Below, piece by piece: positions 1-64,000 of a DNA stretch of 64,000 bases. This DNA comes from Aurantibacillus circumpalustris (lineage in GTDB: Bacteria; Bacteroidota; Bacteroidia; B-17B0; Aurantibacillaceae). The DNA lies in NCBI RefSeq assembly GCF_029625215.1, contig NZ_CP121197.1:2914001-2978000 (forward strand). The letters are read 5' to 3'. The stretch's first letter is position 1. The number at the start of each line of letters is the position of its first letter. A model generated the notes under the pieces. The model saw only the letters and a program-made list of their open reading frames with translations. It made no database searches and had not been told where the DNA came from. Made by a program: the position numbers and the translations under genes.

Positions 1-1689
1 TTGGATTCAAAATATTCAACGACTTTGGAAGAACTTACTCAGATGGTTCAGGATATAAAGCCATACACCGAGGATTATGCTATGGGACTTAATATGCTTG
101 CGTATTTCCATTGGTTTAGAGGTGAGTTTGAAAAAGCTTTCAATCTTTCTTTTGAATGCCTAAAATTAGTGCAAAAAAAAGTTATTGGCGTTGCTTGGAA
201 TCATTTTGGCTTAGCAGTTTTTTATTTTGACACCAAAGATTTTGAGAATTCGAAAATTCATTACCAGAAAGCACTTGAAACGTTTATCGAATTAGATCAT
301 GAATATGGAAAAGCCAGGGCTTCAAATGGATTAGGATCGATAGCAATAATTCAAAACCATGTTACAGAAGCACTTTCTCTTTTAGAATACGCTGCTTCGA
401 TATATAGAAAATTGGGACACAATTCTGGGCTAAGCAGAGCAGCAAATGATTTGGGTCTTTTAGAGAATAGAAATAAAAACCACACTAAAGCAATCGCTTA
501 TCTGCAAGAAAGTATTGAGTTACGGAAAGAGATCAATCATGTGCAAGGCTTGATAACTAGTTATACAGAACTAGGTGAAACTTATCAAATGATTCAAGAT
601 CATCCTTTAGCCCTCATACAGCTTGAAAAAGGTTTGTCCTTTGCTGTTACAATAAAAAATCATCAAAAAGAAATGCGCATACATAAATTATTTTATGATT
701 CGTATAAGGCTTTAAATAAAACCGATTTAGCACTTTACCATTTTGAAAAATACTTTGAAGTAAAATCACAAATATTAAGCGATGAGGCTGCTAATAGTAT
801 TAAGAAAGTTCAGACACGTTATGAAAAAGAAAAATCTGAAAAGGAAGCTGAACTGGAGCGTTTTAAAAATGTAGAATTAAAAAAAGCGAATACAATTATT
901 GAACAAAAAAATAAAGACATCACAGATAGTATCAATTATGCGAAAAGAATTCAATTAGGAATTCTTCCACAAAAAGAGATTTTGGATAAATGTTTTGATA
1001 ATTATTTTGTACTCTATAAACCAAAAGATATTGTTAGTGGAGATTTTTACTGGGCTTCTGAATCAACCAACCACTTGCCTGAAAAAAATTTACCTGTAAT
1101 TGCTGCAATAGATTGCACTGGCCATGGTGTTCCTGGTGCGTTTATGAGTATGTTGGGTAATACATTGCTTAATCAAACAGTTGCGAATCCGGAAATTCGG
1201 ACCGCAGCCGACATATTAAATTATCTCAACTATAAATTACCTGAAAATATAAAATCAACAGGCGGTGAACAAAGTATTAGAGATGGCATGGATATGGGGC
1301 TGAGTATTTTTGATTTCAAAAAATCGAAAATGCAATATGCTGGAGCGAATAATCCATGTTGGGTTATTAGGAATAATCAAATTATTGAATTAAAAGGCGA
1401 TAAGCAAGCAATTACTGCAAGCACGGATTCTGTAAAGCGTGCTTTTGTGAATCAGGTGTTTGACTTAAAGAAAGACGATATGGTTTATTTGTTTACCGAT
1501 GGTTTTGCAGATCAATTTGGTGGACCGAATGAAAAAAAATTCAGTTATAAACGGTTGAGAGAGTTGCTAATTGCTATCAGCACTGAGTCGTGCGAGCAAC
1601 AAAAGGACCAATTATATTTAGCTTTTGAGAACTGGCGCGGTGATCTTGAACAAATTGATGATGTTTGTGTGATAGGAATAAAAATTTAA
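1..1689 (+). CDS. TPR-containing SpoIIE/PP2C-type serine phosphatase (5' end outside window)
   Basis: A cytoplasmic signalling phosphatase of the kind that reverses serine phosphorylation of anti-sigma antagonists or similar switches. Residues about 1-250 form helical TPR-type repeats (AYFHWFRGEFEKAF, HFGLAVFYFDTKDFENSKIHY, LGSIAIIQNHVTEAL). A charged coiled coil follows at about 265-312, then a SpoIIE/PP2C domain to the end. The metal-binding motifs are visible: GDFYW near 346, DCTGHGVPGAFMS near 373 and FTDGFADQFGG near 499. The reading frame is open from base 1 and the first codon is TTG in the middle of a TPR, so the gene almost certainly begins upstream of the window. TPR-SpoIIE proteins are common in Bacteroidota, where the TPR part is thought to bind a partner. 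The target is unknown. Family assignment is secure; specificity is not. Confidence 0.88.
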   Translation: MDSKYSTTLEELTQMVQDIKPYTEDYAMGLNMLAYFHWFRGEFEKAFNLSFECLKLVQKKVIGVAWNHFGLAVFYFDTKDFENSKIHYQKALETFIELDHEYGKARASNGLGSIAIIQNHVTEALSLLEYAASIYRKLGHNSGLSRAANDLGLLENRNKNHTKAIAYLQESIELRKEINHVQGLITSYTELGETYQMIQDHPLALIQLEKGLSFAVTIKNHQKEMRIHKLFYDSYKALNKTDLALYHFEKYFEVKSQILSDEAANSIKKVQTRYEKEKSEKEAELERFKNVELKKANTIIEQKNKDITDSINYAKRIQLGILPQKEILDKCFDNYFVLYKPKDIVSGDFYWASESTNHLPEKNLPVIAAIDCTGHGVPGAFMSMLGNTLLNQTVANPEIRTAADILNYLNYKLPENIKSTGGEQSIRDGMDMGLSIFDFKKSKMQYAGANNPCWVIRNNQIIELKGDKQAITASTDSVKRAFVNQVFDLKKDDMVYLFTDGFADQFGGPNEKKFSYKRLRELLIAISTESCEQQKDQLYLAFENWRGDLEQIDDVCVIGIKI

Positions 1690-1816
1690 ATTATTGCGTT
1701 GCAAGGCTAATCATATTCTGATTTGCTTAATTCGTGTTTTTTTGTTTAAAAATTTTCTGCTCGATAAAAAGTATTTGGACAGAAGTTTAGTAGAAGATGA
1801 AAAGTTATAATAAAAC

Positions 1817-1854
1817 CTTGTACCTTATTCATTCTAATTTGTACCTTGTATCTT
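1817..1854. repeat. Short-word periodic intergenic sequence (CTTGTACCTT type)
   Basis: The gap between the phosphatase and the lipoprotein gene contains two close copies of the word TTGTACCTT (at 1818 and 1839), followed by the related TTGTATCTT. It belongs to the family of periodic intergenic sequences seen repeatedly in this window. TATCTTCG at 1849-1856 resembles a -7 box with one mismatch and could serve the gene starting at 1871, but no TTG lies at the proper distance. Confidence 0.45.
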
Positions 1855-1870
1855 CGAAATATATAAACAA

Positions 1871-3010
1871 ATGAAAAGAACACTTAAACAATCTGTTACG
1901 GGTTTAATACTCGGCTTGATGTTAGTGGGATGTCAAAAATCAACCACAACTCCTAATGGTAATAATGGAAACAATGGTGGAAATTCTGGAACTGTAGCCA
2001 GTTTCAACACTATTCCATTGCCAAACGCCTCAATAGCGAACGGGATTATACCAGTATTGAATGAGTTTTATGTAACCAACAGGGGGGTATATGTAATGAT
2101 GCAAAACTCCTCGATGTTAAGTAGAAGTTTCCATAAGTATAATGGAGGTTCGGGTAGTGCTGCATGGTCAAAGTATGAACCGGATTTTTTTCCGGTGAGT
2201 TTTATGCCTGTTAATTTTACCAGTGAATTTGATAGGGAGTTTAGCATACATTGGTGTAATGGTGCTGAAGGAAAGTACGGTATGTATAACATGAATAATG
2301 GTGCACCTCCTTTTGAGTATGACGTTCCGACTACGCCACTTGGTCCTGGTTATTTTACGAAAGTAGCCTCAGCAAAAAAGGGAATGCATCATCTTTGGGG
2401 CGTTGCAGGTCAGGAGATATGGTCTGAATCAGTTGTGGTCTTTCCTAAGACGTTTGATTCGATTGCTACAATTCCTGGTGATCTTGGATCTATTAGTTGT
2501 ATATTTGCTGATCCCGACGATGAGACAGTGCTTTGGTGTGGTACACAAACAGGCCTTTATAAGGTTGGCACAGTTAGTCCAAATGCCGGAGGTGATCCTG
2601 GAATACTTCAGCAATGGAATTTAGGTAGCAACGGGACTTTTGGTGTAACAGCAATTATCAAAACAGACGGGCATTTAGTATTTCAATTCGGTAATTCAAT
2701 ATTTGAGCTTGTAGCGGGGCAGCCTAAGGAGATTGGTTCATTAATCGTTTCATCAGGCACCAGCGCAAATATTTGCACGGATGGTACCCGAATTTATGCT
2801 TCTAATGGAACATATTATAATTTTAACACAAAGACATGGAAATCCTTCATTGGTGATGGAGTTAATCTCAGCCAAGATCAGCAAACAAAGTATAATCTGT
2901 TAAAAGGCTATTGTAGCGGAGCGTTCCCTATAGGAGCTACAACAGGAGGAGGTCCGGTCTATCTACTGATGTTAGGTGAGCTTCTCTCAATCACACCCTC
3001 AACGCTTTGA
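1871..3010 (+). CDS. Putative lipoprotein of unknown function
   Basis: I do not recognise this family. The N-terminus is a lipoprotein signal: positive MKRTLK, hydrophobic stretch, lipobox LVGC with Cys21, so the mature protein is probably lipid-anchored and exported, perhaps to the cell surface. A low-complexity Asn/Gly/Thr linker (residues 24-42) follows the Cys, typical of a flexible tether. The remaining ~330 residues are rich in aromatic, Gly and beta-prone segments (SSMLSRSFHKYNG, AGQEIWSESVVVF, TVLWCGTQTGLYKVG), which suggests blades of a beta-propeller, but this is inference from pattern only. It stands alone, with a 181 bp gap before it and a 29 bp gap to the small gene after it. It could be co-transcribed with that gene. 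Confidence 0.7.
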   Translation: MKRTLKQSVTGLILGLMLVGCQKSTTTPNGNNGNNGGNSGTVASFNTIPLPNASIANGIIPVLNEFYVTNRGVYVMMQNSSMLSRSFHKYNGGSGSAAWSKYEPDFFPVSFMPVNFTSEFDREFSIHWCNGAEGKYGMYNMNNGAPPFEYDVPTTPLGPGYFTKVASAKKGMHHLWGVAGQEIWSESVVVFPKTFDSIATIPGDLGSISCIFADPDDETVLWCGTQTGLYKVGTVSPNAGGDPGILQQWNLGSNGTFGVTAIIKTDGHLVFQFGNSIFELVAGQPKEIGSLIVSSGTSANICTDGTRIYASNGTYYNFNTKTWKSFIGDGVNLSQDQQTKYNLLKGYCSGAFPIGATTGGGPVYLLMLGELLSITPSTL

Positions 3011-3039
3011 ATTGATGTAAACCCGGATTTTAGCGTTAA

Positions 3040-3342
3040 ATGATTTACATTACTCAACTTATTTATATTCTTCCGGGTCAGGAAAAGGTTTTTGATGAGT
3101 TCGAAAACATAGCAATTCCTACCATATTAAAATATAATGGAAGATTACTTTTGCGTGTGCGTCCAAATGAGAATTCCTTTATTGAATGCTATGCTGAAAA
3201 GCCTTACGAAATTCATCTCGTAGAGTTTAATTCCGAACAAGATTTTGATAATTTTAAACAAGATGAAGAACGCAAAAAATTCCTGCACCTGAAAGAACAA
3301 TCAATAAAGGCCTCTGTTTTAATACAGGGGGTAAAACTATAA
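3040..3342 (+). CDS. DUF1330-like small protein
   Basis: A 100-residue soluble protein starting MIYITQLIYILPGQEKVFDEFE. The pattern of a short strand, a helix around GQEKVFDEFENIAIPTILKY, then the strand GRLLLRVRP and later FNSEQDFDNFKQDEERKKFL, fits the dimeric alpha/beta-barrel (ferredoxin-like) fold of the DUF1330/EthD/antibiotic-monooxygenase group. No catalytic residue can be named. It lies 29 bp behind the lipoprotein gene on the same strand and ends before a strong bidirectional terminator, so it is probably the last gene of that unit. The fold assignment is a pattern judgement; function is unknown. Confidence 0.65.
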   Translation: MIYITQLIYILPGQEKVFDEFENIAIPTILKYNGRLLLRVRPNENSFIECYAEKPYEIHLVEFNSEQDFDNFKQDEERKKFLHLKEQSIKASVLIQGVKL

Positions 3343-3414
3343 CAAGCTTATGTACAAAAGCCTTTACAGCAAGCAAGGTTTTATTATGCGTAGACAAAAT
3401 ATCTAAACAAAACT

Positions 3415-3451
3415 AAAAAAGCAGACAGTCTTTTAAACTATCTGCTTTTTT
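3415..3451. terminator. Bidirectional intrinsic terminator
   Basis: Stem GCAGACAGT / ACTATCTGC (one C-A mismatch) with a TTTTAA(A) loop, preceded by a run of A and followed by a run of T. It separates the plus-strand unit ending at 3342 from the minus-strand lipoprotein gene ending at 3475, so it can serve both converging genes. Confidence 0.85.
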
Positions 3452-3474
3452 ATCCAAGTCAGCTTCTTTAAAAA

Positions 3475-3885
3475 TTAATTTACAGTTAGCACAATTGTTT
3501 TTTGTGTGATATTTCCGTCTCTGTCAGTAATAGAGAAAATCCAATTTTCAGTTCCTGCCTGATCTCTAGCGGTAATATCGATATCTTTACTGAATGAATC
3601 GTACTCACTTTTTACGAGTTCATAATTGTAAAAGGTTGTAGGGGAGCCGGCACCATCAAAAGTATAAGAGACGTTGAAAGTCTTAAGTTCATCTTCTGTT
3701 TTTGTGGCTTTTATTCCAACGGTTATTTTTTCTTTTTTATTTAGCGTTTTATCACCAGAAGTGTATGAACCACCTGTTTTAAATTCAACATTTGGTTTTA
3801 CGCGTTCGTCTTCAGATTTTTTACACGAAAAGTTTAACAGGACTAGTCCTAAGCATAACAGGGTAATTGTGATTTGATTTTTCAT
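3475..3885 (-). CDS. Small lipoprotein downstream of a TonB-dependent receptor
   Basis: A 136-residue exported protein. The N-terminus MKNQITITLLCLGLVLLNFSC has a hydrophobic core and Cys21 followed by KK, typical of Bacteroidota lipoproteins. The mature part is about 110 residues of alternating beta-type sequence, ending in DRDGNITQKTIVLTVN, which suggests a single Ig-like or similar beta-sandwich. It begins only 17 bp after the TonB receptor gene, so the two are very likely co-transcribed. In this setting it could be a surface lipoprotein that helps the receptor capture its ligand, as SusD-like proteins do, but it is far too small to be SusD and shows no similarity to it. Specific function unknown. 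Confidence 0.75.
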   Translation of the reverse strand: MKNQITITLLCLGLVLLNFSCKKSEDERVKPNVEFKTGGSYTSGDKTLNKKEKITVGIKATKTEDELKTFNVSYTFDGAGSPTTFYNYELVKSEYDSFSKDIDITARDQAGTENWIFSITDRDGNITQKTIVLTVN

Positions 3886-3902
3886 AGATAGATTTTGTTG
3901 TT

Positions 3903-6158
3903 TTAATTAAATTGAAATTTTAGATTAAGATTGATTGATCTCCCAATATTATAAATGCCGAAGTATTTGAATCGTGATAAATGATCGTAATATACTTCGT
4001 TCAAAATATTATTACAGGATAGAGAAATTAAAAATTTATTTTTTTCGTTTGAAAGTTCTGTTCCTATGCTTGCATTTACAAGTTGATAAGACTTCGTTTT
4101 TGTTTCGAACTGATTGGGTGAGTTCTGATTAAATACATAGATATACACTAAACTAACAAAGGTGTTTTTAAATTTTTTTAGCTGATCTTTTTGTATCCTC
4201 AGTTCGTTGCTTATTTTTTGTGCGGGTATAAATGGCAGGTACTCATGGTCTTTTGTTTCACCCACAATACCAGAATAACTGGAGTTTAGTTGAAGCATTT
4301 TTAAACCTGGAGGATGTAATTTTATTCCCGCTTCAACACCTTGAATAGTGGCGTCTTTTTGAACATACTCGTAAATTTTAAAACCAAAATAATCTGCGCT
4401 ATCAGGCTGCAGATAAATATAATTCAGAAATTTATTTACATAGGCAGAAGCAAAAAGGTTCATCCATTTATTATAGTACTCTACATAGACATCAGCACAG
4501 AGATTTTGTTCAATTTTTAAATTGACATTTCCAATTTCATAACGCAAACTCCCTTCATGTAAACCATTAGAAGAAAGTTCGGCTAGATTCGGTCCTCTGT
4601 AACCTGTAGTGAAATTCAACTTTAAATTAAACCGTTTACGATCAAAGGCACTTATACCAAGGGCTCCGTTTACTGTATTATAGGTTTTGTTTACTGGAAC
4701 AACTTCAGAACCGGGATTGCTGAGACTACCGCTATTCAAATTATTGGTTGGTAGTGTATGAATATTTTTTAAGTCATACCTCAATCCACCTTCAGCTACT
4801 AGAAACTTTGCTTTCTTTTTTAAGTAAGCGAAAATAGAAAACTCTCCAAGATTTGCATCGGGAACAATGGAACGTGATCCTAAATTTTTATTGCTTTGAA
4901 ACTGATCTTGCGAACCTATTGAAAGTTCAGTACTCGGATTAAAGTTTTTGATCCATAAAAACATCGCACTATAAGTTTGAAGTAACATGTTTAAACTTAT
5001 TCCTCCTGAGCCTTCTTGTTCCTGTCGGTTATTGATGTGAGCACCAATGTTTATTTTGAATTTTGAAGACCTCAGAAAAAAAGTGTTTTGCGAGGTCAAC
5101 ATATTCATTAAAACACTGTGATGCGGTCTTTCAAAACTTCTGGAAAAGCGATTATCTTGCTTGTCGTACAATTGATAAGCATCCATCAAAAAACCAAAAT
5201 TATTTTGTGAAATAAGGTAGTTGGTCTCGCTCACCCAATGTTTGCGCTTAAAACCTAAGAATGCTTTCGCTAGTGTTCCTCCAAAGCGTGAATTTAAAAT
5301 CCTTGTGCCGTTCCCATCGCTGTAATCCGCGTGAGATTCTGTGCCAATGCGGATTCCCCAATTTGTTTTGTTAGTTGTTTTTCTAATCCCTGCATCAATA
5401 GCATAGCCGTATGTATTTGAAAAAACCTGAGTCGAAAAATCGGAAATAGTTTTATTCAATGGAGCAGCCTTTTCATTTATAATATTTAGCACTCCGCCCA
5501 TTGCTTCACTACCGTAAAAAAGAGATGAAGCTCCTTTTATTATTTCGATACGATCTACACCAACATCCGAGAGACCAAGTCCATGTTCATCTTGCCATTG
5601 CTGATTGTCAAAGCGCATCCCGAGTAAAACAGTTTGAATTCTATTACCAAATAAACCACGAATAACTGGTTTGGATATTCCTGCACCGGTGCTCAACTGA
5701 TTTACACCGGGCAATTTGGCAATTCCATCACTTAAATTCATCGCACCCATTTCACGCATTGTTTTGGAGTCGAGAACATCAATGCTATTAGAGGTCTCAG
5801 ATCGTTTGTCCTGCTGGTTGCCATACACGACAATCTCATCTAATTTATTAATACCGGGTTTTAAATAAATTATTTTACCGCTCACGGAATCATTAATAAA
5901 TACAACCGTGCTATACGTTCTGAATTCAAACTTATCAACTTGTAAAAAATAGTAACCCTTAGGTATTTTATCTATTCGGAATTCTCCATTTTTATCAGTG
6001 CGCGTTTCAATAGCAAGTTCCGGAATGTAAATAGCAGCAGAGCTCAAGAGACTGCTGTCAGACTCCGATTTTATACTACCATTAAAAGTAGTCTGCCCGA
6101 AATTGATGTACGGACAAATGACAAGTGCCAGTAAAAATATTACTATGTTGCGAAGCAT
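3903..6158 (-). CDS. TonB-dependent outer-membrane receptor (receptor A)
   Basis: An outer-membrane active transporter energised by TonB. The start chosen is the ATG at 6158, which gives the signal peptide MLRNIVIFLLALVICPYINFGQ; the longer frame to 6227 would put 23 charged residues in front of it. After the signal comes a carboxypeptidase-like regulatory domain (residues ~25-110), then a plug with LSDGIAKLPGVNQLSTGAG and VDRIEIIKGASSLFYGSEAMGG, then a beta-barrel ending in LNLKFQFN. About 751 residues, normal for the family. The plug wording resembles receptors for metals or small chelates, but the ligand cannot be deduced. It is preceded by a small membrane-protein gene and followed by a lipoprotein gene, and a paralogous arrangement lies directly upstream. 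Confidence 0.9.
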   Translation of the reverse strand: MLRNIVIFLLALVICPYINFGQTTFNGSIKSESDSSLLSSAAIYIPELAIETRTDKNGEFRIDKIPKGYYFLQVDKFEFRTYSTVVFINDSVSGKIIYLKPGINKLDEIVVYGNQQDKRSETSNSIDVLDSKTMREMGAMNLSDGIAKLPGVNQLSTGAGISKPVIRGLFGNRIQTVLLGMRFDNQQWQDEHGLGLSDVGVDRIEIIKGASSLFYGSEAMGGVLNIINEKAAPLNKTISDFSTQVFSNTYGYAIDAGIRKTTNKTNWGIRIGTESHADYSDGNGTRILNSRFGGTLAKAFLGFKRKHWVSETNYLISQNNFGFLMDAYQLYDKQDNRFSRSFERPHHSVLMNMLTSQNTFFLRSSKFKINIGAHINNRQEQEGSGGISLNMLLQTYSAMFLWIKNFNPSTELSIGSQDQFQSNKNLGSRSIVPDANLGEFSIFAYLKKKAKFLVAEGGLRYDLKNIHTLPTNNLNSGSLSNPGSEVVPVNKTYNTVNGALGISAFDRKRFNLKLNFTTGYRGPNLAELSSNGLHEGSLRYEIGNVNLKIEQNLCADVYVEYYNKWMNLFASAYVNKFLNYIYLQPDSADYFGFKIYEYVQKDATIQGVEAGIKLHPPGLKMLQLNSSYSGIVGETKDHEYLPFIPAQKISNELRIQKDQLKKFKNTFVSLVYIYVFNQNSPNQFETKTKSYQLVNASIGTELSNEKNKFLISLSCNNILNEVYYDHLSRFKYFGIYNIGRSINLNLKFQFN

Positions 6159-6304
6159 TGTTGCATCATCTGGTTTCGAGTGTTTTAAGATTTTACAAAC
6201 GAAAAGAGTTTCGTTCACGAAGATCAAACACAGGCAAAACCAGTTCTAAATTGATAGAAATGTTTAAATAAATAATTTACCCCAAGATGAATTAAGGCAA
6301 GAGA

Positions 6305-6844
6305 TTAGAAATACAAGGACAGTATTTCTGGCGGTTTTATGGTTTTTAAAACATAGACCAGAGGGCTAAAAAGAATTTTAGCTTCTATGTAAGTTATCTT
6401 TTTGTACTCAACATTGTTTTGGGCTAGCGTATTTGGGGCAAGGTAGTTAAGATTGAGGATTTGTTTCAATAGAGTAGTGCCATCTTTCTGAATATCTTCA
6501 TTTAAAGAAAAATATGTTTGAAATAATGAGTTTTCGGCCTTGTCTTCAATAGCATAAACGATGGCTCCAGTAGCTGTTTTTATTATTTTCACCACTTCAT
6601 GATAAACTCCATTCACAACAAGTTCTTTATTATTTTTCTCCCATTGAAAGCCATTTTTGTTTTGAAAAAGATCATTTTTTTCAAACGAAAACTTTATAAC
6701 TTCTGCAGATTTGTTTTCTAATAACTGTTGACGAAATTCTACTTTTTTTATATGAACATAGGATACAAAGAATAAAAACCTGAATGAAATAAAACAGGTT
6801 AATACAATGAGAAAAAATGGTAAAAAGTAATGGTTCTTCTTCAT
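6305..6844 (-). CDS. Small single-helix membrane protein, paralogue of the protein at 9393-9923
   Basis: I do not recognise a named family. The 179-residue product has one N-terminal transmembrane helix (residues ~8-30, FLPFFLIVLTCFISFRFLFFVSY written as hydrophobic core) and a soluble, probably periplasmic, part. It is clearly homologous to the product at 9393-9923: shared RFLFF.SY, DLFQ.KNG..W..NNKEL, GVYHEV, EDK.EN.LF and a C-terminal KPP. Both genes sit immediately upstream of a TonB-dependent receptor on the same strand, so the pair behaves as a conserved partner of the receptors. Small proteins ending in a PP motif accompany many metal-related receptors in Bacteroidota, but I see none of the Cys motifs of that group. 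A near-leaderless promoter lies just upstream. Confidence 0.75.
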   Translation of the reverse strand: MKKNHYFLPFFLIVLTCFISFRFLFFVSYVHIKKVEFRQQLLENKSAEVIKFSFEKNDLFQNKNGFQWEKNNKELVVNGVYHEVVKIIKTATGAIVYAIEDKAENSLFQTYFSLNEDIQKDGTTLLKQILNLNYLAPNTLAQNNVEYKKITYIEAKILFSPLVYVLKTIKPPEILSLYF

Positions 6845-6850
6845 TCATAC

Positions 6851-6880
6851 CAAAACTAGTGCTTTTTTTGGACTTTAGAA
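6851..6880 (-). promoter_or_regulatory. Bacteroidota-type promoter for the 6844-to-3475 unit
   Basis: On the minus strand TTC-N19-TAGTTTTG: the -7 box matches TAnnTTTG exactly and the -33 box differs by one base from TTG. The -7 box ends 7 bases before the ATG at 6844, so the transcript would be leaderless or nearly so. Confidence 0.6.
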
Positions 6881-6910
6881 AGTAGCTTGATAGTTAAACC
6901 AAGCTACTTT
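6879..6910. terminator. Inverted repeat, probable terminator of receptor B gene
   Basis: Perfect 11-bp arms AAAGTAGCTTG / CAAGCTACTTT with a 10-base loop, 12 bp beyond the stop of the receptor gene at 6922. The T-run is weak on the minus strand, so termination may be partial. One arm overlaps the -33 region of the next promoter. Confidence 0.55.
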
Positions 6911-6921
6911 TCTACTATTTT

Positions 6922-9339
6922 TTAAAATTTATACCTCAAACTCACAATAAAATTTCGTCCGGGAGCATTAATACCGCTGGCAAAAACTCTGTACCTGTTA
7001 TCTGTAATGTTTTCACAAGACGCATTTACTCTTAATTTCTTCGTGAGATTATAACCTAATCGAATGTTCAAGGTAAACCATCCCGGCATGTAACCAGATT
7101 TTGTATTGGCACTATACTGAGCATTGTCTTCGCCTGAAGCACTATAATCTGCAGTTGATTTTTTGCCATTGTACCGCACAAAAAATTCAGCGTCTGCATT
7201 TTTCTCTTTAAAAATGATGCTTGTTTGACCAAAAACCGGTGGTATATGATCTAAGGCAACAACGGTATCCTTCCTTACATCCATGTACCGGCCGTAGGTG
7301 TAGTTGATGATACTTTTAAAGGATACATTTTTATTAAAATCAAATTGCACTCCAGCGCTTATTCCATAAATGTAAGCACGGTCTTTATTTTGAACCGCCT
7401 GCACTTTTCGGTTTGTGCCGTCAATTAGAATAGTGTCCTGATTGTTGAACGTGTAGTCTGCCGTTACCAAAGCATTTTCAAGAATGGTGTAAAACGCTGT
7501 GAAATCAAACTTATATTTTTTATCGAATATTTTACTGATCGTCATTTCGAAATTGTAAGCGTATTCCGGTTTTAGTTTTGTGTTTGGAACAATCAAAATA
7601 TTACTAGTGCTTTCAAATACTTTACTCATATCATCGATATTGGGTGTTCTGAATCCCGTGTTGGCGAGCAGACTTATTTTATAGTCGTTCTCTTCTTTCC
7701 AAGTAAAACCGAGGCTACCGGTAAGTGCTTGGTTGTTTTGTTTCGCTGAAGTAAAAGGGAATTTTATGAAAGTGGTATCTTTGAATTTTGATTCCAAGGA
7801 ATTTGCAGTAGCACGAATTCCGTCTGTGATTACAAAATTCTCACTGACTTCCCAAGAATGCGATAGATAAATGCCGGCTGTGTTCATACTGTTTCCACCA
7901 TCGCCATAGCGGGTAGCGGCAGGATTTACCACGTCGGTTGTAATATCTAAACTCTCTGCGGTGGAAGTAACTGCGTTTGATTGCACTTCGAGTCCATAAC
8001 GCAATTCGTGTTTTTCTTTTACGCGTTTGTATGCATCCAAATTAAGAGAAAGTACAGTAACGTCTTCCATTTGTGTGACGCGATTTTTATTTTGAAAACG
8101 ACGTGAAATCCTATCTTGATCTATTTTTTGATAAGCAGCGATTATTTTAAAATTATCGCTGAGCGCAGTTGATTTGTCAAAATTGAAAGAGTAGGAGGCA
8201 AGTAAGCGTTTTTGCGGACCGTAATTCCATTCTGCGAAACGCATGTTGGCTCCCACCATTTCGGTTAATCTATCGTAGCGAGGAATATCAGAAGATTGAC
8301 TGAGCTGAAAATTAAGTCCGTGTACGATGTGTTCTCCAGACTTTATATTAAAACGTTGCATAAAATCTAACTGTGAATAAGCACTTCCAACCTGTAGATT
8401 TGAGTTTGGATTTCTTACTGTGCTATCACGGTTATCAAAACGTTTTGCATAAAAATTTCTATCCCAGTTTTTTGGTGAACCATTTAGTTTTGTGTTTCCA
8501 CTTAGTAAATCACCAAAATTTGAATAAGTCACATTTGTAATCGAAGCAATTTTCTTCCAGCCAAGATTTAGATCGATATGCCCTGTCTGCTCTTTATTTG
8601 CTGATGAGTAACGTACAAACGCATTTGTTTTTACAAGCATTTTATCTGTGGAGCTAAATTCAGCTTTCTTGGTATAAAAATGCATAACGCCGCCAAGTGC
8701 GTCGCTACCATATATAGTAGAGGCAGGACCAAAAACAACTTCTGTTCTTTCTAACATATTGGCGTCAAGAGAAATAATATCTTGTAAATGTCCACCACGG
8801 TATATGGCATTATTCATGCGGATTCCGTCAACTACAATGAGTACTTTGTTCGCTTCAAAACCTCTCAAAACAGGACTTCCACCACCCATCTGACTTTTTT
8901 GAACGAACACCGCGCCGGTGTTTTGTAAAAGGTCAGCGCTGGTTTGTTGATTTACAAACTCGATTTCTTTTTGTTGAATCACATCTATTTTATAGGGCAC
9001 ATCAATTTTATGTTCTTGCTGACGGTTGGCTGACAAAACAATTTCGTCAAGAGTAACGGTTTTAAATGTTAAGCGAATATCAACGGAATTTTCTGTTTTT
9101 TCTTTTTCATTAAGAAGGTAAATAGAATAGGAGGGATGGTAAAGGTAAATGTCTCCACTTTTTTCAAGTTCACTGATATCGGCTTTTCCGGAGTTGTCTG
9201 AACTAACTGATTTGTTGTTTTTGTCTGTAATAATAACGTTAACTAACTTTTCGCGTGAAGAGTTATCGCTAATGCTAAGCGTTTGCGTTCTTGCTGTAAT
9301 GCAAGACAATAAAATAAAAGAAAGTAAAATCTTTTTCAT
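6922..9339 (-). CDS. TonB-dependent outer-membrane receptor (receptor B)
   Basis: An 805-residue outer-membrane transporter. A signal peptide (MKKILLSFILLSCITARTQ) is followed by a short CarboxypepD-like/SusC-type N-terminal domain (~20-95) and a complete plug: DVIQQKEIEFVNQQTSADLL, QKSQMGGGSPVLRG, ANKVLIVVDGIRMNNAIYRG and GPASTIYGSDALGGVMHFYT. The barrel ends in the aromatic terminus RNFIVSLRYKF. The plug motifs are those of the haem/haemoglobin-receptor-like group of Bacteroidota, which suggests haem or a similar ligand, but there is no HmuY-like protein or haem uptake gene in view. It follows its small membrane partner (stop at 9393) by 53 bp and shares that gene's promoter. Only about 20-25% similarity by eye to receptor A, so the two modules are old paralogues or convergent pairings. 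Confidence 0.9.
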   Translation of the reverse strand: MKKILLSFILLSCITARTQTLSISDNSSREKLVNVIITDKNNKSVSSDNSGKADISELEKSGDIYLYHPSYSIYLLNEKEKTENSVDIRLTFKTVTLDEIVLSANRQQEHKIDVPYKIDVIQQKEIEFVNQQTSADLLQNTGAVFVQKSQMGGGSPVLRGFEANKVLIVVDGIRMNNAIYRGGHLQDIISLDANMLERTEVVFGPASTIYGSDALGGVMHFYTKKAEFSSTDKMLVKTNAFVRYSSANKEQTGHIDLNLGWKKIASITNVTYSNFGDLLSGNTKLNGSPKNWDRNFYAKRFDNRDSTVRNPNSNLQVGSAYSQLDFMQRFNIKSGEHIVHGLNFQLSQSSDIPRYDRLTEMVGANMRFAEWNYGPQKRLLASYSFNFDKSTALSDNFKIIAAYQKIDQDRISRRFQNKNRVTQMEDVTVLSLNLDAYKRVKEKHELRYGLEVQSNAVTSTAESLDITTDVVNPAATRYGDGGNSMNTAGIYLSHSWEVSENFVITDGIRATANSLESKFKDTTFIKFPFTSAKQNNQALTGSLGFTWKEENDYKISLLANTGFRTPNIDDMSKVFESTSNILIVPNTKLKPEYAYNFEMTISKIFDKKYKFDFTAFYTILENALVTADYTFNNQDTILIDGTNRKVQAVQNKDRAYIYGISAGVQFDFNKNVSFKSIINYTYGRYMDVRKDTVVALDHIPPVFGQTSIIFKEKNADAEFFVRYNGKKSTADYSASGEDNAQYSANTKSGYMPGWFTLNIRLGYNLTKKLRVNASCENITDNRYRVFASGINAPGRNFIVSLRYKF

Positions 9340-9392
9340 TTTTCATAGTTTAAGTAAATAGTAATGGAATGTTGAGGCAAAGGCCTCGGAAA

Positions 9393-9923
9393 CTAAATGA
9401 AAAAGGGCTTTGGTGGTTTGATGATTTCTGAATGAAAATCACATAAGATTAATTGATGAAAAACGCTAAGAGTTTTAAAATAAGAAACAATCTCAGTGAG
9501 TTTAATTGGTGCTTGATCGAGGAAGATAAGTTGACAGAGGATTTTAATAAAATCAGTGACGAATCCAGTTTTACTTTTATCAGACGAAAAAAAAGAAAAG
9601 AATAAACGATTTTCTTCTTTATCCTCAAGAAGAGACACTAGGACGTTATTACCCATTTGTTTAATGCAAATGACTTCATGATAAACGCCATCAATTAAAA
9701 GTTCTTTATTGTTCTCTTTCCAAACTAAACCGTTTTTATCTTGAAAGAGGTCAGTTGCGCTTACTTCAATCGTTCTAGCTTCTTTGAAGCTATGTTGAAT
9801 AAGCTCACTTCTAAAAGCAGTTTTTTGAGTAGCGATGTAAGAAATAAAAAAGAGGAAGCGCCCTGCAATTAACAAGGTGATTAAAATAAGGAAAAAAGAA
9901 AATAAAGTAGTTTTAAGTTTCAT
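9393..9923 (-). CDS. Small single-helix membrane protein upstream of receptor B
   Basis: A 176-residue protein with an N-terminal transmembrane helix (residues ~6-30) and a soluble domain that probably faces the periplasm. It is the paralogue of the product at 6305-6844; the core match is DLFQDKNGLVWKENNKELL and GVYHEV, with EDKEENRLFF downstream and KPPKP at the C-terminus. The same position before a TonB receptor gene in both cases argues for a functional link such as assembly, regulation or ligand handling. No domain name can be given. The gene has the best promoter in the window directly upstream. Confidence is high that it is a real gene and low for any role. Confidence 0.75.
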   Translation of the reverse strand: MKLKTTLFSFFLILITLLIAGRFLFFISYIATQKTAFRSELIQHSFKEARTIEVSATDLFQDKNGLVWKENNKELLIDGVYHEVICIKQMGNNVLVSLLEDKEENRLFFSFFSSDKSKTGFVTDFIKILCQLIFLDQAPIKLTEIVSYFKTLSVFHQLILCDFHSEIIKPPKPFFI

Positions 9924-9936
9924 AACTCAACTATAA

Positions 9937-9966
9937 CAAATATAAGATGTTTTACTTTATTTCCAA
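9937..9966 (-). promoter_or_regulatory. Consensus Bacteroidota promoter for the 9923-to-6922 unit
   Basis: On the minus strand TTG-N19-TATATTTG, an exact match to the Bacteroidota vegetative promoter in both boxes and spacing. The -7 box ends 13 bases before the ATG at 9923, giving a leader of only a few bases. Confidence 0.8.
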
Positions 9967-10058
9967 TCTAGGTGCCTTAACGCTTCTTATTCTTTAATTA
10001 AATAAGGTTTATAGCCTATTTATTTTTATTATTTGTCTTTATAGTCTAATTTTACCCT

Positions 10059-10505
10059 GTGTCTAGCAAGTTTAATGTAAGAGTGTACGGTATTTTAATT
10101 GAGAACAACGCTCTTTTAGTGTCTGATGAGTACATAAAGAAAAATAAAATAACAAAATTGCCAGGTGGCGGCTTGGAATTTGGCGAAGGAATTAAAGATT
10201 GTTTGATCAGAGAATTTCAGGAAGAACTTAATCTAAAAATTGAAGTCACAGAACATTTTTACACCACCGATTTTTTTGTAACGTCTTCTTTTGATACAAA
10301 TAGTCAGGTCATTAGTATTTACTACATCGTAGAACCATTGGAGAGCCTTGATTTTAAAGTGAGTTCAAAAAGCCATGATTATGAAAAGAAGGACGGGGCA
10401 CAATCGCTGCGTTGGATAAACTTAAAAGAGTTAAAAGAAACTGATTTCACATTAATTATCGATAGAAAAGTAGGTGAGATGTTGGTGAAGAGGTTTGGGG
10501 GTTAG
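10059..10505 (+). CDS. Nudix hydrolase
   Basis: A cytoplasmic pyrophosphohydrolase acting on a nucleoside diphosphate linked to some other group. The Nudix box is visible at about residues 36-60: GGLEFGEGIKDCLIREFQEE, matching G-x5-E-x7-REUxEE, with the later Gly replaced by Asn (LNL). The 148-residue length is typical. Substrate cannot be predicted. The start used is GTG; a TAATTTTA sequence at 10047-10054 resembles a -7 box directly before it, so the mRNA may be leaderless. It stands alone, divergent from the receptor unit. Confidence 0.85.
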   Translation: MSSKFNVRVYGILIENNALLVSDEYIKKNKITKLPGGGLEFGEGIKDCLIREFQEELNLKIEVTEHFYTTDFFVTSSFDTNSQVISIYYIVEPLESLDFKVSSKSHDYEKKDGAQSLRWINLKELKETDFTLIIDRKVGEMLVKRFGG

Positions 10506-10560
10506 TCGATAGTCGATACCTCAAGCTGCCGACTAATTTATTTCTCGCAAAGACGCAAAG
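10504..10560. repeat. Periodic intergenic words after the Nudix gene
   Basis: The tandem word AGTCGATAGTCGATA (10504-10518) overlaps the stop codon of the Nudix gene, and CGCAAAGACGCAAAG (10546-10560) follows. Both are short words repeated at 7-8 bp, like the other periodic intergenic sequences in the window. Confidence 0.5.
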
Positions 10561-10657
10561 CTTTAAATGCCAATAGCTTCCTTATATGCTCTTATATTTC
10601 TTATGTGGTTCAATCTTGCTATGGTTTATTTATTTTGGTTAATTTCGTACCCTAATC

Positions 10658-10870
10658 ATGCTGAAAAAAATCGCGATACTTTTTGTAAAATTTTATCAGG
10701 CTGCTATTCGTCCGCTGCTACCAAATGCATGCCGTTATACACCTTCTTGTAGCCAGTATTCTATCGAAGCCATTAATAAGTATGGCGCTATTAAAGGAAG
10801 TTGGTTGGGTTTAAAGCGAATTCTGCGTTGCCATCCTTGGGGTGGACATGGGTATGATCCTGTACCGTAA
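10658..10870 (+). CDS. yidD: Membrane protein insertion efficiency factor YidD
   Basis: A 70-residue amphipathic protein of the inner face of the cytoplasmic membrane that assists YidC in inserting membrane proteins. The whole family signature is present: [28 protein letters not shown] and [20 protein letters not shown] (cysteines C25, C31 and C58, proline-rich centre). Length is normal. An overlapping 61-residue frame starting at 10567 is a shadow. It is not next to rnpA or yidC here, unlike in many bacteria. Confidence 0.95.
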
Positions 10871-10885
10871 ATCCCTTTCCAATCT

Positions 10886-11111
10886 AACCGCAGAGTTTAC
10901 GGAGTAATGCACAGAGATTTCACAGAGGTTTTGTATTTAACTTCTTTTGACAAACTCTTTGTGTTCTGTTGTTTCTAATCTTTTAACCATTAAGGCAAGA
11001 AATTTCCATGCAGCCACGCGCCGACAGCCAACTGCCTACTGCTTGCTGTTCACTGCGTTCTTCATTCCTCCTCCGTGCTACTCTGCGCTTCCTCTGTGCA
11101 ACTCTGTGGTT
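10886..11111. repeat. Large inverted repeat of CACAGAGG-type periodic sequence
   Basis: The 315 bp between yidD and the next gene is mostly this structure. The left arm (10886-10928) is built of words like CGCAGAG, GCACAGAG and CACAGAGG at 10-12 bp spacing. The right arm (about 11069-11111) is its imperfect reverse complement, with CTCCGTGC, CTCTGCGC, CTCTGTGC and CTCTGTGG. The spacer holds another periodic run (CCAACTGCCTACTGCTTGC). A short reading frame inside it is an artefact. Confidence 0.7.
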
Positions 11112-11185
11112 AAAAACCACTGGCAATTTTAATATTTTTAAACAGTGACTAAAAAGGATTTACCGTATCTTTCCACTTAAATTTT

Positions 11186-12625
11186 ATTATAAAAGAGATT
11201 CGTTTAGCGCTCACATATTTTATTGTACTACTTGGCTTTACCAATGTTTTTTCTCAAAACATTCTTATTAAAGGCAGAGCGCATCCTTCCTATGCAGGTA
11301 AATTAATTCAACTGTATTCGGAAACAGATGGCATAACCCATAACCGTCAGAAAGAAAGCACTGATACAATTGAATCGGATGGTTATTTTGAATTGAATTT
11401 TCAGTCACTACGCACGCAACCCGTTTTCTTTAAAATTGATAATGTCGTTGCGCAACTGTACGTACAACCTGATTATACATATGGGATTACCATTCCTGAA
11501 CTGGACAAGAATTTTGATTACAACAATGATACTGAACTACACGTTAATATTGGTGTCATCGGAGCCGATAGCACAGAACTTAATGCCTTGATTTTTGACT
11601 ATCAACAACAATACAATAACCTTTTTTTAATGCACGATAATCGTTATCTCGGAAGACCTGCTATGTTACGTCGCGCAGATTCTTTAGAGAAACTTTGTTA
11701 CAGCCGATATGCAAACATTAAAAACGAATATTTTAGAAGTTATGTGATTTATTCCATCGCTTGTATTAATGCTAGTGTTTCGCGCGGAGAAAATTATTTA
11801 ATCAATTCTTACATTCTTAATCGCCCTATTCAATACAAACAGTATGAATACATGCAGTTTTTTAATGCCTGTTTTACAGGCTATTTAAATACCATTGCTG
11901 CTAGACAAAAAGGACAATCGCTTTATCATATCATCAATGTTAAAGCAGACTATTCCAGCCTCTTAGATTTTGTTCGTCAGGATAAATTTTTACAGAGTGA
12001 TAGTCTACGTGAATTAGTGATTTTAAAAAATTTATGGAATTTTTATTACAGCAACGATTTTCAACCAGAGGCGGTAGAAAATATTGTAACCCAATTGCAG
12101 TTGCAAACAAAAATTAAAGAACATAAAGCCATAGCTTCAACCATGTTGGCTTTTTTTAATAAGATGCAGGTGGGTTCTGCTGCACCAGGTTTTTCGGCAA
12201 GAAACAAGGATAACACTGTTTCTAGTTTTAGTGCTTATAAAGGAAGATGGGTATATTTAAATTTTTTCTCTACAAATAATGTCGAAAGTTTAAAGGAGAT
12301 GCCAAAGATTGCTTCCCTTAAAAAAAAGTTTGGCGATAAGATTGTGTTTTTAAGCATTTGTTTGGATGACAGCGTGAATACTTATAAAAATTATTTGCGA
12401 ATGAATCCAAAATTTGATTGGCCAATTTGGTTTAGCAATGATAAATCGTTTACCAAAACAGCTAAGGAGAATTATTACGTTACAGGAAACGAAGCCTATT
12501 TTTTAATTAATAATTCCGGTTATCTTGCTCAATCACCAGCTTTATCGCCTTCTCAAGGGATTGAATTTAATTTGAATATTATTTTTAAAGTGCGACAACA
12601 AAATACCAAAACAGGAATCCGTTAA
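11186..12625 (+). CDS. Exported thioredoxin-fold (TlpA/redoxin-like) protein without CxxC
   Basis: An envelope protein of the TlpA-like family common in Bacteroidota. The open frame reaches back to 11153 and encodes an obvious signal peptide (IRLALTYFIVLLGFTNVFSQ) followed by a DUF4369-like beta domain (ILIKGRAHPSYAGKLIQLYS). The middle ~150 residues are helical, and the last ~140 form a thioredoxin fold (GSAAPGFSARN, GRWVYLNFFS, KFGDKIVFLSICLDDS). Where a WCxxC motif should stand the sequence reads LNFFSTNNVESLKEMP, so it cannot do thiol-disulfide exchange. There is no ATG, GTG or TTG before the signal peptide; the coordinate given is the ATT at 11186 (ATA at 11189 and ATT at 11198 are alternatives). 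The first ordinary candidate, TTG 11393, would remove the signal peptide. The stop is 3 bp before the next gene. Confidence 0.75.
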   Translation: MIKEIRLALTYFIVLLGFTNVFSQNILIKGRAHPSYAGKLIQLYSETDGITHNRQKESTDTIESDGYFELNFQSLRTQPVFFKIDNVVAQLYVQPDYTYGITIPELDKNFDYNNDTELHVNIGVIGADSTELNALIFDYQQQYNNLFLMHDNRYLGRPAMLRRADSLEKLCYSRYANIKNEYFRSYVIYSIACINASVSRGENYLINSYILNRPIQYKQYEYMQFFNACFTGYLNTIAARQKGQSLYHIINVKADYSSLLDFVRQDKFLQSDSLRELVILKNLWNFYYSNDFQPEAVENIVTQLQLQTKIKEHKAIASTMLAFFNKMQVGSAAPGFSARNKDNTVSSFSAYKGRWVYLNFFSTNNVESLKEMPKIASLKKKFGDKIVFLSICLDDSVNTYKNYLRMNPKFDWPIWFSNDKSFTKTAKENYYVTGNEAYFLINNSGYLAQSPALSPSQGIEFNLNIIFKVRQQNTKTGIR

Positions 12626-12628
12626 TGT

Positions 12629-13345
12629 ATGTCAGTGAAAATAAATAAAGATTCTATCTGGAAAGAACAAATTGTTTATGAGGACAATCACATAATGGTT
12701 GTAAATAAATTGCCTTCTGAAATTGTACAGGGAGATAAAACAGGTGATTTACCTTTGAGTGAAAAAATAAAAACCTTTATCAAACAAAGAGATAATAAAC
12801 CTGGAAATGTTTTTTGCGGTGTAATACATCGTTTAGACAGACCTGTGAGCGGTTTAATTATTTTTGCAAAAACAAGCAAAGCTCTTTCACGCTTTAATGA
12901 ATTATTTCGTGAAAAAACAATTCAGAAAAATTATCTGGCGGTAGTTAAAAACAAACCACCAAAACAAAATGATCGTTTGGTTCATTATCTTATTAAGAAT
13001 GAAAAAACCAACATGTCTAAGGCATTTGCTAAGCCCACTGGTGAAGCCTTGAAGGCAGAATTAGAATATGAGCTTTTAGCATCTTCAGATAATTATCATT
13101 TATTAAAAATAAAATTGTTTACTGGTCGTCATCATCAAATCCGTTGTCAGCTTTCAGCAATTGGCTCTCCTATTAAGGGAGATTTAAAATATGGGTTTAA
13201 CCGAAGCAATGAAGGAGGTTTTATTCATTTGCACAGTTATGAGTTAAGTTTTGTGCATCCTATCAAACAAGAAGAAATAAATCTTCAAGCGTTTCCTGTC
13301 AGTGATGATGCGGTGTGGAAGTATTTTCGTGAAGTGCTTTCGTAA
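12629..13345 (+). CDS. RluA-family pseudouridine synthase
   Basis: Converts uridine to pseudouridine in rRNA or tRNA. Residues ~14-230 carry the family landmarks: YEDNHIMVVNKLP, the catalytic loop VIHRLDRPVSGLIIFAKT with the Asp nucleophile, NYLAVV, and TGRHHQIRCQLSAIGSPIKGD, which is the RHQIR region. There is no N-terminal S4 domain, so it is of the short RluA/RluC-like type without S4. The target position cannot be assigned. It starts 3 bp after the stop of the redoxin-like gene, so they are probably one transcript. The 118 bp behind it lead to the ureohydrolase gene. Confidence 0.92.
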   Translation: MSVKINKDSIWKEQIVYEDNHIMVVNKLPSEIVQGDKTGDLPLSEKIKTFIKQRDNKPGNVFCGVIHRLDRPVSGLIIFAKTSKALSRFNELFREKTIQKNYLAVVKNKPPKQNDRLVHYLIKNEKTNMSKAFAKPTGEALKAELEYELLASSDNYHLLKIKLFTGRHHQIRCQLSAIGSPIKGDLKYGFNRSNEGGFIHLHSYELSFVHPIKQEEINLQAFPVSDDAVWKYFREVLS

Positions 13346-13463
13346 AAAAATTAAATGTTTTCTACTTTATAGAGACTGCCCCGCATGTAAAAGCTACCCA
13401 AATTTTATTTATTGACTTAGTTAAAATAATAGTGAAATAATTTTTGAGTAATTTCGCGGCATC

Positions 13464-14510
13464 ATGATCAAACACATAAAACCCTGCACAAGGGAAGAGA
13501 TAGAAAAAATTACCAGAAGAAGAAGTACTGAAGAGAAAATTGGTGATAAGGTTAGCACTGTTAAGGGAGACTGGCAAGAAGATCTAAAGAAAAGTAGTGC
13601 AAGATTCGTAGTTTTTGGAATCGCAGAAGATATTGGTGTTCGTGCAAACTATGGTAGGGAAGGTGCTGCAACAGCATTTATACCTGCCTTAGATAGTTTT
13701 TTGAGTCAACAAAGTAACAGTTTTTTAGATGGTAGTTCTGTTTTTATTTTAGGTGAAGTTGTTGTGGATGACCTGATGGATTCTGCATTGAATCTAAAGA
13801 AAAAAGACAAACAGGATATGTCAAAGCTTAGGGAGTTAGTTTCTGAAATTGACGCCCGTGTTGTAGATGTAATGAGGTTTTTAATTGATTTAAATAAAAT
13901 CCCAATTATTATTGGCGGGGGACATAACAATGCCTACGGTAATATTAAAGGCTGTTCACAGGCACTTGGTAAAAAAATAAATGTAATTAATTGTGACCCA
14001 CATCTTGATTTTAGGCCCTTGGAAGGCAGGCATAGTGGTAATGGTTTTAGTTATGCCTATGAAGAAGGTTATGTAAATAAATATGCGGTAGTCGCCATGC
14101 ACGAACAATACAATAATACGTTTGCACTAAATAAATTTAAAGAACATACTTCAGATTTATTTTATAACACATACGAATCTATTTTTGTTAGGGAAGATCT
14201 TGATTTTAAAATCGCCTTAAAACAATGTATCGGATTTGTGAAAAATGAAGTCTGCGGTTTAGAAATTGATTTGGATGCTATTACCAATGTTCCTTCGAGC
14301 GCTAAAACAAGTAGTGGAATTTCACCCATACAAGCAAGACAGTATATTCACGAATCAGCCTTAAATTTAAATACACTTTATTTTCATATTGCTGAGGGTG
14401 CACCTGTACTATCTCACATAAAAGCAGATAATAAAACTGGAAAATTGATTGCCTACTTAATGGCTGATTACATTAAGGCTGTTGAAACGAAAAATCTTTC
14501 TGTTATATAA
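13464..14510 (+). CDS. Ureohydrolase (arginase/agmatinase family), formimidoylglutamase-like
   Basis: A binuclear-manganese hydrolase that splits a guanidino or formimino group from its substrate. The metal ligands are all there: IIIGGGHNNAYG (His), NCDPHLDFRP (Asp-His-Asp) and GLEIDLDAITNVP (Asp-Asp). The 348-residue length and the N-terminal part (ARFVVFGIAEDIGVRANYGREG) fit the Bacteroidota formimidoylglutamase-type proteins, which would yield glutamate and formamide from N-formimidoylglutamate. No other histidine-degradation gene is nearby, so arginase or another guanidino substrate remains possible. A strong terminator follows. TAATTTCG at 13449-13456 resembles a -7 box. Confidence 0.85.
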   Translation: MIKHIKPCTREEIEKITRRRSTEEKIGDKVSTVKGDWQEDLKKSSARFVVFGIAEDIGVRANYGREGAATAFIPALDSFLSQQSNSFLDGSSVFILGEVVVDDLMDSALNLKKKDKQDMSKLRELVSEIDARVVDVMRFLIDLNKIPIIIGGGHNNAYGNIKGCSQALGKKINVINCDPHLDFRPLEGRHSGNGFSYAYEEGYVNKYAVVAMHEQYNNTFALNKFKEHTSDLFYNTYESIFVREDLDFKIALKQCIGFVKNEVCGLEIDLDAITNVPSSAKTSSGISPIQARQYIHESALNLNTLYFHIAEGAPVLSHIKADNKTGKLIAYLMADYIKAVETKNLSVI

Positions 14511-14514
14511 ATAG

Positions 14515-14545
14515 AAAAGGCTGCCTATACTCTGGCAGCCTTTTT
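14515..14545. terminator. Bidirectional intrinsic terminator
   Basis: AAAAGGCTGCC and GGCAGCCTTTTT form a perfect stem with an 8-base loop, 5 bp after the ureohydrolase stop. A and T runs on both sides allow use by the converging minus-strand giant gene. Confidence 0.92.
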
Positions 14546-14568
14546 CGTTGTTTTGGGGATATAGATTA

Positions 14569-17500
14569 TTATTTTAATAACGCAATATTGCCTGCTTTTT
14601 CGTAAAGATTTCCTTCTGCATCTTTGTATTTGATTTTGAATACATAAGTATCTTCTTTCATTGCCTCGCCTTTATTTTCTAGTGATCCGTCCCATCCCTT
14701 GGTTATGTCTTTTGATTGATAAACCAAATGACCCCAGCGATCGAATATTTGCATTTCAAAATATTTTGTATCCAATCCTTCTTTAGTGAAAACAGGAGCA
14801 AACACATCATTTAAGCCATCAAAATTTGGTGAAAAGGAATTTGGAATAAACACATTGAAGTTGTTTTTTACTTCAATCGTTTTGGTGATTTCATCTTTAC
14901 ATCCAAAAGCAGACGTCGCGGTGAGTGTTATCTGGTATTTTCCAAGCGTTGAAAATTCTACACTTGGTGCTAGTTCATTTGATTTTAATAGGTTTTTAAT
15001 TTCCCAGTAATAACTATTGTTTTCCAAGGCCTTACTTAAATTACTTAGTTGAATACGCGGTTCTGAAATATAAATTTCTTCTGGAAATGTAAAATTGGCT
15101 TTTGGAGAATCATGAATTTCTAGATCAGCTATTTTTACAGGTAGTGCTTCACATCCAATATCGTCTTTGTAATTATACTGTACTTGGTAAATACCTGGAT
15201 TCATAAATAAATGAACTGCACTCAGCCCTTTTGTAACTTCAGATCCATCGTTAAAACTCCAGGTGCCGTCGCCCGTATTTACACTCGATGTGTAAAATTC
15301 AAATTCTGCAGGTGCACAACTACTTTTTCCGTTTTTGGTAACTTTTATGATAGGATTATTTCTTACCTCGATTGTAACTTCTGTTTTATCTGGACAAAGA
15401 TCACGTGTAGGTTCAGAAAAGGTTGTGTAAATTAAGGTTGTTTTATTGTCAGGAATTGCTTGGTCAGGATGAAACATGTTTCCTTGTAGTCCGCTTTGTC
15501 CTGCATCTTTCATGCTCCATTCACCGCCAGTATTTAATACGTAACTATTTAAATTGATGGCGTAACTTGTTTTGCAAAAAGGACCAGGTTTTTTATCTAG
15601 ACTTGATGAAATAAATTTTTCAACTTGTATCATCATTTTAGCATAAGCTATACAAGGGCCAGAAGTAATGCTATAAGTCACTTGATTATTTCCTATTAAA
15701 GCAGAAGCTGGATTAAATTTACCACTATTAGAAACTGCATTTGCATCTGATCCACCAAAAACACCGCCAATAGGACTTACTTGTAATTGCACTGGTAAAC
15801 TTGATGTGCAGTAAGGTCCGGCTTTTGTTAAAGATGGAACAGCTAAAGAAAACACTTTGATAGTTACGAGAGCTTCATCGGGACATAAACCGCTTGGTGA
15901 GGAAGCTGTGTGATAGGTAAGAATGAAATTTCCAGAACCAGTTGTGTTTGGATTAAAGTTTGTACCCGTAATACCCGCTCCGCCCCATGTACCTTGGTTA
16001 TTCGCTGTAAAAGGCGTAAGATTCATAACAGGACTATTATTACACAGATCTGGTAGTTTACTTGTTATAGTTGCTGGAACAAAAGCTTCAACACTAATTT
16101 GTTTGGTTTGTTGTCTGTTGCAGATCGCTGTTCCAATAACATATTTTACAGCATTGTTTCCAACAGAACTTAGTGATGGTGTAAACACCCCGCCGGATGA
16201 TAGGTAAGAAGTTCCCGTCCAATTTCCAGTCAAGGGCGTTACTTGTAGTTGAATAGGATTAGCATTGTTACAGATAGGTGCAACTTGTGTAATACTTGGC
16301 ATTGGTGGATTTAGTAAAGAAACCGCTATCGTTTTGGTATCAGGACACAAGGTTGCATTCGGCGCTGACGGGTGTTTATAACTTAATGTGTAAACATTTG
16401 TTGTCAATCCCGAAGGAAAAAATGAATTGGTTAACACACCAGTTGTGTCTTTCCATGTTCCCGCAGTGTTTTGTACAATACTCATTAAATTAACAACGCC
16501 ACTATTATAACAGAGATTACTCAAGCTATTAGTTAATGTAGCGGGAATAAATTGAGAAACGTTTAAAAGACTGGTTTTGATATTAAGACATGGACCCACA
16601 TTAACAGAATAGGTAACCGTAAGGTTAGGAACAGTAATATTAGAGGGCGTTACCGCTCCGTTGCTATTTATACCGCTACTTGGAAACCAACTACCACCTG
16701 ATGGTGTAACAGTCATTGTAAACGGTAGTTTGTTTGAGCAAAATTCTGGTACTTCTATTATTGTTGGAGTAATTGTTTTTGTTACTGCTACATTTATTAA
16801 TGTTGTTGATGGACATGCCAGTGGATTTGGAAAAGATGGAACGTTATAACTTATTGGATAAGTATTGGTGTTCAGTGTAGTTGGCACGAATTGATTATTC
16901 GAAACACCTTGCCCAGTCCAGCTTCCATTAACTGTGTATTGCACAATGTTCATTAAATTAAAAGGAGAATTTGTAACGCATAAAGGCGGAACAGCTGATG
17001 TGAGTGCAGCAGTGTTGTATTGTGAAACGTTGTATGTTCCTGATTTTGTCGCTACGCAGGTATTGATAGAAATGGAATATACAAAACTGTTTGTTCCAAT
17101 AGCGATGTTAGAATGGGAAGGTGTGATGAGTCCACTTGTTTGACTTACAGGACTGTTTGCTCCCGTGTAAGAAGTGCTATATGTTCCACCCGGTGCACTG
17201 GTAAGAATTTGAACTGGCGAAGAATTATTACATAGTTCTGGGATAGCCAGTATTATTGGAGTAGCAGGATTAGCTGCTGTAATTGAAATTGTTTTTGTTA
17301 CCGGACAATTAACAGTGCTTGGAGTAACCACAACCGTATAAACAAGTGTACTTTGAGTTCCCGCCGCAAGAGTAGGGGAAATAATTGTTGACATAAAACT
17401 ACCATTGTTACCTGCAAGCCACGTGGTTGGTGACCAAGAATAAGAGTACTGCGTTAATGATGGGTTGTTTGTAAATGTAACGCCCGCAGCAATGCTATTT

Positions 17501-19641
17501 CCAGGGCATAAAGTTGATGGGTTTGGACTTAAAGTATAATTAAAAGTAAATGCATTCACATTAAAAGTTGTGCCATAGTGGCACGATCCGTCGAATGAAT
17601 GCACGCTGTATGTTCCAGCAGATAAAGCACTTAAAGGAAGTGAAGTTTGATTTGAGGGACCTGAACTAATGTTGTAAACAGGTGTGTTGCCAATTGAATT
17701 TATATTAAAAGTATTTAAACCTGCTGGTCCACCAAGCGCGGGAATTAAATTAATAACTGCAGTACCATTGTTGCCGCCAGGGCAAATCCAAGGAATACTG
17801 TTTGCTGATAAAAATCCTGGATTAGTAGCTGCTAAAGTGTATCTAACGGAATCGAGACAACCGAAAGAACTCAGATAAGTCAGCGTTACAACACTTCCTG
17901 TTGTTGGATTTGTAATAGTTAAACTTGACGAGGTACCCCCAAGATTTGACGGAATTGCCGTACTCCCATTGTACCATTGAAAGTTGGTGCCACCACCCGT
18001 TACAATGTAAGCTATGTTACCACAGAATGGTTTTAATTGATTAATAACTCCGGGTGGTTGCACACCAATGGTAACCGTAGTAATGGCGGATCCGCAACCC
18101 GCAGAACCGAATCCTGTTATTCCTATTGAGTATATTCCTGCAGCCAAGCCTGTTACTATGGAAGAAGTACCCACTACACTGTTGGTTGAATTGAGCCATG
18201 TGTAATTGTAACCCGTTCCACTACCATTTCCAATAACAGTGGCACTTCCACTAGCACCACCTGCGCATGACGATCCCGAAGCAATACCGCTAATGTTTAC
18301 AGTGGTATAGGACAGGGTATTTACTGATACATATTGACAGCCTGATGGAGAAGTTAAATAAACTGAATACGTTAAACCTGGAGTCGGAGAGTTAATTGAT
18401 AGTGTTTGTAAAGTAGCTTGCGATACTGGAATAACGGGAGTAAATGGCGGAGCAACCCAAGAATAGGTTGCATAACCTGTTGGAGCACTAATTTGTGCAG
18501 AACCGCTTCCGGCACAAAAACTTACAGGCCCACTAATTACTGTAACGGATCCCAATGGTGGAGTACAGGTTGAACAAAGTAAAGTGCCGCCGCATTTTGA
18601 ATCAAAATAAAGCGAACCGTGGTGCGCTCCTCCGTTGCAGTCACCGTTCGTTATTCTTATAGTAACGCATGATCCAATATAGGGTGTTAAGTCAATGTAC
18701 TTTAATTGCCAGTTTGTCCACGAAACGCCATTTGGCGAGAATGAGTATCCCGTAGCACCATTCATACAGCTGCTGCCCGGAGGAGTTAAACTTATAGATG
18801 AACACGCTAAAGGTGCACCTGAACAATCAAACATGTTAATCGTAAAAAAGGGTTGGTCGCAGCATTGGTGTCCTGAACCATCCCAGGAACCTGCATATGC
18901 AAATTGAAAAAGAGAATTAGATGTTGTTACAGGAAAAGTTGTACTTAATCGTGTGGAAACAAATCCTGGTGTTGTGTTATTTAACACGGCGACACGATTT
19001 CCTCCAAGTGGTGAGTTAAGAATATTTCCAATGTACGGATGCCCAAGAATAGGCGTTGTTACAATAGAAAACTCTGGACTTCCACCTACCCAAACTGCAT
19101 TTGTCGGTGTTCCGCAGGCAAGTTGTTTGCCGTTTGTATTCGTAGTTTCAAGAGACCAACCAGTAATAGCGTTTAATGAATTGTATGTTCCCGCTGGAGT
19201 GGCTTCAAAATCTTCGTTTACACAAGGTGCTACATTTATAAAATTTTGACCGCCAATTTGTTTTGTATTTACTATAGGTTGACTTGCAACTATTGGCTTA
19301 GCCGCGTATTCCCCTAGTTTATATTTTTGATCAATATAATCTCTTTTTCTAAAAGCCATTACGCTTATAAATTCCTGACCATAATAGAGACGTGAAATAA
19401 GTTCGGCTTTAACAGCCGCTTCATCAAAGCCTTTTAAGGAATCTCCGTAATAATTACGGTAGTCTTTCAATGTACTTGTAGAAAGATAATTTTGTGTGTT
19501 TATATAAGTGGCTTTAGGATCTGTTGGATCAATTTTAGACTCGAATGATGAGCTGGCGTTATTCGTTTTACTCGTTTGCGCATTTAAATTTGAAATTAAA
19601 ATACAAACTACGAGCGACAGGGTTTTTAGTGGGTTTTTCAT
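14569..19641 (-). CDS. Giant T9SS-secreted repeat protein with type B (CHU_C) sorting domain
   Basis: A ~1,690-residue cell-surface or secreted protein. The ATG at 19641 starts a proper signal peptide (MKNPLKTLSLVVCILISNLNAQ); the frame upstream to 19704 would bury it. The N-terminal ~130 residues are followed by a lectin-like or MAM-like region around FEATPAGTYNS...ITGWSLE and then Ser/Thr/Asn/Gly-rich Ig-like modules. Residues ~900-1400 contain at least four related repeats with VPELCNNSSP, APICNNANP, LPDLCNNSP and AGPYCTSSLP. A PKD-like domain (GIYQVQYNYKDDIGC) and KTIEVKN precede the C-terminal sorting domain: FIPNSFSPNFDGLNDVF, IFDRWGHLVYQS and GWDG. Such proteins are carried across the outer membrane by T9SS and often act as adhesins or gliding factors. 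A TACCTTTA box (19659-19666) lies 21 bp from a TTG. Confidence 0.9.
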   Translation of the reverse strand: MKNPLKTLSLVVCILISNLNAQTSKTNNASSSFESKIDPTDPKATYINTQNYLSTSTLKDYRNYYGDSLKGFDEAAVKAELISRLYYGQEFISVMAFRKRDYIDQKYKLGEYAAKPIVASQPIVNTKQIGGQNFINVAPCVNEDFEATPAGTYNSLNAITGWSLETTNTNGKQLACGTPTNAVWVGGSPEFSIVTTPILGHPYIGNILNSPLGGNRVAVLNNTTPGFVSTRLSTTFPVTTSNSLFQFAYAGSWDGSGHQCCDQPFFTINMFDCSGAPLACSSISLTPPGSSCMNGATGYSFSPNGVSWTNWQLKYIDLTPYIGSCVTIRITNGDCNGGAHHGSLYFDSKCGGTLLCSTCTPPLGSVTVISGPVSFCAGSGSAQISAPTGYATYSWVAPPFTPVIPVSQATLQTLSINSPTPGLTYSVYLTSPSGCQYVSVNTLSYTTVNISGIASGSSCAGGASGSATVIGNGSGTGYNYTWLNSTNSVVGTSSIVTGLAAGIYSIGITGFGSAGCGSAITTVTIGVQPPGVINQLKPFCGNIAYIVTGGGTNFQWYNGSTAIPSNLGGTSSSLTITNPTTGSVVTLTYLSSFGCLDSVRYTLAATNPGFLSANSIPWICPGGNNGTAVINLIPALGGPAGLNTFNINSIGNTPVYNISSGPSNQTSLPLSALSAGTYSVHSFDGSCHYGTTFNVNAFTFNYTLSPNPSTLCPGNSIAAGVTFTNNPSLTQYSYSWSPTTWLAGNNGSFMSTIISPTLAAGTQSTLVYTVVVTPSTVNCPVTKTISITAANPATPIILAIPELCNNSSPVQILTSAPGGTYSTSYTGANSPVSQTSGLITPSHSNIAIGTNSFVYSISINTCVATKSGTYNVSQYNTAALTSAVPPLCVTNSPFNLMNIVQYTVNGSWTGQGVSNNQFVPTTLNTNTYPISYNVPSFPNPLACPSTTLINVAVTKTITPTIIEVPEFCSNKLPFTMTVTPSGGSWFPSSGINSNGAVTPSNITVPNLTVTYSVNVGPCLNIKTSLLNVSQFIPATLTNSLSNLCYNSGVVNLMSIVQNTAGTWKDTTGVLTNSFFPSGLTTNVYTLSYKHPSAPNATLCPDTKTIAVSLLNPPMPSITQVAPICNNANPIQLQVTPLTGNWTGTSYLSSGGVFTPSLSSVGNNAVKYVIGTAICNRQQTKQISVEAFVPATITSKLPDLCNNSPVMNLTPFTANNQGTWGGAGITGTNFNPNTTGSGNFILTYHTASSPSGLCPDEALVTIKVFSLAVPSLTKAGPYCTSSLPVQLQVSPIGGVFGGSDANAVSNSGKFNPASALIGNNQVTYSITSGPCIAYAKMMIQVEKFISSSLDKKPGPFCKTSYAINLNSYVLNTGGEWSMKDAGQSGLQGNMFHPDQAIPDNKTTLIYTTFSEPTRDLCPDKTEVTIEVRNNPIIKVTKNGKSSCAPAEFEFYTSSVNTGDGTWSFNDGSEVTKGLSAVHLFMNPGIYQVQYNYKDDIGCEALPVKIADLEIHDSPKANFTFPEEIYISEPRIQLSNLSKALENNSYYWEIKNLLKSNELAPSVEFSTLGKYQITLTATSAFGCKDEITKTIEVKNNFNVFIPNSFSPNFDGLNDVFAPVFTKEGLDTKYFEMQIFDRWGHLVYQSKDITKGWDGSLENKGEAMKEDTYVFKIKYKDAEGNLYEKAGNIALLK

Positions 19642-19910
19642 GGTACTTTTATTTTTGATAAAGGTACGGCTTGAAAGCCCCAACTGACAAGCCTTTTCAC
19701 TCATCCAATTCTATGACCCGCTAAATCAATTTTTGTTCACTCAATGGTTTGATAGTTTGGCTTAGTTAAATTGAGGTTGTGATTTATTAGTCAATAATGT
19801 AATAAATATTAAACGATCAAATTTAATTTTGAAGAAGGGAGAACAATAGGCAAAATGTAATTTGTTTTTTTGTTCATTTATACCGTTAAAATTACTGAAG
19901 TTGATAGTTG

Positions 19911-20528
19911 TTATAATAAGAAACCAACCACGCTGTAGGCTATTATATTTGCCAAGCCATGCGAAATCCAGCCAGGAATAATACTACCATTCCCAATTTT
20001 TTCATTCAGATAAACAGAAATATAGGATCCTATTGCAGGTAAAATAAAAATCAAAATTAAAAAAGGTATGTAAGTTGTGATAGCAGCCACCATAACAGCA
20101 TGGATGAGTCCAAAGATAAAAGCTTGTATAAAGTTTCCTTTATTATAACCCATTAATGCGATAAGTCTTTTTGCAATAAATCCTCTAAAGAGTATTTCTT
20201 CAGCGAGAGCTGTTTTGAGCAAGGCAATTGCAAGTAGCATAATAACAGAACTTGCACTGAATCCCATAAGATGAAATTTGCCAGTAACGCTTTCGGGTGC
20301 AAGCATGAGTCCTTTGAAATCGGTACTTACTAGAACGAGAATAAGCAGCGGGGCAGCAAATAGTAAACAGGCAAGCGCTGCAAGATAATTTGCTTTTGCA
20401 GTAGATTTCTTTAAACCTATATAATTTAAAAAACCTTTTGCTGATTTATTTTTTATAATAAATACTAAAAACGGTATGAGCGTGAAAAGTAAAACCTGAA
20501 GTAGAGCTCCAATTAGTTCATTTTCCAT
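19911..20528 (-). CDS. CPBP-family intramembrane glutamic protease
   Basis: A 205-residue polytopic membrane protein of the CAAX-protease/bacteriocin-processing (CPBP) family. The catalytic motif LAEEILFRGF lies at about residues 112-121, the second motif FGLIHA at about 140, and a third His in WISHGLANI near the C-terminus. About six membrane segments are visible. In bacteria these proteins process peptides or protect against bacteriocins, but the substrate here is unknown. It lies at the edge of the accessory block that runs to 24.5 kb. The 220 bp between it and the GNAT gene hold a possible gene remnant. Confidence 0.85.
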   Translation of the reverse strand: MENELIGALLQVLLFTLIPFLVFIIKNKSAKGFLNYIGLKKSTAKANYLAALACLLFAAPLLILVLVSTDFKGLMLAPESVTGKFHLMGFSASSVIMLLAIALLKTALAEEILFRGFIAKRLIALMGYNKGNFIQAFIFGLIHAVMVAAITTYIPFLILIFILPAIGSYISVYLNEKIGNGSIIPGWISHGLANIIAYSVVGFLL

Positions 20529-20608
20529 GTTGTTTTGTTTTAATATTCTTGCAAGTGATGTATAAGTTCAAATTATTTTTAGATCTAAATACCTTGCACC
20601 TAATTTAA

Positions 20609-20713
20609 TTATTCTTGGTGTAAAATAAGATATAAGTACCATTTATTCATTTCGCCTTCTTTTACAATTAAGTCAAAAATAAATTTACCCTCGACTGTAC
20701 TTTCTATGTCTGA
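20609..20713 (-). pseudogene. Possible C-terminal gene remnant
   Basis: A short open stretch reading TVEGKFIFDLIVKEGEMNKW and then YLYLILHQE to a TAA looks like real protein sequence but has no start. A separate frame beginning ATG right behind the GNAT stop (MNKQATAISKVLVRV) could join it by a one-base frameshift near 20714. It may be the tail of a lost cassette gene. Low confidence. Confidence 0.25.
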
Positions 20714-20748
20714 CCCGCACTAAAACCTTTGATATCGCTGTTGCTTGT

Positions 20749-21207
20749 TTATTCATCTTTTAATTTCAATTCCATTATAGGTAAATACCGGTTTTTGATA
20801 GTGGTTTCAATCTGCCCGATTTTAATGAATTTAAATTTTTCATAAAATTTTTGTGTATTTGGCTCTGAATCAAGAATTATCTTTTGTGTGTCCGTCTTTT
20901 TTATTCTGTTAATAAAATCATTCATAAGGAGTGTTCCAAACCCTTTTCCAATAAATTCAGGAAGTACAAATAGATTGTCGAGTTTAACTATATTTTTATC
21001 TACATGGTTATAAGAGTAATAAGCAACAATAGTATTATCAACGACTAAATTAAATACATTATTAGTTTCAATATAGGTTCTTGTTATAGTTAATAAATCC
21101 GACCATATTTCTATTTGTTCGCTAGAATAACCCCAGTATGCTTTTGATTTTTTTGTTATAGTCGTTAAAATTTTATCATTGTCTATGTCGGATTTTAGTA
21201 TTAACAT
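20749..21207 (-). CDS. GNAT-family N-acetyltransferase
   Basis: A 152-residue cytoplasmic acetyl-CoA-dependent acetyltransferase. The acetyl-CoA-binding motif A is clear: KLDNLFVLPEFIGKGFGTLL (V-x-P-x-x-x-x-K/R-G-x-G), followed by DFINRIKKTDTQKIILDSEPNTQKFYEKFKFIKIG, the usual ending with the Y-x-x-x-F motif. The acceptor substrate is unknown. It sits in the accessory block next to MazEF; GNATs are typical passengers of gene cassettes, but no attC-like site is convincing on its downstream side. Only 48 bp separate it from mazF. Confidence 0.88.
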   Translation of the reverse strand: MLILKSDIDNDKILTTITKKSKAYWGYSSEQIEIWSDLLTITRTYIETNNVFNLVVDNTIVAYYSYNHVDKNIVKLDNLFVLPEFIGKGFGTLLMNDFINRIKKTDTQKIILDSEPNTQKFYEKFKFIKIGQIETTIKNRYLPIMELKLKDE

Positions 21208-21217
21208 ATAATATTTA

Positions 21218-21245
21218 TAACGTTTTGAGCCTAGGCGCTGTTACC
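21218..21245. repeat. Small palindrome, weak attC-like candidate
   Basis: The near-perfect palindrome GAGCCTAGGCGC (21227-21238) is flanked by TAACG and GTTACC between the GNAT and mazF genes. Outer TAAC/GTTA complementarity resembles the ends of attC sites, but the element is much shorter than known ones. It could equally be a terminator stem. Confidence 0.3.
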
Positions 21246-21255
21246 AGACGTTTGT

Positions 21256-21579
21256 TTAGTCTACGTATGTTTCTTGAATAATAGTCTTGACTTTGTAAAT
21301 TTCTTTGTCCGTGAGTGAATCAAATGATTTTACAATACGTTTTCTGTCGATTGTTCGAATTTGATCTAATACAACCCATCCTTTTGTCTTACCGTGTTTT
21401 ACTTCAACTCTAGTTGGATAGGGTTTTGAATTACTTGTCATTGGAGCAACGACGATTGTCTGCAAATATTTATTCATTTCGTCAGGAGAGATAACAACGC
21501 AAGGGCGAGTCTTTTTCATTTCACTGCCAACTGTCGGGTCTAGATTAACCAAAACAATTTGATATTGCTTTATTACCAT
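21256..21579 (-). CDS. mazF: MazF/PemK-type toxin (mRNA interferase)
   Basis: A 107-residue endoribonuclease toxin that cuts mRNA at short motifs. The family signature is present: YQIVLVNLDPTVGSEMKKTRPCVVIS at the N-terminus, VVAPMTSNSKPYPTRVEV and then VVLDQIRTIDRKRI. The RPCVVIS and LDQIR segments carry the usual active-site residues. Its start overlaps the end of the antitoxin gene by 7 bp, the typical arrangement for translational coupling. It lies in a cassette-like unit between attC-like site A and a small palindrome. Confidence 0.92.
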   Translation of the reverse strand: MVIKQYQIVLVNLDPTVGSEMKKTRPCVVISPDEMNKYLQTIVVAPMTSNSKPYPTRVEVKHGKTKGWVVLDQIRTIDRKRIVKSFDSLTDKEIYKVKTIIQETYVD

Positions 21580-21815
21580 ACTTCAAATGTGTCTTCGTTA
21601 AAAACATCGGTCATTAAAGGTTTGTCGTCACCGTTTTCATGCATTTTCTTAAAAGCTTTTTCCCAGCCTTTTCGCGAAGATGTCTTTGGTTTTAGGATAA
21701 TGTAATCTTTTTCGAGAATCAATTCCATAGTGTCTCGAATGTGATATTTTTCAAGTACTGTTTTTGATAAACGAATTCCTTTAGAATTTCCGATTGATAT
21801 TAATGAGATGTCCAT
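21573..21815 (-). CDS. mazE: MazE/AbrB-type antitoxin
   Basis: An 80-residue antitoxin. The N-terminal half is a swapped-hairpin AbrB/MazE DNA-binding domain (SLISIGNSKGIRLSKTVLEKY, then MELILEKDYIILKP). The C-terminal half is acidic and unstructured (HENGDDKPLMTDVFNEDTFEVW) and should wrap around the toxin. As in other pairs it probably represses its own promoter. Upstream, between attC-like site A and the start, ~80 bp of AT-rich DNA can hold that promoter. Confidence 0.9.
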   Translation of the reverse strand: MDISLISIGNSKGIRLSKTVLEKYHIRDTMELILEKDYIILKPKTSSRKGWEKAFKKMHENGDDKPLMTDVFNEDTFEVW

Positions 21816-21897
21816 GGCTATTATATGTAATTACAAAGTTATTACATTAATTTGAGATTTCCAAATTTAAGTCTGAGCGTTTTGTCTTTATAAATAA

Positions 21898-22030
21898 CTG
21901 GTAACGGTTTGCAGCTACAAGAAGTTGGCGATTTCGAAGCACTAAACTGTCTGCCAGCACTGAATTTGATACGAAGCACAAAACTTCATTTAACCACTGA
22001 ACCGCCAATTTCTTGAAGGTGCTGTTAGCA
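21898..22030 (-). repeat. attC-like site A (between the SnoaL-like gene and mazE)
   Basis: Inverted arms CAAGAAGTTGGCG (21918-21930) and CGCCAATTTCTTG (22003-22015), 12 of 13 paired, extended outward by CAGC/GCTG and by GGTAAC (from 21900) against GTTAGCA (22024-22030). The loop contains TAAACTGTCTGCCAGCAC (21943-21960), which is found identically in site B, and a direct repeat CGAAGCAC. Layout follows attC: outer core boxes, long stem and variable loop. Confidence 0.6.
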
Positions 22031-22036
22031 GTAGTT

Positions 22037-22495
22037 TTATTCATTTTTAATTCGAGTTGAGTGAAGCATTTCTAGTTTCCATCCATTCTCTGTTAAAATT
22101 GCCGTTGCGCTTTCTAACCAATTAGCTTTTCCAATGATTTTATTATCAGTTGAGAATGTCGCATAGTTTTGGTATGCAATCCATGCCGTTCGGTTTGCGA
22201 TTTTAATTTCTATAATTTCAATTGTATTAATTCGTTTTGGATTCGGTTTCCGAAGTATGGCATTATCCAAATAATTTTTAATGGAATCGTTATTCCAAAC
22301 TTCTCCGTTTTCCAAAAGCAGGAAGTCTTTAGTGTAGTATTTATCAATGTTTTTAGAATCTAAATTAGACCATATTTCGTCAAACGATTCAATTACTAAA
22401 TTTTTAATACGTGTTTTGTCGGTTTCATTTGAAACTTGACCGAATGATATCGTTGTTAAAAACATCATTAAAATTATGGAGTTAAGTCTTTTCAT
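22037..22495 (-). CDS. Exported SnoaL/DUF4440-like protein
   Basis: A 152-residue protein of the NTF2-like fold. The ATG at 22495 begins the signal peptide MKRLNSIILMMFLTTISFGQ; the frame continuing to 22579 would translate part of attC-like site B and should be ignored. The mature part (IKNLVIESFDEIWSNLDSKN, YYTKDFLLLENGEVW, then AWIAYQNYATF, GWKLEMLHSTRI) is the pattern of SnoaL/DUF4440 domains, which bind small ligands or act as ketosteroid-isomerase-like enzymes. No catalytic pair is certain. It forms its own cassette between sites A and B, transcribed from the minus strand. Confidence 0.82.
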   Translation of the reverse strand: MKRLNSIILMMFLTTISFGQVSNETDKTRIKNLVIESFDEIWSNLDSKNIDKYYTKDFLLLENGEVWNNDSIKNYLDNAILRKPNPKRINTIEIIEIKIANRTAWIAYQNYATFSTDNKIIGKANWLESATAILTENGWKLEMLHSTRIKNE

Positions 22496-22516
22496 TTTTG
22501 TCGTTTTTAAATTGCT

Positions 22517-22646
22517 GCTATCGGTTTCGGGCTTTGCGTTGGTGGGCTTTTGAAACCGTAAACTGTCTGCCAGCACCAACGTTTATTAATTGCTCAAATG
22601 TTTCTATTCGCACTGTCTGCCCACTAACGCAAAACCCGTGTTAGGC
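22517..22646 (-). repeat. attC-like site B (between the ATPase and SnoaL-like genes)
   Basis: Twenty-base inverted arms CGGGCTTTGCGTTGGTGGGC (22528-22547) and GCCCACTAACGCAAAACCCG (22619-22638) pair at 18 of 20 positions. The right edge is GTTAGGC (22640-22646), an exact integron core box GTTRRRY, five bases from the ATPase stop. The loop holds TAAACTGTCTGCCAGCAC (22559-22576), shared with site A, and a second partial ACTGTCTGCC at 22612. Confidence 0.7.
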
Positions 22647-22650
22647 GTAG

Positions 22651-24411
22651 TTATTTCTGAATGTCTTTAAAAATTTCTAATAGGTCTATCGGGATAAACT
22701 CTTGTCTGTTTAGAGCGTTCATTAAGTTGTCATAATTAACTGCTTTTTGATATTTTAATTTAAATTGAGAAAACAAATCATGTCCTCGTCTATTTAGAAA
22801 CCACTTCGGATAGAGCAGAGTCATGCCGTTTATAAATTGAACACTTACCTTTATTTTTTCGTCAGGCAATAGATTATTTAATGTTGGTTCAATTTCACTT
22901 AAAATATGGTCTGCAATTTTTTGTATTTCTGTTTGTCCCAATTCTAAAATTCTATGTTCATCACGATGTGAAAGGGTAATACTTGGCACAGAAATAGTAA
23001 CATTCTCATGTAATAAGGATGAATAAATTAGGATTGGGTCGAGAAGATAATTTTCCAAACTATATCTTTTAATTACGTGTAGATTTTTAGTCGAAGTAAC
23101 ATTTTCCTTAACGTTTGTACCATTGTCATAATCCATTAAACCTTGAAAAATATCATCTGCACCTTCATTAATAAATTTTTCAACCCAACTTCTAACAACG
23201 GTACAGCCACCTGATGTACTTGCGGATTTATTCGAAGCAGCAATAAATATTATTGAAACATGTTCAATTAAAAGTTTTTTGTTTTTTAGAATAACAAAAA
23301 CTTCATTATAAAATTTAGCATCATTCTTGTCCTCTACCAGTACATGTTTATCATTTGATTTTACGACAACGAGTCCATCTGTTAATAAACTAATACCATA
23401 TTCTTTTGATTTAAGTGGTTTTATTTGAGGATTATTTTTTTCCATCTCAAACAAGGAATAGTCGGGAGCTAACGAAACTGTCGAAGGAGAGTGCGTTGTC
23501 ATAATAACTCGCACTCCAAAATTCCTTACTAATGATTTTTCAATTACATCTATAAATTGTTTTACAGCAGAAGGGTGAAGGTGTGCATCAGGTTCGTCCA
23601 AAAGCATAAGTTTTGGGAGTCTTTTATCTTTGCTGGCGTTAAACATCCAGATGCTTAATGAGATTAAAACTTTTTCTCCTGAAGACAAATCGGAAAAATT
23701 TATTTTTAGCAAAGGATTCGTTATTCCAATAAGTTCGAAATGATAATCTCCAATATATGATTTGGGTTTATTTACTTCGTAAGGGAATCCCGCAATATGA
23801 AGCATATTGTTTATTATTTCCCAAGGAGAAAGTCCAATTGCTTTTTTAATGTCCTCATCGCTTTTTCCTGAATCACGTAATTCAGCATATTTACAATGGT
23901 ATGTGAGGAAGGCTTCACTTAGTCCCTCGTGAATTTGAATCTTATTTATGTAATCAAAATAGTCAACGGGAAGGTTTTCTTGGATGTCATTTTTGGTAAT
24001 CTCTGATTTGGGTTTGCCAATTCTTTGTTCAATAATTGATGATAGTTCAACATATTGTACATTATTGTTTTGTCCAGTGATTTGGGTGTGTATATGATTG
24101 ATTATTTGGGTGAATTTTGAAGAATTAGTAGCAGCTAAATTCCCGAGTTGCCATATTGAAGGTATATATACTATATCTTTATTAGTGATTTTAATATCAC
24201 TTTCTGTTTTGACGCCATGAAATGGGTCTGTAGCAATCCTTTGTGCATTATTTCTTTGGTCTTGAGTCGCACCAAAATGCCAATTCAATAACTCTAACAA
24301 TTGAGTCTTGCCACTTCCATTTTTTCCGGTAATTACAACAAAGTCAGGAATGTCAGCCCAGCCCAAAGAATTTATTGATTTGTATTTTCCGCTTAATAAT
24401 TCGAATTTCAT
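22651..24411 (-). CDS. AAA (ABC-like) ATPase fused to a TOPRIM/DUF4435-like domain; candidate defence protein
   Basis: A 586-residue cytoplasmic protein. Residues ~1-340 are an SMC/ABC-like ATPase: Walker A VVITGKNGSGKTQLLELL near 26-43, signature LSSGEKVLISLSIW near 242, Walker B KLMLLDEPDAHLHPSAV near 267, and a switch His in IMTTHSPS near 303. Residues ~355-586 look like a DUF4435/TOPRIM-type region: HVLVEDKNDAKFYNEVF, the acidic GLMDYDNG, and VIKRYSLENYLLDP, which matches the IENYLL pattern of that family. This resembles OLD-family nucleases and a fusion of the two proteins (ATPase AriA and DUF4435 AriB) of the PARIS anti-phage system. It lies alone between attC-like sites B and C. ATPase is certain; the defence role is inference. 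Confidence 0.82.
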   Translation of the reverse strand: MKFELLSGKYKSINSLGWADIPDFVVITGKNGSGKTQLLELLNWHFGATQDQRNNAQRIATDPFHGVKTESDIKITNKDIVYIPSIWQLGNLAATNSSKFTQIINHIHTQITGQNNNVQYVELSSIIEQRIGKPKSEITKNDIQENLPVDYFDYINKIQIHEGLSEAFLTYHCKYAELRDSGKSDEDIKKAIGLSPWEIINNMLHIAGFPYEVNKPKSYIGDYHFELIGITNPLLKINFSDLSSGEKVLISLSIWMFNASKDKRLPKLMLLDEPDAHLHPSAVKQFIDVIEKSLVRNFGVRVIMTTHSPSTVSLAPDYSLFEMEKNNPQIKPLKSKEYGISLLTDGLVVVKSNDKHVLVEDKNDAKFYNEVFVILKNKKLLIEHVSIIFIAASNKSASTSGGCTVVRSWVEKFINEGADDIFQGLMDYDNGTNVKENVTSTKNLHVIKRYSLENYLLDPILIYSSLLHENVTISVPSITLSHRDEHRILELGQTEIQKIADHILSEIEPTLNNLLPDEKIKVSVQFINGMTLLYPKWFLNRRGHDLFSQFKLKYQKAVNYDNLMNALNRQEFIPIDLLEIFKDIQK

Positions 24412-24431
24412 TTCTGTCTTTTTATAATTAC

Positions 24432-24507
24432 GCCTAACTACCCGCTAACCGCCATAAATTAGACAACAAACAATTAAAAGCAATTGTAAGTGGTTGTTGT
24501 CGGCTAA
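24432..24507 (-). repeat. attC-like site C (upstream edge of the cassette array)
   Basis: On the minus strand it ends in GTTAGGC (24438 down to 24432), the integron core box, 20 bases before the ATPase start. An inner stem GACAACAA/TTGTTGTC (24462-24469, 24494-24501) is flanked by TTAG and CTAA, with a CAATT/AATTG stem in the loop. The opposite core box is not recognisable, so the site may be degenerate or an array end. The rest of the 296 bp gap to topA holds only the terminator. Confidence 0.55.
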
Positions 24508-24654
24508 TGATGATTTCATGGGTTTTAATTAAATACAAGATACTAATTGTATTATGAATTTAAAAGGGTTCAAATGATATTCGTGAAAGGGTGAAATGGA
24601 AGTTGTTGTTTAAGTAAAATAAAGAAATATTTATAATCCTAAATCTCGTAAACA

Positions 24655-24688
24655 AAAAATCCGTTCTAATTCAAGAACGGATTTTTGT
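24655..24688 (-). terminator. Intrinsic terminator of topA
   Basis: AAAAATCCGTTCT / AGAACGGATTTTT with a 6-base loop, about 20 bp past the topA stop on the minus strand. A-runs and T-runs on both sides make it work in either direction. Confidence 0.9.
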
Positions 24689-24707
24689 TTTATAAAAGAT
24701 CATGGTA

Positions 24708-27386
24708 CTATTTCTTCTTCGTTGCTGCTTTGCGCGGTGCCGCCTTTTTACTCGCAGCTTTTTTTACCGTAGCTTTTTTGGTCGTTTTCTTTGCAACTAA
24801 TTTTTTAACCACGGCTCCTTTTTTAGGAGTTGCTTTTTTTGTGGCTTTCTTCGCACTCGCTTTTTTAGCTGCACCCTTTTTACCTTTTTTATCAAAGGCT
24901 GTTGGATCCTGATCTATAATCATTTTCTTCACATCTTCAAAAGTCAAATCTTTTAAATCTTCTGGTGCAAATTTTTCTCCCGCTTCATTTTTAGGAAGCC
25001 TCAACATCGCTTTTCCAAAACGTATAAACGGACCCCAACGACCATTCTCCAAAGCAATTTTTTCTTCCGGCCATTGTTGAATAAAACGGTTCGCTTCTTT
25101 ATCTAATTTTTTAGCTACCAATTCATCAATATCCGACTGAGATAAATTATCGAAATTATAAGCGCGGGGTACATTAATAAATAAATCGCCGTGTTTAATA
25201 AAAGGTCCAAATCGTCCTTTACCTTTAGTAATTGGCTTTCCGTGAGAGTGGGCGATAGGAGCATCTGCTTCCTCTTTCTCCTTGATCAATTCAATAGCAC
25301 GATCCATATCCACTTTTAATGGATCTTCCAATCTTGGAATAGAAATATAACCCTCGCCGTATTTCACGTAAGGACCGAAGCGTCCAACACCAATAATCAC
25401 TTCTTTTTCTTTATACATCCCTAAATTCATAGGGAGTTTAAATAGATCCAAAGCGTCTTCTAAAGTGATGGTTTCAATACTTTGTTCTTTTCTCAAACTC
25501 GCAAAACTTGCTTTTTCACCTGTTTCTTCATTAGTTTCACCAATTTGCGCTAGAGGACCAAAACGACCAATTCTAACGATTATGGGTTTGCCGCTCTTCG
25601 GATCTTTTCCTAATAAACGTTCACCACTTGCGCGTTCACTGTTCTCACTGGTATTTTCAACGGTTTTGTGAAAAGGTCTGTAAAATTCTTCCAACATATC
25701 CGTCCACTTAATTTTACCTTCTGCAATCTCGTCAAACTCTTCTTCAACACGCGCTGTAAAATTAAAATCTAAAATGTTAGGAAAGTATTGAATCAAGAAG
25801 TCATTTACAACGGCGCCAATATCGGTTGGAAATAATTTATTTTTTTCTGCGCCTGTATTTTCTGTTTTAGTTTCTTTTGAAATTTTTGTTCCTTCAAAAC
25901 TAAAGAATGTATAATTACGTGGATTTCCTTCACGATCTGTTTTCTCAACGTAGTTACGCTTTTGAACCGTACTAATGGTCGGCGCGTAAGTACTCGGACG
26001 ACCAATACCGAGTTCTTCTAATTTTTTTACAAGACTTGCTTCTGTGTAACGCGCTGGGTGATGTGTAAAACGTTCAGTAGCTGTAATTTCTCTTAGCTGC
26101 AATTTCTCACCAGTTGTCATTGGTGGTAAGATGGAAGAATTTTCATCGTCTTCGTTTTCATCTTCATCATCTTTACCTTCCATGTATACTTTTAGGAAAC
26201 CATCGAACTTCAACACTTCACCTTGCGCCACAAATTGTTCTGTGGTAGTGCTAATTCCAACTTTTACGGTTGTCTTTTCAAGTTCCGCATCCGCCATTTG
26301 ACTGGCTATTGTACGTTTCCAAATCAAATCATACAAACGTTGTTCGTTACGTTCTCCACTAATTTCACCAACTGAAATGTAAGTCGGACGAATAGCCTCG
26401 TGCGCTTCTTGCGCGCCTTTACTCTTAGTTTTAAATTGGCGCGGGTTATGATAATTTGCTCCGTAGTTACTAGTGATAGCGTCCTTAGCCTGACCCATCG
26501 CGGTTTCCGAAAGGTTTACCGAATCGGTACGCATGTAGGTAATTTTACCGGCTTCATATAATCGTTGTGCTACAACCATGGTTTGCGAAACACTGAATCC
26601 TAATTTACGTGACGCTTCTTGTTGTAATGTAGAAGTCGTGAAAGGTGCGCTAGGCGTGCGTTTTGCCGGTTTTGTTTCAATGCTGTTGATTGCATAAATA
26701 GCACCTTTACATTTTTCTAAAAAGGCAGTAGCTTCTGCTTCTGTTTTAAAACGGTTATCTAATTCTGCTTTTAAAACAGCTTTGTTTCCTACAACAAATA
26801 ATGCGGCAACTTTAAATGCGGATACAGATTGAAAATTGGTAATCTCACGTTCACGCTCAACAATCAAGCGCACTGCAACTGATTGCACACGCCCTGCGGA
26901 TAAACTCGGACGAATTTTTTTCCATAAAATTGGAGAAAGTTCAAAACCCACCAAACGGTCTAAAATACGACGTGCTTGTTGCGCGTTCACTAAATTAATA
27001 TCGATTTCACGCGGGTTTGCAATAGCTTTTTGAATAGCAGGCTTGGTGATTTCATGAAAAACAATACGCTTTGTTTTACTTTTTTCAAGACCTAATGTTT
27101 CGAATAAATGCCAGCTAATAGCCTCTCCCTCACGGTCCTCATCGGATGCGAGCCAAACCATATCAGCTCCCTTGCTTAATTTCTTAAGTTCTGCAATTAC
27201 CCGTTCTTTATCGGGTTGCACTTCGTAAGTAGGTGTGAAATTTTTCTCCAAATCAATACCAAAACCTTTCTTTACTAGGTCTCTCACGTGTCCAAAACTC
27301 GACTTCACAATATAATCTTTCCCTAAAAACCCTTCAATTGTTTTGGCTTTTGCAGGGGACTCAACTATTACTAAATTTTTGCTCAT
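24708..27386 (-). CDS. topA: DNA topoisomerase I with lysine/alanine-rich tail
   Basis: Relaxes negative supercoils by transient single-strand cutting. The TOPRIM domain opens the protein (NLVIVESPAKAKTIEGFLG, and DEDREGEAISWH near 80), and the catalytic tyrosine lies in AGKITYMRTDSVN near 290. In place of Cys-type zinc fingers the C-terminal third has four GRFGP-type repeats: GRFGPLAQIGE, GRFGPYVKYGEGYISIP, GRFGPFIKHGDLFINVP and GRWGPFIRFGK. The last ~55 residues are almost only Lys, Ala and Thr, like a histone H1 tail, and should bind DNA nonspecifically. At 892 residues it is of usual Bacteroidota size. It stands alone. Confidence 0.97.
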   Translation of the reverse strand: MSKNLVIVESPAKAKTIEGFLGKDYIVKSSFGHVRDLVKKGFGIDLEKNFTPTYEVQPDKERVIAELKKLSKGADMVWLASDEDREGEAISWHLFETLGLEKSKTKRIVFHEITKPAIQKAIANPREIDINLVNAQQARRILDRLVGFELSPILWKKIRPSLSAGRVQSVAVRLIVEREREITNFQSVSAFKVAALFVVGNKAVLKAELDNRFKTEAEATAFLEKCKGAIYAINSIETKPAKRTPSAPFTTSTLQQEASRKLGFSVSQTMVVAQRLYEAGKITYMRTDSVNLSETAMGQAKDAITSNYGANYHNPRQFKTKSKGAQEAHEAIRPTYISVGEISGERNEQRLYDLIWKRTIASQMADAELEKTTVKVGISTTTEQFVAQGEVLKFDGFLKVYMEGKDDEDENEDDENSSILPPMTTGEKLQLREITATERFTHHPARYTEASLVKKLEELGIGRPSTYAPTISTVQKRNYVEKTDREGNPRNYTFFSFEGTKISKETKTENTGAEKNKLFPTDIGAVVNDFLIQYFPNILDFNFTARVEEEFDEIAEGKIKWTDMLEEFYRPFHKTVENTSENSERASGERLLGKDPKSGKPIIVRIGRFGPLAQIGETNEETGEKASFASLRKEQSIETITLEDALDLFKLPMNLGMYKEKEVIIGVGRFGPYVKYGEGYISIPRLEDPLKVDMDRAIELIKEKEEADAPIAHSHGKPITKGKGRFGPFIKHGDLFINVPRAYNFDNLSQSDIDELVAKKLDKEANRFIQQWPEEKIALENGRWGPFIRFGKAMLRLPKNEAGEKFAPEDLKDLTFEDVKKMIIDQDPTAFDKKGKKGAAKKASAKKATKKATPKKGAVVKKLVAKKTTKKATVKKAASKKAAPRKAATKKK

Positions 27387-27558
27387 ACCTTATATATATG
27401 TATCAATTTTTTGGGATTATGCCCAAAGGCTTATTTTAAAATTGGCAAAGAAAAAAAATAATTCAGTTAAAATGCAAGTAAAAGTTTTTTTTATGTAACA
27501 ATTTGCAAGATTTTACGCTTAAAAAAGTTAAAAATATGTCAATTTGTCACTTATTTAG

Positions 27559-27566
27559 TATTTTTG
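27559..27566 (+). promoter_or_regulatory. Probable -7 box of miaB
   Basis: TATTTTTG matches TAnnTTTG exactly and ends 10 bases before the miaB ATG. No TTG is found 19-21 bases upstream, so only the -7 element is supported. Confidence 0.4.
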
Positions 27567-27576
27567 CCCCCACTTA

Positions 27577-29007
27577 ATGAATTCAGAAACTAAAATTATC
27601 GACGAAAAACTTCAAGGAACACCTTTTATGGTAGATTCTAAAAATTCAACCAATAAAAAGCTCTTTTTAGAAAGTTATGGATGCCAAATGAATTTTGCAG
27701 ATAGCGAAATTGTGGCTTCTATATTAATGGATAAAGGTTATAGCACCACAGACAAATTTGAAGACGCGGATGTTATTTTTTTAAATACCTGTGCTATTCG
27801 TGAAAACGCTGAATTGCGCGTGCGTAACCGCTTAAACGATTTTAAAAAGGCAAAAAAAAATAACCCAAAATTATTGGTGGGTGTTTTAGGTTGCATGGCC
27901 GAACGGTTAAAATCACAATTTTTGGAGCAAGAAAAATTGGTGGATATTGTTGTTGGACCCGATGCCTACAGAGATTTGCCAGGTTTAATAGAAGAGGCGG
28001 AAGATGGCCACAAAGCTATTAACGTGATTTTAAGTAAGGAAGAAACTTATGCTGATCTTACTCCTGTACGCCTTGGAAGCAATGGCGTAAATGCTTACAT
28101 CAGCATTATGCGCGGTTGTGATAATATGTGCAGTTTCTGTGTCGTGCCATTTACAAGAGGACGCGAGCGTAGCCGAGACCCTGAAAGTATTGTTGCAGAA
28201 GCAAAAGATTTGTTTGAAAAAGGATACCGTGAGGTAACTTTATTAGGACAGAATGTAGACAGTTATTTATATACTGGAGGCGGACTAAAAAAAGAAACAT
28301 TAACAGAGGAACAAAAAGCAAGTGCTGTGAGTTTCGCACAGTTGCTGGAGCGTGTGGCTTTGATTGATCCATTATTGCGTGTGCGTTATTCTACTTCGCA
28401 TCCAAAAGATATGACGGATGATGTGTTGGAGATGGTGGCGAAGTATCACAATATTTGTAATTATATTCATTTACCGGTGCAGAGTGGAAGCAGTCGTATT
28501 TTAGAAATGATGAACCGTGGTTACACGCGTGAGTGGTATCTTGAGCGCATGGCGGCTATCAATCGCATTATTCCTGGTTGTGGAATTAGTACAGATATTA
28601 TTACTGGGTTTTGTTCAGAGACCGAAGAAGATCATCAGCAAACTATCAGCCTAATGAAGAGCATTCAGTTTGATTATGCCTATATGTTTTCTTACAGCGA
28701 ACGTCCTAAAACCCTTGCAGAACGTAAGTATCCAGATGATGTTACTGCAGAAGTGAAAAGTCGCCGTTTAGCAGAGATCGTAGAATTACAAAGAACAAAT
28801 AGCGGAATAAAAACTGCATTAGGGCTTGGAAAAGTTCACGAAGTATTGGTAGAAGGCTTTTCAAAAAAATCAGATGATATGTTGATGGGAAGAAATCCAC
28901 AGAATACCGTCGTTGTTTTTCCAAAAGGAAATTATAAAAAAGGAGATTACGTGAATGTGATGGTAACGAAGTGTACAACCAGCACACTTATTGGTGAAGC
29001 GGTTTGA
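27577..29007 (+). CDS. miaB: tRNA-2-methylthio-N6-dimethylallyladenosine synthase MiaB
   Basis: A radical-SAM iron-sulfur enzyme that adds a methylthio group to i6A37 of tRNAs reading UNN codons. The UPF0004 domain starts at ~29 ([17 protein letters not shown], with further Cys in [12 protein letters not shown] and GVLGCMAER). The radical-SAM triad [20 protein letters not shown] is at about 178, and a TRAM domain closes the protein ([17 protein letters not shown]). All six cluster cysteines are present. It is the first gene of the order miaB, sigma-54 activator, lptE, TPR-like protein, secG, which recurs in Bacteroidota. TGA at 29005 overlaps the start of a periodic intergenic repeat. Confidence 0.96.
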
Positions 29008-29066
29008 CACTAATTTCACGGATTACACGAATAGATCAGTTTAGTGATAATTAGTGCAATTCGTGT
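29007..29066. repeat. Periodic intergenic inverted repeat (CACGGATTACACGAA type)
   Basis: CACTAATT (29008-29015) pairs with AATTAGTG (29049-29056), and ACACGAAT (29025-29032) pairs with ATTCGTGT (29059-29066). The words ATTTCACGGATTACACGAAT and TTAGTGATAATTAGTGCAATT repeat at 9-11 bp. It begins at the last base of the miaB stop and fills the gap to the next gene. Confidence 0.6.
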
Positions 29067-29084
29067 CTTAAAAAGAAACGGGAA

Positions 29085-30314
29085 ATGAACACACAAGATT
29101 TAAAACAAAAATTCGGAATTATAGGAAACAATGTTCTTTTAGAACGCGCGGTAGATATTGCACGCCAGGTAGCACCTACCGATTTGAACGTTGTTATTAA
29201 TGGTGAAAGTGGAACTGGTAAAGAAGTTTTTCCACAAATAATTCATCAGAACAGTGCGCGCAAACATGGTCCTTATATTGCTGTTAACTGTGGAGCTATA
29301 CCGGAAGGAACAATAGACAGCGAATTATTCGGTCACGAAAAAGGTGCATTTACAGGAGCTACCGAGGCACGAAAAGGATATTTTGAAGTTGCCAATGGTG
29401 GTACAATTTTTTTAGATGAAGTAGGGGAGTTGCCATTAGCAACGCAAGCACGTTTGTTGAGAGTTCTTGAAAGTGGCGAATACATTAAAGTTGGAAGTAG
29501 TAAGGTTCAAAAAACAGATGTTCGCGTTGTTGCTGCTACAAACATAAATTTTTATCAAGCTTTAGAAAAAGAAAAATTCAGAGCAGATTTATATTACCGT
29601 TTAAATACGGTGCCAATTTATCTGCCGCCATTGCGTGAAAGAAAAGACGACATTCATCTGTTGTTTCGGAAATTCGCAAATGATTTTGCTGCAAAATACA
29701 GCATGCCCGTGTTAAGATTGGCACCAGATGCTGAGCAAGTTCTCGTAAATTATTATTGGCCTGGAAATATCCGTCAACTAAAAAATATTGCTGAACAAGT
29801 TTCTATTATTGAAAAAAGCAGAGAAATTAATGCGGACACACTTTTAAAATATTTACCGCAATACAATTCAAACAATGTTCCGAGTCTTTTAAAAGCAGAT
29901 AGCAGTCATTCTGGTTTTGAAAACGATCGTGAAATTATTTTTAAAGTGTTGCGCGATACCAGAGCAGAAATAAATGAATTAAAAAAAATTGTTTTTGATC
30001 TAATGTCTGGAGATTCAGAGAAAGTACACACGCTTAGCAATGAAAGCCGACAAATTTTAAACCGAGGTTACGATAATAACGATAGCAATGGAAACACTGG
30101 CTTAACCATTCACAAATCAATAGGATCTCCGAATAACGTTCAGCAGCAGGTAATTGAAGTGGAAGAAACTTTGTCATTACAAGATAAAGAAATCGATATG
30201 ATTAAAAAGGCCTTACGTAAACACAAAGGAAAACGTAAAAACGCTGCAAAGGAATTAGGGATAAGTGAAAGAACACTCTACAGAAAAATAAACGAATATA
30301 CGATTGAGGAATAG
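29085..30314 (+). CDS. Sigma-54-dependent transcriptional activator without receiver domain
   Basis: An AAA+ enhancer-binding protein that remodels RNA polymerase carrying sigma-54. Walker A GESGTGKEVFPQIIHQNSA lies near 43, the sigma-54 contact loop GAFTGATEARKGYFE near 89, and Walker B GGTIFLDEVGELP near 107, followed by arginine-finger sequences. The C-terminal 40 residues are a Fis-type helix-turn-helix (KGKRKNAAKELGISERTLYRK). There is no response-regulator or GAF domain in front, so activity must be controlled by level or by partner proteins. The linker (~300-360) is unusually long and Asn/Ser-rich. It is co-oriented with lptE and secG, suggesting a role linked to envelope biogenesis. 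Confidence 0.93.
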   Translation: MNTQDLKQKFGIIGNNVLLERAVDIARQVAPTDLNVVINGESGTGKEVFPQIIHQNSARKHGPYIAVNCGAIPEGTIDSELFGHEKGAFTGATEARKGYFEVANGGTIFLDEVGELPLATQARLLRVLESGEYIKVGSSKVQKTDVRVVAATNINFYQALEKEKFRADLYYRLNTVPIYLPPLRERKDDIHLLFRKFANDFAAKYSMPVLRLAPDAEQVLVNYYWPGNIRQLKNIAEQVSIIEKSREINADTLLKYLPQYNSNNVPSLLKADSSHSGFENDREIIFKVLRDTRAEINELKKIVFDLMSGDSEKVHTLSNESRQILNRGYDNNDSNGNTGLTIHKSIGSPNNVQQQVIEVEETLSLQDKEIDMIKKALRKHKGKRKNAAKELGISERTLYRKINEYTIEE

Positions 30315-30381
30315 TTCTGTTTGAATAAAGATGCTTAAACGAAATTCTGAAATTAAATTTCATACAAACACTAAAAAATTA

Positions 30382-30891
30382 ATGATCCCGAAAATTCTAA
30401 AATACGCCTCAATTTTATTTGTTGGCGTTTTAAGTTTCTGTAAACCTCATATATCGTTAAGCGGAGCTTCTATTCCGGTTGAAGCAAAAACAATTAGTGT
30501 GGGTTTTTTTACAAACAATACCAGTTTGGGTGCACCCAGTTTATCGCAACGCTTTACGGAAAAAATGAGGGATGTTGTTTCGCAGCAAACAAGTTTGGCT
30601 TTAATGCCAAAGGACGGAGATTTGAGCTTTGAAGGGTATATAGCCGATTACGCTGTAACCCCTGTGGCTATTCAAAGTAACGACCAAGCGAGTCTCAACC
30701 GTCTTACCATTACAGTTAAAGTGGTTTATTTTAATAAATTTGATGCGACTAAAAATTTCGAACAAAACTTTACCCGTTTTGCAGATTATAAAAGTACTGA
30801 GAACATTTCGGCGAAAGAACCAGAGCTTGTTCAAGAAATATACAGACAACTAACAGAAGATATTTTTAATAAAGCATTTAATAATTGGTAA
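30382..30891 (+). CDS. lptE: LptE-like LPS-assembly lipoprotein
   Basis: Probably the lipoprotein that plugs LptD and helps insert LPS into the outer membrane. The preferred start is ATG 30382 (MIPKILKYASILFVGVLSFC); the frame begins at 30331 but would add 17 charged residues before the signal peptide. The lipobox is LSFC, with Phe at -1, which is unusual but tolerated in this phylum. The body (ISLSGASIPVEAKTISVGFF, then FTEKMRDVVSQQ and FEGYIADYAVTPVAIQ, NRLTITVKVVYFN) has the alpha-beta pattern of LptE, and the position after the sigma-54 activator is the usual one. It ends 1 bp before the next gene. Confidence 0.85.
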   Translation: MIPKILKYASILFVGVLSFCKPHISLSGASIPVEAKTISVGFFTNNTSLGAPSLSQRFTEKMRDVVSQQTSLALMPKDGDLSFEGYIADYAVTPVAIQSNDQASLNRLTITVKVVYFNKFDATKNFEQNFTRFADYKSTENISAKEPELVQEIYRQLTEDIFNKAFNNW

Positions 30892-30892
30892 A

Positions 30893-31876
30893 ATGCAAGC
30901 TGCGGATCTAATAAAATATATTAATAACCCTAAACTGCTTGATAAAGCAAGTGTTCCGCAGTTACAAAAGCTGGTTAATGATTTCCCGTATTTTCAGTCG
31001 GCTCATATTTTATTAAGTATGGCGTCTAAGAAATGGGATGCTTCTGTTTACCAACAAAGCCTCAAAAAGACTGCCATAGTTGCTACCAATCGCGCTCATT
31101 TATTTCGACTTATTCATCAAATAGAAAATGAAGTAGAAGAGGTCGTTGAAGAACCTTTAGTTAAAGAATCTCCAAAACTGCAACATCAAAAGGAAGATGT
31201 TAAACAAGAGTTAGATATTTTGAGAGCAGCTGAAGTATCTACAGAATCAGAAGATGTAAAACCAGAAACAAAACAACTTGAAAATATTACCAAAGTCAAA
31301 CCGGTTTTAGATGCGGAACAAATTCTTGAAAGAGAAATTGGAAATGAAGTTGTGAATTCTTTTGTAGAAAAGGAAATTTTAAAAACAAACGAATTAAATA
31401 AACCTAAGGTAAAAGAAGAAGAACCGGAGAATTTTGGGGATTGGCTTTCGTATTTAAAAAAGAATAACGGTCAAACCTATGAGGAAATTACCGAGCAGGT
31501 TGAGCAGGAAATAGCAAAACAGGAATCTGCGAAAAAGGAACAACCTGTTGCAGAAAATAAAGAAGAGCAAGCTGAGAAGGTGGAGGCTGAATCGAGAAAA
31601 CTAAAGAATAGAGCCATTATTGATAAAATCATTGAGACAAGTCCGGGCTTAATTCGTCAAAAAGAAGAACAGCAACGGTTTTATGCCCCAGATATCAAGG
31701 CAAAAGAAAGTTTATTAGAAAACGAACATTTAGTTACAGAAACCCTGGCAAAAATATACGCTTTGCAAGGTAGTATCAACAAGGCCATTCGTGCTTACGA
31801 GATTTTAAGCATTAAATACCCGCAAAAACGGGCTTATTTTGATGGCTTGATTCAAAAACTCAAAACAAACGGGTAG
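30893..31876 (+). CDS. Conserved Bacteroidota protein with acidic middle and TPR-like C-terminus
   Basis: No named domain. The 327-residue cytoplasmic protein begins with a compact helical region (LIKYINNPKLLDKASVPQLQ, QSAHILLSMASKKWDASVYQ). The middle, ~90-260, is very rich in Glu and Lys and is probably disordered or coiled. The end (LVTETLAKIYALQGSINKAI, RAYEILSIKYPQKRAYFDGL) is a TPR-like helical pair. It starts 1 bp after lptE, so the two are translationally linked, and it precedes secG. I take it for a scaffold or adaptor, without evidence for a partner. Confidence 0.75.
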   Translation: MQAADLIKYINNPKLLDKASVPQLQKLVNDFPYFQSAHILLSMASKKWDASVYQQSLKKTAIVATNRAHLFRLIHQIENEVEEVVEEPLVKESPKLQHQKEDVKQELDILRAAEVSTESEDVKPETKQLENITKVKPVLDAEQILEREIGNEVVNSFVEKEILKTNELNKPKVKEEEPENFGDWLSYLKKNNGQTYEEITEQVEQEIAKQESAKKEQPVAENKEEQAEKVEAESRKLKNRAIIDKIIETSPGLIRQKEEQQRFYAPDIKAKESLLENEHLVTETLAKIYALQGSINKAIRAYEILSIKYPQKRAYFDGLIQKLKTNG

Positions 31877-31891
31877 TTTAGCTTCAATTTT

Positions 31892-31930
31892 TAACATAGA
31901 GAAACTGAGGGACAGAGGGGCACTGAGAGG
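31892..31930. repeat. Periodic intergenic sequence (ACTGAGGGACAGAGG type)
   Basis: Words GAGAAACTGAGG, GACAGAGGGG and CACTGAGAGG follow each other at about 10 bp, just after the stop of the TPR-like gene. The same word family as the CACAGAGG element at 10886-11111. Confidence 0.55.
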
Positions 31931-31987
31931 AAACTAGCGTAAATTACACATAAACGAGTGTTGCCTGAATGCTACCTTCCTCGATTC

Positions 31988-32124
31988 TCGCGCCAGGGAT
32001 GGAGCGGCCTGTTTGAGCTCCTTCTTGTTTGTCCCGGAGGGCAGACAAGAAGAGCGAAGGGCAAAAGTTCAGTGAACTTTTGAGTCTGGTTGTGCGTTAG
32101 CGACAGCCCGCCTGGGCGCCCTCA
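31988..32124. other. Branched structured element, copy 1
   Basis: Closed by GCGCCAGG (31990-31997) against CCTGGGCGC (32111-32119). Inside are the hairpin CAAAAGTTC-AGT-GAACTTTTG (about 32062-32082) and a longer one CTTCTTGT/ACAAGAAG (32021-32052). The opening motif CGCGCCAGGGATGGAGCGGCC matches the start of copy 2 at 60.8 kb. A multi-branched RNA or REP-like DNA element; function unknown. It fills the 371 bp gap before secG. Confidence 0.55.
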
Positions 32125-32247
32125 TAAAAAAGCAAAAACCACTTTTAGGAGCGTGATTAAATAATTTAAAAAGTTTGAAATTTGAAGAAAAAAGACTTAC
32201 TTTGCACCTCTTATTTAAAAATTAAAATAACTTATAAAAATAAAAAC

Positions 32248-32604
32248 ATGTTTTTCTCATTTCTAACAATTCTGGTGTGTATTTTACTTGTTCTGGTAAT
32301 CCTTATTCAAAACTCAAAAGGTGGCGGAATTCAAAGTCAATTTGGTGCTGCAACTCAAATTATGGGTGTAAAAAAAGGAACTGAATTTATTGAAAAAGCA
32401 ACTTGGGGATTAGCAATTACCTTAATTGTGTTAAGTGTATTAATGTCGCCACAAGGTACTGTAGTAGATACAAACTCTGAAGATGCAGGATCTGTTGCAA
32501 AAAGAAAAGCACAGTCAGCTGTTGCAATTCCAGCTCAACAACAACCTGCTCAACAAGCTCCTCAAGCACAACCAATGCCTGAGCAAGCTCCACCACAACA
32601 ATAA
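32248..32604 (+). CDS. secG: Preprotein translocase subunit SecG
   Basis: A small inner-membrane subunit of SecYEG that helps SecA-driven export. ATG 32248 gives the proper N-terminus MFFSFLTILVCILLVLVILI; the 22 residues encoded upstream are charged and not part of the family. Two membrane helices (~2-20 and ~50-68) flank the conserved QNSKGGGIQSQFGAATQIMG. The C-terminus is a Gln/Pro/Ala-rich tail (QQQPAQQAPQAQPMPEQ), common in Bacteroidota SecG. A strong terminator follows. Confidence 0.95.
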   Translation: MFFSFLTILVCILLVLVILIQNSKGGGIQSQFGAATQIMGVKKGTEFIEKATWGLAITLIVLSVLMSPQGTVVDTNSEDAGSVAKRKAQSAVAIPAQQQPAQQAPQAQPMPEQAPPQQ

Positions 32605-32624
32605 ATCATTTTTTATATATTTAG

Positions 32625-32653
32625 AAACCATCCGTATTTGGATGGTTTTTTTG
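32625..32653 (+). terminator. Intrinsic terminator after secG
   Basis: AAACCATCC / GGATGGTTT with a 6-base loop and a T-run, 20 bp past the secG stop. It separates secG from aspartate kinase. Confidence 0.9.
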
Positions 32654-32681
32654 TTTTTATACCTTTGCTCAAAATAAATTT

Positions 32682-33953
32682 ATGCAGGTTTTTAAGTTTG
32701 GTGGAGCTTCTGTAAAGGATGCTGAAGCAGTTAAAAATGTTTCTTCTATTTTAAAACATCATGCTTCAGAGGCTACTGTTGTTGTAGTTTCGGCTATGGG
32801 TAAAACTACTAACAAACTTGAAGAACTTACCAAGGCATACATCAATAAGCAAGAGAATATTGAGCTGCTTCTAAATGAATTAAAAGATTACCACGGCAGT
32901 ATATTAAACGATCTGTTTCCAAATAAACAGGATGCAATATATAATGATATAGAAAACGTATTTGTAGAACTGCTTTGGATACTGGAAGAAGAGCCTTCTT
33001 TTTCATACAACCATCACTACGATCAAATCGTTTCTCTGGGTGAAATTTTATCAACCAAAATAATTTCTGCTTATTTAAATAACGACGGCTTAAAAAATAA
33101 ATGGTTAGATATAAGGGGAATCATTCAAACGGATAATTCTTACCGCGAAGGAAATGTGGATTATGTTTTGAGCGAGACTCTTGTGAAAACGCAGTTATTA
33201 CCGCTTTTACAAAACCGTGAGGTTATCGTCACACAGGGTTTTATAGGAGGGACTTCAGAAAACTATACAACAACACTCGGAAGAGAAGGAAGTGATTACA
33301 CAGCCGCTTTATTGGCATATTTTACCGATGCTAGACAAGTTGTGATATGGAAGGATGTGCCTGGTGTTTTAAATGCCGATCCGAAGTATTTTAAAAACAC
33401 AAAAAAGATTGACGAGTTAACTTACCACGATGCTATTGAGCTGACGTATTTTGGAGCTTCAGTCATTCATCCAAAAACAATTAAGCCGCTTCAGAATAAG
33501 AATATTCCCCTATACGTAAGATCTTTTTTAAAGCCGGAGGAACCTGGAACGCTTGTAAAGGATGGTGAAAAGGGAAACACAGCCACAAGTTATATTTTTA
33601 AAGAAGATCAAATTTTATTATCCATTCAACCTAAGGACTTTAGTTTTATTGCAGAAGAGAACTTGAGTGGAATTTTTAATTTGTTCTCGAAATACAATGT
33701 GCACATTCACATGATGCAAAATTCTGCAATCAGTTTTAGTGTGTGTACGGATAACGATATTCAAAAGATAGAGCCGCTTATAAACGATTTACAGCAGCAT
33801 TTTAAAGTACTTTATAATGCCCCTGTTCAACTCATGACCATTCGTAATTACGATCAGGAAACGATTTCAAAATTAAGTCAACATAAAGTCATTTTAATAG
33901 AACAGAGAAGCCGGAATACTCTTCAGATGGTGATGAAGGAAGACAGTTTCTAG
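32682..33953 (+). CDS. Aspartate kinase
   Basis: Phosphorylates aspartate in the first step of lysine, threonine and methionine synthesis. The kinase core is complete: MQVFKFGGASVKDAEAVKNV, VVVVSAMGKTTNKLEEL, LGREGSDYTAALLAYF near 206 and VWKDVPGVLNADPK near 224. After the core, ~300-423 forms ACT-like domains (LLSIQPKDFSFIAEENLSGI, IHMMQNSAISFSVC), which may bind an allosteric amino acid. At 423 residues it is monofunctional, lacking the homoserine dehydrogenase found fused in many relatives. It is not possible to say which end-product controls it. Confidence 0.94.
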   Translation: MQVFKFGGASVKDAEAVKNVSSILKHHASEATVVVVSAMGKTTNKLEELTKAYINKQENIELLLNELKDYHGSILNDLFPNKQDAIYNDIENVFVELLWILEEEPSFSYNHHYDQIVSLGEILSTKIISAYLNNDGLKNKWLDIRGIIQTDNSYREGNVDYVLSETLVKTQLLPLLQNREVIVTQGFIGGTSENYTTTLGREGSDYTAALLAYFTDARQVVIWKDVPGVLNADPKYFKNTKKIDELTYHDAIELTYFGASVIHPKTIKPLQNKNIPLYVRSFLKPEEPGTLVKDGEKGNTATSYIFKEDQILLSIQPKDFSFIAEENLSGIFNLFSKYNVHIHMMQNSAISFSVCTDNDIQKIEPLINDLQQHFKVLYNAPVQLMTIRNYDQETISKLSQHKVILIEQRSRNTLQMVMKEDSF

Positions 33954-34029
33954 TTACAAGTTTTTTATTTCTGGTTGAGTGTTTCTAGTTCTGCGCTTCA
34001 ATTAGAAACCAAAAACTAGAAACTTGTAA
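33954..34029. terminator. Inverted periodic repeat between converging genes
   Basis: TTACAAGTTT...TGGTT (33954-33976) pairs imperfectly with AACCAAAAACTAGAAACTTGTAA (34007-34029); the middle repeats TTTCTAGTT. It fills the space between the kinase and rfbB, which converge, so it may act as a bidirectional terminator while belonging to the periodic repeat family. Confidence 0.55.
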
Positions 34030-34032
34030 TTT

Positions 34033-35085
34033 TTATCGCTTAGTATACTGCTCTTCGTAGTAATGCGTGTAGTTACCCGAAGTCACATTATCTAACCATT
34101 CGCTATTATTCAAATACCAATCAACAGTGCGATCTAAACCTTGTTCGAAGGTAACCGAGGGAACCCAGCCTAGATCATTTTTTAATTTAGTCGCATCAAT
34201 CGCGTAACGCAAATCATGGCCCGCACGGTCTTTCACAAAGGTGATGAGCTTTTCGTTGGTGCCTTCCGGGCGACCTAACTTTTTATCCATTACTTTGCAC
34301 AATAAACGAATTACATCAATGTTTGTCCATTCGTTGTGACCACCAATGTTATAGGTACTTCCAAGCTTTGCTTTGTGATAAACAGTATCAATAGCAGTAG
34401 CATGATCTTCTACAAAGAGCCAATCGCGCACGTTTTCGCCTTTTCCATAAATTGGTAAAGGTTTATTCATTTTAATATTGTGAATGCACAGTGGAATTAA
34501 TTTTTCAGGAAAATGATTTGGACCATAGTTATTGCTGCAGTTAGAAATAACAACAGGTAAACCATAAGTGTCATGGTAGGCACGGACAAAATGATCGCTG
34601 CTGGCTTTAGAAGCAGAGTAGGGGCTATGCGGATCGTAAGAAGTTTCTTCGGTAAACATACCGGTTTCTCCAAGCGCTCCGTAAACTTCATCGGTACTTA
34701 CATGATAAAACTTAGTGAATTTTGTTGGATCATTTTTATACAGTTCTTTGGCTGCATTTAACAGATTCACTGTGCCAATAACATTAGTCATCACAAACTC
34801 CAAAGGGTTGGTGATACTTCTGTCTACATGACTTTCAGCAGCAAGGTGAATTACTGCATTGTATTTTTCTTTGTTAAAAAGGTCATTAATAAAAGCAGCG
34901 TCAACAATATCTCCTTTTACAAACTTGTAATTTGGTTTATTCTCAATATCAGTAAGGTTAGCCAGATTACCTGCGTAGGTAAGCTTGTCTAAATTGTGAA
35001 TGGTATAATTTGGGTATTTGGTAACAAATAAACGCACTACATGCGATCCAATAAATCCTGCCCCACCGGTGATTAAAATTTTCAT
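34033..35085 (-). CDS. rfbB: dTDP-glucose 4,6-dehydratase
   Basis: Second enzyme of dTDP-rhamnose and related deoxysugar synthesis: an extended short-chain dehydrogenase that makes dTDP-4-keto-6-deoxyglucose. The NAD motif GGAGFIGSH is at residue 7. The catalytic parts follow: HLAAESHVDRSI near 81, STDEVYGALG near 129 and the YSASK pair near 155. The substrate motif NCSNNYGPNHFPEKLIPL is intact. 350 residues, normal. The usual neighbours rfbA, rfbC and rfbD are absent, so it stands as a single gene next to the nucleotide-sugar operon 5.5 kb away. Confidence 0.95.
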   Translation of the reverse strand: MKILITGGAGFIGSHVVRLFVTKYPNYTIHNLDKLTYAGNLANLTDIENKPNYKFVKGDIVDAAFINDLFNKEKYNAVIHLAAESHVDRSITNPLEFVMTNVIGTVNLLNAAKELYKNDPTKFTKFYHVSTDEVYGALGETGMFTEETSYDPHSPYSASKASSDHFVRAYHDTYGLPVVISNCSNNYGPNHFPEKLIPLCIHNIKMNKPLPIYGKGENVRDWLFVEDHATAIDTVYHKAKLGSTYNIGGHNEWTNIDVIRLLCKVMDKKLGRPEGTNEKLITFVKDRAGHDLRYAIDATKLKNDLGWVPSVTFEQGLDRTVDWYLNNSEWLDNVTSGNYTHYYEEQYTKR

Positions 35086-35091
35086 ACAATC

Positions 35092-35121
35092 TTGTCTAAG
35101 TCATTAATTTTCGTAAATTTA
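35092..35121 (+). promoter_or_regulatory. Promoter of the first T9SS paralogue
   Basis: TTG-N19-TAAATTTA. The spacing is canonical and the -7 box differs from TAnnTTTG only in its last base. The same final A occurs in the promoters of the two downstream paralogues. Confidence 0.6.
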
Positions 35122-35138
35122 TTACAAATTTCTGACCC

Positions 35139-36857
35139 ATGAGAAAAATCTTACCCTTAACCTTCCTGTTATTATCGCTTCAAAGCCTTATTTCACAAAA
35201 TTTAAATATTGCTGGTCATAGTGCCGTTGACAAAACGGGCGATATGATATCAATTAACTCCAAGGTATTCTATCTCGGAAGTTCACAAAATAACTGTTGC
35301 GGTTATAGTACTTACGTACAAGGGATGAATTTTAATGGCGATACTGTTTTTAAAACAGGCTTACCGAGTTCCTATCAGGTAAGATATTTCGGTAAAATTA
35401 TTAAAACGAATGATAATGCTATTTTGGTAAGTCATTATGCTGTTCATTCCTGCGATATATCAGGACATTTGGATTATATCACTAAAGTAGATACAAATGG
35501 CGTTATTTTATTCAATATACCTATTCAAGGAACCTTAGCTGCTGGGGGTTTTGGACGCACAATTAATGATATTACCCAACATTCTGATAATTCGTATTAC
35601 CTAGTATCTTCAACAGATTTGTATCATTTTTCTTCGAGTGGTCAATTTATTTCAAAAATTACTACCTCCTTAACCAGTATTACTTTAGTAAAAGCTCTGG
35701 CAACGGGTAATTTGTTTGTGAGTGGAAAATTAAACGGTATTAATACAAATGTTATTATGACAACCTCTGGAACTGTTTTAACCCAGCAGCCATGTATTAA
35801 TTTGCTTTCGAAGGTAATTGATACTCCTACATATTTTTATACTAAAACTGGTGCTAATACACTTGACAAGTATGATACTTCATTGGTGTTAATTTCTAGT
35901 TTTGGTTTTTCTACAAATACAGCGCAGTATAAAGTAAACGACTTTACCATGCGTAATGATTCTGTTTTTATCGCTGGAAATATGAACTCATCGGGAGCTC
36001 TCTACCATGCCATTATTGACACGGCGTTTAATATACTTTACCAAATTCAATCAACTTACAAAGGCATTTATCCAACAGGTATTGCTTTGAATAATAGGGA
36101 TAACTTAACCGTACTTGCAACTTGCAACAGCAAAGAAGTGCCTTTATACAAATTCAGTAGTTTATTTCAATTTCCTATTGGCGGTGGTTTTAGTTCGGTA
36201 TCAGATATTGGTGTTGTTGGATTTTCAAATATGAATACAACTTTATTCGGAATCGGGAACGGATCTTCGTTTGTTACTCCGTACGTTACAGCTGACGTGA
36301 CTGTGAAAAATTTCGCGACCGATACTGTGAAAAACTTTTATATCAATTATTATTCCTACATAAATACTGGAATTTCGCCGTGTTATATTTTACTCCATAA
36401 ATTTGTAGACACTGCTATTATTCCTGGTGGATCGCTTACCATACCAACCGTGACATTTTACGCACAGCCTTTTCCAGCAGGTAATTTCACTTTGAGTCAA
36501 ATAACACTCAACATATGTTTATTTACAACCGTTCCGAACGCCAGCAACGATATTAATATTGATAACGATGCGTTTTGCGATTCGGTATTGTTCACAGTTA
36601 CAGGACTTCAGGAAAACGCAATGCTTGCACAAAACATTCAAGTTTATCCAAATCCTTCGGCCGCCGGATTTACTGTTAGTTCGGATATTGAAATTAAAAC
36701 AATTGAATTAATTAATTCTCTAGGACAAACTATTAACAAGCAAAGTATTAACGGAAAAGAATGCTATTTAATTGGCGCGTCTTTAAAGCCTGGAATTTAT
36801 TTTGTGAAATTGGAAACAGAGACGGGAAGTGTGCTGAAAAAGGTTATTAAGAACTAA
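35139..36857 (+). CDS. T9SS-secreted protein, type A sorting domain (paralogue 1)
   Basis: An exported protein of 572 residues. The signal peptide is MRKILPLTFLLLSLQSLISQ. The body is a series of beta-rich segments (AVDKTGDMISINSKVFYLGS, ITKVDTNGVILFNIPIQG, SDLYHFSS-type lines), probably a beta-propeller-like reporter of a ligand or surface. A conserved region SNDINIDNDAFCDSVLFTV precedes the C-terminal T9SS type A sorting domain (IQVYPNPSAAGFTVSSDIEI, IELINSLGQ, LKPGIYFVKLETE and KKVIKN). It is the first of three tandem paralogues, with promoter and intergenic sequence duplicated too. The function of the body is not known. Confidence 0.88.
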   Translation: MRKILPLTFLLLSLQSLISQNLNIAGHSAVDKTGDMISINSKVFYLGSSQNNCCGYSTYVQGMNFNGDTVFKTGLPSSYQVRYFGKIIKTNDNAILVSHYAVHSCDISGHLDYITKVDTNGVILFNIPIQGTLAAGGFGRTINDITQHSDNSYYLVSSTDLYHFSSSGQFISKITTSLTSITLVKALATGNLFVSGKLNGINTNVIMTTSGTVLTQQPCINLLSKVIDTPTYFYTKTGANTLDKYDTSLVLISSFGFSTNTAQYKVNDFTMRNDSVFIAGNMNSSGALYHAIIDTAFNILYQIQSTYKGIYPTGIALNNRDNLTVLATCNSKEVPLYKFSSLFQFPIGGGFSSVSDIGVVGFSNMNTTLFGIGNGSSFVTPYVTADVTVKNFATDTVKNFYINYYSYINTGISPCYILLHKFVDTAIIPGGSLTIPTVTFYAQPFPAGNFTLSQITLNICLFTTVPNASNDINIDNDAFCDSVLFTVTGLQENAMLAQNIQVYPNPSAAGFTVSSDIEIKTIELINSLGQTINKQSINGKECYLIGASLKPGIYFVKLETETGSVLKKVIKN

Positions 36858-36860
36858 GAT

Positions 36861-36965
36861 TTAAGAAGTGAGATTTTAGATTTAATATTTTGTTAACCAC
36901 TTATGGAATAAAACTGACCGCTTTTTTATTTGCGGTTGAATACGAATAAAAATGGTTTAATTTTA
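36861..36965 (+). repeat. Duplicated intergenic segment, copy 1
   Basis: 105 bp that recur at 38689-38793 with about nine differences by eye. It holds a possible stem ACCGC/GCGGT around TTTTTTATTT and the promoter of the second paralogue. It begins just behind the stop of the first paralogue. Confidence 0.85.
36936..36965 (+). promoter_or_regulatory. Promoter of the second T9SS paralogue
   Basis: TTG-N19-TAATTTTA with the start codon 21 bp downstream. The same arrangement is found before the third paralogue. Confidence 0.65.
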
Positions 36966-36986
36966 AATTAGAAAAACAAAGAACCC

Positions 36987-38678
36987 ATGAGAAAATTTTT
37001 ACCCTTAGTCTTCCTTTTACTATCGCTTCAAAGCCTTATTTCACAAAATTTAAATAGTGCTTCACACACACAAATTGATAAAGTTGGCAATATTGTGTCA
37101 ATCAACTCGAAATGTTATTATTTAAAAGAAGTGGAAAATTGCTGCGGCAGAGATGTGCGTGTAATAGGTATTGGTGAAAACGGTGTTTCGTTTTTTAATA
37201 CAAGTTTAAATTACTATGATGGTTACTTAAATAAAATCATGCGAACAGCCGACAACCATCTTCTTTTTTACGGAATAGATCGACAAGCTTGCGATGTGTC
37301 TGGACTTAAAGATTTCATAGTTAAAATAGACACCAATGGTGCACTTATATTTAAAATGTATTTACAGTCAAACTGGGTGAACTCTCAATATATAAGCGTT
37401 ATTGCTGCAGCGCAAGATTCTTCATTTTATTTAGCTTCCGATGGTGTGTTGGAGAAATATTCAGCAAGCGGCCAGTATATTCTTTCCACTTTACCAGGTG
37501 TGAATAATATAAAATCAATTTGCTCACTGATAAACGGAAATTTAATAATTCATGGGAAAATTAATAATGCAAATGTCAATGTAGAATACAACCCGTTAAA
37601 CGATGTAATTATTAACCAACAAAACACCGCGTTTATAATTTCAAAATTTGAAAAAACTGCAAACGGAAATTTTGTTGCATTATCGGTGTCCGGCGAACTA
37701 ATTCGTTATGATTCAGCTTTAAATTTTATAAGCCAAGCTACTGTATTGACAAATTCTAACATCAGTATCTCTGATTTTACAACCAGAAACGACTCAATAT
37801 TTGTAACAGGTACGCAAGCAGTATCCAATTTCCCTTTTTATGGCGTATTAAATTCTGGTTTTAATTTGTTAAACTATTCGCAGCCGGCTTATAAAGGAAT
37901 TCACCCAAGTGGTATTGCTGTAACAAATAAAAATAAAATTAATATTGTTACGAATAGTTCTGCGAACTCGTATGTCACATTTACGAGTCTAAACCATTTT
38001 GCAATTTATGATGGCTTTTCTTGTCAACAAGATATTGGCGTAGTTGGAGTTAAAGGACTTAATTCAATCATAAAACATCCGGCAATGTATAAATATATGC
38101 CTATAGCTGACATTGAAGTTGTTGTAAAAAATTTCGGGGCGGATACAGTAAGTAGTTTTTTCTTAAACAGTTATTTTGTGGGGACCCACTGCCCTTTCGT
38201 ATTACATAAGTATTATCCGGTATCAATTGCTCCTGGAGCGACAGTTAGTTTACAAACGGGCACTTTTGAAATAAACGCTTATTTTATTTCAACGCCAGTT
38301 TCAAGTCCCGGAAGCATTGTGAAAGTTAAAACGTGTTTGTTTACAACGATACCTAACGCAAGCAACGATATTAATATTGATAACGATGCGTTTTGTGATT
38401 CTGTATTATTTACCGTCGTTACCGGTCTTAAAGAAAATACACTTCTAACACCAAACATTCAAATTTATCCAAACCCTTCAGACGCTGGATTTACTATTAG
38501 TTCGGATTTCGAAATTAAAGCATTTGAATTAATTAATTCTTTGGGACAAATTATACGCAAGGAAAGCATTAACGCTAAAGAATATTACATAAACGCATCT
38601 ACTTTAATACCTGGTATTTATTTTATGAAGTTGGAAACAGAAAAAGGAATTGTGCAGAAAAAGATTATTAAGAACTAA
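36987..38678 (+). CDS. T9SS-secreted protein, type A sorting domain (paralogue 2)
   Basis: A 563-residue exported protein closely related to paralogue 1 in signal peptide (MRKFLPLVFLLLSLQSLISQ), body order and C-terminus (NIQIYPNPSDAGFTISSDFE, LINSLGQ, IPGIYFMKLETE, KKIIKN). The stretch NASNDINIDNDAFCDSVLF is identical to paralogue 1, and the DNA there is almost the same, so the duplication is not very old; the middle parts have diverged more. Secreted by T9SS and probably attached to the surface or released. Confidence 0.88.
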   Translation: MRKFLPLVFLLLSLQSLISQNLNSASHTQIDKVGNIVSINSKCYYLKEVENCCGRDVRVIGIGENGVSFFNTSLNYYDGYLNKIMRTADNHLLFYGIDRQACDVSGLKDFIVKIDTNGALIFKMYLQSNWVNSQYISVIAAAQDSSFYLASDGVLEKYSASGQYILSTLPGVNNIKSICSLINGNLIIHGKINNANVNVEYNPLNDVIINQQNTAFIISKFEKTANGNFVALSVSGELIRYDSALNFISQATVLTNSNISISDFTTRNDSIFVTGTQAVSNFPFYGVLNSGFNLLNYSQPAYKGIHPSGIAVTNKNKINIVTNSSANSYVTFTSLNHFAIYDGFSCQQDIGVVGVKGLNSIIKHPAMYKYMPIADIEVVVKNFGADTVSSFFLNSYFVGTHCPFVLHKYYPVSIAPGATVSLQTGTFEINAYFISTPVSSPGSIVKVKTCLFTTIPNASNDINIDNDAFCDSVLFTVVTGLKENTLLTPNIQIYPNPSDAGFTISSDFEIKAFELINSLGQIIRKESINAKEYYINASTLIPGIYFMKLETEKGIVQKKIIKN

Positions 38679-38688
38679 GAGCTTAGAA

Positions 38689-38793
38689 TTAAGAAGTGAG
38701 ATTTTAGATGTAATATTTTGTTAACCACTTATAGAATAAATCTGACCGCTTTTTTATTTGTTGTTGAATACTAGTAAAAATGATTTAATTTTA
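38689..38793 (+). repeat. Duplicated intergenic segment, copy 2
   Basis: The second copy of the segment at 36861-36965. The GCGG half of the stem has become GTTG here, so the hairpin is lost while the promoter is kept. Confidence 0.85.
38764..38793 (+). promoter_or_regulatory. Promoter of the third T9SS paralogue
   Basis: TTG-N19-TAATTTTA, as before the second paralogue, with the ATG 24 bp downstream. Confidence 0.65.
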
Positions 38794-38817
38794 TTGTAAA
38801 TTCTAAAATAACCCAAT

Positions 38818-40530
38818 ATGAAAAAACTTTTACTTTTTGCAGCGTCTTTATTGAGCATTAGTCAAATCAACTCACAAGAACTTTATAATAGAGCCTATCA
38901 TGATGTAAATGAGAAGCCCAATTCATTTATCATTAAAATTTATAATGATTTATATTTCACTTCCCGTAATATTGATCCAATTGCTAAAAACTATTTATAC
39001 AAACATAACAGCTTTGGAAATCTTGTTTATCGAAAGTCTGTAAACACTGGTTTTATTACCAATCTTGGTTTTAAATCCTCCGATAATAAACTTATTCTTG
39101 TTGGTAATGAATTTTTGTGCGATGTGGTAGGACCTACTTGGCACATTTCGCTGACTAAATTAGATACAAATGGGACAACGGTTCTATTTTCAACAAGCGT
39201 AACAGCTACTTTTTACGATTATCCAAAAGCGGCCTTACAAAAATTAGATTCTAGTTATGCTGTTTTTACGGATAGTTTGCTTTATAAATTTAGCAAAACA
39301 GGACAATTTTTGTCAAAAGTTAATATAGGATTAACTAATATTTCTTCAGCGTTAATCCTAGCTAATAATAATATATTGCTTAGTGGCGATCAGGGTAATT
39401 CGCATGTAATAGCCGAAATTTCTGGTTCAGGTAGTATTGTAAGTAGTAATATAACGAGTGTACTTATGAGACAAATTTCTTTTTACGGCGGCCAAAAAAT
39501 AATTGGAGTCGGCACAGATGGCGTTTTTTATAAGTATTCAACAACTGGGAATTTAATTGCTTCGAGTTCTTTTACCGGAGGATTACTTGCATCTAATTTT
39601 ATTTGTGAGCAAGATACCCTCTATTCACTTTCTAGCATGCCCATCCTTGGACAAAGCTACTTTGCCGCTGATACGTCTTTTAATGTCATTTCTTTGACAA
39701 GCACAACGACCCATAGTTTAGAACAAACGGCAATCTGTGCGAATGGAACAAAAGTTGCAATTTTATCTGCAGGTGTATCATCAAACAACCTCTGGAGTAC
39801 TTCCTATTCACATTATTTTTCATCCTTAAGTTCTATAAACAAATTTTCAAGTAATAACTTCTCTAGTGATCTTACTCTTGTTTCTGTTACAGCTGATTCT
39901 GCCTACTCTTCGTGCTATTTTTCTATCTTTCCAGCACCTGGAGAATACCATTGTGCTTCCTATTTACGGGTAAAAGTTATGGTGAAAAATAAAGGGACAA
40001 CAGAAATTAAAAACTTTAAATTAAACTGTTTCGATTCGCCTGCTATCACTTGCGGGGCTTTTTTTTACCAGGAGCAATTTTCTGGTTTATCACTTATGCC
40101 TGGAGACTCTATTCAATTAACGGGAAATTTATTTGCAAGAAAGGGATACGCGTATACAGGAAACGCACCAAGTTTTACAAATAATTTTTGTTTTTATATC
40201 TCTGTACCTAATGGAGAAACTGATAAAACAGTTGAGGATAATGAGCAATGCAGTACGGTTAATTTTCTGGTTACTTCGTTGAAACAAAATTCTCTTAATG
40301 AAATGGCTGTTAAAATTTGGCCAAATCCTTTTACAAATAATTTAAAAATAGAATCGGATGTTTTAATTAAGGAAGTTAAGATTATGAACTCCTTAGGAAT
40401 GCTTGTAAAAAGTGTAGAAGCGAAAAATGCAAAAATCGCACTTGATAACTCTGATCTAGCAAGCGGTGTTTACTTTATTAATATTGAAACAGAAAAAGGA
40501 AACATCATTAAAAAAATAATTAAGCATTAG
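38818..40530 (+). CDS. T9SS-secreted protein, type A sorting domain (paralogue 3)
   Basis: A 570-residue exported protein, the most diverged of the three. The signal peptide is MKKLLLFAASLLSISQINSQ. The body keeps the same plan (YLYKHNSFGNLVYRKSVNTG, SLTKLDTNGTTVLFSTSVTA, CSTVNFLVTSLKQNSLNEMA), and the C-terminus is a type A sorting domain: VKIWPNPFTNNLKIESDVLI, KIMNSLGMLV, SGVYFINIETE and KKIIKH. Here the SNDINIDNDAFC motif is replaced by GETDKTVEDNEQC. A terminator follows. Cargo of T9SS; role unknown. Confidence 0.86.
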   Translation: MKKLLLFAASLLSISQINSQELYNRAYHDVNEKPNSFIIKIYNDLYFTSRNIDPIAKNYLYKHNSFGNLVYRKSVNTGFITNLGFKSSDNKLILVGNEFLCDVVGPTWHISLTKLDTNGTTVLFSTSVTATFYDYPKAALQKLDSSYAVFTDSLLYKFSKTGQFLSKVNIGLTNISSALILANNNILLSGDQGNSHVIAEISGSGSIVSSNITSVLMRQISFYGGQKIIGVGTDGVFYKYSTTGNLIASSSFTGGLLASNFICEQDTLYSLSSMPILGQSYFAADTSFNVISLTSTTTHSLEQTAICANGTKVAILSAGVSSNNLWSTSYSHYFSSLSSINKFSSNNFSSDLTLVSVTADSAYSSCYFSIFPAPGEYHCASYLRVKVMVKNKGTTEIKNFKLNCFDSPAITCGAFFYQEQFSGLSLMPGDSIQLTGNLFARKGYAYTGNAPSFTNNFCFYISVPNGETDKTVEDNEQCSTVNFLVTSLKQNSLNEMAVKIWPNPFTNNLKIESDVLIKEVKIMNSLGMLVKSVEAKNAKIALDNSDLASGVYFINIETEKGNIIKKIIKH

Positions 40531-40555
40531 TTTTCCTAACCGAAAAGAGTGCAAC

Positions 40556-40586
40556 AAAAAAGACGCTTTTGCAGGGCGTCTTTTTG
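40556..40586. terminator. Bidirectional intrinsic terminator
   Basis: AAAAAGACGC / GCGTCTTTTT, nine-base loop, between the third paralogue and the minus-strand nucleotide-sugar operon. Confidence 0.9.
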
Positions 40587-40608
40587 TTTTTTTAATGATT
40601 AAAATTTA

Positions 40609-41901
40609 TTACAAACTCCAATAGTTTAAGTTTTTAATTTTGTCTTTGTAAATTCCTTTTACGTCTACCACAATTCCTTTTTTGGAAAGAATTGATGTAA
40701 AGAATTTTTCATCCAAAGTTTTGTATTCTTTGTGGTTTACCGCTACAATAACACCGTCATAACCTTTTCCAAGTTTGTTTAAACCAAAGCCATATTCGTG
40801 TTTTAATTCAGCTGTATCCGCATGCGGATCAACAATCTCAACTTTTACACCGAAAGATTTTAATTCCTTCACGATATCTGCCACTTTGCTGTTGCGAATA
40901 TCGCTCACATCTTCTTTAAAGGTAGCACCCATTACCAGTACTTTAGATTTGGAAATATTTTTTCCAGCTGCGATAATTTTTTTAACGCAGGTTTTAGCTA
41001 CATAAAAACCCATACTGTCATTCACATAACGTCCGCTATTAATTACACGCGCATGGTAACCTAAAGATTCTGCTTTGTGAGTTAAATAGTAGGGATCTAC
41101 ACCAATGCAATGTCCGCCAACTAAACCTGGAGAGAATTTTAAGAAGTTCCATTTTGTTCCTGCAGCTGCAAGCACGTCGTAAGTGTTAATGTTCATTTTA
41201 TTAAAGATGATAGAAAGTTCGTTCATCAAAGCAATGTTTACGTCGCGCTGAGTATTTTCAATAATTTTAGCCGCTTCCGCCACTTTAATACTAGAAGCGC
41301 GGTGTGTTCCAGGCTCAACAATTATTTCGTATGTCTTGGCAATATTTTCTAAACTCTCTTTATCACAACCTGCAACAATTTTTAAAATTTTAGTGATGGT
41401 ATGTTCTTTGTCGCCTGGATTGATACGCTCAGGTGAGTAGCCTACTTTAAAATCTTTTACAAATTTTAAACCTGAATGCTGTTCTAAAACTGGAATACAA
41501 TCTTCTTCTGTACAGCCAGGGTAAACAGTGGATTCATAAACCACGTAGTCACCTTTTTTAAGCACTTTTCCAACAGTGGTAGATGCGCCAATAAGTGGTT
41601 TTAAATCAGGTAAATTATGTTCGTCTATTGGTGTTGGCACGGCCACAATAAAAAAATTAGCCTTTTTAAGATCTTCTAATTTATGCGTAAAAGTGATATC
41701 GGAGTTTGCGAAGTCTTTTTTCGTCAATTCATTACTAGGATCAATACCTTTTTTCATCATGTCCACTCTTCCCGCATGAATATCAAAACCAATGACTTTA
41801 ATTTTTTTAGCGAAGGCCAGTGCTATTGGTAATCCAACATAGCCTAAGCCTATTACTGCAACTGTAGCTTCTTTTTTAATTATTTTATTATAGATACTCA
41901 T
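40609..41901 (-). CDS. UDP-N-acetylhexosamine 6-dehydrogenase (WbpA/WbpO/TviB-like)
   Basis: Oxidises C6 of a UDP-N-acetylhexosamine to the uronic acid using NAD. The N-terminal NAD domain opens with AVIGLGYVGLPIALAFA near 16, then VPTPIDEHNLPDL near 88 and STVYPGCTEE near 122. The catalytic cysteine is in SPGLVGGHCIGVDPYYLTH near 270, and the C-terminal UDP-binding domain has VMGATFKEDVSDIRNSK. The 430-residue length and sequence fit the GlcNAc/GalNAc type rather than UDP-glucose dehydrogenase. It is the last gene of the operon, 29 bp behind the Gfo/Idh/MocA gene, so the pathway to UDP-2,3-diacetamido uronic acid is likely. Confidence 0.92.
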   Translation of the reverse strand: MSIYNKIIKKEATVAVIGLGYVGLPIALAFAKKIKVIGFDIHAGRVDMMKKGIDPSNELTKKDFANSDITFTHKLEDLKKANFFIVAVPTPIDEHNLPDLKPLIGASTTVGKVLKKGDYVVYESTVYPGCTEEDCIPVLEQHSGLKFVKDFKVGYSPERINPGDKEHTITKILKIVAGCDKESLENIAKTYEIIVEPGTHRASSIKVAEAAKIIENTQRDVNIALMNELSIIFNKMNINTYDVLAAAGTKWNFLKFSPGLVGGHCIGVDPYYLTHKAESLGYHARVINSGRYVNDSMGFYVAKTCVKKIIAAGKNISKSKVLVMGATFKEDVSDIRNSKVADIVKELKSFGVKVEIVDPHADTAELKHEYGFGLNKLGKGYDGVIVAVNHKEYKTLDEKFFTSILSKKGIVVDVKGIYKDKIKNLNYWSL

Positions 41902-41930
41902 CTGTTTATATAATTTTAATTTGGTTAATG

Positions 41931-42965
41931 TTATTTGAGAACGCTTAAAGGTCTTAGGGCATAAATACGTTCAATGATGTCTACCACTTTTAAACCTTCA
42001 AGTGCATTTGTAGAAATTTTATTTTTACCGTGAAGCGTATTTATTACATTTTCAATCACACTGTGATGGTTGTTAGCTGAGCCTTTGTAAGCACCGTAAT
42101 CATTAGCTGGATTTGTTTCACCTAATTTTGGCATTTCATAGTCCTTAATGTTACACACTTCAATTTGATCCATGTACTGACCGCCAACTTTTACACTTCC
42201 CTTACTTCCAATAATTGTTAGCGAAGATTCTAAATTTTTATCCCAAACAGCTGTTGAGTAGTTAATACATCCCATTCCGCCAGTCACGAAATCAAAGCTT
42301 ACAAACCCGCTGTCTTCAAAGGCTGTAGTTTTTTGATGATTGAAATCCGCAAATTTTGCTTGTATGTTTTTTATATCACCAAAAATCCAATACATAATAT
42401 CAATCCAATGACTGAATTGGGTAAATAAAGTTCCGCCGTCAAGATCCTTGGTCCCTTTCCAGTTATCAGCTTTATAATAGCGTTCATCACGGTTCCAATA
42501 GCAGTTTAATTGAACCATGTAAATATCGCCAATTATTTTTTTCTCAACCACTTCCTTTAGCCAAACACTTGGCGGAGAGTACCTGTTTTGCATTACACAA
42601 AAAACGGTTTTATGATGATGTAATGCTGAGTAAATGATTTTCTCACAATCAGATTTGCTCAAAGCCATTGGTTTTTCTACAACAACGTGTTTGTTATGTT
42701 CTAAAACCGCTAAAGCATGTTCCGAATGTAAACCATTTGGAGTGCATACATTCACAACTTCCACATCTGGATGCGCTTTTAATAAGTCTTGAATATTGGA
42801 ATAGAATTTTTCTTCTAGTTTATCTAAGCCTAATTTTTCCTTAGAAAGTGTATCACATACAGCAACTAATTCACAATCATCATTTCTGCGAATCATTTCT
42901 GCATGGCGTTTGCCAATATGGCCTTGACCAATAACTGCGAATTTTATTTTAGTTTTTTTGTCCAT
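41931..42965 (-). CDS. Gfo/Idh/MocA-family oxidoreductase (WbpB-like)
   Basis: NAD-dependent sugar oxidoreductase. Residues ~8-130 are the Rossmann fold (FAVIGQGHIGKRHAEMI, VNVCTPNGLHSEHA, VVEKPMALSKSDCEK) and the rest is the GFO/IDH/MocA C-terminal domain. EKPMA carries the conserved catalytic Lys. In the company of a uronate dehydrogenase and a hexapeptide acetyltransferase it most likely oxidises C3 of UDP-GlcNAc-uronic acid, as WbpB does, to prepare for amination. The expected aminotransferase (WbpE) is not in this window. It lies 2 bp from the ORF6N gene. Confidence 0.88.
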   Translation of the reverse strand: MDKKTKIKFAVIGQGHIGKRHAEMIRRNDDCELVAVCDTLSKEKLGLDKLEEKFYSNIQDLLKAHPDVEVVNVCTPNGLHSEHALAVLEHNKHVVVEKPMALSKSDCEKIIYSALHHHKTVFCVMQNRYSPPSVWLKEVVEKKIIGDIYMVQLNCYWNRDERYYKADNWKGTKDLDGGTLFTQFSHWIDIMYWIFGDIKNIQAKFADFNHQKTTAFEDSGFVSFDFVTGGMGCINYSTAVWDKNLESSLTIIGSKGSVKVGGQYMDQIEVCNIKDYEMPKLGETNPANDYGAYKGSANNHHSVIENVINTLHGKNKISTNALEGLKVVDIIERIYALRPLSVLK

Positions 42966-42967
42966 TG

Positions 42968-43480
42968 TTATTTTTTATAACCAATCTTTTTTCTTTCTTG
43001 TTGCTCAGCGCCTTGTTTTTCTTTTTTTATTAAATAGTTTATTGCTTCATAAATATCTTTAAACTGTTTGTCGTATTTGGTTTCAATCTCCTTAAGTTTT
43101 GATGTAAGATTTTCATTTGTTAAAGCAAACTCCCTCAAGACAACAAAGGCTCGCATTATACTAATATTTACGTTGATTGCTTTATCAGATTTGAGAATGC
43201 CGCTTAACATTGCTAAACCTTGTTCCGTAAAAGCAAAAGGCATTTTCTGAGTTCCACCTCGTTTTTCTATTTTTGATGTCACAAATTGTGATTTCAAAAC
43301 TTCCCACTCAGAAGATGACAACTGAAACATAAAATCATAAGGAAAGCGTTTTATGTTTCTTTTTACAGCCTGATTTAAAATACGGGTTTCCACATCATAC
43401 AATTCAGCAAGGTCAAAGTCCAGCATTACTTTCTGGTCTCTAATAAAATATATTTTATTTTGTATACTTTGAATGTTCAC
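42968..43480 (-). CDS. ORF6N domain protein inside the nucleotide-sugar operon
   Basis: A 170-residue protein with the ORF6N domain: KIYFIRDQKVMLDFDLAELY, DVETRILNQAVKRNIKRFP and FMFQLSSSEWEVLKSQFVTS at residues 9-70, and FAFTEQGLAMLSGIL near 85, followed by helices and a charged C-terminus. This domain is known from phage antirepressor-like and KilA-N-type proteins and is thought to bind DNA. It has only 2 bp to the gene behind it and 9 bp to the gene before it, so it is transcribed with the sugar genes. ORF6N genes occur often in Bacteroidota genomes, sometimes inside polysaccharide loci; whether it regulates the operon or is a passenger is not known. Confidence 0.9.
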   Translation of the reverse strand: MNIQSIQNKIYFIRDQKVMLDFDLAELYDVETRILNQAVKRNIKRFPYDFMFQLSSSEWEVLKSQFVTSKIEKRGGTQKMPFAFTEQGLAMLSGILKSDKAINVNISIMRAFVVLREFALTNENLTSKLKEIETKYDKQFKDIYEAINYLIKKEKQGAEQQERKKIGYKK

Positions 43481-43489
43481 TTTGACTAA

Positions 43490-44071
43490 TTAATTAATAC
43501 GTTTAACCGTATTATTTTCTAATTTATAATTTTGGCCACTTTCTTTGCAAACAGCCGATCCGTTTTTATCGAATTCAAGTTTATGTCCGTATTCGCTCAT
43601 CCAACCAACTTGTCTTGAAGGGTTTCCAACAACCAATGCGTAATCGGGAACAGTTTTTGTAACAACCGCACCTGCACCAATAAAAGCAAATTTTCCTATA
43701 TCATGTCCGCAAACAATGGTAGCATTTGCACCTATAGAAGCTCCTTTTCCAACATGTGTCTTCGCGTATTCTGATTTGCGATTTACCGCGCTACGTGGAT
43801 TAATAACATTGGTAAACACCATCGATGGTCCAAGAAAAACATCGTCATCACAAATCACACCCGTATAAATAGAAACGTTATTCTGCACTTTTACATTGGC
43901 ACCTAAGGTTACTTCAGGTGATATAACCACGTTTTGACCCAAGTTACAGTTTTTGCCCAACTTGCAATTTGGCATCACGTGTGAAAAATGCCAAATTTTA
44001 GTACCCTCTCCAATATCACACCCTTCATCAATAATAGCTGTAGGGTGGGCAAAATAACTCGTTTTCTCCAT
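43490..44071 (-). CDS. Hexapeptide-repeat N-acetyltransferase (WbpD-like)
   Basis: A left-handed beta-helix acetyltransferase, 193 residues. The repeats run through HPTAIIDEGCDIGEGTKIWH, CKLGKNCNLGQNVVISPEVT, LGANVKVQNNVSIYTGVICD and GKGASIGANATIVCG, and the catalytic-type His lies in IWHFSHVMPN. The sequence is of the type that acetylates the 3-amino group of UDP-2-acetamido-3-amino uronic acid (WbpD). It is the first gene of the operon, and its promoter (TACTTTTG) lies 14 bp upstream of the ATG. Confidence 0.9.
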   Translation of the reverse strand: MEKTSYFAHPTAIIDEGCDIGEGTKIWHFSHVMPNCKLGKNCNLGQNVVISPEVTLGANVKVQNNVSIYTGVICDDDVFLGPSMVFTNVINPRSAVNRKSEYAKTHVGKGASIGANATIVCGHDIGKFAFIGAGAVVTKTVPDYALVVGNPSRQVGWMSEYGHKLEFDKNGSAVCKESGQNYKLENNTVKRIN

Positions 44072-44085
44072 AATTTTAAGGACTA

Positions 44086-44093
44086 CAAAAGTA
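44086..44093 (-). promoter_or_regulatory. -7 box of the nucleotide-sugar operon
   Basis: On the minus strand TACTTTTG, exact for TAnnTTTG, with TTT (instead of TTG) at 19 bp spacing. It serves the genes from 44071 down to 40609. Confidence 0.5.
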
Positions 44094-44170
44094 ATAAAAT
44101 CTCTGTGATGGTAAAATATAAAATCGTAGTCAATTTGCTTGAAAATAAAGTCCTTACAGCAATATTTTAA

Positions 44171-44178
44171 TATATTTG
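44171..44178 (+). promoter_or_regulatory. -7 box of the YfhO-family gene
   Basis: TATATTTG, exact match, 15 bp before the ATG at 44194; no good -33 box at the normal distance. Confidence 0.45.
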
Positions 44179-44193
44179 TGAACTTTACGAATT

Positions 44194-46773
44194 ATGAAAC
44201 TTGACTATAAAAAATACCTGCCGCATGCCGCTGCCATTGTGGTTTTTGCGATCCTAACGCTTATTTATTTTAAGCCCTTATTAAGTGGTAAAATTTTGAA
44301 ACAGCATGACATTGCTATGCATAAGGGCATGAGTAAAGAGATTATGGATTACCGGGAGCAAAAGGGATCGGAGCCACTTTGGACGAACTCTATGTTTGGT
44401 GGAATGCCAGCTTATTTAGTTTCAACACTGCATACTGGAAACTATTTACCGGGTTTAGATCGCGTTTTTAAATTATTTCTCCCACTTCCTGGTGGGTACT
44501 TTTTTCTATATTTTCTTGGTTTTTTTATCCTTCTATTGTGCTTAGATGTAAATGCTTGGCTGGCAACAGTTGGTGCAATTGCTTATGGATTGAGTTCTTA
44601 TTTTTTAATTATACTTCAGGCAGGACATAATTCCAAAGCTCACGCGCTTGGTTATTTGCCAGCTTTGATAGGTGGGGTGATCTTGTTATTTAAGGAACGT
44701 TATTGGCTTGGCTTGTCATTAACAGCTCTTTTCACAGCCCTAGAACTAAATGCTGGGCATGTTCAGATAACTTATTATGGATACATGATGATTGGATTTT
44801 TGATTTTAGGGTATTTTATCACTTCAATTAAAGAAAAACATTTACCAGTTTTTTTAAAGTCCTTTGCGATTTTTTTAATTGCCTGTTTACTTGGTTTACT
44901 TCCTAACGCCGGAAATCTTCTCACAACAAATGAATATGGAAAACTCAGTTTAAGAGGTAAAGCTGAATTAACAATAAACCCTGATATGAGTAGTAATAAA
45001 AACATACTATCAGGTGGTTTGGATAAAGATTATGCTACTGGTTGGAGTTATGGGATAGGGGAAACATTTTCATTTTTAATTCCAGATTTTAAAGGTGGTG
45101 GAGATAATGCTATTGGAAGAGTTGATCCTTCCGCATTGAAAAAAGTCGATCCAGAATTCAGAGAAATGGTTGGTAGCAGTAATGTTTATTTTGGAGATCA
45201 ACCTGGCACATCTGGCCCTGTTTATCTTGGAGCTATTGTTTTTTTACTTGCAATTATAGGTATGTTTATCGTAAAACATCCAATAAAATGGCCACTTATA
45301 GCTGTTACGTTTCTTACAATTGCTTTAGGTTGGGGACATAACTTTATGAGTCTCACTTCTTTTTTTATGGATTATGTTCCAGGTTACAATAAGTTTAGAG
45401 CAGTGAGTATGATTATGATTGTATCTGAGTTAACTTTCCCATTGTTTGCAATACTTGGAATTAATGAACTTATAAAAATTAAAAACTGGAACGAGAAATA
45501 TCATCTGAGTTTATTTAAAAAAGATATTACGTATAAAAAACTGATTATTATTGTAACTTCTGTTGTTGGAGGGTTTTGCCTAATTTGTTATTTAGCTCCA
45601 GATCTCGTGAATACATTTCAAAGTAGTGGAGAATATGGGAAAACTGTTGGACAGTATGTTAGAGCTGGGTATCCAGAAGATCAAGCGAAAACTGCAATTG
45701 CACAACTGATGCCGCAGTTGGAAATAGCGAGAAAAGCTATTTTTAAATCAGACGCCATTCGTTCGGTAATATTTATACTTCTTGGATTCGTGGCCCTGTA
45801 CCTATATTTCACAAATAAGATCAAGAAGGAGGTGTTTTTTGTTTCTCTTGGACTGTTTATTTTTATTGATTTGTGGAGTGTTGACAGGAGGTATTTAAAC
45901 GACAAATCATTTATCACCAAAGCTGAAAACAATGAATATGTTGCCGGTAAAACTAGGGCTGATGAAGAGATATTGTTGGATAAAGATCTTGACTACCGCG
46001 TACTAAATCTTACATTGGGTACTTTTGATGACGCCTCAACTTCTTATTACCACAAATCAATTGGGGGTTATCACGGGGCTAAGTTGCGTCGCTACCAAGA
46101 TCTTATTGATTTTCATGTTAAGCCCGAAATCAATCTTCTTTATAAAGACTTATCAAAGGCATCGGCAAATGATAGTTCTATGAGTGCGATGTTAGGCAGG
46201 CTCGGTGTAATAAATATGTTGAATACAAAATATTTTATTTTACCTGCGGGTGAAGATGGAAATTCTGCAGTACCTCTCAAAAATCCTGTTGCAAACGGAA
46301 ATGCCTGGTTTATTAAGTCTCTAAAAACCGTTGTTAGTCCTGATAGTGAAATTGTAGCTTTAAAACGAATTGATACAAAATCACAGGCAATCGTAAACGA
46401 ACAATACAAATCTGACTTTGCTTCAAAAGAAAATTACAATGGCGAAGGATCTATAAAATTGATTTCTTACGAACCTAATGATTTGGTTTATGAAACAGAT
46501 ACGAAAGCAGAGGAGTTTGCTGTTTTTTCTGAGATCTATTACAAATATGGTTGGAACGCTTATGTTGATGGGCAGTTAAAATCACATATTCCTGTAAATT
46601 ATGTTTTAAGAGGAATGAATGTTCCTCCTGGAAAACATAAAATTGAGTTTAAATTTGAACCAAAGACTTATTACACGGGCAATACAATAGCTATGTTGGG
46701 TTCTATTTTGTTGTTTTTAACGGTTGGTTTTGGATTATTTAAGCACAGTAGGAACAAAGTTATTGTTAGTTAA
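44194..46773 (+). CDS. YfhO-family membrane protein
   Basis: A large polytopic membrane protein, 859 residues, with an N-terminal block of about ten or more transmembrane helices, some further helices in the middle and one at the end (IAMLGSILLFLTVGFGLF). The long loop after the first helix carries the conserved charged KQHDIAMHKGMSKE, and the C-terminal extracytoplasmic domain ends YYKYGWNAYVDGQLKSHIPV and YVLRGMNVPPGKHKIEFKF, the clear hallmark of YfhO-type proteins. These are related to GT-C glycosyltransferases and in Bacillus are linked to lipoteichoic-acid glycosylation. The substrate in Bacteroidota is not known; position beside nucleotide-sugar genes would suit a glycan role. Confidence 0.88.
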   Translation: MKLDYKKYLPHAAAIVVFAILTLIYFKPLLSGKILKQHDIAMHKGMSKEIMDYREQKGSEPLWTNSMFGGMPAYLVSTLHTGNYLPGLDRVFKLFLPLPGGYFFLYFLGFFILLLCLDVNAWLATVGAIAYGLSSYFLIILQAGHNSKAHALGYLPALIGGVILLFKERYWLGLSLTALFTALELNAGHVQITYYGYMMIGFLILGYFITSIKEKHLPVFLKSFAIFLIACLLGLLPNAGNLLTTNEYGKLSLRGKAELTINPDMSSNKNILSGGLDKDYATGWSYGIGETFSFLIPDFKGGGDNAIGRVDPSALKKVDPEFREMVGSSNVYFGDQPGTSGPVYLGAIVFLLAIIGMFIVKHPIKWPLIAVTFLTIALGWGHNFMSLTSFFMDYVPGYNKFRAVSMIMIVSELTFPLFAILGINELIKIKNWNEKYHLSLFKKDITYKKLIIIVTSVVGGFCLICYLAPDLVNTFQSSGEYGKTVGQYVRAGYPEDQAKTAIAQLMPQLEIARKAIFKSDAIRSVIFILLGFVALYLYFTNKIKKEVFFVSLGLFIFIDLWSVDRRYLNDKSFITKAENNEYVAGKTRADEEILLDKDLDYRVLNLTLGTFDDASTSYYHKSIGGYHGAKLRRYQDLIDFHVKPEINLLYKDLSKASANDSSMSAMLGRLGVINMLNTKYFILPAGEDGNSAVPLKNPVANGNAWFIKSLKTVVSPDSEIVALKRIDTKSQAIVNEQYKSDFASKENYNGEGSIKLISYEPNDLVYETDTKAEEFAVFSEIYYKYGWNAYVDGQLKSHIPVNYVLRGMNVPPGKHKIEFKFEPKTYYTGNTIAMLGSILLFLTVGFGLFKHSRNKVIVS

Positions 46774-46811
46774 TTGACATACTTTACTCAAAAAAACTGA
46801 CAGAAAGACTT

Positions 46812-46819
46812 TAAATTTG
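46812..46819 (+). promoter_or_regulatory. -7 box of trxA
   Basis: TAAATTTG, exact match to TAnnTTTG, with the ATG 51 bp downstream. No TTG at normal spacing. Confidence 0.4.
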
Positions 46820-46870
46820 TTTTGGAATAATAATTGATAGTAATTAAATAATCATATAAAAAAATAAGTT

Positions 46871-47188
46871 ATGGCATTAGAAATCACAGACGCAAACTTC
46901 GAAGAACTGGTTTTAAAAAGTGATAAACCTGTATTAGTAGATTTTTGGGCAGAATGGTGTGGACCATGTAGAATGGTTGGACCAGTAGTAGAAGAATTAG
47001 CAAAAGAATACGAAGGAAAAGCAGTAATTGGGAAAGTAAACGTGGATTTAAACTCCAACATTAGCGCCAATTACGGAATCAGAAATATTCCTACGCTTTT
47101 ATATTTTAAAAATGGAGAATTGGTTGACAAACAAGTTGGTGTAGTGCCTAAATCGGCATTAGCAGCTAAGTTGGATGCTCAGATGTAA
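46871..47188 (+). CDS. trxA: Thioredoxin
   Basis: Cytoplasmic dithiol reductant of 105 residues. The active site is [16 protein letters not shown] near residues 25-40, and the cis-proline lies in [16 protein letters not shown] near 75. No signal peptide, full length, so this is an ordinary TrxA that reduces ribonucleotide reductase, peroxidases and similar partners. Single gene with its own promoter and terminator. Confidence 0.96.
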
Positions 47189-47206
47189 TTCCTGAATATA
47201 CATTTT

Positions 47207-47243
47207 AAAAAATCCCGGTCTACTTAGTAAACCGGGATTTTTT
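47207..47243. terminator. Bidirectional intrinsic terminator
   Basis: AAAAAATCCCGGT / ACCGGGATTTTTT, 13-bp perfect stem with an 11-base loop, between trxA and the converging ubiX. Confidence 0.94.
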
Positions 47244-47255
47244 ATTTGTAATACG

Positions 47256-47831
47256 TTATTTATTCTCTCCCCACCGAAATGAGTCTTGCTCTAAACCAGC
47301 TAAATCAATTACTCTATCAATAACTGTGGCAGCAAGCTCTTCGAACGTTTTTGGTTTTGAATAAAAAGAAGGGGAGGCAGGACAAACTATAGCACCCGAT
47401 TCAGTAACGGTTCGCATATTGTTAATGTGAATGAGACTTAAAGGTGTATCGCGTGTTACAAGAATTAATTTCCGTCGCTCTTTTAACATCACATCGGCTG
47501 CTCTTGTTATTAAATCGTTGCTAATTCCAGCTGCAATACGCGCCATAGTTCCCATGCTACAAGGACAAATGATTAGAGCATTATATTTTGCCGAACCTGA
47601 GGCAATGGGTGCGAAAAAATCGTTTTTGTTATAAGTTTTGAAAGAGTACTTTTCGTAATCCCGATTTCCTAATTCAAGAAACCAAACATCTTTGGCATTG
47701 TCGCTAAGCACGATGCTTACTTCTTCGAGTTGTGTGTTGAGTTTAACGAGTTTATCGAGTAATACCTTTGCGTATATACTTCCACTGGCGCCTGTAACAG
47801 CAATGGCCACTTTTTGTTTAATTGTCTTCAC
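47256..47831 (-). CDS. ubiX: Flavin prenyltransferase UbiX
   Basis: Makes prenylated FMN, the cofactor of UbiD-type decarboxylases. The Rossmann-like flavodoxin fold starts KVAIAVTGASGSIYAKVLLD, then CPCSMGTMARIAAGISNDLI near 91 and ERRKLILVTRDTPLSLIHIN near 116. At 191 residues it is full length. With mqnE in the same cluster it probably feeds a UbiD-like step in the futalosine menaquinone pathway. Its start overlaps the end of porT by 14 bp. Confidence 0.94.
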   Translation of the reverse strand: MKTIKQKVAIAVTGASGSIYAKVLLDKLVKLNTQLEEVSIVLSDNAKDVWFLELGNRDYEKYSFKTYNKNDFFAPIASGSAKYNALIICPCSMGTMARIAAGISNDLITRAADVMLKERRKLILVTRDTPLSLIHINNMRTVTESGAIVCPASPSFYSKPKTFEELAATVIDRVIDLAGLEQDSFRWGENK

Positions 47832-48465
47832 TACTTGTTAATTTACCAAACTGATATGAGAACATAACAGTTAGGATATTGTTGTAAAATCCCTTGTTAA
47901 AAAAACGTGCTACCGGATTTGGATAAAACACATTTGATACAACACCGTAATCTCTTACAGATGTAATTGAATTAGAAAAGCGGACTTCAACACTGAGGTT
48001 TTTTATAACCGTTCTTCCCAAACCTATATTTAGACCCACTTCGTATTTTTTGAATTTATACTGGCCTGTAACATCTGTATAATTAATATTCTCATTGTAA
48101 TTAACCAAATAAGCTAGGGAAGGACCTAAGGTGATAAAATACCTTTTATTCAACATATACCTTAGCGACAAAGGCAAATCAATATAATTTAAGTTAAGGC
48201 GGTAATAGTCATAATCATCTTTACCAGGATTTTTTCTTGCTCCCTTTTGAGAAAAGTAAAAACCTAATTCAAGACTAAATTTTTCACCTAAGCGCGCATT
48301 AACGGCGAGGCCTCCGAATATACCAAGCTTTTTGTAACCACTATAATTATCCCCATGAACCTGACATCCATTTAGACCCAAAGAAGGTTTTAAAGCAAAA
48401 ACTTCCGACTGCTGACCTTTTCCGATTAGTACAAGAAAAAGAAATATACAGGAGAAGTAGCGCAT
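47818..48465 (-). CDS. porT: PorT/SprT-like type IX secretion outer-membrane protein
   Basis: An outer-membrane beta-barrel of ~215 residues. ATG 48465 gives the signal peptide MRYFSCIFLFLVLIGKGQ. The barrel strands are typical: ALKPSLGLNGCQVHGDNYSG, LGIFGGLAVNARLGEKFSLE, YIDLPLSLRYMLNKRYFITLG, VSYQF-like ending. The sequence type and the position directly beside ubiX, which recurs in Bacteroidota, point to PorT (SprT), which is needed for T9SS. That links this gene to the five secreted proteins in the window. PorT-family proteins are numerous, so identity with the true T9SS component is likely rather than proven. Confidence 0.8.
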   Translation of the reverse strand: MRYFSCIFLFLVLIGKGQQSEVFALKPSLGLNGCQVHGDNYSGYKKLGIFGGLAVNARLGEKFSLELGFYFSQKGARKNPGKDDYDYYRLNLNYIDLPLSLRYMLNKRYFITLGPSLAYLVNYNENINYTDVTGQYKFKKYEVGLNIGLGRTVIKNLSVEVRFSNSITSVRDYGVVSNVFYPNPVARFFNKGFYNNILTVMFSYQFGKLTSSEDN

Positions 48466-48472
48466 AAATAAA

Positions 48473-49435
48473 TTAGAATTTGTAACCGAAGCCAATAGCA
48501 AAGGTACTCATTAGCTGCAATCTGGGCCCGTTAATTTCGCCTGGTTTATCGTATAATCCATCGTTATCCAAATCACGTTTTCTAATAATGTCGTCATCAT
48601 AAAGCACTTGTGAAATAATGTTGACTGTAAAATATTTAGCTAGGCGTACTGTTAACATATTATTAAACACAACATCAATATTTCCGGGATTGTGACCATA
48701 ATTAGAAAATAAGTCTAGATATGAATCTAAGTTTACATTTTTGAAAATATCCTTTTTAAATTTCACGATAACTCTCCCTCCAAATTCAGTGCGCATTTTC
48801 TTGCCATGCGTTATAAGGACACCATTTTCATCATAAACTGCTTTTTCAACATCATAGGCACCGGCATCTGCAAGATACTGTCTATTAACTAAAGTTATTT
48901 TGCCAGCGGCTGGTGCAATTGTAATTGAAAAATAATCTTTTGGTTTGTAATCTAAACCCAATGCCAATTGAATGTAACCCGGAGAATTCATATCAGAAAT
49001 GGCTTGCCCTTCAATAACGTCACCACTGTATTTATATCCCGGAGCAAACTGTGTGCGGTAATCGACCTGTGCGGCATAGTACCAATGTTTACCGAATGCA
49101 TTGATATTGTATTTTGAAAGCGCAAAGAGTTGATCTATGTTTTTTTTGAATAGTCGAGAGCTTCCTGTCTTAATAATACCGTATTGAGCATCTAATTTAT
49201 TTGTCCATTCATGTTTTTCTTTTTTGTAATTGGCTTCAAAATTAAAAACAGCGTTTATGGCGTAATTATCTTGACCACCACCGGACCAATCACTAACGGA
49301 AGTTTGACTTGCATTTAAACCAATAAAACCGACTTTTGTCCAGTATGTGGTGTCTTTTTTCATTGCTGCAGTAGAGTCTTGCGCCATTATCTGTCCCGCT
49401 AAGCAAATCGCGATCAAAGTAAATATTTTTTTCAT
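48473..49435 (-). CDS. DUF3078 outer-membrane protein
   Basis: A 320-residue exported protein: signal peptide MKKIFTLIAICLAGQIMAQ, then the DUF3078 core YWTKVGFIGLNASQTSVSDW, SGGGQDNYAINAVFNFEANY and EWTNKLDAQYGIIKTG near 40-110, and a beta-barrel ending in FAIGFGYKF with terminal Phe. Family members are outer-membrane proteins of unknown job found throughout Bacteroidota. It lies 7 bp upstream of porT on the same strand and probably starts the DUF3078-porT-ubiX operon. Confidence 0.9.
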   Translation of the reverse strand: MKKIFTLIAICLAGQIMAQDSTAAMKKDTTYWTKVGFIGLNASQTSVSDWSGGGQDNYAINAVFNFEANYKKEKHEWTNKLDAQYGIIKTGSSRLFKKNIDQLFALSKYNINAFGKHWYYAAQVDYRTQFAPGYKYSGDVIEGQAISDMNSPGYIQLALGLDYKPKDYFSITIAPAAGKITLVNRQYLADAGAYDVEKAVYDENGVLITHGKKMRTEFGGRVIVKFKKDIFKNVNLDSYLDLFSNYGHNPGNIDVVFNNMLTVRLAKYFTVNIISQVLYDDDIIRKRDLDNDGLYDKPGEINGPRLQLMSTFAIGFGYKF

Positions 49436-49574
49436 AAAAATTAATTTATATAGGTGATATTAAAGTGCTAAAATACTTAAAAAAAATGAGTTAAGAATAA
49501 TCAATACCTTAAAACGCATCCGTGCGAATGTTTGTAATCACCGGATTTTACTGAGATTGATAAAACAAAAAGAA

Positions 49575-50723
49575 TTAGCGCACCTCGTTATATTCTTTAA
49601 CAACATTGTAAAGCGTGTCTCTTTGAACAGGTGTTTTTCCAACAGATTTAATAAGGTCAACTAATTCTTGTGTAGATAATTTAGGGTTTTGTTCTTCAGA
49701 GCCCGCCATGCTGTATATTTTAGTGGTGTCATCTATTGTACCATCTAGATCATCCGTTCCAAAATTGAGCGACAGTTGTGCAGTATTTCTTCCAATCATA
49801 GCCCAATAAGCTTTGATGTGTGGAAAATTATCAAGATAAATTCTTGCAACAGCATAATTACGGAGGTCTTCAATCACACTCACCTCTGGAACATGTGCCA
49901 TTTCATTTTCTTTATTTCTAAATTTTAAGGGAATAAAAGCATTAAATCCTTTTGTTTTATCTTGTAGTTGTCTCAAACGATCCATGTGATCGATGCGGTG
50001 TTCAAAGGTTTCAATATGTCCGTATAACATGGTAGCATTAGAATGATTTCCCATGCCGTGCCAGATTTCATGTATCGACAACCATTCTTCAGTAGTGCAT
50101 TTGCCGCCAGCAATTTTATCACGAATGTCTTTGTCAAAAATTTCCGCACCTCCGCCAGGTAAGCTATCAAGCCCAGCTTCTTTCATAATTTTAAGACCTT
50201 CTTCGTAAGAAAGTTTCGCCTTTTTAAAAATGTAATGAAATTCAACGGGCGTTAAAGCTTTAATATGTAGGTCTGGACGGTGAGCTTTTATTTTTCGAAA
50301 CAACTCTGTGTAAAAGGCAAGATCCTGTTTTGGAACTACTCCACCTGTAATATGTACTTCTGTTACAGGTTGATTGTCGTAGCCTTTAATAATATTTAAA
50401 ATTTGATCAACCGATAATTCCCAACCTTCTTCACGGTTTTTAATTAAGCGGGAATAGGAGCAAAACGCACAACTGTAAACACAGACATTGGTTGGTTCTA
50501 CATGAAAATTATGATTAAAATAAACGTAGTTGCCACTTTTTTTCTCACGCACGTAATTAGCAAGCACGCCTAAAAAACCAAGCTCTGCTTCTTTATATAA
50601 GGTAACACCTTCATCAAATGTAATCCGTTCACCGTTAAAAACTTTTGTTGCAATGGCTTTTAATTTAGGTGAATACGAAGAATTTAAAATAAGTGTTTGA
50701 GGATGGTGTTCAGTTAAAATCAT
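49575..50723 (-). CDS. mqnE: Aminodeoxyfutalosine synthase MqnE
   Basis: A radical-SAM enzyme that joins 3-[(1-carboxyvinyl)oxy]benzoate to SAM-derived adenosine in the futalosine pathway of menaquinone. The cluster motif is CVYSCAFCSYSRL near 82, with HVEPTNVC before it, EVHITGGVVPKQDL near 123 and LPGGGAEIF near 193. The length of 382 is right; MqnC is distinguished by a shorter N-terminus and different central motifs, so MqnE is preferred. A near-leaderless promoter sits in front. Confidence 0.9.
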   Translation of the reverse strand: MILTEHHPQTLILNSSYSPKLKAIATKVFNGERITFDEGVTLYKEAELGFLGVLANYVREKKSGNYVYFNHNFHVEPTNVCVYSCAFCSYSRLIKNREEGWELSVDQILNIIKGYDNQPVTEVHITGGVVPKQDLAFYTELFRKIKAHRPDLHIKALTPVEFHYIFKKAKLSYEEGLKIMKEAGLDSLPGGGAEIFDKDIRDKIAGGKCTTEEWLSIHEIWHGMGNHSNATMLYGHIETFEHRIDHMDRLRQLQDKTKGFNAFIPLKFRNKENEMAHVPEVSVIEDLRNYAVARIYLDNFPHIKAYWAMIGRNTAQLSLNFGTDDLDGTIDDTTKIYSMAGSEEQNPKLSTQELVDLIKSVGKTPVQRDTLYNVVKEYNEVR

Positions 50724-50727
50724 AGCA

Positions 50728-50735
50728 CAAAATTA
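50728..50735 (-). promoter_or_regulatory. -7 box of mqnE
   Basis: On the minus strand TAATTTTG, exact for TAnnTTTG, only four bases from the ATG, implying leaderless mRNA. No perfect -33 box. Confidence 0.5.
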
Positions 50736-50847
50736 AGGCTTCTTTTACATTTAAACAGGTAAATGAAATGAATGTTTAAAAGAAATAAATGTACGGAACA
50801 TCTATTTCATCAACCTTAATTCCTAAAAAGATCAAAGTAAAGAAATG

Positions 50848-52266
50848 TTAATGCTTGAATACTTCAGATAGATTATCAACGGATTTTATATTTTTCAGTT
50901 TTTTTGCGACTTGAACAAATTTGTCGAGGTCTTCTGCATTTGAAGCAAGACCAACAGAAATTCTCACTGCACCTCTCATTTTACCCAAATAATTTTTAAT
51001 ATCCTGATGATCGCCTTTATCACGTGTAGAAAAATATTTCGCCATTTCAGGGGTCGCGATACAATGATTTATTTCATCAAGGCCAGGATTGCAGAAGCAT
51101 CCAGAACGAATAGAGATAGAAGCTTTATTCATTATTTTTTCAATTTCTGTATATAAAAACAGTTTTTTGTCATCGTCAAAAAAGTTAACAATCATGTTAC
51201 CACCGCGATTCGTGAAATCGTTGGGTCCAAATATTTTTACAATTGAAACGCCGTTATCATGTTTTAATTTCACTAATTCATCATAGAGATACTTAATCAA
51301 ATAACTAACACGTTTAGAGATTTTTTCCATCCCGATGCTGCTAATGTAATCCAATCCATTTTTAATGCATGGAATGGTATTGTAACTCAATGTGCCGTCC
51401 TCAAAGCGTTCGTGACCTTCTGATAAAAATTTATTTTGTTCAACAACCGAAACCATTGAAACAGTTCCACCAGCAAACCAAGGCTTTTTTAATTTATCAA
51501 ACGATGATTTTTTAACTAGCAGACAACCTAAACCAGTTGGATAGCCAAAAATTTTATAAAAAGAAACGGATACAAAATCGGGTTTGTGTTTTGCTAAATC
51601 TAAGCGCGACGTTGGAACAAAAGCTGCAGCATCAAGCAATACATCAAATCCTTGTTGGTGTGCATATTCAATCCAGCTTAAGTCATGTTTTACACCTGAA
51701 ACATTAGATTGCGCCGGAAAAGCAAAAAGATTTGAATCTCCTTTGGCGCTTTCTTGAAATAATTCTTTTAGTTTGGCTTCATCTAAAAGTAAATCCTCAT
51801 AATGAACAGGGGCATATTTTGTAACTCCCTTTTTAGAATTACAAAATTCACGAATACCATTTACCGAATTATGATTATCACTCGTTAATATAAATGTGCT
51901 TTTTTCATTAAAAGGATAACTTTCTCCTACTATTTTTAGGGCGGCAGAGGCATTTGCAGTGAAGATACATTCGTAATCACTCGCATTAAAAAAATCGAGA
52001 ATTGCTTTTCTTGATTCTTCAACTAACTGTGTAGCTCTTTGAGAAGTAGGATTCGTAGAATGAGGATTGCCAAGAATGTTTTCAGTTAGGAGTTTGTGAT
52101 GTTTTTCTACTAATTTTTTTGGAGTTAAGTTACCACCCGTGTAATCGAGGTAAACCTGTTTTTGTTCATCGAGATAAGCATAATCAGATTTTCTTAGATT
52201 ACGAAAAAAATCTTCATCAGTATTATTTTGAACTAAAGTGTCCGTCTTTTTTTTGGAAAAAATCAT
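50848..52266 (-). CDS. Class V PLP-dependent enzyme (cysteine desulfurase / Moco-sulfurase-like)
   Basis: A fold-type I PLP enzyme, about 472 residues from ATG 52266 (a further 12 residues upstream are possible). The early YLDYTGGNLTPKKLVEKHH, CIFTANASAALKIV, SDNHNSVNGIREF and DAAAFVPTSRLDL near 220 hold the cofactor site; the Schiff-base Lys is in SVSFYKIFGYPTGLG near 240. The C-terminus has a Cys-rich IRSGCFCNPGLDE, like the catalytic loop of selenocysteine lyase/desulfurase relatives. The overall order is that of the N-terminal domain of molybdenum-cofactor sulfurase (MOCOS), without its C-terminal MOSC domain. Substrate not certain. It stands alone. Confidence 0.85.
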   Translation of the reverse strand: MIFSKKKTDTLVQNNTDEDFFRNLRKSDYAYLDEQKQVYLDYTGGNLTPKKLVEKHHKLLTENILGNPHSTNPTSQRATQLVEESRKAILDFFNASDYECIFTANASAALKIVGESYPFNEKSTFILTSDNHNSVNGIREFCNSKKGVTKYAPVHYEDLLLDEAKLKELFQESAKGDSNLFAFPAQSNVSGVKHDLSWIEYAHQQGFDVLLDAAAFVPTSRLDLAKHKPDFVSVSFYKIFGYPTGLGCLLVKKSSFDKLKKPWFAGGTVSMVSVVEQNKFLSEGHERFEDGTLSYNTIPCIKNGLDYISSIGMEKISKRVSYLIKYLYDELVKLKHDNGVSIVKIFGPNDFTNRGGNMIVNFFDDDKKLFLYTEIEKIMNKASISIRSGCFCNPGLDEINHCIATPEMAKYFSTRDKGDHQDIKNYLGKMRGAVRISVGLASNAEDLDKFVQVAKKLKNIKSVDNLSEVFKH

Positions 52267-52384
52267 AACAAATAATTTTTTTAAATTTCGGTTATGGAAC
52301 AAAAAAAATGCTCCAGAGGCAAAACAATAATACTATAAATGTATGAAAGATTGTTTATTTGTTTATAAACAATGGCGTTAAAAA

Positions 52385-53563
52385 TTACTCCACCCAAAGA
52401 ACCATACCCTTTAAATATTCTCCTTCTGAAAAAAATGGAGTGATAGGATGATCGGCTGGCTGATAAAGGTAATGCAGTACTTTAATGTTTCTTCCAGCTT
52501 CCAAAGCCGCAGAAATAACCGTGTTATAAAAGAGCATTTTATCAACAACGCCACTACAACTAAATGTGAAAATGATTCCGTTTGCCTTAATCAATTTCAT
52601 GGCCATGGTATTTAAACGTTTGTAACCAATTACGGCGTGGTGCTTGGCATCGCGACTTTTAGCAAAGGCTGGTGGATCGAGAACAATTACATCGTATACA
52701 TCTTTTTTGTCTTTTAAAAAATCAAATGTATCAATGGCAAAGCTTTCGTGATTTTTACACTTATTTAATTCGATGTTTTTGTCGCAGAGTGCAATTGCCG
52801 GAGCACTCACATCAACCGAATGTACTTTGTTCGCGCCAGCTACAGCTGCGTAAACTGAAAATCCGCCGGTATAAGAAAATGTGTTTAAAACAGTTTTGTC
52901 TTTACTGTATTCTGCCAATAGTTTCCGGTTATCCCGTTGATCAATAAAAAAACCGGTTTTCTGACCATTGATAAAATCAATTTTAAAAAGATGACCGTTT
53001 TCTTTTACAATAATTTCTTCACCAGAACCAAATAAAAAACCGTTTTCAGTTTTTCCCGCAAAGTGTTTAGATAGTGTTTCTGCACTTTTGTCGTAAATAC
53101 TTTTTAAAGAATCGCCCAATGCCCTTTTAATAGCAGCAACTATATTATCCTTTTGTAAATAAACTCCCCAAGAGTGCGCTTGGACTACGACATGTCCCGC
53201 ATAATAATCTAAAATCAATCCCGGTACACCATCACCTTCACCAAAAAATAAACGGCACACGTTGGTATTTTCGGTTAGAATATTTAAGTGTTGACGGTAC
53301 TTCCAAGCTTTACTTATTTTTTCGAACCAAAAATGCTCATCGATAATAGTCTTTTCAAAAGAAATAATACGAACCGAAATACTTCCTCCTCCAGAGTAAT
53401 AACCAATTCCAAGAAATTCATTTTTATTAGAATTAACTTCTACCAAATCTCCATCTTGAAGTGTTGCATCTTTTTTTGCAATGGCTCCTGAAAACACCCA
53501 AGGATGTTTGCGTTGCATTGAGAATTCTTTTCCTTTGTTTAATATTATTTGCGGGTAATTCAT
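52385..53563 (-). CDS. rlmI: rRNA (cytosine) methyltransferase RlmI-like
   Basis: A class I methyltransferase of 392 residues that methylates C5 of a cytosine in 23S rRNA. The N-terminal PUA-like domain (KGKEFSMQRKHPWVFSGAIA) is followed by an EEHEE-type bridge and the SAM domain (FIDQRDNRKLLAEYSKDKTV, NTFSYTGGFSVYAAVAGANK, VIVLDPPAFAKSRDAKH). The catalytic Cys is in IFTFSCSGVVDK. The start is ATG 53563: a perfect TAAATTTG box lies 6 bp before it and would lie inside any longer version. Whether the site is C1962 as in E. coli cannot be told. Confidence 0.9.
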   Translation of the reverse strand: MNYPQIILNKGKEFSMQRKHPWVFSGAIAKKDATLQDGDLVEVNSNKNEFLGIGYYSGGGSISVRIISFEKTIIDEHFWFEKISKAWKYRQHLNILTENTNVCRLFFGEGDGVPGLILDYYAGHVVVQAHSWGVYLQKDNIVAAIKRALGDSLKSIYDKSAETLSKHFAGKTENGFLFGSGEEIIVKENGHLFKIDFINGQKTGFFIDQRDNRKLLAEYSKDKTVLNTFSYTGGFSVYAAVAGANKVHSVDVSAPAIALCDKNIELNKCKNHESFAIDTFDFLKDKKDVYDVIVLDPPAFAKSRDAKHHAVIGYKRLNTMAMKLIKANGIIFTFSCSGVVDKMLFYNTVISAALEAGRNIKVLHYLYQPADHPITPFFSEGEYLKGMVLWVE

Positions 53564-53569
53564 AGGGTG

Positions 53570-53577
53570 CAAATTTA
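53570..53577 (-). promoter_or_regulatory. -7 box of rlmI
   Basis: TAAATTTG on the minus strand, six bases from the ATG at 53563. It fixes the start codon and implies leaderless mRNA. -33 element not found. Confidence 0.5.
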
Positions 53578-53635
53578 AGGTTCTTTTACCACTTAATTAC
53601 CATCATAATGTTTCTTAAGGATTTCTGGTTTAATT

Positions 53636-53723
53636 AACCACAAAGGGCACGAAGTGCTACACAAAGGTCACAAAGGAATTTTTCTTTGTGTTTCTTCGTG
53701 TCTACTTTGTGTTCTTTGTGGTT
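53636..53723. repeat. Periodic inverted repeat (CACAAAGG type)
   Basis: AACCACAAAG (53636-53645) pairs with CTTTGTGGTT (53714-53723), and CACGAAG (53648-53654) with CTTCGTG (53694-53700). In between, CACAAAGGTCACAAAGG faces CTTTGTG repeats. An 88-bp hairpin in the 368 bp gap between rlmI and the hydratase gene. Confidence 0.7.
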
Positions 53724-53820
53724 TCTGTTTTTTAACCCCAACGGTCACCAAGAAACATTTCATCTGATATTGTTTACTACGGGTTCTAAACTTTTAACTA
53801 TCAGTGCCAACGGATCACCA

Positions 53821-53862
53821 GCCTTAGTATCTCTCAGTGTTCTAAGTGCCTTAGTGGTTTTA
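53821..53862. repeat. Periodic intergenic sequence (CTTAGTG type)
   Basis: CCTTAGTATCTCTCAGTG, TCTAAGTGCCTTAGTGG: a run of words CTTAGT, CTCAGTG, CTAAGTG and CTTAGTGG at 9-11 bp in the same gap as the previous hairpin. The remainder of the gap shows nothing else. Confidence 0.5.
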
Positions 53863-53940
53863 AGAAGCGGTATTAATTTTGAGATTTATTTTGAAAATGA
53901 TAATTAGAATGTTACTTTTAAATTTATCAAACCCTCTTAT

Positions 53941-54345
53941 ATGGAAGTAAATCAAGTTTACACACACGAATTTAGTTTTTCGCAAGATGAAGTAAATCGT
54001 TTCGCAGAAGTTACTGGCGATAAAAATCCAGTGCACACCGATGCTGCTTATGCTGCTAAAACACTATTCAGAAAACCCGTTATGCATGGAATGTTAGGAG
54101 CAGCCTTGTTTAGTAAGGTTTTTGGGACACTTTTTCCTGGTGAAGGAACTATTTACTTAAAACAATCTCTTAATTTTTTAAAGCCAATGTATGTAGATGT
54201 AACTTACAAGGCTGAATTCACTATTAAGGAATTAATCAAAGATAAAAACAGAGCGGTTGTTGAAACACTTATCAAGAATCCTGATGGACTCGTTTGTACT
54301 AGCGGTGAAGCAACTATTTTAAACACTGAGAAAATTAAAAACTAG
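53941..54345 (+). CDS. MaoC/PhaJ-like (R)-specific enoyl-CoA hydratase
   Basis: A hot-dog-fold hydratase of 134 residues that adds water to trans-2-enoyl-CoA. The hydratase-2 motif is visible: FAEVTGDKNPVHTDAAYAAK at 20-40 (catalytic Asp and His) and VMHGMLGAALFSKVFG near 51. Next to the PhaB-like reductase, it would supply (R)-3-hydroxyacyl-CoA from fatty-acid breakdown, as PhaJ does. No PHA synthase is in the window, so another use of the hydroxyacyl-CoA is possible. It starts right behind an AT-rich stretch with CTCTTAT; promoter unclear. Confidence 0.9.
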   Translation: MEVNQVYTHEFSFSQDEVNRFAEVTGDKNPVHTDAAYAAKTLFRKPVMHGMLGAALFSKVFGTLFPGEGTIYLKQSLNFLKPMYVDVTYKAEFTIKELIKDKNRAVVETLIKNPDGLVCTSGEATILNTEKIKN

Positions 54346-54352
54346 ACTCCGA

Positions 54353-54439
54353 ACGTAAAATGTAAGAGGTAAAATGGCAAATGTATATACCTTTCCTCCA
54401 TTTTCCCTTTTCCATTTTCCATCTTCCATTTGCAAACGT
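54353..54439. repeat. Periodic inverted repeat before phaB (AAAATGTAAGAGG/TTTTCCATTT type)
   Basis: GTAAAATGTAAGAGGTAAAA and TGGCAAATG on the left face a pyrimidine-rich right side of TTTTCC, CATTTTCC, CATCTTCC words. Together they make a weak hairpin. The same words recur behind phaB at 55234-55314. Confidence 0.55.
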
Positions 54440-54485
54440 TCTTTCCTGTTCTATTTAAATTATTTTTAACTTAAAATTTATAACT

Positions 54486-55232
54486 ATGGATAAGCAAAAC
54501 AAAAGAATTGTTTTAGTGACAGGCGCAACGGGCGGTTTAGGAACTGCGATGTGTAAAGAACTTTATAAAGACGGCTACCACGTAGTTGGGAATTATCACA
54601 CAAAAGAAAAAGCTGAAGCTTGGTTAAAAACTATGAAAGCAGAGGGGTTTGACATTCAATTGTTTCATGGTGATGTGAGCGATTTTGATAGCGCTGGAGC
54701 CATGATTAAAAAAATTGAAGCGGAAATTGGACCCATTGATACTTTAGTGAATAACGCAGGTATAACGCGCGATGGCCGATTAATCAATATGAAAAAAGAA
54801 GATTGGTATGCCGTTATAAATACAAATCTTAATTCGGTTTTTAATTGTTCGCGCAATGTTTTAGATGGCATGATTGAACGTAAGTTTGGGCGTATTATCA
54901 ATATTTCTTCTGTAAACGGGCAACGTGGACAATTCGGTCAAACCAACTACAGTGCTGCAAAGGCAGGTATGCATGGTTTTACAAAATCATTGGCTATGGA
55001 AGTTGCTAAATACGGAATCACTGTAAATACTATTTCTCCAGGATACATTGGCACAGATATGGTAATGGCTGTGCCTGAAAAAGTCTTAGCGCAAATTGTA
55101 GCACAAGTGCCTATGGGACGCTTAGGTGGAACACACGAAGTAGCCCATTTGGTAAGCTTTTTAGCAAGCGAAGAAACTAGTTTTATTACAGGTGCAAATT
55201 ATAGCATTAATGGTGGACAACACGTTTATTAG
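54486..55232 (+). CDS. phaB: Acetoacetyl-CoA / 3-ketoacyl reductase (PhaB/FabG-like SDR)
   Basis: A short-chain dehydrogenase of 248 residues using NADPH. The cofactor motif is TGATGGLGTAMC at 14, NNAGITRDGRL near 90, and the catalytic Ser-Tyr-Lys lie in INISSVNGQRGQFGQTNYSA and AKAGMHGF at ~140-165. The C-terminal GYIGTDMVMAVPEKVLAQIV and SINGGQHVY are those of PhaB proteins, rather than FabG, although the two are hard to separate by sight. It follows the hydratase gene by 140 bp and is framed by matching periodic repeats. Confidence 0.85.
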   Translation: MDKQNKRIVLVTGATGGLGTAMCKELYKDGYHVVGNYHTKEKAEAWLKTMKAEGFDIQLFHGDVSDFDSAGAMIKKIEAEIGPIDTLVNNAGITRDGRLINMKKEDWYAVINTNLNSVFNCSRNVLDGMIERKFGRIINISSVNGQRGQFGQTNYSAAKAGMHGFTKSLAMEVAKYGITVNTISPGYIGTDMVMAVPEKVLAQIVAQVPMGRLGGTHEVAHLVSFLASEETSFITGANYSINGGQHVY

Positions 55233-55233
55233 T

Positions 55234-55314
55234 ATGTAAAATGTAAAAGGTAAGATGGAAAATGTAAGAGGTAGTTTATCCCTTTTCCATCTGCCATTTT
55301 CCCTTTTCCATTTA
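55234..55314. repeat. Periodic inverted repeat after phaB
   Basis: ATGTAAAATGTAAAAGGTAA with GATGGAAAATGTAAGAGGTA faces CCCTTTTCCATCTGCCATTT and TCCCTTTTCCATTTA. GGTAAGATGGAAAA and TTTTCCATCT are exactly complementary in part. The word set is the same as at 54353-54439. Confidence 0.6.
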
Positions 55315-55382
55315 CCCCCGCAAGGGGGTTTGTTATTTTAAATAAAAGACCTATTTTAGGCGTCTAACACAAACATAAAAAA

Positions 55383-57101
55383 ATGGAACAAACAACTGGA
55401 CAAAAGGGGCATCCTAAGGGGCTTTGGTATTTATTTGGAACTGAAATGTGGGAACGTTTTGGGTATTATTTAATGCTTGGAATTTTTTCGCTTTACATGC
55501 TCGACGGATGGAACAATGGTGGAATGGGGTTCAGCGCAGCTAAAAAGTCTGATATTTACGGCACTTATTTAGGTCTGGTTTATTTAACACCTTTTATTGG
55601 TGGTTTGCTGGCAGATAGAATTCTCGGTTACCGCAGATCGATTGTAATAGGTGGTTTAATGATGTCCGCAGGGTATTTTTTACTCTCGGTTCACAGCACT
55701 ACTTCGTTTTTTATTGCCCTTGCTCTTATTATTATTGGGAATGGTTTTTTTAAACCAAATATCTCAACTTTAGTAGGTAATCTCTATAGTGGCGATGATA
55801 TGAAAGATAAAAAAGATGCTGGTTACAATATCTTTTATATGGGAATTAACATTGGTGCTTTCATTTGCAACTTCGTAGCTGCTTATATGCGTATTAATTA
55901 TGGTTGGGGTCACGCTTTTGCGGCTGCTGGAGTTGGTATGTTAGTTGGAGTGGTAATCTTTTTACTAGGAACCAAACACATTAAACACGTTGATATTGTA
56001 AAACCTCTTTCGCCAGGTGATATGTCTACTGGTAAAATATTTAGTATGACAGTATTACCAATGTTTGTTTTTGGTATTATTGGTTACATTATTCCTGGAA
56101 ATTTTTTAGGATCTGATACAAATGACGCGTTTATTATTGGTTGTTTACCAGTAATTTCTTTTTTCGTTTATTTAGCTTTTACAGGAGATCCAAAAGAGAG
56201 TAGGGCTATTAAAGCTTTACTGGCGGTATTTACTTGTGTAATTTTATTTTTTGCAATTTTTCATCAAAATGGAGATGCATTAACTGTTTGGGCAGAAGAT
56301 CATACAGATAGAAAAATGCCTGAAAGTATTTCAACAGCTGCCGATAAAATAGGAATGGCACAAGTTGTTGTAAACAATGATATTGTTTCTGCAGATCAGA
56401 CCACTTTTGACGCTAAGATTTCTGAATTAAGAGCACAAGAAGATGCTATGCCTGCAGTTTCGGCTGAAGAATTAAAAGCTAAAGGTGAATTCTCTAACAA
56501 GATTGGGCAATTAGAAAAGTCAAGAAGTTATTTTTCTACTCTTCCCGGAGATCAGGTGCCAGCCCAGGGACAAGATTTAAAATTGTATTCAACTGAGTTG
56601 TATCAATCTATCAATCCTTTCTGGGTTGTGGTGTTAACGCCTTTAGTAGTAGGTGTTTTTGGTTTTATGAGACGTAGAAAAAGAGAGCCTAGTACTCCGA
56701 CTAAAATTGCAATTGGTTTAGTAATTACGGCATTATCTGCATTAGTAATGGTTGGTGCGGTATTGTCTACAAATAATTTATCAATGAAGGCAGGTTCGTT
56801 TTGGTTAATCGCTTCTTATGGGGTCATAACGGTCGGTGAGTTATGTTTATCACCTATGGGTTTATCATTGGTATCCAAACTATCTCCTCCACGTATCACT
56901 GCATTAATGATGGGTGGCTTTTTCCTTGCTATCTCGGTAGGTAATAAATTATCAGGAATGCTTTCTAGTTTATGGGAGACAACAGAGCATAAAGAGAATT
57001 TCTTTTATTTGAATTTTATACTAGTAATGGCAGCAGCTATTATTCTTTTTGCCATGCTTAAATGGCTTAACGGTGTAATGAAAGAAAATAAAGTTAGCTA
57101 G
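55383..57101 (+). CDS. POT/PTR-family peptide transporter, long form
   Basis: A proton-coupled oligopeptide transporter of the major facilitator superfamily, 572 residues, about 14 membrane helices. The POT signature ExxERFxYY is exact (EMWERFGYYLMLG near 20). Also seen are GYRRSIVIGGLMM, FFKPNISTLVGNLY and DAGYNIFYMGINIGAF. A soluble insertion of ~95 residues (about 300-400, DHTDRKMPESIS to STELYQSINPF) lies between membrane helices, which most bacterial members lack. Di- and tripeptides are the usual substrates. It is followed by a terminator and a shorter paralogue. Confidence 0.92.
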   Translation: MEQTTGQKGHPKGLWYLFGTEMWERFGYYLMLGIFSLYMLDGWNNGGMGFSAAKKSDIYGTYLGLVYLTPFIGGLLADRILGYRRSIVIGGLMMSAGYFLLSVHSTTSFFIALALIIIGNGFFKPNISTLVGNLYSGDDMKDKKDAGYNIFYMGINIGAFICNFVAAYMRINYGWGHAFAAAGVGMLVGVVIFLLGTKHIKHVDIVKPLSPGDMSTGKIFSMTVLPMFVFGIIGYIIPGNFLGSDTNDAFIIGCLPVISFFVYLAFTGDPKESRAIKALLAVFTCVILFFAIFHQNGDALTVWAEDHTDRKMPESISTAADKIGMAQVVVNNDIVSADQTTFDAKISELRAQEDAMPAVSAEELKAKGEFSNKIGQLEKSRSYFSTLPGDQVPAQGQDLKLYSTELYQSINPFWVVVLTPLVVGVFGFMRRRKREPSTPTKIAIGLVITALSALVMVGAVLSTNNLSMKAGSFWLIASYGVITVGELCLSPMGLSLVSKLSPPRITALMMGGFFLAISVGNKLSGMLSSLWETTEHKENFFYLNFILVMAAAIILFAMLKWLNGVMKENKVS

Positions 57102-57118
57102 TTTTTTAATCAAATCTT

Positions 57119-57149
57119 AAAAGCCTCCCGATTTTCGGGAGGCTTTTTT
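57119..57149 (+). terminator. Intrinsic terminator between the two peptide transporters
   Basis: AAGCCTCCCGA / TCGGGAGGCTT with a 3-base loop and a long T-run, 18 bp after the first transporter stop. Confidence 0.95.
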
Positions 57150-57168
57150 GTAATAATACAGTTATACA

Positions 57169-58677
57169 ATGGAACAAAACGGAAAAGTTGAAATTCAAGA
57201 TTTTAGAGGAAAGTACCCTAAACAACTTTGGTATTTATTTTTTAGCGAAATGTGGGAGCGTTTTAGCTTTTATGGTATGCGCGGAATGCTGGTAGTGTTT
57301 ATGGTGAGCGAGTTAAGTATGAACGACGAGGTAGCGAACCTTCAATACGGTGCTACACAGGCTTTTGTGTACGCGTTTACTTTTGTAGGTGGTTTGTTTG
57401 CCGATAAAATTTTAGGATACCGTCGCTCCTTATTCTGGGGTGGTATTTTAATGATTATTGGAAGCGTTCTACTTGCTCTTGATCCTAAATTATATTTCTT
57501 TTTTGGAATTAGTTTTACCATTATCGGGACTGGCTTTTTTAAGCCTACTATTTCTACCATTGTTGGAAAGCTTTATAGAGAAGGAGATGACAGAAGAGAT
57601 GCGGGTTTTTCATTGTTCTACGCTGGGGTTAACCTTGGCGCACTTATTGGTGGTTATTTATGTGTAGCCACTGCTAACGGTTCTTTATTTGCCGATTTAA
57701 TTCCTGAACACTTACGCTGGAATGTTGCTTTTGGTTTTGCATCTATTGTAATGATGATTAGTTTGTTAACCTTTACACGTACTCAAAAAAGTCTTGGTAA
57801 CATTGGTATTTCGCCAATAGCACATTTAGATCCAAAGCGTAGAAAGTTTTTAGAATATACTACTTATATTGGTTCTTTGGCCATTCTACCGCTTATTATG
57901 ACCATGGTGGCTAAAACCGAATACACAGATATTTTTATGTTTATCATTGGACCTGCATCATTAATTTATCTCTTTTATGAAATGAGAAATTTTTCATGGG
58001 CAGAGAATAAAAAACTTTTAGCAGCATTGGTATTTATTATTTTCTCAATTGTTTTCTGGGCATTTTTTGAGCAGAGTGGGGGATCGTTAAGTCTTTTTGC
58101 CAGACATAATTTGGATTCTAGTTTGTTAGGTGTTACCCTTGATCCTAACGGCGTAAACAATTCTGCCAATTCGTTTTTTGTAATTGCTTTTGCTGCCATA
58201 GTTGGACTTGTTTGGCTAGCAATGGCAAAACGAAAACTCGAGCCTAACACCATTGTAAAATTTGGTTTAGCCTTTTTGTTTTTAGCCGGAGGTTTTTATG
58301 TATTTTATTATACTAAGTTTTTCTCAGATTCAAACGGTGTTACCTCTTTAAATGTATTCACGTTTGGTTGGTTTATTATTACGTTTGGTGAATTGTGCTT
58401 GTCTCCTATTGGTATGTCGGCAATGACAAAATTATCTCCACATAAAACGCAGGCAGTTGTAATGGGCATGTGGTTTTTAGCCAGCGCTTACGGACAGTAC
58501 TTTGCCGGATTACTAGGAGCGAATATTGCGAGTGCTTCAGAAAATTCAAGCAACATTGAGAAATTACTTATTTACGCAGAAGGTTATAAACAATTAGCAC
58601 TTTATGCTTTAATTGCTGGCTTTATTTTAATTGCGATTTCTCCGCTCGTTAAAAAGTTGATGGGAGAGGTGAAGTAG
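57169..58677 (+). CDS. POT/PTR-family peptide transporter, short form
   Basis: A paralogue of the preceding gene product: 502 residues, ~14 helices, no large soluble insert. The signature is EMWERFSFYGMRG, with Phe instead of the first Tyr of YY. Further family marks are GYRRSLFWGGILM, FFKPTISTIVGKLY and DAGFSLFYAGVNLGAL. Likely a proton-driven di/tripeptide importer with a different preference. The start lies 19 bp past the terminator, so it has its own promoter; none stands out. Confidence 0.92.
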   Translation: MEQNGKVEIQDFRGKYPKQLWYLFFSEMWERFSFYGMRGMLVVFMVSELSMNDEVANLQYGATQAFVYAFTFVGGLFADKILGYRRSLFWGGILMIIGSVLLALDPKLYFFFGISFTIIGTGFFKPTISTIVGKLYREGDDRRDAGFSLFYAGVNLGALIGGYLCVATANGSLFADLIPEHLRWNVAFGFASIVMMISLLTFTRTQKSLGNIGISPIAHLDPKRRKFLEYTTYIGSLAILPLIMTMVAKTEYTDIFMFIIGPASLIYLFYEMRNFSWAENKKLLAALVFIIFSIVFWAFFEQSGGSLSLFARHNLDSSLLGVTLDPNGVNNSANSFFVIAFAAIVGLVWLAMAKRKLEPNTIVKFGLAFLFLAGGFYVFYYTKFFSDSNGVTSLNVFTFGWFIITFGELCLSPIGMSAMTKLSPHKTQAVVMGMWFLASAYGQYFAGLLGANIASASENSSNIEKLLIYAEGYKQLALYALIAGFILIAISPLVKKLMGEVK

Positions 58678-59025
58678 GGGGCTAATAAGTTTAAATAGTA
58701 TTCTTTGGTAAAAAAGAATTCCTCAGTACCCATAAGGTAAAGCATATGAGGCAATTCCAATTGATTCCAAGAAACGTAAATGAAAGTTTTTCTCCAGGGA
58801 AAATACGTTAAGTGAAATTAGAAGTAGCAGATATTATCATCCTCTAAAGGTTTTCGGCATTTTATATTTGAAACATTTTGTTATTCGTTACATGTAGTTC
58901 TATATTATCAGGAAAAAGCCCTCAAAACCCATTTCAGAGCTGATATACCCGATTATGCAGATTTTATTTTTAAAACGAATTCATTCGTACGACTTTTGGT
59001 TTATGTTTAACTTAAATCTTTAATT
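58678..59025. other. 348 bp intergenic region, little recognisable
   Basis: No gene or large repeat. A perfect short inverted repeat ACGAAT-TC-ATTCGT (58975-58988) and a -7-like TATGTTTA (59002-59009) lie before the sensor kinase gene and may be part of its control region. Confidence 0.3.
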
Positions 59026-60069
59026 ATGAAAAAGTCGGTTTTAATTATGTTTCACCTTGCGTTCTGGATTTTTACGAGCTTGTTGATTGTTCTTGTGTTT
59101 CAGATCATTCTTGCCTCCTCTTGGGTAATATTCCAAAGCAGATTAGGCCCCACCGTTAGCGATAATTTAAAAGGCTTATTGATTATTTTACCTGTCGGCG
59201 CCTGTATCTTTTATTCGTCTTATTTCTCCTTCCCGTATTTCGCAAAACGTTTTATTCGATTTGTCTGGTTTTTTGCCGCTTTTTTTACGTTAATGTTATT
59301 AATTTCTATCCCTGGTTATGTACAACAAAAAGCATCGCTCAAAGGCGCGGAGATGAGCACCATGCAGGGCATATTAGCGATAACGGTAGTGGCTTCACCG
59401 TTATTATATTTTATCATACTAGGATTTTTATTCAGAATCTTTATTGAATGGATAAAGGATATTAAAATAAAAACTGAGCTGGAAAAAGATAAGATTGCTA
59501 GTCAACTTGAACTGCTTAAATCTAAAATAAACCCTCATTTTTTGTTTAATACCCTTAACAATATTGATGTCTTCATACAAGATGATCCTATAATGGCATC
59601 TGAGTACCTGCGAAAACTTTCCGATATTCTGAGATTTATGCTCTACGAATCAAATGCAGAAAAAATTCCCTTAACCATGGAAATTGAATACATTCAAAAA
59701 TATATTGACCTGCAAAAAATAAGAACTGCTAATGAAAAGTTTGTGAATATTGAGATTAATGGCAACACGAACGGAAAATACTTATCACCAATGATTTTAA
59801 TACACTTAATTGAAAACGCCTTCAAATATGCCACAAATAAAAAAATCGAAAACGCTATTGCAATTCGTTTTGATATAACCGAAAATCATTTATTGTTTTT
59901 TTGTAAGAATCATATTCATGAACCCAAAGAAATAAACACAGAAAATAATGGGCTTGGCATTCAGTTGTTAAAACAAAAATTGGAATTGCTTTATAAAAAC
60001 ACTTATAAACTAACTGTGAAAGAAGAAAACAATTGGTACCTTGTAAATCTCGAAATTTCATTTTCATGA
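59026..60069 (+). CDS. LytS/YpdA-type sensor histidine kinase
   Basis: A membrane histidine kinase of 347 residues. Four transmembrane helices occupy residues 1-145. Then comes a short coiled stretch (KIKTELEKDKIASQLELLKS) and the His_kinase domain with the phospho-accepting His in KINPHFLFNTLNNIDVFIQD near 167. A degenerate ATPase follows (LSPMILIHLIENAFKYATNK near 257 as the N-box, and GLGIQLLKQKLELLY as the G-box). The stop overlaps the ATG of the response-regulator gene (ATGA), so they are translated together. Signal unknown; no extracytoplasmic sensor domain. Confidence 0.93.
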   Translation: MKKSVLIMFHLAFWIFTSLLIVLVFQIILASSWVIFQSRLGPTVSDNLKGLLIILPVGACIFYSSYFSFPYFAKRFIRFVWFFAAFFTLMLLISIPGYVQQKASLKGAEMSTMQGILAITVVASPLLYFIILGFLFRIFIEWIKDIKIKTELEKDKIASQLELLKSKINPHFLFNTLNNIDVFIQDDPIMASEYLRKLSDILRFMLYESNAEKIPLTMEIEYIQKYIDLQKIRTANEKFVNIEINGNTNGKYLSPMILIHLIENAFKYATNKKIENAIAIRFDITENHLLFFCKNHIHEPKEINTENNGLGIQLLKQKLELLYKNTYKLTVKEENNWYLVNLEISFS

Positions 60070-60779
60070 GTATCAATTGTATTATCATAGAGGACGAGCC
60101 CTTAGCCTTAAAACGCATAAAACAGTACGTTGAAAAAATCTCCTATTTAAACCTATTAGAGTCATTTGATAACGGTTTTGAAGCCATAGGTTTTCTTAAA
60201 AAACAGCGTGTTGATTTACTCTTTTTAGATATTAAAATGGACGAACTAACGGGAATTCAATTATTGGAATCGTTGGAACGAAAACCTTATGTAATTATTA
60301 CCACAGCCTATAGCGAATACGCGTTAAAGGGATACGAATTAAATGTAACAGACTATCTACTGAAACCTTTCGGTGCAGAACGGTTTATACAAGCAGTTGA
60401 GAAAGTGTTTTTTCGAATAAATAGAACCACCAATGATGATCGTGATTTTTGCTTCGTGAAATCGGATTACCGGATAGAGAAAGTTTTTTTTAATGAGATA
60501 CTTTTTATTGAAGGAATGAAAGATTATAGATGTATTCAAACAAGCACCAGAAAAATCCTTACGTCACAAACCTTTTATGATTTAGAAATGGATTTGCCAA
60601 AATCAAAGTTTTGTAGGGTGCACAAATCATACATTGTTACATTAAATAAAATAGACCTGATCGAACGAAATAGGATTAGAGTTAAGGATTCTTACATTCC
60701 TATAAGCGAAACGTATAAAGAAAATTTTTACAAGCAGATCGGATTTGGGTCTGATGGAAAAGTAGCAACAAAGATATAA
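60066..60779 (+). CDS. LytTR-family response regulator
   Basis: Partner of the sensor kinase. From ATG 60066 (overlapping the previous stop) it has a receiver domain: CIIIEDEPLALKRIKQYVEK, phospho-acceptor Asp in VDLLFLDIKMDELTG, Thr/Lys marks IITTAYSEYALKGYE and YLLKPF. The C-terminal LytTR DNA-binding domain begins near 130 (FCFVKSDYRIEKVFFNEILF, FCRVHKSYIVTLNKIDLIER). At 237 residues it is of normal size. The upstream frame to 60033 only reads the kinase gene in another phase. Targets unknown. Confidence 0.93.
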   Translation: MSINCIIIEDEPLALKRIKQYVEKISYLNLLESFDNGFEAIGFLKKQRVDLLFLDIKMDELTGIQLLESLERKPYVIITTAYSEYALKGYELNVTDYLLKPFGAERFIQAVEKVFFRINRTTNDDRDFCFVKSDYRIEKVFFNEILFIEGMKDYRCIQTSTRKILTSQTFYDLEMDLPKSKFCRVHKSYIVTLNKIDLIERNRIRVKDSYIPISETYKENFYKQIGFGSDGKVATKI

Positions 60780-60807
60780 TATCAACAAGAAATGATTTAT
60801 GTGGATA

Positions 60808-61013
60808 CCCGCGTGAGGTATGGAAGTAGCAGCCCGGTGAAGAAAGACTTTAGTGTTGCAAAGCGACGGAGGCTTTGGAACAAAGACCCCGTACGTGCTG
60901 CATCTCGCAACACTTAAGTCTTACGAGACGGCTATAACGAACAGGCCGACCTCATGAAGCGAAAGGCTCACTCAAATAATCAACTGCCTTTCTGCTTCAT
61001 GAGGGCACGCCCA
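60808..61013. other. Branched structured element, copy 2
   Basis: GCGTG near 60811 closes with CACGC near 61006. Inside are AAGACTTTAGTGTTGC (60844-60859) against GCAACACTTAAGTCTT (60907-60922), 15 of 16 paired, and CTCATGAAGCGAAAGGC (60951-60967) against GCCTTTCTGCTTCATGAG (60986-61003), with one bulge. Opening words CGCGTGAGGTATGGAAG match CGCGCCAGGGATGGAG of copy 1. It fills the 301 bp between the converging regulator and DUF58 genes. Confidence 0.6.
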
Positions 61014-61080
61014 AATCAATTAAAAATATAGATTTTTTGTCTAAGAAATTAAATAGAATTCAGTCTATTCAGACTCAATA

Positions 61081-61992
61081 TTACTTCGACATCATTTGTC
61101 GTTTTACCAAATAGGTGTAAAGAATGTTGTCGAAACCCTTGTTAATGTCGGCTTCCACATAATCAATTTTATAATGCCCACATTTTAAAATCAATTGTTC
61201 TTTAAACTCATTAATTGATTTTTGGTATTGCTCTTTAATTTGGCTTGGATTTAATTTAATTTCTTCACCGCTTTCAAGATCGATAAAATGATAAGGTTTA
61301 TTTTCGAATTCAAATTCGAGTTCCTTTGATTTGTCTACCACATGAAATAAAACAACCTCATGTTTTTTATATTTTAAATGTTGTAGGGCAGAAAACAACT
61401 CTTCGTTATGAGCATCATTTTCGAACATATCACTAAAAATAACAACCAAAGACCTTTGGTGAATAATTTCGGCAATTTGATTGAGCGCTGAAGCAGCTGA
61501 CGTCTCTTTATGCTCCGATTTATCATCTAAAAGCTCTTCGAGTGTGTTTAAAATAAGTTTTTTATGAAGAGGTGTTCCTTTTGCAGGGAGGTGATTTGTG
61601 ATTTCTTTGTTGAATAAAGTGAGTCCGAAGGCATCCCTTTGTTGTTTTAACAATTCACATAAAGCTGCTGCGGAATACACACTGAATTTTAATTTGGTAT
61701 TCTCGGAATCCTTAGGGAATTGCATACTTGCAGAGGTGTCGATTACGATTTGACAGCGTAAATTTGTTTCTTCTTCGTAACGTTTTACGAACAGTTTTTC
61801 AGAGCGGGCAAATAATTTCCAGTCTATATGCCTAGTACTTTCGCCAGTATTGTATAAGCGATGCTCTGCAAACTCAACAGAGAAGCCATGAAAGGGACTT
61901 TTGTGCAGACCAGTGATAAAACCTTCTACTACTTTTTTAGCCAAAAGTTCAAGGTTCTTGAAAGGCTCTATTTTACTGGGACTAATTAACAT
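61081..61992 (-). CDS. DUF58-domain protein
   Basis: A 303-residue cytoplasmic protein of the DUF58/vWA-like class that accompanies MoxR-type AAA ATPases. ATG 61992 is chosen because the family begins there (LISPSKIEPFKNLELLAKKV). The DUF58 signature GESTRHIDWKLFARSEKLFV is at ~55-74, followed by a vWA-like fold with VIDTSASM (near 94) and VVIFSDMF (near 187). DxSxS and the Thr are present for a MIDAS. No MoxR gene is in view. Role: probably chaperone-like maturation of metal or secreted proteins, not proven. Confidence 0.9.
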   Translation of the reverse strand: MLISPSKIEPFKNLELLAKKVVEGFITGLHKSPFHGFSVEFAEHRLYNTGESTRHIDWKLFARSEKLFVKRYEEETNLRCQIVIDTSASMQFPKDSENTKLKFSVYSAAALCELLKQQRDAFGLTLFNKEITNHLPAKGTPLHKKLILNTLEELLDDKSEHKETSAASALNQIAEIIHQRSLVVIFSDMFENDAHNEELFSALQHLKYKKHEVVLFHVVDKSKELEFEFENKPYHFIDLESGEEIKLNPSQIKEQYQKSINEFKEQLILKCGHYKIDYVEADINKGFDNILYTYLVKRQMMSK

Positions 61993-62101
61993 TTGATTGT
62001 TGTAAATATCTGTTTTTTTCAGGAAAAACAAGGAAATTAAAGAAATTTTTGTATATTTTTGCTTAAGATTTGAAAATCTTCGACAAACCTATAGTTTTTG
62101 C

Positions 62102-64000
62102 ATGACGAAACAGCTTTTTATTTTATTGTTTGTATCGCTATTTGCTATGAAGTCAAGATCCCAGATCGACACTAGTTTCTGGTTTGTGGCGCCTGATGTA
62201 CCTGCCAATATGGGTGACTTCCCAATTGTACTGCACTTTCAAACGTATTCACAGCCTACAATAATCTATATTCAGCAACCAGCATTGGTTGGGCCATCTG
62301 CCATAAACGTATCGGTTGCTGTGGCTGCAAATACCACGTACACCCTTGATATTACAGCTAATATTTCAGTTGTGGAGTCTGGTCCTGCAAATTCCGCGAA
62401 TCCTTTTGGAATTTATATCAGTTCAAAAGAGAATATTTCGGTTTATTATACATTTGACAGACAGTCTGTTGGAATTAAAAATAGAGAAATGATCAGCTTG
62501 AAAGGACGCAGAGCGCTGGGTAGAGATTTTTACGCCTCGGTTCCTGCCTCGGCTTCCATTTTAACGTATACAGTAAATGGAGGAGGCGTCGGTTTTGACG
62601 TGGTAGCCACACAAACAGGCATTACTACCGTATTAATTACGCCAAAAGCCTCATGTGTAGGGCATGCTAAAAATGCCACCTTTGTAAAAACCTTGAATAG
62701 AGGTGAAACATTCTCGGTTTTAGACACAAATACTTTAAATTTTAGTGAATTAGCGGGTTCTATTGTTTCAGCAGATAGGGACATTGCTGTTACGGTTAAA
62801 GGTTCCATACGAACAACCTCTACTTGTCCCTCATATTTTGCTGATCAAATCACGCCTAGCAACCATTTAGGAAAAGATTACGTTGTGCTTAAGGGTAATG
62901 GCACCGAAGACATTGCCTATATTTTAGCACCTTTAAACTCTACAAGTTTTACAATAACAACGAGTTCTGGTGCAACTCCTTGGTTAATTAACGCAACAGA
63001 AACATATTCTATAAACATTTCAGATCCAATAGCTTACATACATTCAGATAAACCAATCTATGTTTTTCATTTAAGTGGTTATGGGTGTAAATTGAGTGGA
63101 GCACAAATGGCACCCGTTTCTTGCGCTGGATCTTATTCAGCAGCATTTATTCGCCTAAGCAGTGATTCTTTGAATTTGAATATTTCTACCAGATCGGGTT
63201 TTCAGTCTAGTTTTACTTTAACAAGCAACGGTGTGAATGTTCCTATTAGTTCCACCAGTTTTACAACTGTGCCAGGTAGTGGTGGTAATCTTGTTACAGC
63301 AAGAATATACCTTCCTACTTCGTCTGTATCGGTTGGTTCTTATAATGAATTGGTAAATCCTGCCGATATTTTTGGTTTAAGTGTGAGTAATGGTGGTTAT
63401 TTGGCTGGAAGTGCTTATGCTCAAGCCAGTGATTTTGAAATTAGTTCTTTTGCTTACGCAAACTCAGCACCTACCGCAACTATTTGTGGTAATACTCAGT
63501 TTACCTTAAGCGGAATAGTGGGTGGTGGACCTATAACTGGTGTTTGGTCAATTCTGCAGGGTTATGGTACTTTGTCCTCTGGCAATACACAATTAACGAA
63601 TAATATTTATACACCAAGCCTTTTAGATACAACAAACAACGCTCTGTCCATTCCGATTAATAATCGTTACGTAAAGTTTATTCTTAGCAGCACAGGTATT
63701 TGTCCGAACACGTCCGATACATTTCAATTACACGTAAAGCAACCTCCAATTGTAAGCGCGGGTTCAAGTTCTATTATTTGTGGAAACAATCCAATTTTAC
63801 ACTTAAACGGCAATGTTTTTGGTGCAACCAATCAAGGAGTTTGGAATGTTAAGGCTCCAGGTAGCGGTACATTTGTTTCCGGAATAAATAGCTTTACGCC
63901 TACCTATCAATTATCATCATCAGACACTACGTTAAGTCAGCTTTATTTTATCTTAACGAGCACGAATAACGCTGGTTGTAATGCCGTAAATGATTCTGTT
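62102..64000 (+). CDS. Large IgGFc-binding-domain surface protein (3' end outside window)
   Basis: An open frame of 633 codons from ATG 62102 to the window edge, without stop. The signal peptide is MTKQLFILLFVSLFAMKSRS, followed by SQIDTSFWFVAPDV. Residues ~20-330 match the IgGFc-binding N-terminal domain: VSVAVAANTTYTLDITANIS, SSKENISVYYTFDRQSVGIK, LGRDFYASVP, and YIHSDKPIYVFHLSGYGC. After that come Ig-like modules of Ser/Thr/Gly-rich sequence with ICGNTQFTLSG and IICGNNPILHLNG, much like those of the giant protein at 14.6-19.6 kb. Bacteroidota proteins of this architecture normally end in a T9SS type B sorting domain, which here would lie beyond 64000. A TATTTTTG box (62054-62061) is upstream. 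Confidence 0.82.
   Translation, partial: MTKQLFILLFVSLFAMKSRSQIDTSFWFVAPDVPANMGDFPIVLHFQTYSQPTIIYIQQPALVGPSAINVSVAVAANTTYTLDITANISVVESGPANSANPFGIYISSKENISVYYTFDRQSVGIKNREMISLKGRRALGRDFYASVPASASILTYTVNGGGVGFDVVATQTGITTVLITPKASCVGHAKNATFVKTLNRGETFSVLDTNTLNFSELAGSIVSADRDIAVTVKGSIRTTSTCPSYFADQITPSNHLGKDYVVLKGNGTEDIAYILAPLNSTSFTITTSSGATPWLINATETYSINISDPIAYIHSDKPIYVFHLSGYGCKLSGAQMAPVSCAGSYSAAFIRLSSDSLNLNISTRSGFQSSFTLTSNGVNVPISSTSFTTVPGSGGNLVTARIYLPTSSVSVGSYNELVNPADIFGLSVSNGGYLAGSAYAQASDFEISSFAYANSAPTATICGNTQFTLSGIVGGGPITGVWSILQGYGTLSSGNTQLTNNIYTPSLLDTTNNALSIPINNRYVKFILSSTGICPNTSDTFQLHVKQPPIVSAGSSSIICGNNPILHLNGNVFGATNQGVWNVKAPGSGTFVSGINSFTPTYQLSSSDTTLSQLYFILTSTNNAGCNAVNDSV

Follow-up and report, generated by a model that had tools for sequence, protein, structure and literature searches.

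Nutrients enter Bacteroidota mainly by way of TonB-dependent receptors, for many of which no mode of regulation is known. A 64,000-nt stretch of the Aurantibacillus circumpalustris chromosome (contig NZ_CP121197.1, positions 2,914,001 to 2,978,000; hereafter the window) raises the question of why a small-protein gene should precede such a receptor twice in succession on the minus strand. Our answer, which we consider likely, is that the small gene is a regulatory nascent-chain leader (uORF) that would control the receptor through a putative C-terminal proline arrest; we therefore refer to it as the leader throughout.

An earlier note on this DNA described a duplicated module, and the window bears this out. 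Both small reading frames are intact and open (leader 1, 9393 to 9923, 176 aa; leader 2, 6305 to 6844, 179 aa), and they align at 37% identity across 175 residues (E 2e-31), with the motifs named in that note lying within the alignment. Each is followed by a TonB-dependent receptor gene whose Plug and beta-barrel Pfam scores are far above the cut-offs. The receptors are more diverged than the small proteins, as had been proposed, and align only piecemeal, the best piece covering 130 residues at 30% identity. No further paralogue of the two leaders turned up in the 4.6-Mb genome, searched to E <= 10.

All features of the two modules lie on the minus strand. Module 1 appears to start from a Bacteroidota-type promoter (9937 to 9966) read from the sequence as TTG (9966-9964), 19 nt and TATATTTG (9944-9937), which matches what we take to be the consensus of the phylum. 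Leader 1 consists of an N-terminal hydrophobic helix, a beta core and a C-terminal IKPP followed by five residues, and its invariant Pro-Pro codons (P170-P171, 9411 to 9416) are the proposed arrest site. Receptor 1 (6922 to 9339, 805 aa) has heme/hemoglobin receptors as its closest models, below their cut-off. Between the modules, the letters suggest a terminator-like hairpin of 9 bp with a 10-nt loop and a weak T tail (6881 to 6908), unlisted by a terminator scan that covered loops of 3-8. Module 2 then carries a candidate promoter box, TAGTTTTG (6851 to 6858), 14 nt ahead of leader 2, which belongs to the leader 1 family and ends in IKPP plus seven residues, with its own invariant Pro-Pro codons (P171-P172, 6329 to 6334). 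The spacer that follows (6159 to 6304) has a predicted fold stabler than shuffles (z -3.71) and leads to receptor 2 (3903 to 6158), which has a CarboxypepD_reg-like N-terminal domain; its more likely start is the ATG at 6158 rather than the TTG at 6227, giving 751 aa, against 752 in relatives. The module closes with an accessory lipoprotein-like gene (3475 to 3885, 136 aa; DUF4625 match below cut-off), and in relatives, similar genes come after the receptor 2 type.

Beyond the window, we gathered 87 distinct leader homologues from Bacteroidota, including a second set of 48 rows found by a profile of the core alone, without any C-terminus. L157 and L090 are two rows for one gene; L157 is left out of the counts over 87 but remains in the Pro-Pro background comparison (88), the promoter-motif samples (83 and 74) and the spacer-folding sample (74). 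Five matches within long frames (665-1122 aa) were excluded, L166 was dropped where a contig end cuts the gene, and L148, which was matched at its C-terminal end and has neither a Pro-Pro nor a receptor called as the following gene, was treated as a false positive. A contig scan with P0002 returned nothing; a second, with A4, returned 11 loci, each of them titled a MAG and most lying on contigs already represented. No relative was found in viral contigs or plasmids. A receptor lies one to two genes downstream on the same strand for 84 of the 85 distinct assessable leaders (38/39 in the first set and 47/47 in the second, with one gene in both). The family is thus tied to receptors, as the earlier note had supposed, and the opposite outcome that it had envisaged, homologues residing mainly away from TonB receptors, is not seen. 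Its suggestion that the receptors are exchangeable partners holds as well, given that the receptors of 82 leader-receptor pairs fall into six clusters (linkage at >=30% identity over >=400 aa). Eight operons place a lipoprotein-like gene of 141-143 aa between leader and receptor, which counts against the leader model. In L085 the order is reversed, receptor, leader and then accessory lipoprotein, which counts against that model and against a strict receptor link.

The family has an invariant C-terminal feature. Pro-Pro occurs within the last 25 residues of 87/87 leaders and within the last 14 of 85, and the second-set leaders retain it even though the profile that found them excluded the C-terminus. 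Among other ORFs of at least 120 aa in the same regions, which are mechanical and uncurated calls, Pro-Pro near the stop is seen in 4/532, and in 0/191 of those of 120-260 aa. The context is PPP in 51 leaders, KPP in 29, HPP in three, and VPP, SPP, RPP and QPP in one each. No leader of the 87 ends in RAPP or RGPP; this motif usage, PPP, KPP or another xPP, counts against the leader model, and EF-P normally resolves stalling at a plain PPP. The distance from the invariant Asp to Pro-Pro is narrowly set, averaging 73.7 residues (sd 2.7, range 70-82, n 87), across a linker whose average identity is 11%, compared with 25% for the core.

AlphaFold2 predicts a helix at residues 2-44, a beta domain (pLDDT 96-98) and helices up to residue 134, followed by a low-confidence tail without secondary structure (135-176). 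A hydrophobic N-terminal segment suited to membrane insertion or export (17-residue hydropathy >=1.6) is present in 71/87 leaders; in the other 16, which are 132-168 aa as called, its absence probably reflects the choice of start. E74 and D101 are invariant and E104 is kept in 84/87; a CXXC of any kind occurs in just one of the 87, and no column reaches 70% His or Cys. Neither a known nor a new fold is claimed: Foldseek found no PDB match at E <= 0.001 (best 0.034 for the whole model and 0.14 for the core), and the best VIA-align Z was 4.3 for both. Sequence-profile searches against solved structures were unconvincing, giving a single relative at E 0.49 in one search and none at E <= 1 in another. 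Pfam and NCBIfam yielded scattered weak matches only, the best being OGG_N in 5/87 core segments (E 1e-4) and a single NCBIfam model in one leader (E 5e-5), and DUF2946 (PF11162) was not matched at E <= 0.01 among 40 full-length leaders or 87 core segments. Purifying selection marks the leader as a genuine protein-coding gene, dN/dS being 0.06-0.28 in the 13 of 15 pairs (>55% identical) that allowed the calculation. It also changes faster than its receptor. Between orthologous modules, leader 1 and L055 are 41% identical and their receptors 76%, leader 2 and L065 are 46% identical and their receptors 66%, and the median tip branch is 1.16 for leaders versus 0.23 for receptors. The view that the small protein is the conserved part of the module therefore stands between the two paralogous modules of the window, but between orthologues the leader is the faster-evolving member.

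These features bear on two readings in which no arrest occurs. The earlier note implied a partner of the receptor or of TonB. In a reading of this kind the small protein would be a stable inner-membrane protein whose periplasmic domain cooperates with the receptor, perhaps as a TonB/ExbD helper specific to that receptor, or by carrying or reducing the imported ligand in the periplasm, and the C-terminal prolines would serve as a protein-protein contact. The near-complete receptor linkage, the dN/dS below 0.3, and a confidently predicted domain whose conserved acidic residues would also fit an ordinary periplasmic function all speak for such a partner, and the last counts against the leader model. 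However, a partner role sits poorly with one small protein heading six receptor clusters and changing faster than its receptors, with a linker that keeps its length but hardly its sequence, and with RGPP at the same place in a small family of different sequence within the genus. We regard this role as unlikely and not the best reading, because an invariant Pro-Pro at a near-fixed distance from the core resembles arrest-peptide leaders. The second reading is translational coupling alone, in which ribosomes finishing the leader would go on to translate the receptor with neither sensing nor arrest. The shared strand, spacers mostly below 120 nt and the near absence of a promoter motif from them agree with coupling, yet it needs no invariant Pro-Pro, narrow spacing or conserved domain, and spacers reach 182-339 nt in four second-set members (L142, L163, L165 and L167); we consider it highly improbable.

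Under the leader model, the leader would be transcribed first, from a promoter very close to its start codon, and the nascent chain would insert into the inner membrane by its N-terminal helix. The small beta domain would then fold outside the membrane with the C-terminal tail, the last 40 or so residues, yet to leave the ribosome tunnel, and the ribosome would pause at the C-terminal (P/K)PP. The nascent domain, through ligand binding, folding or the pull of translocation, may decide whether the pause lasts, and the outcome, in whichever direction the cue acts, would set the amount of receptor mRNA or protein. Because a single leader family serves six or more receptor clusters, the signal is probably common to them (iron or haem status, say, or the state of the envelope) rather than one substrate. 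A variant of this model, which we judge distinctly doubtful, is a SecM/VemP-like monitor that tracks protein export or outer-membrane biogenesis instead of a nutrient and alters receptor output when export falters. An N-terminal hydrophobic helix combined with an arrest-like C-terminal motif, and a single family serving many receptors, would suit such a monitor, and Bacteroidota uORFs ahead of secDF and secA are described as having a proline end (PMC10987492). On the other hand, SecM, MifM and VemP are described as controlling export genes (PMC9973294), where the downstream genes here are receptors, and the conservation of a folded domain suggests that it has a ligand or partner.

Promoter signals agree with transcription from ahead of the leader. 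TAnnTTTG occurs between -100 and +15 of 29/83 leaders, densest near -15, against a shuffle mean of 7.5 (maximum 18), but in only 1/74 spacers ahead of the receptor (shuffle mean 4.5); inside the leader it occurs in 21/83, with 19.3 expected, and the shuffles in each case preserve base composition only. Spacer analyses cover leaders with a receptor start at most 600 nt downstream, and because of this rule L066, L144, L057, L085 and L147 are absent from the spacer, promoter, Rho, evolution and cluster analyses (for L144, the receptor start as called overlaps its leader). Predicted spacer folds are modestly more stable than those of shuffles (mean z -1.03; 17/74 below -2), and pairing is raised at positions 5-35 past the leader stop in 41/72, which is not significant (p 0.14). 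A start-blocking spacer hairpin was rejected as a general mechanism, with receptor start regions paired as in shuffles (0.506 vs 0.505, p 0.72, n 72). Rho-dependent termination is weakly favoured and only suggested as the link: C exceeds G in the last 120 nt of 69/73 leaders versus 53/198 control gene ends, and in 49/73 spacers versus 102/198 controls. Four-fold sites barely differ (linker C 0.211 and G 0.163; control gene ends C 0.211 and G 0.187), so amino-acid choice can explain the C>G bubble, strong as it is.

The same genome holds a His/Cys-rich small ORF of different sequence that ends in RGPP and precedes a third receptor. RGPP is kept in 17/17 members of that family within the genus, the query included. 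By eye, the ORF that follows at these 17 loci looks like that receptor in six and like a CobW-type GTPase in two, and is other or unresolved in nine; the loci not ahead of receptors count against a strict receptor link. Of the 23 plug loci of the genome, 20 allowed a start to be assigned, and three of these have a small xPP-ended ORF next upstream; that most receptors of the genome are without such a leader counts against the model. We tentatively extend the model to Bacteroidota-wide nascent-chain sensors, a possibility to which we give somewhat less than even credence: a folded extracytoplasmic domain with a PPP/KPP arrest site about 70 residues behind it (tunnel plus translocon length), one family wired interchangeably to several haem-, siderophore- or PqqU-like receptor families, and an envelope cue setting receptor supply co-translationally, alongside the separate RGPP family in the same genomes. 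If true, arrest of an exported leader during translation would be a widespread and modular control of receptor levels throughout the phylum, Pro-Pro arrest leaders would reach beyond RAPP/RGPP motifs and copper, and the 87 leader genes are a ready list of test candidates.

With arrest-peptide leaders in general, the family shares an N-terminal membrane or export segment and a conserved C-terminal motif at a constrained distance. The arrest sequences of SecM, MifM and VemP are unlike the xPP seen here. Those leaders, too, are secreted or membrane proteins that arrest at a C-terminal site and lie ahead of the gene they control, although theirs is a control of export genes (PMC9973294). The RAPP/RGPP peptides (ApcA, ApdA, ApdP and RAPP-like uORFs, including uORFs of TonB-dependent receptors) are similarly described as small proteins, secreted or in the membrane, that carry Pro-Pro close to the C-terminus and are encoded ahead of regulated genes, and RAPP and RGPP as particularly robust in arrest (PMC12992588); as neither motif occurs in our leaders, a survey for those two would miss the family. 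CutF, a proline-rich uORF ahead of cutO in Rhodobacter, is exported as a nascent chain, and expression of the next gene needs its proline-rich motif at the C-terminus (PMC9973294), but it has a CxxxC and a hairpin covering the start of the gene that follows; such a start-blocking hairpin is not general here. CruR, a DUF2946 uORF ahead of the TonB-dependent transporter BfrG/CrtA in Bordetella, controls that transporter through a C-terminal RAPP (PMC9426467) and is described as arresting in vitro (PMC12992588). Like our leaders, CruR heads a receptor operon, ends in Pro-Pro at a nearly fixed spacing from its sensing motif, and shows a C>G bubble across leader and spacer (PMC9426467); unlike CruR, ours lack DUF2946, almost always lack CXXC, have xPP instead of RAPP and a predicted folded beta domain, and belong to Bacteroidota. 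We thus read the leader, by analogy, as working like CruR and CutF from outside their family.

The small proteins that precede the two TonB-dependent receptors in the window, here called leaders because a C-terminal Pro-Pro would pause the ribosome and set receptor output, belong to a module that is real, widespread and of more interest than a duplicated accessory gene would be. The duplication itself, proposed in an earlier note, stands. All on the minus strand, leader 1 (9923-9393), which comes first in module order, is followed by receptor 1 (9339-6922), leader 2 (6844-6305), receptor 2 (6158-3903) and a lipoprotein-like gene (3885-3475). Alignment of the leaders spans 175 residues at 37% identity, that of the two clear TonB-dependent receptors 130 residues of the plug at 30%; within the window the receptors are the more diverged partners, as the note had it. 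The nearest model for receptor 1 is the heme/hemoglobin receptor TIGR01785 (201 bits, below the cut-off of 317); for receptor 2, ZnuD gives 117 bits (cut-off 950) and TIGR01785 107 bits. Elsewhere in the window (14569-19704, minus strand) lies a secreted-looking 1711-aa repeat protein, whose C-terminus we take to resemble gliding-motility/T9SS-type C-terminal regions.

Two sets of homologues were assembled. Leader 1 was searched in 100 relatives and matched in 40 genomes (E <= 0.01); with five matches inside long frames left out, an iterative profile on 36 regions plus the window gave a first set of 40 small ORFs. A core-only profile (residues 28-114 of leader 1, without the C-terminus) matched in 48 of 296 genomes of the phylum (E <= 0.001), the window's own included; 50 ORFs passed in 48 regions from other genomes, and 48 were kept as the second set after exclusion of L148, a false positive, and L166, whose ORF is cut by a contig end. 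One gene is common to both sets (L090 and L157), leaving 87 distinct members. Pfam and NCBIfam scans returned no model fitting this family.

The check suggested earlier, how often such homologues neighbor a receptor, bore out the linkage: 38/40 leaders of the first set and 47/48 of the second have a receptor one or two genes downstream in the same orientation. L057 and L147 end at contig edges, and in L085 the receptor is upstream and an accessory lipoprotein downstream. With 23 plug domains across the 4.6 Mb of the window's own genome, such adjacency would rarely arise by chance. L085 (4318-7316, plus strand) is the only assessable member 3' of its receptor and 5' of an accessory lipoprotein.

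When the receptors lying downstream in 82 pairs were linked at >=30% identity over >=400 aa, six clusters emerged, of 47, 14, 9, 7, 3 and 2 members. Among five receptors scanned from three clusters, the best NCBIfam model was PqqU in four and hemoglobin/transferrin/lactoferrin in one, always below cut-off. In a tree of 37 leaders, with good support on only 10/34 inner branches, those accompanied by the 751-aa receptor type do not form one clade (the supported branches require two changes or more); the 751-aa receptors, unlike their leaders, group on one long branch. It thus seems that unrelated receptors have come to share the leader. Gene order also varies: eight relatives of module 2 (L059, L062, L063, L065, L066, L072, L075 and L080) carry a lipoprotein-like gene of 141-143 aa between leader and receptor, absent from the window, where that spacer is only 146 nt. 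One genome, G388, has three leader-receptor modules within ~13 kb (L156:3903-16600), two on one strand and one opposite; their receptors are 713, 800 and 716 aa long, and another receptor-like ORF, of 705 aa, lies alongside.

At the C-terminus, every sequence in the alignment of 40, and every one of the 87 members, has Pro-Pro, reading PPP in 51, KPP in 29 (28 from the first set, which is mostly the window's genus) and another xPP in seven. It falls within the last 14 residues in 85/87, compared with 4/532 background ORFs of the same regions and 0/191 of those of 120-260 aa. Pro-Pro follows an invariant Asp (D101 in leader 1) at a distance of 70-82 residues (mean 73.7, sd 2.7), and pairwise identity in this linker is 11% versus 25% in the core. 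A ribosome-tunnel ruler would be expected to leave just such a linker, constant in length, poorly conserved in sequence and closed by an invariant Pro-Pro. In the AlphaFold2 prediction from the family alignment, a helix (2-44) leads into a compact beta domain (50-100, pLDDT 96-98), followed by helices up to 134 and a low-confidence tail (135-176) without secondary structure; a core-only model from 87 sequences agrees. A pause at residue 171 would leave the tail roughly filling the exit tunnel, with the beta domain just emerged. E74 and D101 are invariant and E104 nearly so, making them candidate ligand-binding residues on conservation; no Cys or His is conserved.

TAnnTTTG is the consensus of the Bacteroidota -7 box. 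Relative to composition shuffles, it is enriched at -100 to +15 of the leader start (29/83 versus 7.5 expected; maximum of 200 shuffles, 18), peaking ~15 nt before the start, occurs at the expected rate within leaders (21/83 versus 19.3) and is rare in the leader-receptor spacer (1/74 versus 4.5). The receptor therefore seems to rely on the promoter of the leader, although two thirds of leaders have no such box. In the window, both boxes are on the minus strand, at 9944-9937 for leader 1 (with a TTG 19 nt further upstream) and 6858-6851 for leader 2. Predicted folds of the spacers are somewhat more stable than those of shuffles (mean z -1.03, n=74; -3.71 in module 2 of the window), and they hide the receptor start no more than chance. 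C is abundant and G scarce over the final 120 nt of leaders (C>G in 69/73 versus 53/198 control gene ends); C>G also holds upstream of the Pro-Pro codons (70/82 versus 114/469) and, more weakly, in spacers (49/73 versus 102/198). Since four-fold sites hardly differ from controls, Rho-dependent termination is a suggestion for the downstream step.

A parallel exists in the same genome. The receptor start could be placed at 20/23 plug loci, and a small ORF ending in xPP lies directly upstream at three, two in the window and one at G000:C1:2246263. There, two tandem His/Cys-rich ORFs with hydrophobic N-termini (L149:5465-5815 and 5889-6206, plus strand; G000:C1 ~2245464-2246205) end in LLRGPPVGQ and LRGPPACA. 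They sit between a YidC-like gene, identified by eye, and another TonB-dependent receptor. Searched in 40 genomes of the genus, the ORF nearer the receptor has 17 matches, spread over 15 genomes, and all 17 carry RGPP within the last 20 residues (query included in both counts). The ORF that follows was judged by eye to be the same receptor type in 6/17, a CobW-like GTPase in 2/17 and something else or unresolved in 9/17. In L188 and L194, this ORF is presumably a COG0523/CobW-like GTPase by motif (GFLGAGKTSLLN), which would fit a zinc-type cue. Near G000:C1:3185608, a Cys-rich ORF (L018:297-701, plus strand; HYCGGELE..., CCGDDD) that has NTPPSR in the C-terminal portion lies 5' of genes for an HMA (heavy-metal-associated) protein and a receptor, and is possibly another leader-like gene.

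We consider the family probably a regulatory leader of the receptor transcript acting by putative arrest, with confidence lowered slightly because most receptors in the genome have no such leader and because the RGPP family heads other genes too. It most likely adds a new family to the arrest-peptide leaders, the arrest again being putative. Its kind is already known from CruR; new, as far as searched, are the family, its motif, the predicted folded domain and the phylum-wide modular use. Among the open-access papers listed by the literature searches, which took in CruR, CutF, RAPP surveys and Sec/YidC arrest peptides (consulted were PMC9426467, PMC9973294, PMC12992588, PMC10987492, PMC12914433 and PMC9618737), none is described as dealing with it, and it may be mentioned elsewhere. 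In CruR, the spacing from copper motif to RAPP is reported as constant to one or two residues, resembling the near-fixed distance to Pro-Pro here, and the cruR Rho terminator is described as marked by a C>G bubble across leader and spacer (PMC9426467). RAPP and RGPP are described as motifs of particularly robust arrest, and uORFs bearing them have been reported before TonB-dependent receptors throughout Gram-negative bacteria (PMC12992588); the leader family is organised alike around another motif and would escape a RAPP/RGPP search.
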